Shown here: positions 1 to 64,000 of the stretch, piece by piece
Position numbering within the stretch: the first letter of the stretch is position 1
Layout: the number at the start of each line of letters is the position of its first letter
Assembly: GCA_027604505.1 (NCBI GenBank)
Contig: JADIIX010000074.1
Coordinates: forward strand, 1 to 64,000
From: Gonapodya sp. JEL0774
Lineage: Eukaryota; Monoblepharomycota; Monoblepharidomycetes; Monoblepharidales; Gonapodyaceae
Length of the DNA: 64,000 nucleotides
Reading direction: 5' to 3'
Notes under the pieces: generated by a model
Database searches by the model: none
What the model was told of the DNA's origin: nothing
Seen by the model: only the letters and a program-made list of their open reading frames with translations
Position numbers and translations under genes: made by a program

Positions 1-1
1 A

Positions 2-352
2 CCCGCAGAGGCCAAGGAGGTCCGCGAGATGGCGAAGATCGTAAGAGGGTTCGGGAGGTTCGTGGCGGGGGAGGGAGAGGGGGACTTGGGAGACTTGGCA
101 GACCAGCTCGAGGGGGCGGACGACGATGAGGACGTTGCGGCGGGGGGGACAGGTGGGCAGCGACAGAGAGCAACCCGGGCTCGTACTCGGCCGCGACCTG
201 TGGACTTGGACGCTAACTTGGTCCGCAACGTTTTGGAGTCGATCCGGGCGGGCGGTGTGGATGGTGGACCTGGGTATGGACTGTTGGGGAGGATGGGCGT
301 GAAGGTGGGCGTGGCAAGTGGGGTGGGCAAGAGGGGATGGGAGAAAAGGTAG
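2..352 (+). CDS. Ecdysoneless/SGT1 homologue, C-terminal end (5' truncated by window)
   Basis: The reading frame is open from base 2 and stops at 350-352, so this is the last 116 codons of a gene that starts upstream of the window. After an acidic linker and an Arg/Thr-rich stretch it contains DLDANLVRNVLESI and then GPGYGLLGRMGVK. This matches the conserved C-terminal block of Ecdysoneless (human ECD, fungal SGT1 family), where an invariant 'D-x-N-L-V-x-N-x-L-E-S' precedes a Gly-rich 'GPAxNLLxxMG' end. Family members are nuclear/cytoplasmic proteins linked to pre-mRNA splicing and transcription. The ATG at 29 is internal. The call rests only on this C-terminal block. Confidence 0.7.
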   Translation, partial: PAEAKEVREMAKIVRGFGRFVAGEGEGDLGDLADQLEGADDDEDVAAGGTGGQRQRATRARTRPRPVDLDANLVRNVLESIRAGGVDGGPGYGLLGRMGVKVGVASGVGKRGWEKR

Positions 353-653
353 GCCGAGGAGGTGCGACGTAGAGGGTGGGGATGGGGTGGGGGGCGAAAC
401 AGAAAGGGCAGGCAGGGTATGGGTGTGGTGTGCCTGGATCGGTTCTTGATCATTGGTGTTGAGATCATTGTGATGTACTAGTGAGTGACTATTCTTTGAA
501 TAGGGTAACGTTCACACGGGATAGTTGCATTGGCATGTATCGCACTCTGTATTCCCACTTCTAAGACCATTGAGTATTGTATGCAATGTGAGCGTGCATT
601 ATTACCACAAAAGCACGGTGCATTAACAGCACTATTCTCCCCACCACCTCCCG
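353..653. other. Intergenic gap between convergent genes
   Basis: Roughly 300 bases lie between the stop of the ECD homologue and the stop of the minus-strand transporter. I see no convincing gene, repeat or RNA here; it is presumably two facing 3' UTRs. Confidence 0.6.
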
Positions 654-3532
654 TCACACCTCTATGTCCTCGTCTACCGTCTTGGTGAGATCCGCGATCG
701 CCTCCTTCTTGAGGGGTTTGTGCCGTATAAACACCGCAAAGATGATCCCCAGCCCGACGATGGGTACACACACGATAAACGACCAATGCAGACCCTGCAC
801 GTTGGCGTGGATGTAGGCGGCGTTAAGCGAGGCCAGGGCGTCCACGGGGATGGACGAGATGTCCACGCGGGTGGACGAGTAGGCGGATTTGAGGAAGGCA
901 GCGTAGAGCTGGATTCGAAAAGGCGAGTGCAAAAGTGAATGGTAAGATGGGTATTGCGGGACGTGTAATGGGCTCCATCGACGAACCTGGATTTGGTCAG
1001 CACTCAGCTGAAACTGGATGGCACTCTTCGTCAAGCCATCCTGCAGCTGGGAGCTCAGAATGTTCGAGAACAGAGTGGAGAATACGGCGATTCCGATAAC
1101 GCTGGAGTGAGAGTGCGACCCGATCTTGAGTGATCTGAACCATTGCACGAAGCAGAAAGTGCACGAGCTTACGTACCCTCCAAGAAGACGGGAGAAGTTA
1201 GCGACAGTGCTGCTTGGGCCAATGAGCTGGCGAGTGTACAGGATCGTTCCTTGAGTCACACGATTTTGTCTTGTCTACATGGCTCGGCTCACCTTTGCAG
1301 GTGAGTTAATTTGCGCTGTCAGTTGTCCAGCGTTGACGATCAGACCCACACCACCGCCTATAGATTGAGGTGTCAACAGAATGACTCGGTTATGTTCATT
1401 CCCACAGTGTTTCGCAGAGGATTCCTTCAAGGAGATCGCACCCTCGAACACACGAGCAACCTACCAGCAAGAATCTGTGCGAATACCTCGATGGGCGTAC
1501 CCGAGTTTTCTTCCCACATGGAGAGCAGCCCAAGTCCGACAATAATAAGGACTAACCCGATGCTGGGAATGAAGTGGTAGTACCCTGTTTTGGTCGTGTA
1601 CAGTCCACAACCGATGGAAAAAACGATCAAGGCACACCTTCATAACGAGGAAAGTTTGCAAAGTCTATATGAGCGATTGCAGCGTCCCGCGGAAACAGAA
1701 CTGTACCCACGTGAGTGACATGTTATTGAGACCACTGTCGGTGGCGGACAATCCCCGAACAGTTTGGAAGTAAACCTAAAACAATTTCAACTACTGAGCA
1801 CGAAGTATGACATCCGACGCTGACAATAAGGAGGGCTCTCACGGGAATAAAGTAGGATAGGGCGTACATTGCCCAGCCAGCTGGAGAACAACCATCCAGG
1901 AGCATGAGCGGGGAGCTCAGATACACTCGCTTCGCGACACTAGCAACTCACAAAAGAAGAGAGACATGTTTGCAGCGACGTAATTCCAACTCTTAAAGAG
2001 CTCGAGAGGGATGATGGGCTCCACCGCTTTGGTTTCCCACCACACAAACATGGCCAAGAGTACGATCGCGCATACGATGCAACCAAGAACCTGACCACTC
2101 GCCCACGAGTACTCGACGCCTCCCCATGAAAGTGCCAAGAGCAACAGCGTCATTGCGATGGTAAGTAGCGACAAACCAAGGTAATCAACACGCTTGATCT
2201 GATCCCGCAGTGAACCACGAGGGGGAGGCAACGTCAAGCCAAAAACGCAGCCCAAAAGAGCAACGGCGCCGATGGGGAGGCAAATGTAGAATCCCCATCG
2301 CCAGTTGAGGTAATCGTTGAGAAGTCCACCAATGAGAGGCTTTCAACAGGTGCAGGTGGTGAGAGGTTGTATTCTCTCAGCACGATGAGCAACACACTCA
2401 CACCGACTGCTGCAGCTAAACCACTCAATGCACCCATCAACCCCATGTACTTTCCCATTTCCGCTTGTGGAACTTAAATTTCAAGATCTATGAGCGAGGG
2501 AAGCCACGACCAGGTCCTTTCAAACAACCACCACGTACCGATTTCTCCAATAACAACAAATGCCATAGAAATGATTGCCCCACCACCGATTCCTTGCATG
2601 ACTCTGCCAACAATTAACATGACCATGGATGTGGACACCCCACACACAGCAGTGAATATAAGAAACTCGACGACAGAAATTAGGATTATGTTCTTGCGCC
2701 CAAAAATGTCGGAGAGGGAGCCCCAGGCGGGGGCAAGGGCTGTGCCTGTCAAAGAAAGTGAAAATTGTGGACGCGGAATAACCATAGGTTTCTGTTTTCT
2801 TACTCGTTAGAAGATAGCCTGTTCCGACCCAAGAGTAGTTGGATTCTCCGTTTAGGTCTCGCGAAATGGTGGGAAGCATTGTCGCTAAAAACAAGGCAGC
2901 AACAGTAAGCGAATCGATGCAAATGCGCGAGTGACCGGCAACAGCATCTACAATGTTACACACCAACAAGTGTGGAGCTAAGGCTTGACAAAATCTGCAG
3001 AGCAGGTGAAGAGAGGTGACTGAGTGGTTGCACGGGCTTGTGATCACTGGGAAGGGGAGCCTACCACTAAATGTTTGGGAAATTGAGAGAGTAGAGGGGC
3101 CCAGGAAACGCATTAATGTCCAAAGTAGGGTAATCTCTCGGAATCCAATGGTCTCTAGCGTGTTGTTGGTCTAACTCCGAGCTGTCACAGCCAAACAATC
3201 CGCACACGCCTTATCAAAGTTGAACCGAATCGTCCGCATCACACCGAAATACCAAGCAAATCGAAAAACTTCGAGCGAGCCAATTCTCTTCCGCACCCCG
3301 TTTCGTGTGCCCCCCAGCAGTTCCTATTGCGACCATTTTGACACTTACGAGCAAGACTCATAGAGACGACAGAGATAGAGATTGCATTGTTGTTCCGCTT
3401 TGCTTTTCCCGGAGTTGTTTCGTTTATCTGCTTCTTGCCATTGAGACTTGCATCTGCATGATCTGGGTTGATGGGGAGCTCTCCGAGTATTTCCGCGGTG
3501 CCTGGAGCCACCACGCCTTTTTCGTCACCCAT
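654..3532 (-). CDS. Major facilitator superfamily drug transporter, DHA2 (14-TM) type
   Basis: Plasma-membrane or vacuolar proton antiporter of the DHA2 multidrug class, split by many introns. Exon 1 (3349-3532) starts with ATG and encodes a hydrophilic N-terminus ending at a GTAAGT donor. Joining the exon just above 2950 to the one below 2905 gives LSSLSSTLVATMLPTISRDL, the TM1/motif D1 region of DHA2 carriers, followed by SWVGTGYLLT. Further on are PAWGSLSDIFGRKNII (motif A, loop 2-3), GRVMQGIGGGAII (TM4, motif B/C-like), the late-helix exon LLALSWGGVEYSW, then NFSRLLGG and GIAVFSTLFSNIL near the end. The tail is short and charged. The usual Asp of motif D1 (LDxTIV) is Ser here. Substrate cannot be predicted. 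Confidence 0.88.
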
Positions 3533-4004
3533 ACTTCACGGATTTCAGACTGTACCAAGATCAAGAAGCTTGAAGTAGGCGTTTCAGTCGATGCTTGTTA
3601 TTGTTATATGATGTTTCCTCTGGTGGACCACGGCGGCAGAGGGGGGACGACATAGTGCGGGAGTACTCGTTTCCCCGCGATGCCCACAAGGTAACACCCG
3701 GGTTTACAAATTCGACAACGACTTGATCAAGTGATGCCATGGTCATTTAACGGCCAAATCGTTGTTGGACACGTTGGCCGTGGGGAAATAGAGAGTTCTT
3801 TGGCTCCCTTTATACCAACACATCCTGAGATTATTTGCCTGCTGAGTTCTCAGGATCCCAGTTTGAGGACGGATTTTTCGAAAACTCCGTTCAAGACTCC
3901 CCATGCAATTTATGTAGTTTTTATGCTGCTTTTCAAGAAGCGCAATGTTGGTGCAATTTATTCGCAAAAATGCAGAGGGACCAGGAGTCGCATATGCTTC
4001 AATC
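3533..4004. promoter_or_regulatory. Divergent intergenic region between the MFS transporter and the glycosyltransferase-like gene
   Basis: About 470 bases separate the two divergent start codons (3532 on minus, 4005 on plus). Both promoters should lie here. I see no clear TATA box, operator-like palindrome or conserved ORF. An in-frame ATG at 3945 could extend the downstream protein by 20 residues. Confidence 0.45.
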
Positions 4005-5469
4005 ATGCCCCAAGCAACGTCACGCGCCGGTGCACAGCAACGACGGGAGATTATCGCCAGTTTAGCCACTATCGCCCTAGCCTGCATTTGGGCATCGCTG
4101 GTCAGTGTCGGGATTGGGGTGGAGACTTTATTCCTACACAAACAGTCCAAACGGTTCCCGCGTTCACCGCTGGATGGGAATCAAAATAGCGTCTGTCGTG
4201 AGTCTACTTTTTGATGCTTTCAGATTTTCAAACGGCGGGGGTGGGTCGACCCTGGAATATGCCTTCAACATGTTCTTGTAAACTCGAAAAGCTCTCCATC
4301 TTGCCGTGGTGATTCCATTCACCGAGCACGACGCATCCCTTCTTATCTCCTCCATTCGTACCGTATGGTCGAAACATTCTCCTTGCCACGCTGCGCAGCA
4401 GCTTCCCCTCGAGGTCGAGAGGCAGTCTGGGTATTCTCATGCGCGTCAAATGCTCACCGGAGAAGTCCAGAACAACGTGGACCTCATCTTCTATTTCCAC
4501 ACTGATATCCTTCACGGATTAAATGCCGGATTGGCTACGAAACTTCGAGCCACGCTCGCAACGGCAAATGCCACAAGATGCTTTCGAACCATCAAGTTTA
4601 TGAATGCACGGTTGTCACCGAGTGAAGATGCCTATCCCATGGGTCCAAGCAACATGTTTTTCAAATTGTGGAATCTTCGTGCGATGACTGAAGGTTACGA
4701 CTGGATGTACTACATGGAGCCTGACAATCGTCCTTGCAGAAGTGGTTGGTTGGAAGCTCTCTGTTTGGAAGCGTGGAGAAATAGCGGCACTGGCTTGCCA
4801 GAACATGACACTGACGGCGCTGCAAGAATTGAGGAACTCGAGATGGAAGAAAAAAAGGAAACCGTTAACGAACAAGAAAGCGATTCGATGATGTCGCATT
4901 CTCAAAGAAACAGTCAAGCGGTCAATGAGGAGACGAAATATGACGAGGACGTAGAGGTCATCGAGGATGCAACAGGGTTCATTCCTTGCCCTCCCGAAAC
5001 CGTAGAGGACAAGGTGTACAAATGGCACATGGAAGGACCACCAAAACCTTCGTCCACTGCACAATCAGAATCTGGGCAACCTGCAGGCATAGTCTCTCCA
5101 ACCAAGTGGATGCTTGGATCGATTCTCCGGCCGCACACTGAGCCGTTCCCTCTGTACACATTCGCTGACCATATCAACGGAAATGCGCTCTACCGCATTT
5201 CATCCGCACCATTCAAATCGTTCATCCGGGTTGTCGAACTGATGCTCAGACGTCGTCCTCAAGCATACATCGAGTCATACGACATCGCCATTTATTTGGT
5301 CGCGCGAGACCGAAAAGTGACACCGTGGGAATCATATGCGCGTATTGTTGGGCGGTTCGGGTACACGGACGTAATCCAAAATTGGTATCGTACTGAACTG
5401 AACGCGACGGAGCTTTGTGCGAGGGAGAGGACTACCTATTTACTACACGGGAGGGAGCTGGTGTTTTAG
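4005..5469 (+). CDS. Putative type II membrane glycosyltransferase-like protein
   Basis: Two exons, 4005-4197 and 4292-5469, joined in phase (GTGAGT donor, AG acceptor), give about 456 residues. The start at 4005 was chosen because it places a single signal-anchor segment (ATIALACIWASLVSVGIGV) near the N-terminus; an in-frame ATG at 3945 is the alternative. The junction restores LHLAVVIPFTEHDASLL, typical of the first strand of a nucleotide-sugar transferase fold. Later blocks are YDWMYYMEPDNRPCRSGWLE (acceptor/donor-site-like, Asp-containing) and FADHINGNALYRI. An acidic, Glu/Ser-rich insertion of about 90 residues separates these two blocks. The protein probably acts in the Golgi lumen. I recognise the fold-like motifs but not a named CAZy family, so specificity is unknown. 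Confidence 0.55.
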
Positions 5470-5698
5470 AATCGAGTGACAGGCCTGATTTCGTACTCTC
5501 CAGAGAGATAATGGGTTCGTGGAACTCTGGGAAGATCTGAGTTCAAAACATGCCGGTAAAGTACGATTGCAGTCAATACATGAGAAAAATGAACTCAAAC
5601 TGCTCAACTTCGAACAATGGTAAGAAATGGTACATGGTTGCAAAGAACTTGTGCGTGCCATTTACGCACATAACCAAGTTGGGTTGGTTCCCCCCTCC

Positions 5699-8067
5699 CT
5701 ATGAAGTTGCACCGCCATTGTTATCAGCTCCAATTTTTTTTCTGGTCCGGCTCGCCACCCCCATATCAACTCCTTCATCTTCCTTACCATCGACTGTCTC
5801 TTGCGTTCTCGAGGACGCCGACCTCTTCACTCCACGACGAACAGAGCTGTGCGAACCAGCAGTGCTCGAGTTCCCAGTCGAATCAGTCTCAAATCTTAGT
5901 CCGATTGTGTAGTCTGTACCACTTTCCTCGGTGCTCGCACCTCTATGCGACCATCCCCGGCGAAGCTTGTGACTGCCGGGATGATCCACCGGGGAGGAGT
6001 TGTGCCGGTCCACATTTTCGATTTCCGTCAAATTCTCCTTTTCCGGTGTGGTGGTCTCTGTAGGAATGCGCGATGTGATGCGCTCGTCAAATTCTTCTTC
6101 CGACGCCAGAAGAAGAGAAGCACCAAAAATGACGGGAGCATGAGACTGGGAGTCACTTCTCGGGTGCGGTGAATTGTTCGTGGGGTATATGCCGTCAGAG
6201 GGAGGTGGTTCTGTATGCCTTGTGGCATAGGAGGTGGAGCTCATGGAGCGGGGACCTTCGTTTAAGCGTACCACTTCAATATCATCGCACGCACATGGTT
6301 TCGCTTTTTCATTACACTCACCTCGTCTTGGCTTTCTGCTGGACTGTGGCAGCTTGTTATCGTCTGGAATAGCTTCTTCTTCGATCGTCCCAGTACTAAG
6401 CCGACTTTTTCCATTTCCAGAAAGTTTCCTGGTTCCATCCACGATTTCTCCCCGTTCTTCGATCACCACCTCAACATCCATCATTCGTCTTCGAGATGAA
6501 CCCAGCTTCCTCTCTTTAGCTCCATTCACATGGTGTGAAATTGATCCGGGGCCTACACCTTTCCGTGGTGCTCCTCCTGTGATATCGGATCCTCCCACAT
6601 TTTCCAAAACAGAGTCCGCTACTACTGATGAGACAGCAGGGCTAGTGCGCAGAGCAGTATTGAGGCTAGATAGTGGTTCCTCCAACAACACTGCGTTCTG
6701 CGCGGAACTTGGTCGTGAGTGATCTGAAAGTGCCGACCCAGACGGTAAAGATGACGGTAAAGTCAGAGTGCTCATCGAGGGGGGAGCAGCTGCATCGGAT
6801 TCAACGTTCTTATCGAAGAGAAGTAACGAGCCATCCTCGGAACACTGCTGAGGAAGCGTGAGAGATGGTTGGGGAGTTCGTACTTTGGGGAGGGCGGACG
6901 AGCGCGATAGCCTCCGGATGGTATCTGCAGTTCACGGCAGGCGAACAATCTGTAATCACGTGATCAATCCGAGTCGCTTTTCTGTGACCCTTACCCATCA
7001 ACTCGACTTCTGTTGCAACACCCTTGATGCCTTTCGTCAGCTCGAGCAATCGCCACGCGGTATCTGCCATATCAAGAATTCGAATGGTACCCTCTGGTAG
7101 TCCACGCTCCGAGGTTATCGGTGGAGGCAGGCTGGGCCACTGACGTGGGGAGGGAGGGGATATTGGAGTTGACGCTCCCGAGAATGAAGGGGTCAGATAC
7201 ACTGGCCGCTTTTGGAGTGCTGAAGTATAACAATCGACACCAGGTGAAGTTGCAATTCAGCAGTCAAAGGACCATTGGGATAATCACATTGGGTCAGTTT
7301 GATGGTTTCGACGACGTCCCTGGGGATGTACTCTTTCCAGCGCACTCCGGACTCCTTCACTGATGAGCCCATAGTGTCGCTATCGCTCTCGCCGAATTCG
7401 ACCAGGTCCAATCTCCCGTCTGCTTCGAAGTTGCACCGTAGGGCTCCCGCTAACCGTAGGAGACGTCCATCGTCGTACAGAAGAGTGCAAACGGCCTCTC
7501 CACAACAGAAAATTGTTCGTCCACTTTCGAGAACTCGTTCATTGAAATTTGGTGGGATGTGGAGCGCAGTTGAAAGCAACTTCGCCGATTGGGGGTGTGT
7601 ACACAATGAGTGGAAAAATCGGGGCAAAGATAATCGTCCGATTGCTGAAAATATCAGTTGATTAAGCTGATATTTCATGATACTGATTGATAAGTCTGAT
7701 TCGAAACACGCACCAAAATGTGTTTTGAGCGATTGAGGGGCTTCGAAAGGTGAAGATTTCTTGGTGAGCGTGAGTCGAAGGATTGCGGCTTCAGTGAAGA
7801 AGCCTCCAGTGACACGATGCCAATAAGCGATTTCGGTCGTCTAAGTTCGATATTGAAAAAGGAGTCAAATCAGGTGGATACTGGGAAACTTTCTGATCGG
7901 AACTCGACATTCGGTTGGACACACACTTCATAAGTGGCCGAAAAGAGCTCCGTAAGAGAGAGGAGAAGCTGAAGGACACGACCTGACCGTTTATTGCTTA
8001 GATGTGAAGGAGGCGAACTGCAGCCTCGGCGAGCTCCCGCATCGTCCCTCGCATCCTCTTCCTCCAT
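5699..8067 (-). CDS. LIM-binding-domain (LDB1/SEUSS/Adn1-like) transcriptional regulator
   Basis: Minus-strand multi-exon gene; the likely start is the ATG at 8067 (MEEEDARDDAGARRG...). The N-terminal half matches the fungal LIM_bind domain: VLQLLLSLTELFSA, then HWHRVTGGFFTEAAILRLTL (exon around 7742-7822), then GRTIFCCGEAVCTLLYDDGR and LAGALRCNFEADGRLDLVEF (within 7193-7678), and a PP-rich downstream part with ILDMADTAWRLLELTKGIKG. LIM_bind proteins are nuclear adaptors that homodimerise and bridge LIM or other transcription factors to chromatin regulators; fungal relatives control adhesion and filamentous growth. The last exon (from about 6850 down to 5699) is a long Ser/Thr/Arg-rich low-complexity tail of about 370 residues with no recognised domain, and is the least certain part. 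Confidence 0.7.
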
Positions 8068-8536
8068 TCGGCTGGGAGTATGTGACCGCGATACCGCGGT
8101 CTGGAAGATGATTCAGATATCCTACACGGGATCGGGATCTTCCACGAGATGGGGAGATTGGTTCATTTCTCTTTGAAGATTTGCTTTCTGGATTGTGACG
8201 GTCCAAAACTTAACGTACATCAATTCACATCAATTCACACAAGTGATTCTTTGTGCAAAAATGTGAATCGATTTTACCAATGCCAGTGAGCGAAGGGAGA
8301 ATCTTGGCTGAAAGTAGGTTCGTCCGTGAGGTCCGCCCTTCGCTTGGTGAAGTATATTAACATTTAAGAAACAAATTAACTGAATGTCCATTCATCGTAA
8401 GTGAATAAACGATTGAGCTAATATTGTTTTCGTGATGATGGCTCGTTGTTAGTGCCGGTGTGGTCCTGTCCACCACACCCACGCACAATATAAGGAATCA
8501 AATGCAGTTGCTCCCCTCTTCAAATTCGAACTGACA
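8068..8536. promoter_or_regulatory. Divergent promoter region between LIM-binding gene and VPS41
   Basis: About 470 bases between divergent starts. Near 8218-8237 a 10-bp unit (CATCAATTCA) is directly repeated without a gap, and related TTCACA/TGTGAA half-sites follow near 8236 and 8260. An AT-rich stretch runs from about 8350 to 8430. These could be factor-binding sites, but nothing here identifies a specific regulator. Confidence 0.35.
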
Positions 8537-11500
8537 ATGGAAGCTCTTGAGCCAGAAGGCGGGCCTTTGACGATGGATTCTATCAATGAGCTTGTGGAGG
8601 ACTCTATTTCAGTCTCGAAGTCTGGGGGAGCGCTCGACCACGGAAGCCGAGTTTCGTCACCCTCCTCGCCAATGCCGACGCCATTTCGTTCACGAAGCGT
8701 GTCTACTCGCTTTTCTCGAACGGTAACTCTGCCTGGCCCCGATGCAATAGAATCTCATCCTCCCATACCGATCAGTACTGCACTGCAATCAGCAACCAAT
8801 CCCATGAGCTCTGTCTCCGATTCCTCTCCTAATATTTTTGTCTCTGCGATTGATGCTTCCTCCGTTCATATACCGCCCCCCCCCGCACCCCCCGGTCCGA
8901 CTGCGCCAGTGGCAACTCCGGCTGGTTCAACTTCCCCCACTCTACCGCGGCCTGAGTACCCGGACCTCGTTGTACAACATAACCACATTCAAATCAAGCG
9001 AACAAAGTCACGCCGTGCGACTGCTAACAGTCTCACGTATGCTTCTCTCGCTCCACTTGGTCTGGTTACCGAATCCAGCTCGCCACAGGAGGTGCCTCCG
9101 TCGGTAGATGATCACACGGACGTTGATGCCCCCGCAAGCACGTATCGACAGACTCACGCTGATGACGATTTGGAAATTGCTGACTTTCCAGAAGCTTCAG
9201 TCCCTACCTATTTTCCTGACTCAACCGGCATCCAGAATGCAGCTGCGTTCTCTGACCTCGACCCGGCTTCCGGGACACCTTCAGGAGAAGTTATGTCGAG
9301 CCCGCCTGCGGATCCGGCTGATCGGGATGAGGTTCGTCCTGACCGACTTCAAGACCGAGACGTGGACGATCATGATGAGGATGATGAAGAGGAAAATGAT
9401 GATGAAGGTTCCGTAACGGACTCTATCCTCGATGCCCTTCAGCAATCTTCTGAGAGTGGATCCGAAGATTTGGACGATCAAGAACCGCGTCTCAAGTATC
9501 ACAGGCTCGGAGGTGCCCTTAGTGGGTTATTGAAGAAGGACATGGTCAGCTGCATGGCCGTGTCAGATAAGTTTGTGGTGAGTGGTGTACATTGGATTTA
9601 TGTGCCGAATAATCTCTTATTGGTTGGCATGTTGACCATGAAAACGCGGGGTGTAACAGGCTCTCGGGACCCATTGGGGCTCCGTACACATTCTGGATCC
9701 CTCTGGGAATGCCATCAAACACTTTTCTTGTCACACTGCGACCGTGAACGAAATTTCCCTTGATCGTGCGATGGAGTTCGTCGCGTCAGCATCGGATGAC
9801 GGTCGTGTCGTGGTCAATTCTCTCTATGCTGCCGAAACTACGCCGCTGGTTTTCAAACGGCCTATAAAAGCAGTCGCTATCGAACCGAACTTTGCAAAAT
9901 CCACAGTACGTCAAGTGTTGTCGGGTGGCATGGCTGAACAGGTAAACCTCTCAGGGAAGGGATGGTTTGGGAACTCTACGGTGGTCGTGCACCAAGGAGA
10001 AGGCCCGATATATACTGTAAAATGGAATGTTTACATGGCATGGGCAAACGATCAAGTGAGTCTGCAACCCGTAACATATCGACAGGTTCTCAAGCACATT
10101 GTAATCGTGGAACTCTCCCCGACAGGGCATCCGAGTCCATGATCCCCGCAAATCCGCCGACCGAGGCCTTCTCTTGCGCCCTGAGAACTCACCTAGACCG
10201 GATCTTTTCCGCTGCAACTTGATGTGGAAATCTGACAACGAGTTGTTAGTTGGTTGGGCCGATGCAGTTACCGTCGCCAGAGTTCCAGAAGGACCCGGCT
10301 CAGAGGGTGACAAGAAGATCGAGATCATTCACTCGTATGTGTGCATCGTTGGGATATTTTCGTGCTTTGAGTCATAGAATGTCGATACCCACCTGGTCAA
10401 CGCTAGATTCCGCACGGAGTACGTTATATGCGGGATTGCGCCCCTACTTTCGACAACTACTTCAGATCCACCCTTGCTTGTTCTTTTGGCATACCGTATC
10501 GATAAATCTGAGCTTGCGACTGTCGATTCTATAATGGACCCGTCCGCCGAGTCTTCGCTAATCGGCAAGACCAGGAGAAAGTTGGCGAAGCCGCCAGAGG
10601 TAAGAGTGGTGGAGCTGGATGGGGAAGAAGTTGCCAACGACGGTTTGAGTGTCCACGGGTACGAGTACTATCAGGCAAACGACTATCGTTTGGGTGATTA
10701 TGATTTGGACTTCTCAGAACCAACCCGCTCCATTCTAATGCCTGTTGTTTCATGTAGATTTTCTCCCTTCTGAGTCTACTTACTACCTCTTGTCTCCAAA
10801 AGACGTTGTAATGGCTCGCCCTCGTGACTTGTCAGACCATATCGAATGGCTGCTTGAGCGTCAACGATACGAAGAAGCTTTGGCTGCTGCTGAAGCGGCG
10901 GGTGAAGAATATAGTGGTCGTGTAGCGGTTCACGACATAGTTGATATTGGGCAGAAGTATCTCGGAACACTAACCGCAGATGGTGAGAGCAACTGCTTTA
11001 TTCGTGCATTTATATTGCATCTCTTGACTAAACAGAGCGATTATGGGTCGAATGTACATTTGGCAGGTCGCTATGCCGAAGCTGCCGCTGCGTGCCCCAA
11101 AATTCTCAGGTCCGACACAGCTCTGTGGGAGAAGTGGGTTTACACATTCCGAGATTCCAAGCAGTTACCTGCTCTCGTACCATTTCTGCCGACTGGGACT
11201 CCGCAACTGCGTGCACAAGTTTATGAGATGGTATTGGTTCAGTTGCTGGCAAGGGATTACATGGTACGCTCGCGTAGGAAAAGAATGCACTCAGTGTGAA
11301 GTGAACGTTGAAGTTTTTCGCACGTCAGATTTTCTTGGAGACAGTTCGGAAGTGGCCGGCTACTCTCTACAACGTGCAAGCAATCATTGCCGCGGCTGAA
11401 GAACGGCGCCATGAGGTGTCTCCACCTAGTGACGTGCTCATCCTTCAAGCATTGGCGCATCTCTATGCTGCCAACAAGAGCTATGACATGTCTTTCTACT

Positions 11501-13393
11501 ACCATCTCATTCTTAAAACCCCAAACTGCATCGAGATGGTTACACGGTATAATTTGTTTCCGAGCCTTCCCGGCAAGATGTCTCTCATGTTCGAATACGA
11601 TGAATTCATGCTTACCCATGACGAAACGAGCGCCAAAATTTTATCCGATGTGGCTACCGAAATGGGCATCCACTCAGAGCCCAACTCACGAACACCAACG
11701 CTGCCTCGACCAGGCGCCGAAGTTTCTATTCAATCTTCAGCTGCGATGTTGAATACTCCGACTCTCGCACCCATCTTTCCCTCCTTGGTGCACGTGCGGA
11801 CTCTCATGCGAAGCCCTACCGTGACACTTCTGGTTGCGAACACGGACAGGGTAGCACCTGGGATTGTTGTGAATGAACTTCGTGAGCACAACCAATCTAA
11901 GTATTTATTCGTATATCTTGAGCGACTCTGGCGGACTGATCCGTCCTCGCCTGACGTGGCAACGTACGCTGATATGCTTGTTGAACTCTTCGCGGAGTAT
12001 GACCCTGCACGGCTTATGGAGTTTTTAAAGGGTGGACGAGTCCCAGCTTCTGAAGAGCCACTGGACGATGATGGGAATAGTGATTATGCAAACTCAGATA
12101 AAGTTGATGGCGAGGGAGGCGTGAGGGAGACCGAAAAGACGTACGACTTGCGAAGGGCATATGTGGTATGTGAAGCGCGGAGGATGGTCCCAGAGATGGT
12201 CTACCTTCTTGGAAAGATGGGCGATAACAAAAGAGCTTTGAAACTTATCATCGGAGGTCTTGGTGATATTCGGAAAGTGAGTTCTTCCGAAGACACTGTA
12301 CGATTGGACACATCACGGAATTGGTGATATTCGTTCTCTGACGTGCTTAAGGCGATCGATTTTGCAAAGGACCAAAATGATGGGGACTTGTGGGAGGATC
12401 TGATCAATTACTCCATGAGTAACCCCGGTGAGTTCACGTACTTGCCATCTTATTGGGGCTTTTCTCGTTAGATGAGCTTACCAATCTCACGCCAGGTTTT
12501 ATTGTCATTCTTCTGGAGAATATTAATGCTCATATCGACCCAATCAAGATCATTAAGAGGATTGAAGATGGAATGCAAATTCCAGGTCTCAAAAGAGCTC
12601 TCGTTAAGGTGCTCGAAGACTATGGAGTCCAGGTATTCGGTTGATGTTATCTTATCCGTGTTGATCGTGACTTCTAAAAGTTCTTCAACTTGTTATTCAG
12701 GCGTCGCTTCGAGAGGGTTGCGAGAAAATCTTACTTAGTGACACTATTGGCCTGCTAGAGCAACTTTACTTCGCACAGCGGAGAGCAATGTCGTTTGAAA
12801 GTGAGTTGCTGTGTTCGATACATCGTAAGCTCTCGACGACGTGTAATTGTTGTTAAGCCGAGGTTGTATGTGCAATGTGCTCTTTGCCCGTTGCTGGCAC
12901 TTCGGAGACGTCGGCGGCAGTCCTGTTTTTCTGCCGACATTGGTTCCACGAACGGTGTCTAGTGAGTTCACGATTGTTGGATTGCGCTCTCCGACCGGGT
13001 TACTCTAGATGTCTTGTTCAGTCTTCGAACCTCAACATCCAAGATCTTGCTCCTGCACTCGAGCAGTCGTATATGGCTGTTGATCACACCTTGTCAGTAG
13101 AGAAGCGAATTCGCCTTGTTTATCTGGCGGATGACAAAGCAGGGCTAGTGTCGCCGTTGTTTGTTGAGGACGGAGTTGACGACTTTGCAGGAGACCTCGG
13201 AGGTGCCAGCAGGACGGGTGGCTCTTCACGTGTTCGAAAGCGACTTATTAGGGACAGGAGGTTGTTCTGCCCACTGTGCTCCACAAGAAGTCTCCGAACC
13301 AGTGCTAAGGAGTCCCGACCGTTCTTTGTGACCGGAAGCTCACTCCGTGACGAACCACTGTCTTACAAGTCGCGGGCGAGAATCAACACGTAA
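8537..13393 (+). CDS. VPS41: VPS41, vacuolar HOPS tethering-complex subunit
   Basis: VPS41 is the HOPS-specific subunit that tethers late endosomes, AP-3 vesicles and autophagosomes to the vacuole. The order of parts fits: a long disordered N-terminus (residues 1-300, with an acidic EDDEEENDDEG run); the start of the beta-propeller with LKYHRLGGALSGLLKKDMVS and SDKFVVSGVHW; then VNEISLDRAMEFVASASDDG and VVVNSLYAAET (exon at 9744 on); an alpha-solenoid/clathrin-heavy-chain-repeat region (about 10745-12330, for example LAHLYAANKSYDMSFYYHLI and MVPEMVYLLGKMGDNKRALK); and a C-terminal RING-H2. In the RING, CAMC opens the finger, CRHWFHERC supplies the middle ligands and LFCPLC closes it, so all ligand pairs look intact. 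The extended N-terminus before the propeller is longer than in yeast or animals. Many short introns interrupt the gene. Confidence 0.9.
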
Positions 13394-13545
13394 TTACAAT
13401 AGCTACCGTATTTGTATCTAGAACATTAGTATTTTGAGCCATGCTCATCATCCTCGGCCACAGCCGTATTCCACAGCATCCTTTGCCGCGTGCTTCACAT
13501 TCCACGCTGGACGCGGAGCTAGTCCTTGCACTAGAACTTCGCTCG

Positions 13546-15391
13546 ATGACCACGCTCGACCGCTGGCTTGGTAAATCAAAGTAAGAACTCTTTCGTACAT
13601 GTTTGGATTGCTTTCGCTGCATTTGGCTATTTTGGTCACATCTCAAGGATCGCGAACTCTCCTGCGGAACCCGAACCAAAACGGCAAAAAGTGTCCATAT
13701 CAGGAGCATCACCTGTAAACACTCGTCGGGCAACTTTATCGTTCGGTCCCCTGGGCTTTGAGAATCAGATTCCACTATCCCTTGCGACTGTCGTCGCTTC
13801 AGAGTCAATACTTGGTTTCCTCTCGAAACATCCAGAAGAGAAGTTCGATCTTATATTTTTTCATGGTGACGCCGCGTTGGTGGATGAATTCAGTCAGGTA
13901 CGTTTGAAGTCAGTGACCGTCCTTGACCTATATTCATCAATCTCATCTTTGGAACACAGGCATGGTCAAAAGTGCGGAAGTCCCAGAACTCTGACGAGAG
14001 CCGAATGCGATTCATCACCACTGATATCCCTCCACTGGGATCTATTCCTGTTGCAGAGGTGACATGGTGGGCTGAACTGCATCATTCTTTGATCTTTGAT
14101 TGGAGAGTTGCGTCAAGAAAGATCACCTCGATCACGTACTTACTTTCTAGGAGATACAAGCCGAATACGGCTTTATCCCGCCAGATTTTCGCCACTCGCA
14201 GAGTTACTCACGATTTTTTTAATGGAAGAACAATCGCGACTGGGGTTGCAACATCTTTGCAGACTGAGCAACAACCTTCGGAAATGATTCTCGTGAAAGT
14301 TCCAAACATGAATCCAGAAAAGCCAGATGCTCTTGTAGATTTGCGTATGGTTGAAGAGCAGCTGATGAAATCCTGGGAAGCAGCGTTCCGAGAATTCTAC
14401 AGGCTGTTCAGGGGCGGTGTGCCATCTTTCGGATGCTTGGATCTTCTTGGTGGGTCAGGGTCAGAGGGTCATCGGCACCATTAGTATTCGTTTTGTCACA
14501 ATGCCCAGTGTTCTTCGACAAAGTTCAGCTTCTACCAAAATTTCAATGCCTGCTTCAGTGCACACAAGCGCGATGACGAGTTCAAGTGGGGGACGATCTT
14601 GGGCCAATGCCCTTCTCCCGTATGCGGACAACCCTGCATCAACGTCAGGAGTCCAATTTTACGACGATCAGCTGGTTGTTGTAGAAGACAAGTTTCCCAA
14701 AGCAAAAAAGCACTTGCTCGTTATACCTCGTAAGCACATAGAGGGAATCAACGATCTGACGCGGACTGACTTGCCATTGTTGCAGAAAATGGTGAGAAAA
14801 TATGTTAGCCACTGACCCCAAAAGGATCAGCTTACTTTGTTCTTATAATTTGCAGAAGATGCGCGCAGATCTTGTCGCGCGAGAGTGAGCTCGGTGGACG
14901 CAAGATCTGTAGTACGGCACCAACAATTCCACTTACTGCATTCCTCCAGCCTTTCATCAACAGATTCGACCTTGCATTTCCAAATTGGGTTCCACGCTCT
15001 TCCTTCGATGCTCCAACTGCACATGCACGTTATCTCCAAGGATTTTAACTCAAGTTGCCTGAAGAATAAAAAGCATTGGAACTCGGTACGTGGTCACTCT
15101 GACGTCGTGTTGTACACCGTTGCCCTAAATCTGTGAGTGCAGTTTAATACAGAATTTTTTAAAACATTCGAAGAAGTATATGAGGAGCTTGAGCGAATGG
15201 GTAAAGTTCAGGTAATGGTAATCGCAGAATCACGTCGTGAGAGTCTGCTCTCAGTATCATTGCGAATCCTTTTCTAGTACAATAAGCACGTCCATGAACT
15301 GATGCTTAAGAGAAATCTCCGATGTTGTGGAGAGGATTACAAAACGATTCCGCTGCTGAAGCAGCATCTCCAGCATAAACGGCATGCATGA
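13546..15391 (+). CDS. Aprataxin-like (HNT3) DNA 5'-adenylate hydrolase with N-terminal extension
   Basis: The C-terminal half is clearly aprataxin. [20 protein letters not shown] is followed by [10 protein letters not shown], then [20 protein letters not shown], then [16 protein letters not shown], and finally [19 protein letters not shown] before the stop at 15389-15391. Aprataxins remove AMP from abortive DNA ligation ends in the nucleus. Two departures from the family are visible: the histidine triad reads Q-L-H-M-H (first His replaced), and the zinc-finger Cys pair is adjacent (CC) instead of C-x2-C. Upstream lies about 250 residues I do not recognise, including [18 protein letters not shown] and [14 protein letters not shown]; the latter recalls a block before the HIT domain in plant aprataxin-like proteins. 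The start at 13546 gives MTTLDRWLG, a PCNA-box-like end; an upstream ATG at 13441 is also in frame. Exons between 14040 and 14500 are unresolved, and two separate genes are not excluded. Confidence 0.72.
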
Positions 15392-15426
15392 TTCCCATTC
15401 AACTTGTCTATTCTCTGCAACATCAA

Positions 15427-18400
15427 TTACTCGGGTTTCACTTTAGCGAATTCGTTCACGTGTAAATGTCTGTAGAATCGGTACGATATTGCCAGTACTA
15501 TAATCACCCCCGTCACGAGCCCCATGACTATCCCGATCTGAAGACTCGTGGCGAGGGGAGCCCCGTATACATGTACTACGAAAGTAGTGCTGAGCGAACA
15601 GTAACTGCAAATGGTACTATTGTGTGAGTGGAAACCTCTGGCTTCTCCTCGATGACGTTCCTACCTGAATGTAGGATCCAGAACTTTGGCCTGAAATATA
15701 AGATAGACTTCTGATCCACCACTCCAGTGCAGCGCATTGTAATTAGTGTTGTTGATTACTTGATACTCCATCGTAACGTCCAACAGGGCGCTGAGGAGCG
15801 AGAGGTTGCCGAATCCGGCATCCGCATAACACGGTTGGTAGTTCTGCAACTTTGCAACATGAAATAGTCCTACACGGCAAGCACATTACAAATATCTGCT
15901 CACTTTGGTTGTCCACGTTTCGAAAGGGTTCGCTGAAGGTTTCAAGGCAGCCATTGACACCCAGTTTTGCGGTTGCTTCACACATCCTGCCTGTATGGGC
16001 TGTCAGCAATATCGCATCAGAAAAGATTCTCTAGCTAGAACTTACCGCACCAACGGTCGTGTTGTAGGAATACGGTGTTCGACCATAGAGCTCGTGTAGT
16101 ACTACGTCAACGTCGACAGACTTGACGAAGGTTTCCCCGTCATACAAATCGAAGTCTGGGGCAAAAGAAGAGGGGTAGTATGCTGACACTGGAGTACCCC
16201 AGGATTTACAGTCGTACGGTACAACCTGGGTTGGCGTGGTTAAGACGAGAAGCTGCTGATCAACTCAAACACGGATGAGCGAAAGCGCACCAGTTCGCTA
16301 TTTCCCTTGGTACCCGTAGCCCACTCAGCAATGTACGATCCTTGAGGATAGGTTATCAAGCTTGGTGCAGTTGAACAATCAAACGAGTGAGTGGAAGCAT
16401 ATCGGTACCGCAAGTGTCGACTTGGTGGACAATCTACCACCACAGTGGATACCTGTTAGGGTAGTAGGACAGTTAGGTAGCAGAATATGAGAAGAGAGTC
16501 AAACTCGTCACCTGCTGGCCGTCTGTGCACGCCAAGTTGGAAGCATGTGGTATAACTCGTAGGTCAGACCTCCCAGTCCGGTTGTACGCCTTAGACATCA
16601 CCGCAACGTTTTTCGTGCGAGTAACAATTGCTGCATCGGAAGCGGCAGAAGAGACGGAAGTACTTTCGTTGTATTGCATATCGATGAGGGATATGTTGGA
16701 GAAAGTGACCTGAAGAGCACTTGTGATAGGTCAATCATGGCAATGACCTGCAGCGTTGTCATCGTACCGATATCCCATTTGAGAATCCTGCTCGAGGAGT
16801 CACATGTACTGTGAGATTGAACCCCTCGCCTGAACAGGACGCACTTAGAAGATCTGAAGTTCTCAAAATCACAAGATGTGCCTCTCACCGATGTCAATAT
16901 TGTATAGGTTAGTCAGATCAGTCGTGAAGTCTGCGTACTGGCATGCTTCTGGAGGATTGAGCGCAAGTGGTGGTCTGTTTGTTAATGAGGCATATCATTG
17001 GTAAACTTTGTTGTGGAAAGGTCATCCATCCTCTGGTTGCACACAAAGGATCCCGCGTTGACCTAGTTACCTGGGACTTTTCACTTGATTATCAAGTGGC
17101 AAGTACCTTGAAGTGACATAGGGTGGGGCTGTTCCCGCGAGTGGTGTTACAATACGGGCGCGATCAAAGTAGTCAAATTGGACAGATACAACTGGCATAG
17201 GCACGAAAACATAAAGCAAAAAAGCATGTCAATGGATGACAGATAAAGAAGACGAATTGAACATCTCTTTCACCGTCTGTAGGAAGCAGTCCAGCCGCGA
17301 TTTCTACAACATCGGATAGTCCAGCCTTGCCATAGAAGACTCTTTCGACCACGCAGTACGCAGTGAAGTCTTTCTTATCAGTTCTGTATTCTCACTTGCA
17401 GAGAAACACGACACCTACCTGTTAGTGGACGTAACAGCAATCCATGCTCCCCCTTCGGAGGTGTCAAGGTAACTGATATACTCGGCAGCGTCAAGGCCCA
17501 CAGCAGGCCGCAGGGGATCTCGGCTGACGAGAGGAATACGGAAAAAGGAAGTGCCTCCGTTGGGACTGAAAGGAGCAAAGGTCGATCGCGTGACGGTTGA
17601 GTGTTGCTTCCATGATATGTAATTGCAAACAATTATCTGACCCACCTATAGTACAATCCTGCACCCCACACCATCACTTCAACAGAGCCGCTAGACAAGG
17701 TTGCCATCTTTGCAACTGCACCAGGTTTTCCCGCTCCAGTTAAATCCCCCACCGAGAATGCGTAACCTGCCGTCCAAAAGTTCGTCACTGGATCCAATAT
17801 AGAAATCGCGTGATTTCCCGCCACTGTTACTACAAGCGTCACAATTCTTCCGAGAACATTAAGAGACTTTGCATCCGTGATCGAACTAGCGGGTGAGGTG
17901 GAGTCCGGAATGGTCACAGTGGCGTTCGAGAACACTCGGCCACCTGTAAAGGAGTAGAAGAGGACCGTGGACGAAGCAGACCAGGCCAATACTGCACTAT
18001 TATAGTTGCTCCTTTGTGGGTTGGAAACATCGTCGCAAGACGCCGGCCCACTAATGTGCGCGATGGTGACCGAACTTGGGATCCCCTCTGCCCTTGAGAA
18101 CGTCATCGTGTCCTCCGTAAAGTACACAGTGCCGTCTACCAAAAACGCGATTCCCGTCGGCGTTAGAACCACAGCGGAAATTGAAGCGGCTGGTGGGGAT
18201 GGAGCCGTGACATAGGCGGGCAAAGAGTACAAAGGTTCAGTTGATGACGTGAGGCCCCGGTGAGTGAAGAGGAACCGTGCGCCACCCATGAGAGCCACCT
18301 GAAATGTATGTGCGCACGAACTCGTAAAGATCGAGAACGTCGGTAGTGGCAACAATACCGTCTGCGATGTTGCTTGCAGGAGGCCAATCGTCTGGGTTCC

Positions 18401-19741
18401 GTACGCCGCCACGTTCACATCGACTGTCGTATCCGCCACACGACACCCCAGGATCGTTGTACCTCTGGACGACAAGTGTAATTCAACAAGTCCCCCCTCT
18501 GGGGGAGTGGCGAACAAGAGTTGCCAGGCGAAGATGGTGGTATCAAAGGAGATGGAAAGGTCGGAAAGGGAGTGGGAAGCGGGGGAAGTTATGATGGGCA
18601 TGTCGCCAAGAGTTTCGAGGCTGTAAGTGATTTGTTTAGAGGCCTACAAGTGCAAGGATAAATGTCGATATGAGGGAGACAACGTGAAGCAAGAAAAGAA
18701 ATTGGAGTATCAACGAAAGGTCCTGGCCTTGCTGAAACCACGGACCACTCAAATCGTTTAGCTGGACAGATCACGAGCTTCCTACTCGACACAATCTCAT
18801 ACATCCCCCATAAGCCAACCCACCGCACTGGGCAGTTTAGCCGTTCCCGCCAGTTCCCCAGCTGATGCTTGGGCGGGGTCCACAATCCACATCCGAGCCA
18901 TCGCATTGCTTGCAGATTCCAACACTCCAATCCTCGCATCAGTCAGCGCATCAAACTCGGTCGATGTATTTGCGGGGCCGGACACGAAATACCACTGGTA
19001 ACACCCAGGAGCGGGATCAACGGTTACGTAGAACGCGTCCGCGTTTGACGCGACTCCGTTTGCAAACACCGTGAAGAAGTGAGTGCCACGGGTGCTGCAT
19101 GTAAAGAAGACGGTGTCGTTGGCGACGGAGGTGGGAGGTTGTGGTGACATACTGCAGGACGCAGTGGGGTACGTCCATGTGACGGATGTGGCAGGACTCC
19201 GGTAGACGGCTCGAAACTAAAGTGGTGAGGGTGAAACCATGCGGAGATAGCCGGTAAGGAGACGTTCAATCACAAATATTGGACGAAATCTTCGAAGAAG
19301 GCATGTCAGCCATGGGAGTGTTCGTTCCCAAACCGTGTCTCAATTCGGTCCGCAAATGCTTCCATCTATTGAGCCCCACAACACAATCCACCCACAAAAA
19401 GCTATGTAGAAGGGATACTGAATGTGACAGAGGGTACTGACAGGTTTACTGACGAAGAATCCCGTTTTGTCCGGCTCCAAGCTCTCATAGTACCATCTTG
19501 CATATCCAAATGATCCATCCTGGAGCGATTGTGCACGAACCAGCGAGGGAAGAAGGGTGTAGATCAAGAACAAAGTGAAAAATTTGAGAGGATGAGAGCG
19601 CGGCGGTGGTTCAAGCGCATCGATTGCGGGCGTTCTCGTTTGATCGCTGGGAGTATCTGCAGCGTTCCAGCCTCCGACTGCAGGTGGATGGGGTTCATTC
19701 GACAGGTCATGTTCAATAGATAAAATTTTCAGTTTCGTCAT
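15427..19741 (-). CDS. CatSper cation-channel auxiliary subunit (beta/gamma/delta/epsilon family)
   Basis: Large minus-strand gene whose ends are well defined. The ATG at 19741 precedes a signal-anchor segment (FFTLFLIYTLLPSLVRAQS) and DGSFGYARWYYESLEPDKTG. The stop is at 15427-15429, just after a transmembrane helix (GIVMGLVTGVIIVLAIS) and a short basic tail. In between are a beta-propeller-like ectodomain (17633-18601; for example VALMGGARFLFTHRGL and NYNSAVLAWSASSTVLFYS), DCPPSRHLRY (about 16440), FAPDFDLYDGETFVKSVDVD, HELYGRTPYSYNTTVGA (about 16060-16160), and the juxtamembrane block DPTFSYCSLSTTFVVHVYGA obtained by splicing across the intron at about 15613-15665. These are hallmarks of the related CatSper auxiliary ectodomains, which assemble around the sperm flagellar calcium channel. 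Which subunit it is cannot be decided by eye. It faces the aprataxin gene tail-to-tail with 35 bases between stops. Confidence 0.82.
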
Positions 19742-19848
19742 GTGCGATGACTTTGTAGATAGCCGAGAAATTGATGAGTTGGAGAGTGTGGTTGTTCAGC
19801 TGCGGACACGGGATTCCGGGTGAAACCACCATTTGCAGATAACGTACG
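19742..19848. promoter_or_regulatory. Compact divergent promoter, CatSper-like gene / RSC1-like gene
   Basis: Only 107 bases separate the two start codons on opposite strands. Any core promoter elements must be shared or overlap the first exons. No TATA-like box is obvious. Confidence 0.4.
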
Positions 19849-22800
19849 ATGGACGCAATCCAGCTCAGAACCCGGCAAGAACAAGCCATTCTGGACGTTT
19901 TCGACCGCACATTGAGCCATGTCTTTTCCCTTAAGACGAAACAGGGTTTGGAAGTCGCGGATTCGTTTCGAATGCTGCCATCACAAGAACTCTTCCCGGA
20001 CTACTACCAGGTCATTCCAAACCCCGTGGCACTCGATACAATAGCGGTACGGTTTGTCTCTTCAGGTGCCTGAATCGATCCTCCTTCTAATTTCGATTGA
20101 CTTTGTCAAATCATTTCATGTTGTAACTTGCGGATTCCCTCCCATCTTTGGCACTTCGGCACTCCAGGATCGAATTCGAAACCGTTACTACAAGTCTCCT
20201 CGCGCCTTTCTCACTGATTTCCAGCTCTTGGCAGATAACTCCAAAATTTACAACAAAAAGGGGTCACAGATTGTCAAGGACGGTAATATGATTTTGGTGA
20301 GATTTCAGAGCTGGTCAGCGACGCTAGAACGGAAAAGAGGATGCCAGCTGAGATTGTGATCGAGTAAGGCACAAAGCATGGTTCGGGCCACGAGTGTCTG
20401 CCCAAATCGACCAAATTTGGTATAGAGAGAGCTCACACCCTAGCGTATCTTAATTGACGACACACTCACACTCACCGCTTTTCACAATTACTTCTACAAG
20501 GCCGCTGCGGAAGACGCTATCACTCGTGAAATGAAATCCCTGGGCTTGAACTGGGACTCATCGTTTAGAACTGGTCTGCCGTCCAAGCATGATGTGGGAA
20601 GAATGAGGGAGTTGATGAAGAGAGTCAGGCAGCATTGTGGGGCCGAGTGAGTTCCAACGTATTGTGATGGTGGCCTGATGGTCGTTGAGAAATGAGGGCA
20701 GAGGAGGTAAAGCGGTTTGGAATCGTTTTGTTGGGGCTCATTTCCGGATGAGTTCTTCGGGATGAGCTCAGTTATTTGAAAGAGAATATTATGATGAAGG
20801 CATATGTTACTTGATGAGCGGTGTACCGATACCGCTTCTTGTTACCTATGCATTCCAACACTATTTTGCACTGCTTCAGGGGCCGCCCCCTCGCCCCTAC
20901 CTTCGAACACCTCCCCACTCGAACCGACCTCCCAGACTATTACACCTCCATCGCCCATCCGCTATCCCTCTCACAAATCTCAACCCGACTGTCCCGCCTA
21001 CTCTATGTCGACGTGGCAGATCTCGCCGCGGACCTCGACTTATGCTTTGAGAACGCGGAAATGTATGGCGGGGAGGGCAGCGAACACGCAGTGGAGATGA
21101 GACGAGTAGCAGCGGATGAGGCCGCGAGAGTTAAGGAGGGTGTTTTTGGCGGAGGAAAGAGTGGGGGGAGCGCTCAAGTTGGAGCAAGCATTCCCGAGGG
21201 GGCTGAGGAGGTGGACGTGGTGGTGCAGGGTGGGGAGGAGTTTAGGGAAGGTGGGTACGAAAAAGAGAGGGCCGATTAGGCGAACAACTAACAGGCAAGG
21301 GGTTCGAAGATGCGTCTGCGAGAAACGTGGGGACAAGTGATTATTTTTCATTAACTGAAGGCTGTGGGAACTGCTTCGAGTCGATACTTGAGCATGACAG
21401 GGCTTTGTTGCGCTTCGATTTGATCCACCATTTGGCTTCGCAATCTTCCCAGGTGATTCCGTGTACATTGACGTCAGTGGAGATAGACCCCTGATTGCGC
21501 AAATATACAAAACGTATAGGAAACAGGATGGGTGCGTATAGTGTGAGAATTCACTGTTGAACGGTTAAGGTCGAAGGTTCCCGGCAAACCGACGCTGTTC
21601 GTGATCGCATTGACCCCTAATGTTATGTTGTCATTTCTCGTCAGCTCCAATCACGTACAGGTCGCTTGGTTCCTTCGCCCTGACCAGACCACGCACCACG
21701 CTGGAACCAAGTTCTACCCCCGCGAACTCCTTCGCACAAACCATTTCGAAGAGTACCCCGCCACCTCGCTGCGTGGGAGGTGTGCAGTTCTCTGGCATCG
21801 TGATTACGCTCGGGGAAAACCTGTCGGACTGCGCGAGGAAGACACGTATCTGTATACTTCAAAGTACGACGAAAAGGGCAAGAATATCTACGCCATCAAG
21901 GACTGGGCGAGAGGCTTACCAGCACGGGCTCGAGAGGTCACACTTGAGCCGAGAGCTGAGCCAGTAAAAATGGAGAAGACGTTGGTGGTTCACGCCGTGG
22001 AGAGGAAGGTAACAATTTCAACGGCGAGGCAGCGAGAGGATACAGAGAGTCCAGCACCGGAGGCATTTGAACCTGAGGTGAGTCGATGTGGTACGATGAA
22101 GTCAACAATCAGAAATATGGAAGATTAAATCGATTGCGGTGTCCCCTGTTTCTGCATTCCCAACCGGGCATCCTCTGGCCCTCCGCTTCCAGACGTCCCC
22201 CGCACCGAGTGCGAATCCTCTCGCGGGGGCCAGTGATGGTACAACCCCCGCTACGCCCGCGGGCACCGCTGTCAAGCGTGGCCCTGGCCGTCCGCGGAAG
22301 GACCTCACCGCCGTCCGCCCTGCCACACCTGCCAACCATACTCGCCGCGAGCTCCGGTCCTACGTACCCCCTCCCACCCCGCTGGTTCCCGCCGCCCCAC
22401 GTCCGTTTGTGCATCTTCAAGCCTATGCATACCCTCCGGTCCGCCCACCTAACATATCACAAAACCCTTCATCCATGATGTGGCCCATGCGTCCTCCCGC
22501 CCCAGGAATGATGCCCAGCGGCGCCGCCGCAGCTGCCCAAATGTGGGCTGGTGGTGCTCCCGCATCCCAAATTGCGTACCGTCCCAAAGGTGCTGCTGGT
22601 GCCGCACCCCCACGACCGGGATTCCCTACCGCCCCACCAGCGGCGTCCATGATTGCAGCAATGGGTCCCCAACCACTGTCCATGGCGAGACCACAGAAAC
22701 CTCCTGTTTTAAATAAGGGCGTTGTGGTGGGATCTTACGGTGTGCCGCAGGGGACTCGTAAGTTTCGTCGTTTACACTTGATCCTCTGGTCTTCCCCGTC

Positions 22801-23148
22801 AACTTGAGTATGCTCTTTTTGTCGCTTCCGCGCGAATTCACTTCAGTTGAGAATTTCCAAACAACTTCTTCGGGTGAACTTCTCTGGTTCTCCACGCCTC
22901 CATTGGATCTCGTTCGTCCCGCTTCTCCTTCTCACTCTCTCGACTACCTCCACTGGAAGCTCAAAAAGGAAGAAGAGCGACAACAACGTGGGAAGGATCG
23001 AGCAGAAGAGGACATGGAAGTGAACGAGCAAAGGAGTTGGGAGGGACAGAACGGCGAGGAAGGGAGGCCTGCTAAACGGGCGAAGCACGAAACGACAGAC
23101 GGCAATGAGGCGTTTCAATCGTCAATAATCATGGAAACGTTTGCCTAA
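19849..23148 (+). CDS. RSC1/RSC2 (polybromo)-like chromatin remodeller subunit: two bromodomains, BAH, AT-hook
   Basis: Bromodomain 1 spans the first exons: LFPDYYQVIPNPVALDTI, then YYKSPRAFLTDFQLLADNSK and IYNKKGSQIV, which keeps the acetyl-lysine-binding Asn (YN). A linker follows (20456-20650; ILIDDTLTLTAFHNYFYKAA). Bromodomain 2 lies at about 20870-21130: DLPDYYTSIAHPLSLSQIS and ENAEMYGGEGSEHAVEMRR. The BAH domain is at about 21640-21950: VAWFLRPDQTTHHAGTKFYP, LLRTNHFEEYPATSLRGRCA, KNIYAIKDW. An AT-hook (KRGPGRPRK) follows at 22274-22300, then a Pro/Ala/Met-rich region and a last exon with GELLWFSTPPLDL and HSLDYLHWKL, which resembles the Rsc1/2 C-terminus. The order BD-BD-BAH is that of Rsc1/Rsc2 of the fungal RSC (PBAF) nucleosome remodeller. 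Bromodomain 2 has Gly in place of the ligand-binding Asn. Confidence 0.88.
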
Positions 23149-23323
23149 CAGCTTGCTAGCGTGTGCTGTTTTCTAAGTGTGATATATTTGTGACCGTTCG
23201 ACAATCTTCACAAAATCAGAATCCCGGCCGGTGCTCAGGCCACATTGTGGACGTATAATTACTTGGAAACTAACGGTTCTGTCCCGCAGTCGATTGGCGG
23301 AAATTTAGAGATTTCGATCCGAG
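23149..23323. promoter_or_regulatory. Short intergenic region upstream of SNF2 gene
   Basis: About 175 bases between a stop and a start on the same strand; probably terminator of one gene and promoter of the next. No distinct element recognised. Confidence 0.35.
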
Positions 23324-26300
23324 ATGGACGATTCCTCGGAAAGTTCTTTCGAGTCATTCCGTGAAGACAGCATTAGTGGGGACAGCTCACATGCGGATTT
23401 GCTCCAGCAACTCTGGCCCGATTCTTCAGAGAACTTACCGATTCCTTCCCATCAACGCTCTCCAATTGTTTCCCAGCATCGACTTGCTGACGTGAGCGCC
23501 GAACCTGCCAACCTTGAAGACGAAGAGCACAATAAGGCTCTCGCGAGCCTCATGTTTGGTTCTCCCGATGAATCATTCGAGTCGCCACAAAAAGAGAACG
23601 CAAACTCTCGCGCCGCGGTGGAGAACATCGACCCGCGATCGAGTGTTGAATATCTTCTTCACGCTAAGGTTAACGTCCCCAAGTCCGCCGAAACTCACGG
23701 CGTGGCATCACCAGGGACTCACATAGAGTTCTCAAACGTTCCATCATCGTCGTCGAAGTTGGAATCCACGGGAGTTCCTGGAATGTATGCTGTCGTTGCG
23801 CCTTCGTCGAAAGTGGAAATTACCAAAAATGTGTCCTCCCAACAACCTGGACGCTCGAATATTTTGACAACTTCTACGAGCTCGGGAACAGAGCTCGAGT
23901 CTGTACTGCAGACTACCAGCGCTTTGCTCAAACGTCTCAACCTCGGTCCTCCACAAGAACCAACATCTGTGTCAACTCCAATCTCACATCAGCACACACT
24001 CGCAAGACCCATGTCATCCCAGGACTACCTTGCCAGCAAGAATCTTGACGCACGACTATTTGCCCCTCGAGAAGCCCCAAAATCCTCGAAAACCATTCGG
24101 GCGCGAAGGGAACTCCCAGCACCACCGGCTACTCGATTTTCTCCGACGTACCGACAACCAACAACCTCCCAACCACTTAGCGGGGCTGTCGCAGTTCCTG
24201 ATCTTCTCACGACTGCACCCCAACCAAGAAGTCCGTCCAAACCTTCTCGGCAGGATCCAGCTTTGTTTGGCGACAGAGGGCGGCAACAGACAGTGGAGCC
24301 TTCGAATACGGTAGTCGAACCAACCACATTCGCTACACCACCTGCTGTTATTGGGCAATCTCTCACCACCCAAATTGTCGACCCCACTGCTTCCAAGCTA
24401 CACCGGAAACACACATCGGAGTTTGCTCGAACCTTTGGGAACAGCCATCCTCCCTCCACAATCGCCAGAATGCCAGGCGCATATCCCAGCTCTGATTCTT
24501 CAACATCGTTTGCACTGCCCTCTCACAATAACGACCGTCCACAAACAAAATTTCTCCATTTGAGCTTTTCCGTCTCGGGAGTTGCTGGTGGTTCAAGTTC
24601 GAGATACCCTAGTGCGAATGCCTCAACAGAATTTGAGGATATCGAAGGTGACTTGGGCGGAGTAGTCCTACCCTATGGCGTAAGCGACCACATGACCAAG
24701 GAAGACGCATCAAAAACTATCAAGAGCCTGTTCGCCGCTGTCCTTCAATCAGATCAAGCGGCAGCCAAATCAGAAGATTATATGAAACCGGAAGATTTGA
24801 CAGTTGACTTGCTGCCACATCAAATTACAGGGGTGCAATGGATGGCTGGTGCGTGGAACATTGTGAACAAGGTCCAAATCTTCCTCTCAGTCGTTGGGTT
24901 CTCCATTAGCACTGGAGAAAGCTAAACACAGAGGTGGAATACTTGCTGGTAAGTTTTGCGTCAATTGGCCATTCGGTGTTCAGTTACTGTGAACCCCCTC
25001 CCTCAGACGTGAGCATCTTCAACTTTATTTTGCATCAAACTGCTGTCTCAATCGTGCTGGCTCTCTGTCACAATTGATAAACGATACATCAACCTTAGGA
25101 TATGGGCTTAGGTGAGCGTCCGGTAGTGCATTGGCGTGTTTTTGCTCCGCTGCTTGCTTTTTGACATTTCGTAATTACCGAAAACTCAGGGAAAACTGTT
25201 CAATCCATCGCCCTTATTCTCACCAACCGACCTCCACTATCGGGTCCTCGAGCAACACTAGTCGTGGGTAAGGTCACAACTAAGTGTCGATGAGTATCCC
25301 GTCTGTCTCACTTAAGGCTTGAAAACAGCACCGGTCAGTCTTATATCTCAGTGGAAGGATGAGATCAAATCCAAGACGTTGTTGGGTGCGCTTAGAGTGA
25401 TGATTCACCACGGACCCGGGAGGACAAAAGATGTTCGGAAGTTTTCGGGCATGGATGTCATCCTGACAGTGAGCATATTCATTTCTCGCTGATTTGCATC
25501 TCGACGATTTCACTCACCTTTTTGCATAGTCATACTCAACGTTACAGCAAGAGTGCCCTTCAGCAAGGAAGAGTAAAAAGAGTGCGGATGTTAAGAAGCC
25601 AGAAAAGCCCCCCGGACCGTTACTGCTGATGAGATACTACAGAGTTATTCTAGGTGAGATGGCTGCTTTTGCGAACATTCGATGACCTTGCGGGAGCTCA
25701 TGTAAGTGGCGTCACAGACGAAGCACATAACATCAAGAACAAAGATACGGCGACTGCGAAGGCATGTTTTGAGCTCGAGGCGGAACATAGGTGGTGCCTG
25801 ACAGGGTAAGCTGCTAAAACCCCGTGCGCGTATGAACACAATATGCTCACAGTTCTATCTAGGACACCAATCCAGAACTCAGTGGACGACTTTTACAGCC
25901 TGTTAAAGTTTCTGCAGTTTAAACCATACGACGAGCACGCTTATTTCAAGCACTATATCACCTACTGGCTTACGAAAGGAAAAGGAGTTACAGCTATCAA
26001 GAGGCTCCAAGTGATAAGTATGTCTTTGAACAACCATTTCATCCTATGAACTTCAGACCTTGATCATACCCTATCCCTCCATTTCAGTAAAAGCCATTGT
26101 TATGCGTCGCACGAAGGCAGTCATCGACTTAAAACTGCCAAAAAAGACGATCCATCACGTTTTGTGTGACTTCACTCCTGTGGAAAGGTGAGGGAACATG
26201 TAAGATTCAAAGTGTTGGCGGTTGCTTCACCCTCCTCATGGCAGAGCGCTCTACAATGAGCACGAAGCGACAGCCAAAGCCAAAGTGACCGAAATGGTGG

Positions 26301-27598
26301 AAGAAGCTGGATTAGACAAGAATGTCAACACAATATCGGCATTAAACATTCTCTTGAAGTTGCGACAAAGTGAGTAATCTCTCGTGCATTGAATGTCACC
26401 CTCTCCTTTACGATTATGGACACGTTTCCCAGTATGCAATCATATGAAGCTCATCGGTGCCACTGACCTTGATACCATTGAAAGAGAGAATGAAGATGAT
26501 ACTGACGAGATGGACGATCTTGCCGCTGCGTTAAACAATATGAGCGTTGGCACCAAATGCAAATTCTGCTTTGACCCGTGAGTACCAGAAAAGATGTGGC
26601 ATGTGGCAGTCTGTTGAACAAGGAACAACAACTATGATGTTCTCAAACTGCTCTCCGAAGTCTCCCTCTGGGTGAAAATAGCCCATGTGCACGCTGTAGA
26701 AGCGTCCTCGTAAAATCTAACGGCAGCAACAACAAAGAAGACGCCAGAGAAACCACTCCGCGGAGCAGCGCCAAAGTTAACAAGGTCATTGAGATCATCA
26801 ATGACATCCGCCGAGCGAACCCAAGGGCTAAGACTATAGTATTCTCTCAATTTGTTAAGTAAGTCCGCGAAGACTCCCCGTGAAGACTCCGAACCTTTTT
26901 GTGGTTCTCAAATGTGTCGGGTAGGATGATTGACTTGTTGGAAGACCCGTTGAGGGCGAATGGGACGAATTTTCTCCGCTGTGAGCAAGATTGCAAAACC
27001 TCTCTTCCCGTCCTTACCATAAATAATTCCTGTTCCATAGACCAAGGTTCAATGAATGAAAAGAACCGATCGGAGGTTTTGAACAAGTTCAAAACAGATT
27101 CCCGCTGTACTGTCCTCTTGGCATCTCTAAAGTGTGCAAGCCTAGGACTCAACCTCACAGTTGCAAGCAACGTTATTCTTTTCGATCCTTGGTGGAACCC
27201 TGCGGTGAGTCATGTTGGTTTATGATCCCCTTCTCAGAGGTTGATCATGTGACATGTTTAGGTAGAGAACCAAGCGAGTGAGTCACAGAGTCTGAACACT
27301 AATATCTCGCTACGAGTAGACAGTTTATTTTTCATCCAATTTAGTGGATCGATCTCATCGGCTCGGTCAAACCAAGCCCGTCAACGTGTACAAGATCACC
27401 ATACGAGATACTGTGGAGGACCGCATATTGGAGATGCAAGCCCGGAAAGCCGCACTGGCAGATGGTGCTCTCGGAGAAGGCGAATACAATAACAAGAGCA
27501 AGGCAAAGTTGACTCTCGAGGAGATTGCATATATATTCTCCGTGGACGGAGTAATGGACGACGATCCTTCTCGGGGCAAGGGAAAGAGGAAAATCTGA
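23324..27598 (+). CDS. SNF2-family DNA translocase, Uls1/Ris1-like
   Basis: Nuclear ATP-dependent DNA translocase. The N-terminal 480 residues are Ser/Pro-rich and disordered. The ATPase follows in many small exons: LLPHQITGVQWMA + ALEKAKHRGGILADDMGLGK (motif I), VAPVSLISQWKDEIKSK (Ia), TDEAHNIKNKDTATAKA (motif II, DEAH), RWCLTGTPIQNSVDDFYSLL (III), VMRRTKAVIDLKLPKKT, TIVFSQFVKMIDLLEDPL (IV), VLLASLKCASLGLNLTVASN (V) and DRSHRLGQTKPVNVYKI (VI). Inserted between the two lobes is a compact zinc knuckle, CKFCFDPPCARCRS (C-x2-C-x4-C-x2-C), where Rad5/Rad16/Uls1 relatives carry a RING. That insertion, plus the DEAH box, argues for the Rad5/16-Uls1 branch; Uls1 is a SUMO-targeted factor. Exons assigned by eye near motif I are 23324-24848, 24910-24948, 25007-25008, 25099-25111 and 25190 onward; near motif VI there is a 16-nt exon at 27262-27277, and the next exon starts at 27345. 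Confidence 0.88.
25007..25008 (+). other. Candidate 2-nt microexon (AC) in SNF2 Walker A
   Basis: The sequence reads CCCTCAG|AC|GTGAGC, an acceptor and a donor two bases apart. Exon 24910-24948 ends GCT G before GTAAGT; the next exon after the following acceptor is GATATGGGCTTAG (25099-25111), and the exon after that begins GGAAAACT (25190). Joining G+AC+GATATGGGCTTAG+GGAAAACT gives GAC GAT ATG GGC TTA GGG AAA ACT (DDMGLGKT), the exact SNF2 motif I. Leaving AC out breaks the frame. Confidence 0.75.
25099..25111 (+). other. 13-nt microexon in SNF2 motif I
   Basis: Bounded by CCTTAG and GTGAGC, it supplies codons for D-M-G-L and the first base of the next Gly. It is flanked by introns of 90 nt (25009-25098) and 78 nt (25112-25189). 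Confidence 0.8.
27262..27277 (+). other. 16-nt microexon in SNF2 motif VI
   Basis: Between GTTTAG and GTGAGT. It joins NPA (exon ending 27204) to DRSHRLGQ (exon starting 27345), giving NPAVENQAMDRSHRLGQ in frame. Confidence 0.75.
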
Positions 27599-27719
27599 AA
27601 TTTTATAGGGCGCACCAAGCAAATGATTCTGGTGTCCCGATATAAATGTATTTTGATAGATGCTGATTATGTGTACTTTCTTGATGGTGGTGAGAAACAG
27701 AACCAGGTGACAGAGGAAG

Positions 27720-29677
27720 ATGCCACGAATACCCACTACTTTTATCAAGGCGCTAGAGTTCTTCTGCGGAATCGGCGGCTTGCATTACAGCTTTGAGTTT
27801 TCGAGGGTACCAGGAGAAGTTCTCGCTGGTGCGAGTGAATCTCCCCGTTTTTCTCTCCAACCATCTCCAACCACCAAACACACCCAGCTTTTGACATCTC
27901 TCCTCAGACGAATGAATGGTGTGTGATTTTGCTTGGAGGCCGCGCATCTTCTCCTGGCATCCTAACGTTGCGACGACTGTCGGCAACTGAGCAGCTATGA
28001 GTTCAACTTCGGGATTGAGCCAATTCAAGTGGGAATCGATCATCTCACGGTGGAAGCGATTGAAAAGTACGAAGCGAATGCATGGTTTTTGAGCCCTCCA
28101 TGTCAACCCTACGTCCGTGGTGAGCCTTTTGATTGAATATTCTCCAACTTCTTTCCGCCCGTATTGTCTAAACTTCGTTGCACCAAGGTGGAAAGCACCG
28201 AGATGACCAGGATCCTCGCGCTCGTGGTCTCATCAATCTCATAGATATCTTACCGAAGCTACGGGACCCACCATCCTTCCTCTTCCTGGAGAATGTGTTC
28301 ATGTTCGAGCAAAGCAAGTCGCGGGCACTCCTTGTGGACGCACTCGACCTCATGGGTTATGATGTGGCGGAATTTATGGTGTCATCTATGCAGTTTGGAG
28401 TTCCCAACGATCGGCAAAGATACTACCTGATTGTGAGTCCGAGTTTCTTCCCCTATAAAGGCACCTTCCTTCAGCTCAGCTCTTACCGAACAGGCCAGAC
28501 TGCCTGCGGATGGTACTCGGTGTCCGCGTCCGCGTGGTGGTGTGCCTTACCTTGAAAATTTTCGACTGTTTACGTCCTGGCCCCCACCTCCTGCACCACA
28601 AAACATCCCTGCAACTCACTTTCGACAGAAAGAGTCGATTCAAGTGACTCCTGTGCCGGAGGGAGAGCCAACTGGTGATGAGGTAGTGCAATCAACACGT
28701 AATGCAGACATCACATTGAAGGACGACCACGTTGCCCTGGAGAATAGTGCACCCGGACGGATGTTTTGTGCGCTTAAACTCGGCGAGTTTGACTTAACGG
28801 GTATCCCGCTCATCAAAAGCTATCTAGAAACGATGGAAATGTCAGAAACTGGTGATCCGTATATCGTCCCACCTGCTTATTTGCTCAAGAGACAAGGCTT
28901 CAGGTTCGGTGGGTGAACGAGGATATCACATCCTTGCTGCTTTTAATCTGAAGCTCTGATCTCACAGATATCGTTAGACCAGAAGATCGGAAGTGCAGTG
29001 CCTTCACAAAGGCGTATGGAACGAACTATGTAGTCGGAACGGGCGCATACTTGCAGACATCTGGATTTGGGGTAATGTGGAATTTATGATTTCTGAGTTT
29101 TGCAAGTTTCAATGAACAGATTCTGCATTGGCAGGCGGAAGTTGATTGGTCCCGTCCAGAAACCCTTCTCCCTCTTCGCCTTCGTTACTTCACCCCGACA
29201 GAAATCGCTCGGTTGCACCAGTTTCCTATCGACACGAGCGTTGCTCATTATCCTGCTGATGCTGATGCCTACGTGCCGTGGACTGATGAATGCTGGAAAC
29301 GAGCACGTGTGCAGAAGGACGCAATATTTCGAGAGAAACTCACGGGCAAATCTGCCAATATCCAGCAGAGAAAGAAGTTGAAAAGGACTCATTTGAAGCC
29401 AGATGGATCTCACTCAGATGCGCTTGCTGATGGTGGAAGTCCCAGTTCTGGGGAAGTTGAGGGAATGACTGAGTCCCGCGGTTGCGAACCCGCTCCCCGT
29501 CCTCTGTTCGAGAACGGCCGTGCACCTTTGCATAGGTTCGCCTTTCCGCCCACGGTAACGTTGAAGCATAGGTGGCGCGCTTTGGGCAATAGTCTGAGTG
29601 TTGTGACGGTTGGGACCCTCATGAGGGATGTGCTTTTTGACTTGGATGAAAACAGGTTCTTTGCAACTTCCCATTAG
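27720..29677 (+). CDS. Dnmt2/TRDMT1-type tRNA (cytosine-38-C5) methyltransferase
   Basis: Methylates C38 of tRNA-Asp in metazoans and fission yeast. Motif I is LEFFCGIGGLHYSFE. By joining GCTG at 27832 to an exon beginning after CACCCAG near 27889 and then to CTATGAG near 27995, the SAM-binding strand 2 region becomes EVLAAFDISPQTNECYEFNF, matching the family. Motif IV is SPPCQPYVR with the catalytic Cys, continuing over an intron to GGKHRDDQDPRARGL. Motif VI is FLFLENVFMFEQSKS; motif VIII is QFGVPNDRQRYYLI. The Dnmt2 signature region reads KCSAFTKAYGTNYVVGTGAY, so the usual Cys of the C-F-T tripeptide is Ala. Motif X is RWRALGNSLSVVTVGTLM near the C-terminus. There is no N-terminal regulatory domain, as expected for Dnmt2. 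An extra segment of about 60 residues of uncertain role precedes motif X. Confidence 0.9.
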
Positions 29678-29836
29678 GATCGCTCTTAATTATTATTTTG
29701 TGTAAATGCGCATGTGCTGGGTACTCGGGAATCACTGTATGATACACACGTGGGGGAAAAGGGCAAAGATGGTCCCCCCGGCCACAGATGTACACCTCCG
29801 ACAGGACCGAGTGGAGCGTCTGGCAACCACACGACC

Positions 29837-31338
29837 ATGCCGGACGTGGAGAAGTACGCCAAACAGGATAAGCTCGGTGAAGGAACTTACGCAACAGTGT
29901 TTAGGGTGAGTCGTCCTTTCAGCTGATGTCGCGTACTGGACACACTCAAATGTCGCGTACTTGTCTCGGGCTTGTTCTTTTGTTACATCTGCCACGATTG
30001 GACACTTCGCATCGTCTAACACTTGGCAAATTGCTCATGCCGTCCCTATTCCGTCTGTAATCATACTAGGGCAAGAACCGTCTAACCGGTGATGTCGTTG
30101 CACTCAAAGAGATTCACCTCGACTCGGAGGAGGGTGCTCCTTCCACAGCAATTCGAGAAATCTCATTGATGAAGGAGCTTCGTCACCCAAATATTGTGCG
30201 CCTCTACGACGTCATTCACTCTGAGCGGACCCTTACTCTTGTGTTCGAGTACATGGACCAGGACCTCAAGAAGTATATGGATACGCACGGGAATGGTGGC
30301 GCTCTTGATCCCTTTCTATGCAAGCACTTCCTTTATCAAATCCTCAAAGGGATTGCTTTCTGCCATGAGAATCGGGTGCTCCACCGTGATCTCAAACCCC
30401 AAAATCTTCTCATCAACGGTCATGGAGAGTTGAAACTCGCCGATTTTGGACTGGCTAGAGCTTTTGGTATCCCCGTGAATACTTTTTCGAACGAAGTTGT
30501 GACCCTCTGGTATCGGTGAGTGCCCTGAGTCGTGTGTATTGAAATATGGTGGGAATTTAGGAGCAAACCGTCACTTAATCTCAGCGCTCCCGATGTTCTG
30601 CTTGGTTCTCGTAATTACTCCACCTCTATTGATATGTGGTCAGTCGGCTGCATTATGGCGGAGATGTACTCAGGGAAGCCCATGTTTCCAGGGAAAACAA
30701 ACGAAGACCAGCTCAACAAGATCTTCAAATTACTCGGTACCCCTAACGACAATACATGGCCGCGCGTCTCCGAATACCCCGAATTCAAAAAGAACTTCCC
30801 TTTCTATTCACCTCAACCTCTCACCGCAAAACTCCCCATGATCGATCCGACTGGCATGGACTTGTTGCAAAGCTTACTCCAGTACCAACCCCACCGCCGC
30901 ATTTCCGCAAAAGATGCCATGAATCACCCGTACTTTACAGATCTGAATCAGGCTTCGGCATTGCAGCGCAGTCTGTTTAGCATGGGAGCAGGCCCGGGAG
31001 GACATCTGACTTGCGCACAGGCAATGGCGAGCTTAGGCCTTCAGTCTGTAGCAGGCTACGTTGCAAATCCGCCTGGATACCCGCCTGGAGCTCCGCAGAT
31101 GACCATGGGTCAAGCTCCCTTGGCGATTGGGATGCCCATGCAGGGTGCGGTCATGATGCCACCTGGTGCGGTCAATATGAACATTGTTGGTGGAGCTTAT
31201 AGTGCCGTGCCTGTTGTTGCCGGACCGAGCATTTCGGCCTATCAACACCAGCACCAACCGCAGATTGGACAGCCCGCTTATACGAACGCGCAACAACCAC
31301 AGCCGCCGCCGTACCAATATTACTACTCAGTGCAATGA
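29837..31338 (+). CDS. Pho85/CDK5-like cyclin-dependent kinase with Gln/Pro-rich tail
   Basis: Three exons, 29837-29905, 30070-30515 and 30585-31338, give 422 residues with clean phases. The kinase domain is complete: GEGTYATVF (glycine loop), [10 protein letters not shown] (catalytic Lys), [15 protein letters not shown] (PSTAIRE cyclin-binding helix), [30 protein letters not shown] and [14 protein letters not shown]. The activation loop has Ser-Asn-Glu where CDK1/2 have Thr-x-Glu, which is typical of the Pho85/CDK5 class that needs no T-loop phosphorylation. Pho85 controls phosphate signalling, glycogen and cell-cycle entry with various cyclins. After the usual end of the kinase (about residue 295) the protein continues about 125 residues rich in Gly, Pro, Met and Gln (for example [20 protein letters not shown]), longer than yeast Pho85. 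Confidence 0.93.
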
Positions 31339-31423
31339 TGTTATCTTTGTGATTAATTTGGTAGAACTTCACTAAATGATTTATGCATGAAGAGCAACAC
31401 GATTTGCTTATTGATGAAAGTGA

Positions 31424-34400
31424 TCATGAGGTAGCCCTTCGTATCATTGATGCGGGCATCTCTGGCACCGTAAGTCTTCGGAATGTTTCGAAAGCACCAG
31501 ACAAGCTCTCGAGTAGGACCTCCACATCTCGAGCAGACTTGACGTAAAAGTGGGCATCAGTTGAACGTTTAGTACTTCCAGCCCTCACGGTAAAGCACTT
31601 TGATCTGTCGGGATCCCAAATGGGCCTTTGGTTGTTTTTGATTTGCTTGTGTGAGGTGGAGCGCTTCAGAGCGCTGACCTCCCCCTCCGCAAGTTTTGTT
31701 CGCGGGATACGCGTCGGCGACGGAGGAATATCGACACTTGCTCCCGTTTGAACAATCGCTGGAAGTGAGCTTGCAGGATCTCTAAGAAAGGCGAATATTG
31801 GCTCGTCAGTTCTGTCGTATGTAGAAAGTGGTACACTGTCAGACTTGAAAACCACCAGCTGTCCGCCGACCAAGTCTACACACCGATCGTAGTCATCCCC
31901 TCCACCACCTCCACATAAGATGAAGTCGAAGACCGGAGGCTTTTGTACGTTCGTGGTGGGTTTGGCAACTCCATCCAACGAAGAGAGAAATTGGTAAAGA
32001 TCTTTCAAGATGCTCCTTGCTGCCGAACCTTTGTCGACAGCAGACGGATGTATCTCGATCCGACGATTTCCTTGTTCGGATGAGAGATTATTTGGGCACT
32101 GAAACTCGCTCAAAGACATGGTGCGTGCTCACCAGTGTATATCGTCAGAGGTAAACTTAGTAACGTTTGTAATTGGGTGCATGGAGATCACACGGAGGAG
32201 CAAGCGTGACGGAGTAAATTAAGGATGATAATGCAAACTTCTGGATAAAAACACGTACCTTGAAAGCGCTTTCTCCATATGACTCAACAGTTCGCCAGCT
32301 TGCCACGACCCGAGAGTTGGGTCGGCACGACCGTAAACAAAAGCCATGTCAATCTGATAGAAAAGGTCGATTTCCTCGAGTTGATTTAATTCCATGTGAA
32401 TTGAGAACAACGCTAACCTCTTTATCCTCAACAAACGCGCCAGGGGTCCTTTCTGCATAGGCATCAAAGACGGGTCGGACGTCATCTTAAACGGCAAGTC
32501 AAACTCGATTTAAAACCACCTCCAGATGCACTGTAGACCTGCACTAACCATGCCAGTGAAGATCGACATGCTCCGCGAGTGTGATCCACTCACTCTCGCC
32601 GCTGTTTGCAATCGACGGAATAACCTTTGCGTGTGCGTCCATCTGTTGATCATCGACACTCTTTATTACGCTCGAGAACTCTGCAGGGTGTCGATAGAAG
32701 CAGCCTGCCGGGCGACATATTACTTAGAAGTGCAGGCCGCAACATTTGGAAAACATACCGTGTTCTGCAACCAGACCTACGCCAGTTGTCTGTTTAAAAA
32801 ATACTGATTAAAATCCACGAGGACCGAATCATTCAACGAATTCACCCCAAACCAGTCATGTAACTTTTGTCTGCTCCTCCCAGAGAATATGTAAACATAA
32901 GTATCCTGCAGGGAAATACAACACTGAACAACTGAAGTGGGCACAATACTAGTACGGCAAACAGTACCGGGCGTCCAGATAACCGTTCCAGGAGTTTTAA
33001 CGTTTTCACTGATGGGCGGGTGGAGTCTGATAGGGCGCTGAGAGTCTGAGCCGATGGAGCTCCCAAAATCAAATCCATCTCAAGGAAAATGACCCTTGCA
33101 TTAGCAGAGAAAATGAACCGGCTCGCCACCTCTCTGATATTCAAACGCTGGCTGTTCACTACCGTGGAATACTCGGCTGCAATTCTCTAATGACAAGAGA
33201 TATTATATGCCCCCGTTTCCATGGAGCAAACAAACAATTGCGAGCAAACACCTACCTTCAACTCGTTGATGAAACTGGTGCCCCAGAACGCGGCAGTGTA
33301 CTTGTTTACATAGCGGAGCATCTGGCGGTGCCTCACTCTACGCTCGTAGTCTGGAACCTCGAGAGCTTCTTTAATTGCCTCTGAAAGATCTTTTGTACTC
33401 CAGGGGTTGACAATAATGGCGCCATTAAGAGACTGCGCGGCGCTGTCAACATGTATAGTTCCTCAGCGTTGTTTGGTGCTTCTACGTCCATGTAAGCAAA
33501 CTTACCCAGTAAACTCTGAAAGTATCAGGACACCGGCTTTTGCAACCTGTGATGCAACGTATTCAAAAGAAACCAGGTTCAGACCGTCACTACGCGCAGA
33601 TACAGTGTATGAATGACGAGTTTGTTTTGCAAGAATGCCCGCTCCCTACCGTGTTGATGTTATGAGGCACACGTCGGAGACGGCGTAAAGAGAGACAAGC
33701 TCGGCAAATTCAACTGAGCGATGCATGAAATGAATTGGTTGATATGTAACAGTTCCTAAATGCACATGCCCACATATGCGTGCGAATTTGATGAGAAGCA
33801 CGTCGTGATCTTGTTCTATTAAAACTAACCAAATTTTCCATTGACCCGTCCAACGAGTTCATTGACTTTGCTTTGTAAAGTTGCATACTGAAGCAAGCCG
33901 AAGAATTGCCCGAACATTAAAGGAATCAGAGCAAAACTGTCTTGTAAGTACCCGTGTTTACCTCTTCGACATCCTGTCGGCTCGGAACTGCAACCTGAAC
34001 AAGCACAACTTTCTCTCTCCATTCAGGATGTCTTTCTAAAAATAGTTCGAACGCTTCGAATTTTTTCGGAACTCCTGCAATAATTGAGTAAGGGCTTGCG
34101 AGCGCACAGCATTGCACGGCCTACCTTTTATATAGTCCAAGCGATCGACACCAACGATCACCTTTAAGCCCTTGAATTGAGATGATAGTTCCTCGATCCT
34201 CATCTTGGTTGACTCCTGCTGCAGCTGATGCTCGAACCTAATGGCGGGAAGTTCTGCGATCCGCGAGGTCATATCTAATGCAAATGTGTAACATACTTTT
34301 CAGGATCTATTCCAATCGGAAACGTTCCAACCTAAATTGAACTTTGTTTTAACTTTTGGTGGAGCCATTGTAAGTGATTTCTGACTCACGCGAACCAGTC

Positions 34401-35924
34401 GCCCTTCAAATACCACCCCATTTGGCTGGGCGTGCAACCCGAGAACCCGTGTACACGCAGACAAAAAGTGCCGCGCGTAGTCGTAAGTGTGGAATCCAAG
34501 CAGATCAGATCTTTGAGGAAGCATATCCATGAGCCGAGAAATACAAAAGTTTTGTTGATTACCAAATCTTACTGAAGGACTCCGAGAAGTATCTCACGTC
34601 GAACGGGCAGGACACTGAAACTAATCTTGGGACAATGAAGATATAAAATGCAGTGATTTACACGCACCGATAAATCTCACTGGATGGAAACGGCGTATGG
34701 CAGAACCAGGAAACGGAAATCGATGGTCCTCCCCCGATGAGGCCGGTCGGCTCAGGGTTATCACTGGCTGATATCGCTGATGGATTGAAATCAGAAATAC
34801 TATCGGCAGTTTCTACAAGCATGGTGTCGAGTTTCTTGCGAAGGAGATGAGGTACAAGCATCCTGTTTGACTTGTCAGTTATATGGCAACATCAGTCTCG
34901 AGAAATGGGAACTACACACAAGTGATAATCGTGGCACTAAAAAAGAATGTTGTTATAACTTTCGAATACGGACGATAATTCATCATAGAGCACACCCAAA
35001 CAAAGTCTCCGTCCCGAACGATCCCGGCAATAACCCGCGCAAACTCATCATTCGCTCTGGACAGGCATGGACAAGAATGAGTCGGTTTCTTCTGCCATTA
35101 CGCTGAAGTCCTCTCACTTTTGGTAGCCTTCCCATGCGCTCTCATCGAACAACATCTCTCCCGGTTGATAGTGGAAAAGCGGCCAAAGAATTGAGTTGGA
35201 GAATCTGACGGCAACGAGTCAAAAAAGGGCAGACAGTTTGAACCATGTGCGCACATACCCATTGTAGTGCTGCTCCGATATGTCATCTGTTAAGTACACC
35301 GGGATCGCATTAAACCTCTCGGCCAAGTCCCTTGAGACCGCATCTGCTCGTAAGAAGGAATGAATATGAAATGCATTGGGTGTCTAAACGCCGGAAGAGG
35401 ACGCATGGTCCAGAGGTCGGACCTGCATCATTTCCAGAGAGCTCCAGTCCAGGCCAGCCAATCCAAACAAAGTCAAGCTCCTTCTTGAGGCCACTCAAGG
35501 CTGTAGAGAAGAATGATGTTAATGTGCACAGAAAAGTGGCGTGCTCACGAATCCCAATGAAAAAATACCTACCAGACACCAATCCACCCGAGCTCATGTG
35601 GTAGGACCATTCACCAGATTCAGTCTTTTTGATCGTTATCTATGAATGTTGAAAGGTGATACAGAACCCCACCAATAGTTTTGAAGTGCGACAAAGCTGC
35701 CAAACCTTACCGGAAGTCTTCAGAGAACCGTTAAATACAATTCAATCACTTTCAAACGACCAAACTGGAGCGCACCTGTTTGAAACAACAATGACTCTTC
35801 CTTCACGAGGTATCGTTGTGGCTACGGGAGGAGCTTCAACTTGCAAAGTCGGGATAACAGGTTGCTGTTCTGTCTGATCCCAAGTCGCCGAAGATTCAAT
35901 GTTTGCCGATTCTCCCAGCATCAT
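31424..35924 (-). CDS. Trehalose-6-phosphate synthase (GT20) fused to a degenerate trehalose-phosphatase domain
   Basis: Minus strand, many exons, ATG at 35924. The GT20 part carries RVIVVSNR, ESGEWSYHMSSGGLVS, LKKELDFVWIGWPGLELSG, LFHYQPGEMLFDESAWEGYQ, FARVIAGIVRDGDFVW + CHDYH + LMLVPHLLRKKL, DLLGFHTYDYARHFL, IVGVDRLDYIKGRP, WREKVVLVQVAVPSR and SDGLNLVSFEYVASQVAKAG, so UDP-glucose/G6P-binding blocks appear intact. The C-terminal half aligns with trehalose-6-phosphate phosphatase: YVYIFSGRSRQKLHDWFG, GLVAEHG, AYAERTPGAFVEDKE, ADPTLGSWQAGELLSHMEKA, RIEIHPSAVDKGSAARSI. Its HAD motif I reads VIFLEMDLILG instead of LLDYDGTL, so nucleophile Asp, Gly and Thr are replaced. This architecture fits a Tps3/Tsl1-like regulatory subunit or a synthase without phosphatase activity. 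A 17-nt exon (34920-34936) encodes CHDYH. Confidence 0.88.
34920..34936 (-). other. 17-nt microexon encoding the HDYH block of trehalose synthase
   Basis: Read on the minus strand, CTTTTTTAG precedes TGCCACGATTATCACTT and GTGTGTAG follows. Joined to TTTGTTTGG (exon ending at 34996) and GATGCTTGTACC, it reads F-V-W-C-H-D-Y-H-L-M-L-V, the conserved GT20 catalytic segment. The upstream intron is 59 nt (34937-34995). Confidence 0.78.
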
Positions 35925-36079
35925 CCTTTGAATCCTCGGCTGTACTTTTGGGAATCACTTATGAGGTTTCACAAAAAAAAAGGAGGATGACGTCACCTTG
36001 GAGTCAGAGGTTCCGCGAAATAAATAATTATTTTATGTAATCAATCATATCATGTAAATTTCTTTCTACAAGTCAGTAA
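35925..36079. promoter_or_regulatory. Promoter region of trehalose synthase / terminator of DNAJC11-like gene
   Basis: Both genes are on the minus strand. The 155-base gap holds an A9 tract near 35972-35980 and a strongly AT-rich stretch from 36017 to 36060, compatible with polyadenylation signals of the gene beginning at 36080-36082 (its stop) or a promoter for the trehalose gene on the other side. Confidence 0.35.
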
Positions 36080-38844
36080 CTAAATATTTGCAACTGCTGG
36101 CCAGGCATCTTGGACTAAGTCCAATTCAGCCTCTTCTGTAGGGGAAATAATGTGAGCTCGGACGGGTGCAGCGAGAGCTTCTCTATCACCAGAAACAACT
36201 CGGTGCAATTTCCCCCCAAACTGGTAGAGAACAAGAAGCTGCTTAGCATGACCAGGCGAAGGATCATAGAAGCCAAGTATAGCAGACTGCGTGAATGGGG
36301 AGAAATACTCGGTTGTTTGTATTATTGAGTGAACATTGAAGTCAGGCAAACAAACCTTAGGGTGGCCACCACTGACGTGCAGCTGATGGTTGGTGACTAG
36401 TGACATTATTGCTACTGTCACATCCAGCACTTCCGTATCTTCCTCGGTTTGGTCCACGGAATCTAAGAGTCCCCCCGTTCCAGTCCCAGTACCAACAGCA
36501 ATGTTTGCTCCAACGGGTTTCCTCCCCGGTATTTTCCCAGTCATCCAAGACCCAACCCGGGATGACTCACCCTTGAATACCCCTACCACTCGCGTCAAAA
36601 CATTAAACTCATCTTCACGTTCTAAGCGCCCATAAAGAGCTTTGATGATGACAAGTCCGTTCCTGGAACGTTCTAACTCTACTTTCCTAGCCACTGTTTC
36701 ACGCATCAACCGCTGTGCTTCAAGTGCAGAGGTCTTTCGTTCTTCAAATACGGATGCGTTTTGAACACGAAGGTTGTGGAGTTTTCTGTGTCAAACGATG
36801 TGTTTTCTGTATGTGCGGGTCTGGTAGATTCGGAGTCTTCCCCCAACTCACAATTCGATGCGATTCTTTCTCCTCGGTTCCACCCAGAACCGTTCCACAC
36901 ACCACATCAATCCCAAAGGTACCGCGAGGGAAGCCAATGCTAAATCAAGATCCCAATCCCTGCTAACCACAATAGGGAGAGTGACTCGCTGTCCCAGACG
37001 AGACCACCTAAACCGGACGGATACACCGTTTCCCGATAAATCGAGGCCAATGCCGATGCGGGAGTATTTTGTGGTTTTCCTCGTGGTCGAAACACTGATT
37101 ACAACGCCACTCGAAGTTGACAGAACCGCGGAGACCCGAATTCGAAGACTCGGAGAGGTGGAGAGAAAAGGAAGTCCTACCGATCGAGAGTAAGCAACGC
37201 TTACATGACTTTCTGTAAGTCCTGCCTGTGATGGGTTGAGTGTGATTGTTGTGCCACAACAGAATGACTCCGAGACGTACCGACAGATCAGCATCCCATT
37301 GACCGTTGCCTATTCGGCCCATCGTCCCGAGTGAAATTCCACTTAGTTCACGAATGTTTGCGTCTGCTCCCCATTGGCCAATGACGATATCACCGGTGCG
37401 GAACGTGAGAAACCCTGTAACAGAGGAAAAAAGTTGACGACCAGCCACGAAAATGAATGCTGGGGGCCGAGACAGCGTGTTTGTGGTGGCTTGGATGGTG
37501 GTGAATCTGCACACGCAGATGCGAGGTGAATGTAAAAATGATATGCTCACAAGGGTTCACCAGGAACCCACGCCCCACCCGACCATGAGCGAACCCATTT
37601 GATCATAGCAACTGTATTGACGCCGGTTACCACAGTAGTTTCAACCGCGCCGTGGCCACCGTCAAGGACATGCTTGACTGTTCCAGCTATCGATCCTGAC
37701 CCAAGACCTCTGCGCGTCATCGCAGTCCCTGCAACAGTGAAGTCCGTCGACGGAGACCATTTGGTATCCCAAGAATGCCGAACAAAGGACTGTTGGAAGA
37801 GCAAAAGACTTGGTACAGAGGTGACAAGCGTGTAGAGGCCAATAACGTGATCTTTTAATTGAGGTTGCTGAGTGAGCGAGGGTGATAGAGGAGAAGCAGG
37901 AGGGGCATAGTGTGGCTGGCCAGGGAATGGCACACCAGCAAACGTTCGGCTTGGTGCTGGCTTGATTTCTGCATGTAGAGCGATTGGACTGCGTCCAGTG
38001 GCCCCCTGTCGAGGAATCTCGCCCTGAGTCGCATCCACAGCTCTTGAGAGACGTCCTTGCCTCACGTCTTTGTCAAAAAGCGCTGTTGCATCCAATGTGA
38101 TTGAAATGTCCCCTTTGGATCGAACGAGCTGCGCAACGTCCATTTCCGCCTTCTCCCGCATTACACGCTCATACTCCTCCCGAATCTCTTCCGGTGTCTT
38201 AAACCGCATCCCAACATCCCGTCTGTGTGACGATTGAGAACTGGAAGACTTCAGTCCGTTTGTAAGACCAGATTCTCCATACAGATCGTAGGCAGCACGT
38301 TTCACGGGATCGCTCAAAACTTCGAAGTGAAAATCGAAGACCATCAGTGTCCTACAGGTTCCCAATACTGTTTTTCGAGTCGTACCATCATACGCTTTCT
38401 GAATCGTCTGGAATTTTCCCTGTGCAGCTTCCTTCGCAGCACTCTCAAAATGCTTATCGGGGTGAAATATCATACTGAGGCGCCTGTACTCATCCTTCAC
38501 TTGCTGGTCAGATGCCTGCGAATAAAAATTGGAGGACTCATCACTCATTGAGCCCTGGGAGACGAACGGCGATTTGAAAGTAAGACCTGACTCACATTCC
38601 TCTCTAAATTCAAGACGGCATAGTAATCAGGATTGGTGGAATTCATGCTCGCAATCTCCCTATCCAGCCGATCCTCCAAGCTGGCCTCGGTTTCGTCTTT
38701 TTCGGCTCCCTGGGCGGGAGGAAAGAGTGGTGGTGAAGATGAAGTACTACTTTCCACGGATGGGGATCCATCATATACTGTTGAGCTATACGGTTCATAT
38801 GATTGAAATAGCCGGGAATTTTCGTGCCGAGATGATGGATTCAT
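36080..38844 (-). CDS. DNAJC11-like J-domain protein
   Basis: DNAJC11 in animals sits at the mitochondrial outer membrane and associates with MICOS/SAM to support cristae. The ATG is at 38844. The J domain is split: DYYAVLNLERN ends one exon, then DQQVKDEYRRLSMIFHPDKH with the HPD tripeptide, FQTIQKAYD, and after an intron EVLSDPVKRAAYDLYGESGL. The DNAJC11-specific region follows directly: FKTPEEIREEYERVMREKAE and GDISITLDATALFD. A beta-rich middle part follows, and the C-terminal DUF3395 block ends with SAILGFYDPSPGHAKQLLVL and YQFGGKLHRVVSGDREALAA, close to the animal sequence pattern. The N-terminal 55 residues (Ser-rich, then Glu-rich) are an extension. Confidence 0.87.
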
Positions 38845-39092
38845 ATTGTGAAGAGATTGTCGAATGGTCTTGTGGGTGGGAATCCGCGTGGACGAAACAA
38901 TTCTCGTGGTGAGTGTAAGTCAACCGGCAACGGCCGCTGCACCGTTGAAAAAGAGTCCGCCAAATCAGTCTGCCAAATCAGTATAATGTGTAATGTGTGA
39001 GTGAGGGGTTTGGAGTCCATGAAACTCAAAAAATTCCTGTATCAAATGTTATACACTATGCACAATGATATTTTGCGAGCTCGGCTCTTGTG

Positions 39093-39985
39093 CTACTTCT
39101 CCTCATCATCATTTTTTGGGAGTGGAGGCAAAGCATGCTGGGCAGGAACAAAGATTACGTGGTTCTTCGAATACGCCAACTTGGCCACTCCCGTCAAAGT
39201 TTTCTCGGAAGTGAAAGTACCAAAAAGACTATGGTCTTGGTAGACCAGCTCGCCTACAAAAGCCCACGTGGACTGACTGAGCCGAAATCACAAAAGACGA
39301 ACCCGTGAAACCCACCTTCTCCCTTAAACTCCCCCTTCTCCCACAGTCCTACACGCTTCACTCCATTTGTACCGTAAACATATGTGCCGTGACCATGCTT
39401 GACGTCCTCTGCCCAATCGCCAGTGTAGGAGTCCGAGTTCGCGTAAAGAAAGGTGCCTTTTCCTTGGCGGCGACCCCGCACAAACTCGCCTGTATGGTGC
39501 ACGTTGAACACATAAATTGGAACCGATTGTAAAGATGCTCCTTACCCTTGTATCGCGAACCGTCTGGATAGACGAAAGTGCCGAAGCCGTCTCGAGTATT
39601 TGCGACGTAATCTCCACTGTACACTGCACCATTCCTCCACTTATAAACGCCTTTCCCTTGTCTATCAGTTGACACAGGAAGAGACTCAGATGTTTGAGAA
39701 TGTTTCATCCACAACAATGCAAGCACTTCCATAACGCTCAACAGCACTTACTTCAGGCCGCTTACGTATTCTCCAGTGTACACATCTCCATTCGGGAATG
39801 TTGTCTTTCCTTTGCCGTGTCGCGCGCCGTTTGCATCACGCTCCCCTTCGTAGATCTTCCGCAAACATCCGGAAGAGCCCAAAGGATCAAAAATCCGACG
39901 CGAGCACCGATATCCCGTCATGAGACTCAAAGCCCACCGCGATTTTCGGTCCGCTTTCCTGCGGTTCATCTCCTTCATCCGCCAT
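39093..39985 (-). CDS. RSPH1: Radial spoke head protein 1 homologue (MORN repeats)
   Basis: RSPH1 is a component of the axonemal radial-spoke head. The start at 39985 gives [20 protein letters not shown], an acidic N-terminus like that of RSPH1. A donor at GTGCTC spliced to ATCTACGAAG (intron of about 52 nt) leads into [20 protein letters not shown], then at least five MORN repeats: [71 protein letters not shown] and [20 protein letters not shown]. The protein ends [19 protein letters not shown] before the stop at 39093-39095. Presence of this gene implies a motile 9+2 flagellum. The gene is about 250 residues, close to the family core without the long Glu-rich mammalian tail. Confidence 0.88.
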
Positions 39986-40073
39986 TTATCAATGTCTGGA
40001 GTGCAAAAGATCTGGGACTCATGATGAGCTTGGACCAAAGTCACAGATGAGGAGTAAAAATGATTCTTTACAT

Positions 40074-41176
40074 TTACGAGATCATCGGTTCGAGCTCAAT
40101 AATCAATTCGCGCAAGGGCTCCAATTCCCTCTCCTTGTCTTTATCTTTTGTCAGCTTCGCTCCATTTATTCCCGCGGCAGCTAAACCGCTCCCAATGGGA
40201 ATACCCGCTGCACTCGCCCAGCTATTGAGACCCTCCAGGGTGTCGAAGGTCATTGCGAAACATGCAAAATGCGCAAAAAGGGTGTTGAGATGACCCTCAG
40301 TCTGAAGTTGAAGAATTTGGGCATAGTGAGAGTGATATATGTGGGCCAAAATGCGCACAAGGTGTCGGTGAATGGGTCGAATTATGTTCGCAAGGAAGCC
40401 AGGAGGAAAATCGGCGCCTTCGCAAAGAAAAAGGGTTTTGTAAGCATACAATGAGTAAATTGGAAACTCAATACGTTTGTAGAGGGATTCACCAGACTTT
40501 GTTGGGAACTGCGTTTCGTCACTGAGTTGAGCTTGGATTTGTGTAGTTGCAAAATCAACGTATTGTGGTGCAGACACTTTTATACTCCGCTTTGAGCTGT
40601 CAGTCCAGTGGTATTCGCAACTGCAGGTGAGGAAAGGCGAACGACTTCACTTGGAACCCTTATGATCCACAAGCGCCAGTACTTACGTTCCAGCCGACAT
40701 GCTGGGGCACGATGTCGGTGTGCAGAATTCTGAAACTGTTCCATAGAACATGTTGACATATTGGAAGAACTCGAAGGCTGATGCGAGTAACGTTGGAAGC
40801 CGTAGAACGGACTGAACCGAAGAGAAAACCTACTGTTTATTGCCAGCCATTCATTTAGATCCACGTATTTGGGCAGGTCGACCAACCGCTTGATACTGCC
40901 CTGGATGAGGGTTGTTTGGGCATATGGAGATTGAAGGAAGAGTGCTCGATTGGACTGGTTTCCACCACCAGCAGACTTTTTGCGGGATCTTGATGTCAGT
41001 TTCCTGAGCAAGCAGAGAAACGGAATGGGGAGTAGTATATGGAGGTATGCGTTTGGTGGAAAAAGGGCAAGGTGGAGTTATTCCAATGTTGAGGGTACAA
41101 CGAGAACTAGCCAATGGCCATCCAAACGAGCGTGAATATTGCCGGAGATTTAGACGCACCCGAAGAGCGTGGTCAT
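40074..41176 (-). CDS. MOB1: MOB1-type kinase activator
   Basis: MOB1 activates NDR/LATS kinases in the mitotic exit or septation network. The start was placed at 41176 because a short exon (ATGACCACGCTCTTCGG, GTGCGT donor) joins in frame to an exon after TGCTCAG near 41004, giving MTTLFGKLTSRSRKKSAGGG, which resembles the MOB1 N-terminus. Then come SPYAQTTLIQGSIKRLVDLP and YVDLNEWLAINS, a middle exon, and KVSAPQYVDFATTQIQAQL-type sequence (MSAPQYVDFATTQIQAQLSD). Downstream are PPGFLANIIRPIHRHLVRIL, AHIYHSHYAQILQLQTEGHL and NTLFAHFACFAMTF; the HIYHSH and H-L-N-T elements include zinc ligands. The C-terminus has an unusual Gly/Ala insertion (ASAAGIPIGSGLAAAGING) before the final helix ELEPLRELIIELEPM. 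Confidence 0.88.
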
Positions 41177-41313
41177 TAAATGTGTGTGCGATGGGAGACG
41201 GGATGACAAATTTGAATAGGTCGAGGTCCGTGTGTGCCGCTCTTCGTGGTCATCGAGGGCACCACAGCCAAACACTCTGCGGCGAATACCATTACATCTT
41301 CGTCGAACCCCAA
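41177..41313. promoter_or_regulatory. Divergent promoter, MOB1 / cyclic-nucleotide-binding gene
   Basis: 137 bases between the proposed divergent start codons. No distinct motif seen. A near-in-frame GTG at 41234 is not a plausible eukaryotic start. Confidence 0.35.
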
Positions 41314-43218
41314 GATGGAAAACATCCTTCGACATCCAAGCTCTAAGAACATGGATATCAGTAGAGTATCTTGGCCAACATTCTCTTCAAATGCTAAAAT
41401 AGCGGCAAGAATGAAGCAACAGCAAGAGAAACTGTTAGAGAGACGATCGTGGGGAACCGATATCCTGCAGATGGCCAAACCGGCGGCAAAACTAGCACTC
41501 ATTGAACAGTCGCTAAAAGTAGCATTGACTCAGACCAGTACGACGGCCGATGTGAGTGACGGCGAAGTCGAACAGGATAGCTTTTCGAACATAGGCGGAA
41601 TAAGAGGACCTCCACTTCCATCTCTTCAAATGCCTTTTGGCATGTTACAAAAAGCAAACGGATTTGTTCAGACTCTTGCCGCAGAGAAACCGGTATCTCT
41701 TTCCACGTTGGAATTACAGCTACTTGCACACCCACACACGAAAGTGCGATCTTGGCTTGAACAAGGAAGTACACGAAGTGGAGCTCCGCCAATTGCAACA
41801 CCGTTACATACGCATGGTGCGAGGGAGGACCCAAGCGCCCCACCCAGATCTCTCTTCGCACGGGAGATTCGCGAGGGTTCGGTCGATTCTCGTACCTTTT
41901 ATCACTCTATCATCACAAGATCTGGGAGCAACCTTGGTCATTCGCCCAGCCCTTTTTTAAGACGGCGGAGCACTATAGGCAAGGACGGAGCCGAGCGTTT
42001 TCGTCGGATTGTGGTTCTTCTCCGAAAGAAAGCCATGGAGCGTACATTCGATGAACGCAAGCAACTGTTTCTCCTCTTGAGACACTTGAAAGCATTTTCC
42101 ACTCTTTCCGACTTCCTCCTCTTGGAACTATGTGGAGTCTTGCACCTTGACGAATTCGAGTCAAAGCGTGTGGTGTTTAATCAAGGAGACCGTGCAAGTT
42201 CTTGGTTTGTTATTCTTCAGGGAGAAGTTGACGTTATCGTGAGAAGAGAAAATGAAGTGGACGACGACCTAAGCGGAAGTCAAGTTGTGAAAGTTGCTTC
42301 GTTGGTGACAGGGGACGGATTTGGAGAAGTTGCTCTCATCAACGACTCACCTCGCATGGCCAGTATATACACGAGAACAGAGTGTTTCCTGTTGAGAGTC
42401 GAGAAAGCCGACTATGTGCGGATCTTGCGGTAAGGCTAAATGGTGTTGTAGAGCAATGAGGCGCAGATTGTATGAACATTTACTGGCTATCTTACACCTG
42501 CAGGTTTGTACATCACAAAGACCATAAGGACAAAGTGCTCTTCCTCTCTGAGGCGCACCTTACACGGGAGCTGCCTCCCTCTTCTCACGATGCCATTGCA
42601 AATATTCTTTCGTTTGTCTCATACCCAGCCGGGACAACAATCATTCAGAGCGGTGGGCAGCTTGACAAGCTGTACATCATGCGAAGTGGAACCTGCGACG
42701 TGTTTGGCGAGCTGGTCATTGGTAATAATGACCGGCAGGATATTGAAAACGAGTGGAATGAAATAAGGGGTCCTGTTGCTGGGGAACGCACATGGGAATG
42801 GCATCATCTTTACCAGGCCAATGCAGAAAATCTAGAATTTAGTGCAAGGCCAGCACCCCGATATGGCAGCCAACGCAGCAACTCAAAGGATGTGAGTTTA
42901 CTGGAGATCTGGTTGGGTCATTACCAAGAATATGAATACTTTGGAGAGCTGGGAGTTTTGGAACAAATGAAAGGACACCGGCTTGACATGAACGATCCTC
43001 AGAATGCAAATGTACGTAGTCCTGTCTCGGTACGCTGTCGTACGCCTGTGGAAGTTGCAGTCGTGTCGATCCCGGATGCTCTAACCCGTTTGAGGAGCTC
43101 GCCGTTGGTTTTAAGCCCGATGTGGACTAATACGCAAGAGCAACTTCTTTCGAGGTATAAATATCTAGTTTTCAAACTGAAGTGGCATGCATTCAAGACA
43201 TCTGTGCTAATCACGTGA
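41314..43218 (+). CDS. Protein with two cyclic-nucleotide-binding domains
   Basis: Two exons, 41314-42429 and 42504-43218, join in phase (CG|G Arg). The first ATG in the frame is at 41314. After about 200 low-complexity residues, a helical stretch (RFRRIVVLLRKKAMERTFDE) leads to CNB domain 1: FESKRVVFNQGDRASSWFVI, LQGEVDVIVRREN, GDGFGEVALINDSPRMASIY. The phosphate-binding cassette keeps Gly-Glu and the Arg (F-G-E...P-R). CNB domain 2 (AGTTIIQSGGQLDKLYIMRS, EYFGELGVLEQMKG) has a less complete cassette. There is no kinase, channel or exchange-factor domain; the protein resembles CNBD-type proteins found in flagellated eukaryotes. The C-terminus is uncertain: the ORF ends at 43218, but a further splice could link it to the hydrolase gene 106 bases downstream. 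Function is unknown; cAMP/cGMP binding is an inference. Confidence 0.7.
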
Positions 43219-43323
43219 AATTGTGTGTACTCCATTCCATAATACAACAGTCAGTGTGATGATGTTTCGTGCACTTTTGGGTCACCTTCCTTCTTCGTAC
43301 AGTATCACGTCCGGCTGCGCCAG

Positions 43324-46300
43324 ATGGCGAATATCATCGATGGCAGGGAGGGCCAGATTGTGCCTGAAACGACTTTTGAACTCACCGTTGCGGAGAATGA
43401 CTCGGATGGTTCTGACACGGAGGAGACCCCGCGCCAACCCCCAGGGCTCTTTCCTTTCTCAATGATTAATGAACTTGAAAGCGGCTTTTCCTCGAAACAT
43501 GTGGATTATCTGGATTCGGTCGGGGATTCCTTGAACAGCTTCTCCCCAATCACACCTCTTCTGACACGAACCGAATCCACTTCGAGCTTCAAGGAAGCTA
43601 CTCAAGCAACTGGTCATGGCCCGAGTCTCCCAGCATCTCCCATCTCTCGAACGTCTTCAACCAGCTCGTTCCAGCACACGCCACAGGGCAGCAACATAGA
43701 CTCACTGCGGTTCAGCGAGACCTCAGGAATGGTGCCCGATGACTTCCAGATCCCTCAAAAGCAACAATGTAAGGATGGTTTTTCTTTGGTACTCGAGTAA
43801 GGATTCAACTCGTCCTACAGATGCCGCCTCTGCCGCCGTTCTCTACGTCCACGGTTTAATGCTGCCTGAGAAAGTTCACATATTAAATCGTACGGTACTT
43901 TCATGTCTTCTCCGCCATGTCCGCCGGTATACTCTCCACAATGTCGCCAGTGCCTCCATTGACTACTCCTCTCTTCTATATCATGCTCAAATGGAAGGAA
44001 ATGAACGAATCCGCAATGCTGGTGGTAGTTGGGGAAATCCTGGCTTTGTCAACGGCGCTCCAAGTAGTGGCGCGTCTTCTATGTTTGCACGATGGTTGGA
44101 CAACGGGTTTGGGGCGACTTGGCTTCTGAACAAAGTTGACGCGACGCTGAGACAACCTCTCATGGATATGTTGAGCACATTTTTCCGCTTTCATTCCGAT
44201 GCTGCGCAAAGGCGAGTGTAGTTGTGTCCGAGATCCAAAATTGAGCACGTTACCTACCTTTTACATCGAAAACAGAGAGAGCATATATGGACTTCTCTGT
44301 GACGCGCTTCGTCACTTGGCACTTCAGTGCCGTCTCACGGATGTGCCTTTAGCCTCGAATGCATCATCTACGACTTCGGTGCCACACCTCTCTTCCAACG
44401 AGGAGGATGACACTCAGTGCATTCCCCTGATGATTGTTGCGTACTCAATGGGAAGCAGTATCGCCACAGAGTTCCTTAGCGAATATAAACACTACGTGGA
44501 TTGGAAGGAGCGTGCGGGAATGTCTCGCGTCTCCTGCGCGTACGCAGGTGTTGACCCAACAGTTAGATCCTCAACAACTGCCGAAGATAATGCCGATACA
44601 CCTCACTTCCGTCGCTGGGAAGAGCGACTGGGAGTTGCGGGAATGAAATTGCTGCGGAATTGCAAAGTGTACATAACGATGGGAAGCCCTTGCGGCTGGC
44701 AAGTGAGCGTGTGGGATACTTAGTGCTGGAATCTATCCTCTCACCAAGGTCGAACTTAAGTACCCACATCGACCAGCAATTCGTCGCATCCCAGAATCTG
44801 TTGAATGGATCAATCTGTTTTACCGTGTGTAGCGCATGTTTTCACGAGGTCCAAAAGCCAAGTCTCATGTGTTTGTCCTCAGCGTCAGACGTGTTAGCGA
44901 GCCCGCTGGCGAATGTCTACGAAGAAAGTCATGTTAAGGATGTGGAGCTTCCATTTTTGCCCAGAAGTATAGTAAAACAATTCGGGATGAGCACAACCGG
45001 GGCACCCGTCCCCGGAAACCAAGCGGAAGAGTTGGTTCGGCCTGTCATGACCACATGGGCGTCAACCATTCAGGAGCTTACAAATGTCATTTTTTGGCTT
45101 GATATGATGGCGACCCCTTTAAAATGGACACCTATCAGGTAGTTTTTGCATCGTTTGTTTTCTCGTTTTGCTGACACTCTCTTAAGTTATTGTCTTTCCC
45201 CTAAGCCATGCGATTTACCCAGTGGTGAGTAATTCTGTTCGAATGTATACAACTACTGTTGCGATTTTATAAACATTGGCACTAGGATGAGGGCGTGTAC
45301 GAACTGGTTGGGAGAAAAGTTGGATCAATGGTTTTGGACTGGGAAAAGGCTACTGCCGCCATTTCCGCAGCACGCAAAGATGAACGAAAACGCAAGCGGC
45401 ACTTGTCCAAGATGAGCAGAAAAAGGACTTCGACGGACTCATTTAGCACTACCTCGCAGCCTCAAACCCACACTACTGGCAACTTATCAAAGAGACCGAA
45501 TGTCGTGCCGAATTTGTCCAAAGTCGGTGAAACAGTCTCGGAATTTCCGGTTTCCGCCCAAACCCCTTCAAACGTTATTGGGAGTTCGGCTGCCGCACAA
45601 TTTGGTCCGTCATACCTAAACCTTTTCAATTTCCTCCCAAACCCACTTTACTTCCCAACCGGCTCTCACACTCCTTATCCTTTCCACTTGGACCTTCGGC
45701 CATTAACACCTTCCTTCACTGGACCATCTGCCGACAAAGATAATCTCGTTTTTCTGTTCCTTCCCGGAATGGTGACTGGTCCAGATTATGAAGACGAAAT
45801 TGCCAGCGCTGTTAAGGGCTTTTCCTCGGTAGTGAGGCGCATTTCACTCCAGCAGAAGCGTAAAGTCGAGGCTATGCTCGCCGTTGTGGACTACACATCC
45901 ATAGGTGATGCATCTCGCCACGCCAGATGGGAGGGATTCGTATCCCGAGATATTGGTGGCTGGAGATGGGATCCTGAAGAGGGCATGGTCTGGATTGCAG
46001 GCACTGGGGAGGAAGGAATCATCGCTGATAAAGCCCCTGCTTCAACGGATTCAAGGGCAAAGAGTGTTGTGAGTGCAGCGGTTGGCGCTGCTCTGACTGT
46101 GCAAGAGATCATCAAAGGAGGACTGGGTGTTGGTCGCTGGCGGCGATGGTGGCGATGGATGGGTTTGCGCAAAATCATTCTCGAGAAGTTTGCATTCGTC
46201 GTCAGGTGCGGATGGACTCATCGTTTGGTTATGGAAATTTGTCTTACAGCTGACCTGTATTATCTAATCGATAGCGCTTTGACTGAAGCTCCTGTCCAAT

Positions 46301-48068
46301 ACTCAATTATTGAAGGAACACGCAACGCGCTTGCAACACTCACGGAAACACTGCGGCAGATGGGCTACACCTCGAAGAAGCCCGCGAATTTGATCATTGT
46401 TGGTCACAGTATCGGTGGTTTCTTCGCTCAAATGATGTTAAACCGTCATCGTGAGGTATTCGAGAATGTGCGAGCAGAGAAATGGAGTAACCTTCCTGGG
46501 TCGCAGAGACGCAAGTCGGGTCACCTGGCGGAAGGCCTCTCTGCAGAAGAGTCGGACATCTTGACTTCGGATTTGGATTCGGACTCGGGACTCTCCACCG
46601 CTGAATCGGGATACTCCGTATCAACTGGTATTTTCCCACTTTCTCCAAGGAGAATTGGTGACCAGGTTACAATAGACACGACTGGGACTGGCAGCGTTCC
46701 AGTGGTTCCATCAGCTGGTCACGGTCTGTCCCCTTTAACATTCAAAACGATCATCACACTCGGCTCGTATCTCAGCTGGGTCGCTGATCCAGCTGAAATC
46801 TTGATACCGGAAGGCATGAAAAACAAATGGGTCAGTATTTTTTTCACTGAAGATTTTTTCAGTGGGCCACTCAGCCCACTGGGCTTAAGGAACGTGAGCG
46901 AGGGATTAGCCGCAGAAATTGGGATCGGTTTGTTCGAAGCTCGACGCTCCATCAAAGCTTCGAGGTCGAAATCGGAGCTGGATTATCGGGGAGCTTTGCG
47001 TGGGGTTGGTACGGGGATCTCTGGCGCCGTTCATAAGATGCTTCATAAACTCGTGGGCAACACTTCCTGTGCTGGCGCCAATGCTCGCAGGAGACACCGG
47101 ACACGAAGCGACGGACTTAGAAAACGCCACAAGCGGGCAAAGAGTAAGGAAACTTCTGTGAAGATGTCCCCACTGGTTCCTGGTGGAAGTCACCTCTCAC
47201 CATCAACCGAGACAGGAATGCCCAGCTCCCACCGCTCAAGGGGATACATGCTTGTTGACAGCTACGGCGAAGTTGTTTCGTCGTCGGCTGAAGTTGATGA
47301 GGACGACGATGAGCTAGGATATGGATACGATAACGTGGAGGGTAAACGCCGTATATCAGCACAAGCATCAAAAGTACCTTCATCTACCTCCGGGTTCCAT
47401 AAGGTGATCAACGCGACCGCCGACGCCCTATCCACCGCAGCTCAGATTCCGCTGTCTGTTCACGAGCGGATGTGGGACGTTCTCGAGGGTTGGAATGAAG
47501 AGTATGGACTGGATCGGTGGACAGGATTCGTGCGTCGCGTAACTGGACCGTTGGGAGAAGGATACGTGAACGATCCTATCGTTTGGCGTATCATGGAAGG
47601 TGTGGTTGGTGGGATCCTCAAGGACGGCAATGTTGATCCTACGTCAACAGGGGTGTTTCACCTGTTGCAACGAGAGAATAAAGCTCGATCAATGGATCAG
47701 ACCCTCTTTGGGACCTCCACAAGCTCCGGCATAACAAGCAGTCGGTCTAGACGATTGCAGGAGACTTCCTCTATCTTTCAGAATGAGAGCTCCGGAGAAC
47801 TAAATGTGGCCGAAGCAAGGGGCTGGGCAGACAAGCTGATGAACCTCGCCTTGGACATTGTTACACCGGTGAGTGCTTCCAGCCAATGGTCGCAATGAAC
47901 TGAACTTGTCCTCAAATTTCGCTTTCTGCGAAGATCCCCGCGTTGGCGTTCACTTTGATCCCGGGACCCCCCCAAACTCCACCACGAGCTCCTCTTCGTG
48001 AAAATATCTCCTTAGTCTCCCATTTGAAGCGCGTCGGCAGTTGGTACTGGAATGAAAGATCGACGTGA
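43324..48068 (+). CDS. Large protein with two tandem alpha/beta-hydrolase (lipase-like) domains
   Basis: Starts at ATG 43324; a Ser/Thr-rich N-terminus of about 150 residues precedes domain 1. Splicing 43768 to 43821 gives QYAASAAVLYVHGLMLPEKV, with the His-Gly oxyanion strand. A GC-AG intron (44212-44275) joins FHSDAAQR to ESIYGLLCDAL. The nucleophile elbow is MIVAYSMGSS, with Ala at the usual first Gly. Then VEWINLFYPSDVLASPL supplies a probable acid, and a 19-nt exon (45206-45224) encodes SHAIYPV with a probable catalytic His, followed by DEGVYELVGRKVGSMVLDW. Domain 2 (45720-47060) has NLVFLFLPGMVTGPDYEDEI, a canonical elbow IIVGHSIGGFFAQMML, ITLGSYLSWVADPAEILIPE and WVSIFFTEDFFSGPLSPLG. 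The last exon after the intron at about 47873-47932 ends at the stop 48066-48068. No transmembrane segment is clear. Substrate unknown; probably a lipid or ester hydrolase. Confidence 0.68.
44212..44275 (+). other. Candidate GC-AG intron in the tandem hydrolase gene
   Basis: The upstream frame must end in phase 2 and the downstream frame begins with one base. The GT site at 44216 gives the wrong phase, while AAAG|GCGAGT at 44212 gives the right one and is an excellent GC-type donor; the acceptor is AAAACAG at 44275. The result is AAQR|ESIYG without a stop. Confidence 0.6.
45206..45224 (+). other. 19-nt microexon carrying the probable catalytic His
   Basis: Bounded by CCCCTAAG and GTGAGT. It joins TPI (exon ending CCTATCAG near 45140) to DEGVYELVG, producing SHAIYPVDEGVY. 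The block resembles the His-containing motif near the C-terminus of related hydrolases. Confidence 0.65.
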
Positions 48069-48167
48069 CCCGAAGGATTGAACGGCAGAGGTGGACTCCG
48101 AATATGAACAATCTGGTTTTCTAAGCGAATAACAGTACGGACACTCAAAACTAGTATTCTAGCATTA

Positions 48168-49764
48168 TCAGCACTGTTCCCCACGCATATGTACATACTT
48201 CGAAAAAATCCGCTCAACCAGCGGCGCAACCTGTGACCAAATTGTCATGTTCAAACATAAGGTCCGCAATATCAAACTTCCGCATCGATCTACCCACCAA
48301 CTTCCTGGACATGGCTGCGTTCCCTTGTCGGAAAACTCTGACTGAAAATGACACTCCACCACTGCTGCGAACGTCCCATTCTGAGCCTCCCTTTTTCAGC
48401 GAATACGGTTTCAATTCCATTTCAGCGCTCGATACAATATCGGACAAAAAAAACGCAGCTGCTTCAGCCGTTGCCCGCACTGCAACAATCATTTGCCGCT
48501 CAAATTTATCCGCGGATCCGCTTTTGTGAAGCATCACAATCTCTACGTCTAAAGCCTTTGTTGCGGCAAAGTCCACCACCGCTGCAATCACATTATCAGA
48601 TCCATCACGCTTCGCCCACTTATCTACGTCCCACGAAACGGTGGAAAACCCAACGTTGGCTGACTTGGACGGAGAGGGTAGAGGCATCGAGTACAGCTTG
48701 AAATCTCGACGTAAAAGGTCCGCGGAGGATAGATCACGAAGCTCCTTTTTGGAGTCTTTTAGCTCACGGGCATATGTTTGGAAATACGTTTGCTTGGGAG
48801 AGTTGGTGCCGAGCACAGTTATCTGCGTTGTGCCAGGACCTTTGGCAAGGGAGAACATAACTGATGCCATTTCAATGCTAAGCTCATCGGTGAAAAAAAT
48901 GATTAGACAAACGTTGAGTCTTTTAGGGAAAAACAGGTGGTCAACCTACTCTAAATCCGTAACCCGTCCCGAATCAACACTGAGACAGTCCGTATCATGG
49001 AGAATAGGTGCCAAGAGAAGGTCCGCCATTTGCGGTGGAACAACAGAAGGAAGGTCGAGACCCGAATCAACATACAGCTTCGCCACAAGGGATGAGCAAG
49101 ATCCGACTGGAGCGATGACTCTCAGGGCACATTGAGATGTAGGAAAGGCATTCTCATCCACCTTATCAAAAAATTAAGGCCGGTGCCCTTTTTCAAAACA
49201 GATTCAGTCGACAGAGAAACAAAATGCCACGTACGTGGTGATCAACAACTCCTCTCACGGCAGGTGCAAACTTACTCTGCACACTTGCCAATTTGTTGTG
49301 GTCTGTAATAATCAGCTGAAGATCGTTGGAAGTAGCCAGCGCGTCCAGATCGAGCTCGTCCTGGAATCGAGTATGCTCTAGTAGTTTTTGTGACGGGAGT
49401 GCACCTCCTTCCGGAAATGCGTGACGAAACGCTTGCACACACTCGGGACGAATAGGGAGATCGGCACGTGGAAAGTTAAACGCTGGAATGAATGAGCGAG
49501 AACTGTCCGCGCGCGTTAAGTGTTGAAGGTACGCCAGAGCCAGGGCTGACACCATGGAGTCGGGATCTGTGGAGCGGCCGAGATGGAGACAGCATCAATG
49601 AGTCAGAACACCGTCATTGTGTTCTGTGGAAGCATGGCAAGATTTGTTGGTCACTTCACCCACCCCCAGCTTCGTTCCCAATAACTACCGTCACCGTCCC
49701 TGGCCTCGAGAGTGCCGGACCAATATTTTCCAGGAATTGAAGGAACGAATCAAGTGCCTTCATG
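48168..49764 (-). CDS. Exopolyphosphatase/Prune-like DHH-family phosphoesterase
   Basis: Cytosolic DHH-superfamily enzyme of the PPX1/Prune group, which hydrolyses polyphosphate or short oligophosphates. The start at 49764 gives MKALDSFLQFLENIGPALSR and then TVTVVIGNEAG; splicing leads to DSMVSALALAYLQHLTRAD (motif I, with the Asp pair). Next are SFIPAFNFPRADLPIRPECV, FQDELDLDALATSNDLQLII, TDHNKLASVQ and RGVVDHHVRG (DHH motif III), then VIAPVGSCSSLVAKLYVDS and LLAPILHDTDCLSVDSG. The C-terminal DHHA2 domain ends with FSVRVFRQGNAAMSRK; an intron whose acceptor is TTGGTCACAG joins LVAPLVERIFSKYVHMRGEQ, ending at 48168. Motif II reads D-H-N rather than D-H-H. The gene converges with the hydrolase, 99 bases stop to stop. 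Confidence 0.87.
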
Positions 49765-49932
49765 CGGAGCGATCGATGGAAACGATGGAAGAGTTGATGC
49801 GTCTTCTATATGTTCTCCACAAATAATTATATACGTGCGATATACGCTCCACTCACTCGAGTACAGAAACAAAATTACAATAAGTACAATATGCACGATT
49901 CTTGTTCGCGTGAGGAGTATCCACTGATCACT

Positions 49933-52731
49933 ATGGAGGAGCTCCATGAGGTCGTCCTGGGGGTTCCTTGTGAGTGAACTGCGAAGGGCTCCATGAATTC
50001 GCAATCCCATGAGCTCCCTTCATCCTCTCTACTGAATCGGGTGATACCATGCCCCACAGAGTCGATCTCGATGCCCATCCTCTCTCTGCCCTCCGTCGAC
50101 GACACCATGGCGCTCATCGAACCTTTCACCACTTTCACTGCTTTCCTCATCTCGTTCACCCCAGAGTTGTGACTCGAGAGGCGGTCGCGGATGTGCTGCC
50201 TCAACTGCGGAACCTCATTTTCACGGGTGACATTCAGGAACTCGGGTTTGGTGCTGGTAGAAGCGAACAAACCGCAGTGTCAAGCAACTCTCGGGCGAGG
50301 AAGACTTCTGTGCCAATGAACACTCAGACGAACGAAGCCACAGAAAATTTAGACGGTGTTTTGATGATTAATAACAAGGATGGAACACCTGTTCAAGTGG
50401 AAAACGGGTCTCTCCCATCATCATCATCAGCAGATCCTCAGAGGAGGTACACGGTGGTACGGGGACACCAGCCAGCCATCGATGAGTTGACTACAGTAGC
50501 TGGTCGAATAGTGAGCTTCTCAGCAGTTGGTGGACGGAGCAACGTGGAGCTTATTGCATTGTGACCTGTTCACACAGTGGAATGGTCACGAGCCTCCGGG
50601 AAACGAATCCATTACAGCACCTCCTCCAACCAAACCTCTTAAGTCAGCCAATGTCATTGTCAGGGAAAGAAGGAAACTACTTGCCCACAAGCAAGTGACA
50701 AACGTCGAGGTTTGTTGAATATTTGCGCCAGTTCGTTCATCCATATAGCAAATAGTGTATTTCTTCCGCGGGCATATCTCAGAAACCAGACATTGCAGCC
50801 AGTTCGCCGCTGCCACTACCCACTCCGTCTGCAATCACTCTCACAACTGAGGCAGTTCCCTTTCAATCACCGCCAGAATCACCTCAGCTGGTTCTGGTAC
50901 CAGATACTCAAACCCCACCACAGGAAGAACAAGAATCAGTGAATCTTTTTGTCCCGAATATTTCTGGCTTGTCCTCGATTCGTCGTTCTCCTGCGGTGAA
51001 AACCACAGCTGCAAGCCTCTTGGCGAAAGCCTCACGACTCCCACAAACCTCGAAAACCCCTTTCGCGCCATCTGAACGTCGAAATCTCTTGGAAAATGCT
51101 CTTGCCAACACTCCCGAGACCGAGCCTTCGCATGCCCATGGGCCCTTCCATCGAAATGCTGCGTCACGGTCCGCTATACGCTTCGGGACCGACTTCGCGG
51201 TCCTGCTTGCCCGTGAGCAAGCTCTGCTAGCGAATCAGAGGACCAAGCTCGTTGCCTCATCGGTAGTGCAGGACGTGGCAGTGAAAGAGGTCACGTGGGT
51301 GGAGGTTGCCGAGATGGTCTGGAAAACGTTCCGATTTTTAATGGGGAGGGCAACGTCGGTGTTGTCGCAGGAATTGGCTGACCAAATGATCAAGGCTTTC
51401 GGTGGGTGCGAAATTTAACAGGTGGAGATGTTCGTTTGCGTGCTACCATTTGCTTTCCTGTTCGGAATGCAGAGTCCGATCCGCACCCTCCCACTAGCCC
51501 AACGCTGCCTTCATTTCTCCGCTCCCTTCTGACATCTGGTCGTGTCCTAGAGTCTGATGTCATCAACCTCCGCATGCTTCTCCTGCACTTTCGCCGCTTA
51601 CGAGACCTGCGTGAATTCTGTTTCGATCAAGGCATGTGGTACCTCATGGGTCCCATCGTTTTTCGTGCGGCCACATGTGTTGGTGGTCGTAAAGGAGGCG
51701 CCGGATTACTGATTGTGCTCGATGTCGAGGATGCCCGGAGTGTTCCAGAACGCGGAATTTTAGTGCAACGAAAGCGACCAACTGGGGGGTTTGCAAATGA
51801 CCAAAATGCGAGTGTGGGGCTCCAAACAGTGACTGGTGGCCCAGGTGGTCGATCCACCTTGCCCGGCCACTTGCATCGTGGATCCGTTTTGCCAGCGGCT
51901 CCCAACGCTGTAACTTCTGCAACCATGGTCACTGGCACAGGCAGGTTGTCATTTGAAACCGAGGAGACCAGTGGTGTGCGGGGAGCAGGGATAGTCGGGA
52001 TCCAGGTGGTTGGAGCTGGGGATGCAGCCGGTGGGCGAAATAGCAGGCGCCCGTCGATGGCATCACAAAACGTGAAGCCTGACACTAATCTGAGGCGAAC
52101 CTCTGTGACTGCTACTGGGCGGCAACAGTCGGCTGGGCGACACAACTCTGCGGGGTTGCAGCGTTCGGCGGTGAAGAAGGGAGTGAGGATATCTTCGGCT
52201 GGGAGATCTTCAAGGGGAAATCTTGTCAGTGGAGGGGGGATGAAAGTGAAAATGGGGTTGTCAGCGGCGTTCGCAGATGAAGAGGAACCCAAGCAAGACA
52301 AAAGCGTATCTGCTCCACTTTCAGCCATTCACACCGTCCGCCTCGACGCACCGACAGCTGCCGCCAATCTTCCTTTACCTCTGCATACTGAATTTCACCA
52401 TGATGCTGTTCAGCTCCCCATCCGCCGCCCTCGCGTCGCCTTCACACGGCGTGCATCTGTGGCAACCCCATTGTCTATAAATGGCACGTTTGGTAAGCCA
52501 CTCGATCCGGGAAGCACGTGGATTGATTGGGCGGAGACGTTAGACTACCGAGGGATGGTGGAAACAGTGTTTTGTACTGAACACGTTTTGAGCCCGGTAG
52601 CGGGGCTGCTGGGAGTGATGGTGGATAGGTGGGACGATATTTTTGGTGACAGTGATGGCCAGGCAGGTGAGAGGCTGGAGGAGGAGCAAAACGCATGGGT
52701 GGGGAGAATGATGGTCGGGACTGCAGTGTGA
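49933..52731 (+). CDS. Unrecognised multi-exon protein
   Basis: Open frames run on the plus strand from about 49933 to the stop at 52729-52731, with GT...AG breaks. The 5' end is the least sure part: ATG 49933 gives MEELHEVVLGVP, and a possible second exon near 50060 reads LPSVDDTMALIEPFTTFTAF. Downstream are VADVLPQLRNLIFTGDIQEL, a Pro/Thr/Gln-rich stretch (QSPPESPQLVLVPDTQTPPQ), a helical block (DFAVLLAREQALLANQRTKL; VEVAEMVWKTFRFLMGRATS) and a last exon of about 430 residues with LPSFLRSLLTSGRVLESDVI, long Gly/Ser/Arg-rich linkers and a conserved-looking end, STWIDWAETLDYRGMVETVF. I recognise no domain. Composition suggests a scaffold or disordered protein. It is divergent from the Prune-like gene with 168 bases between starts. 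Confidence 0.5.
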
Positions 52732-53565
52732 ATGGAAGGGATGGATGAAAAGGGCGATTTCGAAAGTAACAACCTCAGTGCATTTATGGTTTCATAGTTA
52801 ACCGGTATGTACAATATCATAAGATATTTTGCTCAGCGTGTTGTTCCCCCAGTACAAAAACAGGAGAACGAATTTTGGAGCAACCGCCTCACGAAATCAT
52901 GAACACTCAGGACATTCAACAAACTAATGCTAAAGACCGGTATGATAAAGAAATGGCATTTCTATTAAGTTCAAAATGTTTTCGCGACGACAGCATGCAG
53001 TTAATGGCGACAACATCCAATCGAAGGGAAAGGGTTTGCCGCTCCAATTTCCAACCCATTTCGTTGTGGCATAGGAAGGCTTGGCGGAGATTGGTGTCCC
53101 CAAATTTGCACTGTAATATTGGCTTTCTCCCCTGGGAGAAAAAGAAAACCCTGTATCCTTTCGCACTCCACCGACACCGTAAACAGGTCCTGAACTCTAC
53201 CATAAGTCATTCTTGCACAAAGATCGTCAGAGGATCTTGAGAGCTTGCGCTATTGTATACTCACGTGCAGTTCACTTTGGACTTTCTGGACTATACTGGA
53301 TTGTGTGTGCAAGTCAAGCATCTGACCACCTCGGAAAAGAAAAGTGACCTAGCCCGATATGTATTCAAATGTCATCGATGTATTGAGGGTCTTGCAATCG
53401 GTAGTAATGTACGTACTCTGGAATGTTGAGTGAGGGTGCTAAGCATCCCTGACTTTTACACATGGGCCCTGGACCGCCAAGCCTTACGACGCCAGCCCTG
53501 AACCCCGATCCTCCAGCCGCCATGAAAGGTTTCGTCTCAAACCCAAGTGTTCTGTTCTCCGCGAG
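52732..53565. other. Gene-poor stretch, no feature seen
   Basis: About 830 bases after the stop of the unrecognised gene. It holds a 121-codon plus-strand ORF (52875-53240) with no domain, no signal peptide and no resemblance I can name, and short overlapping minus-strand ORFs. I consider it non-coding. Confidence 0.5.
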
Positions 53566-54045
53566 CATCTCTCGACAACGGAACAAAAAGAGACACAAGG
53601 TATTGTCACATTCACTCTTTCCCCTCAGATCAAAGCGTTGTCTCAACCATCTCTCTGTCCACTCGACATAATAGGTACCATTCCATTCGCTCTTTTTCCT
53701 CACGTCAAAGCCTTGTCTCAGCCATTTTCTCTCTCCGTCGACATAGAACCGTGCATCTACTCTGCTCGGTTGGTCTTAGCGCTCCATCTCTCGCCGACGG
53801 AACGTTGAAAGTCAGAAGGTACTGTTCCATTGCTCATCACGTAAACGCGTGTCTCAACCATTTTTCTCTCTACATCAACGTAGAACTGCGCATCAAACTC
53901 TGCTAGCCTGCTCTCTGCTCTGCCTCTCTCGACGACGGAACTGAAAAGACTTCAGGTACTATTCCTTTTAACTCTTCATCCTCACGGCGAGCCGTTGTCT
54001 CAACCTTGTTTTCTCTCCAGTCGACATAGACCCGCGCATCAAACT
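53566..54045. repeat. Degenerate tandem repeat, about four copies, 75-145 bp spacing
   Basis: A module recurs in the same orientation: CTCTCGACGACGGAAC, then an AG|GTACTATTCC element, a CTCTT...CCTCACG stretch, GTTGTCTCAACCATTT, TCTCTCC..TCGACATAGA and GCATCAAACTCTGCTAG. Copies of the 'TTGTCTCAACCAT' core begin near 53638, 53713, 53849 and 53994. Copies have diverged by substitutions and small gaps, and the first is shortened. The array ends about 35 bases before the ATG of the small secreted protein gene. Confidence 0.75.
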
Positions 54046-54080
54046 CTGCTAGTCTGGTTTCAGCTACATCAAGCTCGATT

Positions 54081-54538
54081 ATGAAGATAGCTCAACTCAC
54101 CATCATCTGCGCCATCTTGGCGATCATCTCGCTGGCAGCTGAGGCGCACTGGACAAGCTTCACTTCCAACATCCAGACTCAGTGGGACTACGAGAGAATT
54201 GCGATGACCAGAACGACGATCCTGACACGGGTTTCTCGGCAAAGGCTGCATGTGTGTTCAGAACGGAAATAGAGGAGCAGGGACGGTTGAATGATATATC
54301 GGGAAGTTGTTGGATGGCTTGGAGATCCGGCGGCTCGGTGGCGTTGGCTTGTGACACGGCGGAGACTTGCATGGATCAATTCAATAATTTGCACTGGATA
54401 GTGGATAGCGCGTGGCAGAGTTGCTACGCGACGGATGGTTCGGCCCGAGAGTTTGTTTTGGAGCACCCTGACAGCAGATTGTGCACCAAGGTTTTCAATG
54501 GTTGCTCGGACTGCACTGCGTGGGGCAATGGATGCTAG
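54081..54538 (+). pseudogene. Small secreted Cys-rich protein, apparently frameshifted
   Basis: The ATG at 54081 opens a textbook signal peptide (MKIAQLTIICAILAIISLAA, cleavage likely after AEA) and this frame continues to a stop at 54270-54272. A different frame, open from 54143 to the stop at 54536-54538, encodes a Cys-rich mature-like domain: ENCDDQNDDPDTGFSAKAAC, ISGSCWMAWRSGGSVALACD, TAETCMDQFNNLHW, CTKVFNGCSDCTAWGNGC, with ten or more Cys. The signal exon has no internal GT donor except at 54182, and no acceptor restores the second frame, so a single indel is the simplest explanation: pseudogene, recent mutation or sequencing error. The class would be a secreted effector-like or wall protein. 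The function is not recognisable. Confidence 0.5.
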
Positions 54539-55923
54539 ATGATGAGTCAATGTAGTAGTTGGGATAAAGTCGTCAGACAACGAGATACTTGAGATTTCAG
54601 TCTTTCTGTTTCTGCAGAAAGCGTGCCGGTTCAACTGCCACAGAGCGATTGAAATCGGTGAAATGGGTGAAATGCGGCAATCCAGGAGCTCATAATCCGG
54701 GCGACCTCGTACTGGTTAGTGAATCTATTCTCTGCAAGTTTTTGGTCAATGTCGACTTTCGAGTCGATTTCGATTTGCAATCTTCTCAGACAGATGCCTC
54801 TTTGTACGTCCAAGGAGCATGCTCCAATTCCAGTCAATCTGCACGTCATTGCGGTCGGAGAGACTCATTGCGGTTGGAGAGACTCATGGGTAATTCTTTG
54901 AGGAAGCATCTCGACCCTCACAAAATGAGCATCACCAAGCGGCAAGGGCCGACATCAACACCTGATGCCAGGTTCATTGAGCGTCTCTCGCTTATTTCTT
55001 GCATTAGTCCCAGTCGTTTATGGCATGGTTGGAATCACACCGTGCGGACAATTATTCACAGGGTGGGCTGTCATGTACCCATTCATTCCACTTTTAGGCT
55101 TCGCCTTGACATGTCTGGAGACAGAGACCTAGATTCTCATTCAAATTCGATTTGGTCCATAAATGAAATGCAAATCTCGCGATTGATTTTCTTGTGACGC
55201 ATTCATGGGACGTCAGCGCGTTGCGGTTGGCTGCCAGTAACAGAAGAGAGCCATCCGTGAGCAGTCTCCCAAAATAGTGACAGACTGACAATCAGACAAA
55301 GAGCTCTTGAGTTCTCCACAGAGTATTTCTCTCACCTGTGGTCTATTAGAAGCTTGCCCCTCCCTCGCTTCGCTCCATCAGACTCGCACCAAGAGTGAGC
55401 GAACGATGGCAGTTGGGCTGGAAACGGGCAGGAACTTGATATCTGAGGTTTCGAAGGTGTGTGCGCAAAAAGCGTGTGCTGAAACAGTTGATCGTTGTTG
55501 GAACCGAAGTGGTGCACAATTTTTGTGTAATAATAACAGCGGCCCTTGCGCTCACCCCACTCCAACCCTCCATTTTCTTAGTGATTCGAGCAGATGCCAA
55601 AGCGGGCAGAGTCGATCGAACGCTGAATCAATCCGAGCAAAGGAAAAGTACCAAGTGCAAAGTGGGTTCCATTCTTGCCTTTTTTCGCGCCCGCTCTCGG
55701 GCACAGGCTCATTTTGAACGTGACTCGGCCACCGTCCTCACTCGCATTCGGGAAACTATCATCCGAATCTTCTGATGTTTCAGGCATCGTTGAAATCGTC
55801 GTCACCGCCCGCGGACTTGTTTCTGCGTCTTTCTGTTTCGAACTTGCTCCCGACAAGGCTGGCGGACGTTCTTGCCCAAGAGCCCCCTGAAGACCGTACC
55901 CACTTTACCAAGGATCTCCAAAG
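54539..55923. other. Long intergenic region upstream of the CM1 protein gene
   Basis: No ATG-initiated ORF here looks genuine. The longest open stretch (about 200 codons ending at 55197) begins at TTG and shows no domain. It includes a perfect-length tandem duplication of 19 bp (54846-54864 and 54865-54883). The 3' portion probably contains the promoter and 5' UTR of the gene starting at 55924. Confidence 0.45.
54846..54883. repeat. 19-bp tandem duplication
   Basis: The unit TCATTGCGGTCGGAGAGAC is followed immediately by a second copy with one C-to-T difference, then by TCAT. Confidence 0.85.
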
Positions 55924-58900
55924 ATGGCTTCATCGGCCGATGCGCGCAACAGCAATCCGCAGTCACAGCAGCCGCTGCACGGCCAGTCGGACTTCGCACG
56001 ATACTTGGACTCACTCCGTGTCAGTGACGAGCACTCGCAAATCGACGACGAGCGCAGTAATACAAACTATACTTTCGACAATGGGACTTTGGCGAATCCA
56101 TACCCAACAGACATTGACCACATCAACGACATTTCCTTCTCGTCTTCCTCACACACTCACTCCGCGGACCCTGCTTCCCAAAGACGCGACGTTTCTGATA
56201 CTTTCGAAGCCCATTTTTCTCAACATGATGCAGACTTGATTGCCAATACCTCGGCTTTGTCTCACGGCTCCTCCTTTAACGCATCATTCACAACCGCACC
56301 GTACCTCGACCCTCGCTCGCCCTTCACCGCTCCTACACTCCCGGGAACTTTTCGCTCCCCAGGCTCTGCTTACTCTCACTCCTCTCCGGCTCCTTACCAT
56401 CCGCCCCCTTCCTCCCGTCCCTCCAACCCCCACACAGTCACTTTTGCCTCTCCACCAGCCACCGACTCTCGCGGCCGAGACCACCCCGTCTCCCCATCAC
56501 CCAACGTGCTAGATAACTTTTCCTCAGTGGCCCCCGTACCTCGTCAGGCGCCTACGTCCTCCGCCTCATCGTCCTCCTCACAACTCCCACTCAACAGCCC
56601 GTCGGCATTCTCCAACCGCATTCGGGCCCTACACCCCGACGAATCATTCTCAGAAGATGATTCCTACGTCGCCGGGCGATCTGCTTCCTCCGCACCTGTA
56701 CCTGGGGGCATTCCTCCTGGAGGCTTTCCCTTCACGTCAACCCCTCCGGGCTCGTTGCCCAGCGGGGTACCGTCCTCCCTTGGTGGAGTCAGCAAGGCAG
56801 GTGGAGGAGGTGGAGGAGTTGACCGACAGAGGGAGGTGGATGGGACGGGTTTGAAGCAGAGGGAGAAGGTGGGTTGGTTTACCTGGTATGGGGGGGAGAC
56901 GGGCCGAGGGAGCGCAAGTGGCGGCGGAGAAATTTCACAGGAATGGATAGGTGTCACCGTTCGAATTGTGCGCGTGGGAATTTTTTCAAAGAATGGTCGC
57001 TAACTGATCAGGGATGTGTCAGATTTCTGCACTTTACAATGGTCGCCCTTCATTACCGAGGAACGGTCCACTCGCCATAAAGTAGAGCTCGAGGTATCAC
57101 GACCATAGATATCTGCCTACTGCTTGTGATTGGCGATCCCGATTTTAATGTCACCCTTTGTTCGCCCCCCACTTTTCCCCGCTTTTCCAGATGATGGACG
57201 ACCTTAAAAAGGAGAACTTCGGTCTCAAGCTCAAGATTTATTACTTGGAACAGCAGCTTGAGAGGGATTCTCCAGAGGGTGTGGGAGAGTTGGTGAAGGA
57301 GGTGGGTTAGCACTTCAATAAGTAGGGTCTGCACGGGTCAATCCGGTCGTGCCTTGAGACTGCAGTTTCAGTGTACCTCAGTGTACCAACGAAAGCAGAA
57401 GGATGAGCGGGACTTCCTCCGGATTAAGTTTCCCGAATTACAAACGACACACGAGTTGGAATTTCGTTGAGACTTTCCTTCCGCTGAGACATCGCAGTTG
57501 AATGCTGACGTTATTTATCCCCTGTGGATCCTTCATCATACAGAATCTTAACCTTAAAGCAGCCAACTCCACGCTGGAAGCGGAGCTCCGCACTCTCCGC
57601 ACGCAAATCACTCAACTCCGCCACGACCTGGACTCCCGTACTGCGCATTTGACCCATCTTGAATCACTATGCGCTAAATACGCCTCGGAGCACTCCAGTT
57701 CCCTTGCTGACCGTCAACACGCGGACAATTTGGCTGAACAACTCCGCAGGGATCATGAGCGCATCGCCGGGGAAGCGGAGAGGATTGCCAGGGCACTGAA
57801 AGAGAGGGACGGTGAATGTGATTTGTTGAAGCTTGAGATTGCAGAAATGAGAAGGAGATGTGCCGAATTGGAGGAAGCGAGCGGGAAGCCTCCAGGGATT
57901 GGGAGGATCGAGGACGCCCCAGAATTTCAAGGTATGGTCAAAGCAAGGTTGGATGCTTTGGCAAGAGCAGAGTCTGCTGAAAGAGCAGTTCAGGAGACTC
58001 AAAGGCGACTGGCCAACGAGATCGCAGAATTGCGTTCTCAAGCCGAACGAGCCAAACAAGAGAGTTTAGCGGCAAGGACTGAGGTTCTAGAGGCTAGAGA
58101 AGAGGCAAGGAGGGCGCGGGGAGTGGCTGAGGCGGCCAAAGAAGCGGAGAGGTCCGCGAGGGGTGAAGCTGAGAGGGAGAGGGAGAGAGCTCGGGAGGCG
58201 GATAGGGCAAGAGGCGATGCGGAGGCGAGAGCTGACTGGGGACGAGGCGAAGTAGGTGGGAGAGATGATGTAAGTTTTCGAGTCCCTGTTGGATGGAGCT
58301 TGGGACAAGTTGTTGAGCGGCAGCTTTTACCTTCCACGTGACTCCCCTCCTATCTCTCCGGCCACAGCAAATCGCAAAACTCCAGGCGACAACTGCAGCG
58401 CTCACTTCCTCTCTCCATACATCCGCTTCTCGCGCCGCCTCACTCGAGGAAGACCTTCGACGTATCCAAGAGGAGCGTGAGCGGTTGAAGAGAGAGGTGG
58501 AAGAGGCTCAGCAAAGGGCGAGACAGGCAGAGGGAGACCGGGACAGGGCGACAGCTGTTATAGGTGGGGAAAAGGAGGCAAGAGAAAGGGCGGAGCGGGA
58601 GAGGGACGTGGAAAAGAAGGCGAGGGAGGTTGTGGAGCAGGTCAGCCTGGTAGCCGTTGTTCGTGGAGGCTGATTTTCTGTGGTTGTAATGTCACTATTT
58701 TGTACACCCTCATCAGTCGCTGAAAACTCTCCAACAAACCCACACGACGACTCTCTCCACCGTCACTACCATGCAGACCCAGCTTAGCCAGCTTACCAAT
58801 GACCTTGCAACGACAACTTCACAATTCCAGCATGCCCAATCCCAGCTTTCTAGGCATGCGTCAATGGTTGACCGGTCCCAGCACGAGAGACTCGCCGCCC

Positions 58901-61900
58901 ACGAAGCAGAGCTGAACGCTCTTAGAGTCGAAATTGATAGAAAGGAGGTCCGGGTGGTAGAGACGGGCAGGGAGCTCGAGAGACTGAGAATGGAGTTGGA
59001 GGACGGGCTGAGGGAGAAGGAAGAATTGGTGGGCGAGTTGAACGTTGCAAGAAGAAGGTTGCAGGAAAAGGCTGCAGAGAATTCGTATGAGAGAGAGATG
59101 AAAGAGGTGCGTTGGGTGTGATGCAAGTCCACTGCAGTCATCGAACTGTTTCTGAAGCCAGTTGCAACAAATTGCTTTCCTCAGCAACTTACGGAGCTCA
59201 AATCCAAGTTGGACAACCAAAACTCAGCAGCGCGACGGCTTGAAGCCGAGAACAGAGACTTGCGATCGAAACTCGAGAGCGCCCGCAGGGACGACGCAGT
59301 CGCCCAAGCCCAAAGCTCCCAGGAACCCCACTCCAGATCTACTGAACCACCTCGAGCGACTAGGAAACAGGTGGTGGAGTCCGGTTCCGTGATTGGAAGT
59401 TTGGAAGAAATCGGTGCACGGAATGTGGAGGAAGACGAATTTGCTGGTCAGGAGGAGGACATGGGAGTGACTGGAAAGCCAAAGGCAAGGCGCGTGGAGC
59501 CGTTGTTGCGAGAGAAAAACTTGGAAGATGTAAGTGACGGAGTGTGGTTTCCCAATCAATTGCACCACGACTGATAGCTCGATCCTGTTCTCCCCTCAAT
59601 AGTATCTCGACTCCATCCAGGGTTCCGTCTCTAATCTTGAATCCTCGCAAAAGTATCGGGCCGAGGAAGCGCAGCAGCTCAAGAAGGAGATTGACGGATC
59701 CAGAGCCGCTACCCAATCGGCCCTCCGCAGCATCCAGGAGCACTACGGTGCTGATGTGCGGGGCTTGATTGCAGAATTGCGAGAAGCTGTCAAAGGGTCC
59801 AGAAATGAAGTGATTGAACTGAGCAAGAAGCTGGACAAGAGTCACGGAATGTGGCACGAGTCAGAGGTTAGGAGGAGAGAAGCGGAGGACGAGAGGGATA
59901 CAGCCAAGGAAAAGTGCGACAGACTTTTAGCAGAGTGGACTGCGAAGTGTGCTAGACTGTCTGGGAAGCTCGAAGCCGTTGAGGAGCAGCTGAGAACTAA
60001 GGAGTCGGAGAACCAGGCACTTCGGAACAAACTTGGGTCGATGTCAGCTCGCGGGTCCCTTCAGGGTGGTGGATCTTTACGAGGATCCAGCTCTGGGCGA
60101 AATCTTGCGGCAAGTGTCGATTCAGTCGGGACTCGGGGATTGGACTTCGACGACGACATACCGGACGGGATACCAGATGGGGAGAGCCACTTCAGCCGGA
60201 AGAGCGGCGGAAGCAAACAGGTATCAAAAGATAAATACGACAAGGACCTGGCGGAGTTGACAGGAGCGAATGCGAAGCTCCTGGGTAGACTGGAGGCTGC
60301 GGAGAAAGTGCTGAAAGGCAAAGAGGTTGAGAACCAGGCACTTGCAAAAGAAATTAGAGATTTGAAGGACGAAAGGAGAAAGGTGGAAGGATCGGTTAAA
60401 ACTGCCCAGGACGTAAGTCACATTTAGTTGAAGTCATATTTAGTGGAAGTCATACTTACACGAAGATCCACATTACTTCGTTTTATTACCTAGCAAATTG
60501 CCTCATACAAAAGTCAACTCGCGAAGTCCGACGTTAGCCTTCGACAGATGACCTTGGAGGCCACAAAGCTGCAGGAAGAACTCCGACGATTGCACACACA
60601 GATTCTGGAATCCGAGGCTAAATGGAAAGCTGAAAAGAAGGACATCGAAGAGCGAGAGTGGCTGCTGAGAGAAGAATTGAAGGACGAACTGCAAAAGGCT
60701 GGTAAAGACCGAGAAGCGGACAACAGTCGGATCATGGACGAGCTTCAGAAAGAGGTCGACAAATGGAGATCAAAAGTCAGGACCTTGGAGGAGGTGAGAT
60801 ACCCAGGTGCAGTTACATTCGTTTGGCTTCTGAGCACTTTGTAATTGGGCGTGCTCGTGTCTATATTAGCGTCTCGCGACCACGGAACGCCAGTTTTCAT
60901 CTATCTCGGAACAGTTAGAAGCTACCCGATCTGCGAAGTCTGTCGCTGAAGAGCATATCAGGACCGTGAACGCTCAGCTGGAAGACACGCACTCCTCTCG
61001 CTCCAAAGAGGTCGTAGGGCTTCGGGAAGAACTGTCCGCGGCTAAGAAACAAGTAGAGTCTCTTCGCGAGGAACGTCGACGAATGGAATACGAACGCGGC
61101 GAAAGGGACCGAACTATGCGTGACATGGAAGAAGCACTTAAACGACGAGCTGAGGAGAAGAAAAAATGGGAAGAAAGGTGGTCTGAGTCGGAGGCGGTCA
61201 GGGCGAAGGTTGAACGCGTACGTTTGTCCGCCCTTTCTGAGAGCCGTCTGCTATTGTGAAACTGATTTCTCCGACGGTCTGGAAACGCAATCATAGGAAC
61301 TTGGAGAGAAGGAAGTTTTGATGCGCAAACTTGATCAAGAGGTTATCGCTTTAGAGAATTCCATTGCCGAGCAGAAGGAAGTACGTGTTAAGTACAATAG
61401 TTTTTTTAATAGTTCCTTTGCTCTACTGACCGCGCTCTGTTTTGATAACTTCAGAACGCACTTGTTGTGGATGAATTTCGAACTAGAGTCAGCGAAAGGG
61501 ACTCCCTTTTGCTTCAACTGTACCACAAGCTGGATGCAATCCTAGCGATTGGTCGGAAGCACGACGATAAGAAGATTGTACGTCGGCCATTTGATTTCGA
61601 AATAGTTGGTCTCACTTATTGTTAACGTGACCACCCAACAGACCTCATCCGCCACTCCAATTGGTCCAGCGGATAACCTCCCACTATTCCGCGAACGACT
61701 TCTGACCCGCTTAAAATCCGTTGAAGTTGCTGTTGCGTCCTTCCAAGATAAAATCGAGGGAGTCCTGCGATTATGCCGCGATCGTTTACACAGCTTTGAG
61801 GCGCGATTGGATTCGAAGTGGAATACCCTGGAGCGGTACGAGGCTCTGGTACGGAAAGCAACCGATGCACAAAGAAGGCTTCAAGATCAGCTGTCCACTA

Positions 61901-62921
61901 AAAAGTTCGAACTAGAACAATCAAAGGTCTGCGTTGATAGTGAGATTACCAGAGCAAGATCAAGTTTTCACAATGTTCGTTGTTTATCTTCGATCAGGCC
62001 AGTCTGCAAGTCACGGAGGAGAAAGTGTTATCCTTACAGCAACAGCTGGATACGAGCGCAAAGCTTGCATCATCTAGTGGCAGCCAAGTCAAGATTCTGG
62101 AAGCCAGGCTTCGGGAAACTGAAACGCGACTTCGAGCAGAGCGTGACAGTCCAAAGATAGCCGACATGCAAGAGCGTCTTCGAGGCTCCGAAGAGCGATG
62201 TACTCAGTTGGAAAAAGCGGTGATGGACGCTGAAGACCGACTACGTATCGAGCGCCAAAGTGCCCGTGACCGCGTGGATGAGCTCGTCTCGACCGTGAGG
62301 AAGCACGAACGAACGATTGAGCTTCTCAACAATCGGGCCAGAGATGATAAAGAGCGCTTTTTACAGATGAAAAAGCTGCACGAGGAGGAAATGCAGCGAC
62401 TTCGAGCAGCTGAGGGCGCCGAGGAACTTCTGAGGGAGGCCAGTCGTAAGATGACTGACATGGAGCGTCAACTTGAAGATGGACGAAAGAGAGTGAAAGC
62501 ATTAGACAAAGATGTGGGTTTCTGAACGGTGTTTCGGGGAGCTGCAGACTTCTGCAACTGATGCATCCATCGAAAGTACCAATCTCTGTCGAAGGCTTAT
62601 GAAAGGGTCAAAGCGAAGCAGCAGCGACGTGAACAGCAGGTTGCTCGAGCTCTTCAGCGACTAGATGTAAGGGTCACCCTTTTTGCTATTTTGGACTTAT
62701 TTGTTGCTGTCAAATTCTTCGCTCACTTTCATGTATTCTTTCAACTGTGACAGGCTGTCAAGAATTCTTCTCGCGAGTTTTTGGTTGTTTCGGAGGCTGC
62801 GGAAGCTGCTCAGCGCATTTTTGCGGAGGACTTAGGTAGTGATAGTGACTCTGAGTTACGCAATTCTCGACCTCGAGGGGAGAAGAAAGGTGGAAAGGCT
62901 GCTGATTCTCTGCGAAAGTAG
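55924..62921 (+). CDS. Long coiled-coil MTOC protein with a CM1 (centrosomin motif 1) segment
   Basis: CM1 proteins (centrosomin, CDK5RAP2, Mto1, Pcp1/Spc110) recruit and activate the gamma-tubulin ring complex at centrosomes or spindle poles. The N-terminal exon (55924 to about 56949) encodes about 340 Ser/Pro-rich disordered residues (MASSADARNSNPQSQQPLHG...). After an intron, an exon beginning near 57190 carries DDLKKENFGLKLKIYYLEQQ, an excellent CM1 match. The rest is almost unbroken heptad coiled coil over a dozen or more exons: for example NLNLKAANSTLEAELRTLRT, ARREDAEEARRARG-type Ala/Glu/Arg repeats (57990-58260), ERERLKREVEEAQQRARQAE, MQTQLSQLTNDLATTTSQFQ, VDELVSTVRKHERTIELLNN. The last exon ends NSRPRGEKKGGKAADSLRK with the stop at 62919-62921. 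A zoosporic fungus has centrioles/basal bodies, so this is a candidate centrosome or kinetosome scaffold. Internal splice sites are inferred. Confidence 0.82.
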
Positions 62922-63306
62922 GCAGTTGAGGTGGGCCGGATCGGAATTCATGAACTTCTACCGGGAAATCTACTTGTATATTTGTACATAGTTTGTTATT
63001 CGGTTTTGATTGATAATGTATTTATTCGTTGGAGCAAGCATTGCGGAGAAACTGTCCAGCGGAGGACGGTGCAGCTGGATGGCTATTGCATCCACGAGAA
63101 CGTAGTGAATTTCTCGTGTTGCCCTCTTTAACGGCACACTTGTCTCTGCAATAGAAGCTAGCTGTTTGCATATCGGGAAAGATTTATGATTGCCTGCAAC
63201 AGGGCAGGACGGGTGGTTGGTTGGTCAGGGACTTCGGGGCCACAGCCGGTGTTCAAAAGGGCCTGCAGTATTGGGAACTGAGACACGAAGAAGAGATATC
63301 GAGAAA
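62922..63306. other. Intergenic region
   Basis: About 385 bases between two plus-strand genes. AT-rich segments near 62970-63020 could be a 3' UTR with poly(A) signals. No gene or repeat seen. Confidence 0.45.
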
Positions 63307-63968
63307 ATGACTCTGAAGTGGGGAGTGATTGCACCAGGAGGAATTGCTGAAGAAATCTTGCCATTCGTATGGTACAAGGGATCTGTGAATGTTCTTCGAG
63401 CGGTTGCATCCCGCAGTCTTGATCGGGCAAAGCTTTTCGCCACAAAGGCAACAGCCATTGGCGGATCCGTGGTGAATGCGTATGGCAGCTATGCGGAATT
63501 GATTGCTGATCCGGAAGTTCATGCAGTGTACATTGCGACACCGACTGGCAGTCGTAAGGATCTTGTATATCAATGTGCTTCCGCAGGAAAGCATGTGATC
63601 GCAGAAAAACCTCTATGTCGCACTTCGGCGGAGGTAGAAGATATGATTCGCTCTATCCGATCAAAGAACCTGAAGTTTTTGGACGCAACGCACTTTACGC
63701 ACCACCCTCGCACCCACGCTATCACGCGAATCCTCCACGATGTGGAGCTGTTCGGCGATGTTACGGATGTCACTTCGTCCTTTGTGGTTCACCTACCGGA
63801 GAGTCCAACACAGATTCGCTACAATGTTGAGCAAGAACCGCTCGGGGCACTCGGAGACCTGGGGTGGTACAATCTCAAGTTAACGCTGCTGGCCTTCAAT
63901 AATCTGCAACCAGAGTCTGTCATCACTTTCACGACACCAGCGTCCTCCACCAACCCCGCAATTATGAG
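63307..63968 (+). CDS. Gfo/Idh/MocA-family NAD(P)-dependent oxidoreductase (3' truncated by window)
   Basis: First exon, ATG 63307 to a GTAATG donor at 63969; the gene continues beyond the window. The Rossmann N-terminus begins MTLKWGVIAPGGIAEEI, with a degenerate dinucleotide-binding loop (G-V-I-A-P-G-G-I-A), followed by VLRAVASRSLDRAKLFATKA, AYGSYAELIADPEVHAVYIA and TPTGSRKDLVYQCASAGKHV. The hallmark catalytic-Lys motif is IAEKPLCRTSAEVEDM. The start of the C-terminal domain follows, with FGDVTDVTSSFVVHLPE and GALGDLGWYNLKLTLLAF (the Gly-Asp-x-Gly-x-Tyr element). The closest relatives are dihydrodiol dehydrogenase/xylose dehydrogenase-like fungal enzymes; the substrate cannot be predicted. 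Confidence 0.9.
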
Positions 63969-64000
63969 GTAATGGCAATCTTCTTTACAGTTGAAGCAGG

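Follow-up and report, generated by a model that had tools for sequence, protein, structure and literature searches.

In the literature considered here, exons of one or two nucleotides are isolated curiosities. The available portions of the respective reports describe natural 1-nt exons in Arabidopsis APC11 (PMC4674806), in plant VPS55 (PMC8831610) and in Fusarium CYP621A, the last of these presented by its authors in 2026 as the first single-nucleotide exon for a fungal gene (PMC12940212). An artificial 2-nt exon, made by replacing the A of APC11 with TT, was spliced correctly in Arabidopsis and mis-spliced in rice, as far as the accessible text of that study tells (PMC4674806), so exons of this size are not handled well everywhere. 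A warning about false positives below 3 nt is given in the part of PMC8831610 at hand. According to excerpts of PMC8378409, exon definition is presumed not to work for exons as small as microexons, which would depend on intron definition instead, with PRP-40 helping where introns are long. Among the literature matches listed, neither a natural 2-nt fungal exon nor chytrid microexons appeared in titles or abstract openings, and no 2-nt exon was found in the available sections of PMC8042270 and PMC12409088. The most intron-dense fungus in PMC8476143 is a congener of the Gonapodya species considered here.

This species, Gonapodya sp. JEL0774, belongs to the Monoblepharomycota and has an assembly of 25.0 Mb in 381 contigs. 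We analysed one 64,000-nt stretch of it, referred to below as the window, in which the dinucleotide AC is very probably a constitutive 2-nt coding exon, lying between two ordinary short introns; a 13-nt exon and then a third intron come downstream.

An SNF2-family gene and the splice paths that restore its motif I

The gene concerned occupies 23324-27598 on the plus strand and is read as 17 exons and 16 GT-AG introns, giving a predicted product of 1,066 amino acids with the terminal stop as the sole stop codon. The closest solved structure to the product is the DNA repair protein RAD5 (6l8n). Pfam recognises the SNF2 domain (PF00176, E 6.7e-73) and the C-terminal helicase domain (PF00271, E 1.7e-22), which together with motif I identify an SNF2-family ATPase of Rad5/Rad16-like type. 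In Rad5 and HLTF proper, a RING domain sits between the helicase lobes and a HIRAN domain lies at the N terminus. Neither domain was found in the product by Pfam at E 0.001, and on this domain content the predicted protein would fall outside Rad5/HLTF proper. Besides the short exons at motif I, the gene has a 16-nt exon at 27262-27277 (plus strand), encoding V-E-N-Q-A and the first base of M; here VENQAMDR aligns without gaps to MEDQAIDR of RAD5 6l8n. The protein deposited for this contig, P0241 (533 aa), corresponds to the unspliced first open reading frame of the gene and is uninformative on how the annotators handled AC. Directly downstream, at 28000-29677 of the window on the plus strand, lies a gene that probably encodes a DNA cytosine methyltransferase, judging from motifs such as PPCQP and ENV; an 11-nt exon predicted at 27908-27918 reaches 1.8 bits and has little support. 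What is presumably a cyclin-dependent kinase gene resembling Pho85 follows at 30070-31338, again on the plus strand.

Motif I of the SNF2 gene is spread over four plus-strand exons. The first, of 39 nt (24910-24948), ends GCT G, that is, an Ala codon and the first base of the codon for the first Asp of the motif. After a 58-nt intron (24949-25006, GTAAGT...CCCTCAG) come the two nucleotides AC (25007-25008), with ...CCCCCTCCCTCAG immediately upstream and GTGAGC immediately downstream; they complete GAC, the codon for the first Asp of GGILADDMGLGKT. A 90-nt intron (25009-25098, GTGAGC...CCTTAG) leads to the 13-nt exon GATATGGGCTTAG (25099-25111), which encodes D-M-G-L and the first base of G and is itself followed by GTGAGC, the start of a 78-nt intron (25112-25189, GTGAGC...ACTCAG). 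The next exon, of 78 nt (25190-25267), opens GGAAAACT, where GG AAA ACT supplies G-K-T. The preliminary description of this locus had placed the boundaries from 24948 to 25190 at the same positions. AC is thus preceded by AG and followed by GT (CAG/AC/GTGAGC), and the flanking introns, at 58 and 90 nt, are of normal size for this genome, in which predicted introns span 56-179 nt from the 5th to the 95th percentile (n=486).

The gene reads motif I (Walker A) as GGILADDMGLGKT only when AC is spliced in as an exon. Among all paths of up to three GT-AG introns of at least 30 nt in the interval 24927-25212, a single one of 249 open paths, the path through AC, gives the full motif. With at most two introns the motif is obtained from none of 48 open paths, and from none of 120 when GC donors are permitted. 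A second enumeration over another interval, with introns of at least 40 nt, again returned the motif from one open path, of 147. The initial proposal that the 2-nt and 13-nt exons jointly rebuild motif I is borne out by both enumerations, and so is its corollary that the frame depends on AC: skipping the dinucleotide loses the motif and brings a stop after residue 562, while retention of one or the other flanking intron brings stops after residues 535 and 544. From the absence of any other path to frame and motif among those tried, we infer that AC is included in the spliced transcript.

Site strength, chance and alternative readings

The AC exon was also confronted with our own gene finder, which uses coding statistics, donor and acceptor matrices and intron lengths, and has no exon-length term. 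Three earlier versions were discarded: the first drifted to more than 1,000 introns, the second was so strict that it returned one or two genes, and the third was circular, with the SNF2 coding sequence in its training. The valid version was trained with this coding sequence and the two introns flanking AC left out, the gene's other 14 introns and six introns of paralogues being kept. It recovered the exact local exons, AC included, in four of six settings. Against the AC exon, the two order-4 settings predicted no gene at the SNF2 locus. One of the four successful runs overshot into the neighbouring gene, giving 28 exons up to 31338, and a local rerun started exon 13 at 26727 or 26661, whereas the homology model starts it at 26682. 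When the donor after AC was disallowed, the score fell by 6.0 bits in one model and by 7.2 bits in another. The gene finder's margin for AC is therefore modest, and it is the motif that carries the weight. A search for branch sites by enriched 5-mers gave no clear motif and was left unused.

Ranked among 316 introns predicted by this gene finder, and not by curated annotation, the 58-nt intron has a donor at the 83rd and an acceptor at the 81st percentile; the 90-nt intron, with its donor at the 39th and acceptor at the 38th, counts against the AC exon. These average sites would suit a reading in which AC is a regulated cassette, its skipping yielding a truncated, decay-prone transcript that tunes the level of the helicase, and the premature stops described above for skipping and for intron retention would also fit such a switch. 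Nothing specific argues against this reading, although the first intron has a strong donor and a strong acceptor. Any mis-splicing would look like cassette skipping, and we consider regulation of this kind unlikely; constitutive inclusion of AC is our preferred reading.

Could the two sites around AC have arisen by chance? When the intervening sequence was shuffled with dinucleotide composition preserved, an AG-NN-GT arrangement with both sites equally strong appeared in none of 20,000 shuffles, while AGNNGT of any strength appeared in 8.4% of them. With site thresholds looser than in that test, shuffles of 63 predicted introns of 110-260 nt contained a strong 1-8-nt exon candidate in 43 of 6,300 cases, and one of exactly 2 nt in a single case (1/6,300), so strong candidates of this size seldom arise by chance. 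The 63 long introns themselves hide no strong 1-8-nt exon, a zero that is partly circular, given that the gene finder would itself have used such exons; it is for this reason that the shuffles were run along with an antisense control, which also gave 0 of 63.

These counts bear on the possibility that a single 150-nt intron is removed and that the gene has decayed, or that the sequence carries a two-base sequencing or assembly error. An intron of 150 nt lies within the predicted length range (this length is reached or exceeded by 13 of the 232 predicted introns), a point that counts against the AC exon. However, the remainder of the SNF2 gene forms one clean frame over its 1,066 codons, and a two-base error would need to have hit the splice junction itself, in an intron that by coincidence contains AC between sites of a strength that no shuffle reproduced. 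The same tiny-exon pattern recurs, moreover, in three further genes of the genome (see below). Error or decay is accordingly a very improbable account of the locus.

The conservation of motif I is informative as well. All 120 homologues listed, out of 7,998 matched, carry DD ahead of MG in a motif 13 residues long (108 recognised by a first pattern and the remaining 12 by inspection). RAD5 6l8n has DE in place of DD at unchanged length, its motif being GGILADEMGLGKT. A single non-canonical intron at 24949-25099 (GT...GG, or either of two equivalent shifts) would leave the reading frame intact and the motif largely so, but would produce GGILADMGLGKT, one residue short and with a single Asp where all 120 listed homologues have two residues; since none of its three equivalent placements combines GT with AG, we give this solution almost no credence.

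In the same genome, an intron interrupts motif I in all of the SNF2 paralogues L005, L011, L013, L019, L021 and L022, at DEM/GLGKT in phase 0 in five of them and at DE/M in one. Motif I of a further paralogue, L015, is apparently interrupted too. The Walker A codons seem to be a favoured or ancient intron site.

How would the introns around AC be removed? The preliminary description had suggested stepwise handling with splice sites regenerated at the junction. Stepwise removal stands as the natural mechanism; regeneration finds no support in our results. With intron 25112-25189 removed beforehand and with nested introns and junction-created sites allowed, 574 ordered two-step routes were followed, and the motif came only from the AC path, in both of its orders. 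A stwintron or recursive splice site, in which the donor, branch site or acceptor of an outer intron is split or regenerated by an intron lying within it, is most improbable here, even though stwintrons are known from fungi, where removal in two steps shows intron-definition site pairing (PMC5639578, in the text available): no nested or junction-made route gives the motif, both introns flanking AC have complete GT and AG ends that no other intron interrupts, and the pieces removed leave between them an AC that frame and motif require, where recursive splicing retains nothing.

For a constitutive AC exon, we favour a reading in which the 58-nt and 90-nt introns would each be recognised across the intron and removed sequentially. 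AC would then never need to be defined as a unit, and no splice site made at a junction would be necessary. The last three bases before the second donor (GAC, -3 to -1) and the first three after the first acceptor (ACG, +1 to +3) are identical before and after removal of the neighbouring intron, so either order of removal should work. The conflict with exon definition initially seen in so small an exon fades if splicing in this genome proceeds by intron definition, as we infer. FF-domain matches above the cut-off, three at G000:C78:45602-46496 and one at C10:254715-254852, are compatible with one or more possible genes for a PRP40-like splicing factor. As to origin, an intron may have been gained beside an existing one in a lineage very rich in introns, the two bases being kept in place by purifying selection on motif I.

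Predicted tiny exons elsewhere in the genome

Three other genes seem to depend on exons of 1-8 nt as the SNF2 gene does. A urea active transporter gene (L032, G000:C1:1-10000, at 514-3011 on the minus strand; 93% match to HDU93_000001 of Gonapodya sp. JEL0774) has predicted exons of 8, 1 and 5 nt. The 8-nt exon (L032 2691-2698, minus) lies on the one path of 75 that gives the conserved motif, and the 1-nt exon T (1558) and the 5-nt exon CTTCG (1473-1477), both on the minus strand, lie together on one path of 164, with predicted junctions GGTTTAA-T-CTTCG-GCATCATC. The block that the latter two complete, G-L-I-F-G, is gapless in 119 of the 120 urea transporter homologues listed. The only gapped one is the protein deposited for this very genome; its sequence there is TDGL--SIIN, and it contains the residues of the 8-nt exon. 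In this protein, P0121, the residues from the 1-nt and 5-nt exons are missing, and there is a further divergence around another exon (GKKWSV... versus GPFWYASGATVQ). Automatic annotation can thus shorten conserved proteins in this lineage, skipping exons of 1 and 5 nt while including one of 8.

The second gene, for trehalose-6-phosphate synthase (window 31424-35924, minus strand; PF00982, E 1.4e-152), has 26 predicted exons, one of them of 17 nt and one of 7 nt. Inclusion of the latter, ACTTCCG (35711-35717, minus), gives VVSNRLPITI from one of 54 open paths, a segment aligned in the solved chains 8fhw and 5hvm; its gene-finder margin is just 1.8 bits, and its support comes from the motif. The third is an aldo/keto reductase gene with a 3-nt exon, CTG (L043 6793-6795, minus), inside FFDTAEIYG, again on one of 54 paths. 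The Pfam score is 219.3 bits with this exon and 206.7 without it, and FFDTAEIYG aligns gaplessly to FFDTSDIYG of perakine reductase (3uyi).

Some predictions of similar size were set aside. Five exons of 11-12 nt, whose margins lie at 0.1-1.8 bits, and a 6-nt exon in L050 (0.7 bits) were counted as unsupported, and a zero-length exon (window, minus strand, 1638; 2.9 bits) is an artefact and was left out of the counts.

How common are such exons? We surveyed 254 kb, comprising the window and 19 stretches of 10 kb, with the gene finder retrained, the SNF2 coding sequence now among its training data. It predicted 88 genes with 432 internal exons; their 516 introns correspond to 3.51 per kb of coding sequence. 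Seven of the internal exons are of 1-8 nt, versus 16.5 expected (about 0.4-fold) from geometric exon lengths of the same mean, that is, from random intron placement; motif support exists for six of the seven. Exons of up to 20 nt number 21 (40.1 expected) and those of up to 50 nt number 59 (93.4 expected). Short exons are in deficit, yet there is no sharp lower bound on their length, and some selection or missed detection is likely behind the deficit. The assertion that exons of two nucleotides are extremely rare therefore needs a local qualifier for this genome. With the window left out, since it was chosen for the present finding, there are 5 exons of 1-8 nt among 298 (11.5 expected), four of which, from two genes, have motif support. 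Extrapolated to the 25-Mb genome, this would correspond to some hundreds of such exons, an order of magnitude that is based on two genes.

One interpretation of these figures is that the Gonapodya spliceosome has practically no lower limit on exon length and works by pure intron definition, near-random intron gain having left hundreds of constitutive exons of 1-10 nt. We are evenly divided between accepting and doubting so broad a proposal, for which the evidence is the 254-kb sample. Four sampled genes that seemingly need exons of 1, 2, 3, 5, 7 and 8 nt would provide a natural system for the question of minimum exon length, and such a genome would also serve to ask whether intron definition alone is sufficient and how introns are gained near one another.

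Comparison with described ultra-small exons

Of the systems introduced above, the plant exons of APC11 (PMC4674806) and VPS55 (PMC8831610) are, in the parts of the reports we could draw on, close counterparts of AC: each is an ultra-small exon between AG and GT, essential for the frame and missed by annotation. Those exons are of 1 nt and were proven by cDNA and constructs, whereas AC measures 2 nt, belongs to a fungus and is predicted from DNA sequence. The short exons of Phanerochaete P450 genes, encoding 2-10 amino acids, likewise lie amid short introns in an intron-rich fungus, but the shortest given in the available text is 6 bp (PMC1184071). Stwintrons, as far as the same portion of PMC5639578 describes them, share with our locus the adjacent introns and their consecutive removal by intron definition; there, however, the external intron works only once the internal one is gone, while here each of the two introns is complete in itself, with AC kept between them.

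The nearest fungal case is CYP621A of Fusarium (PMC12940212), in which, on the available account, a conserved protein motif is also rebuilt and the exon was also found through a phase mismatch. That case concerns an ascomycete P450 with one exon common to 20 orthologues and support from SRA reads, in contrast to several unrelated genes in one genome of chytrid lineage, read from genomic sequence. Ultra-small exons as such are already known; the newer part of what AC brings to light would be a putative population of them in a single genome.
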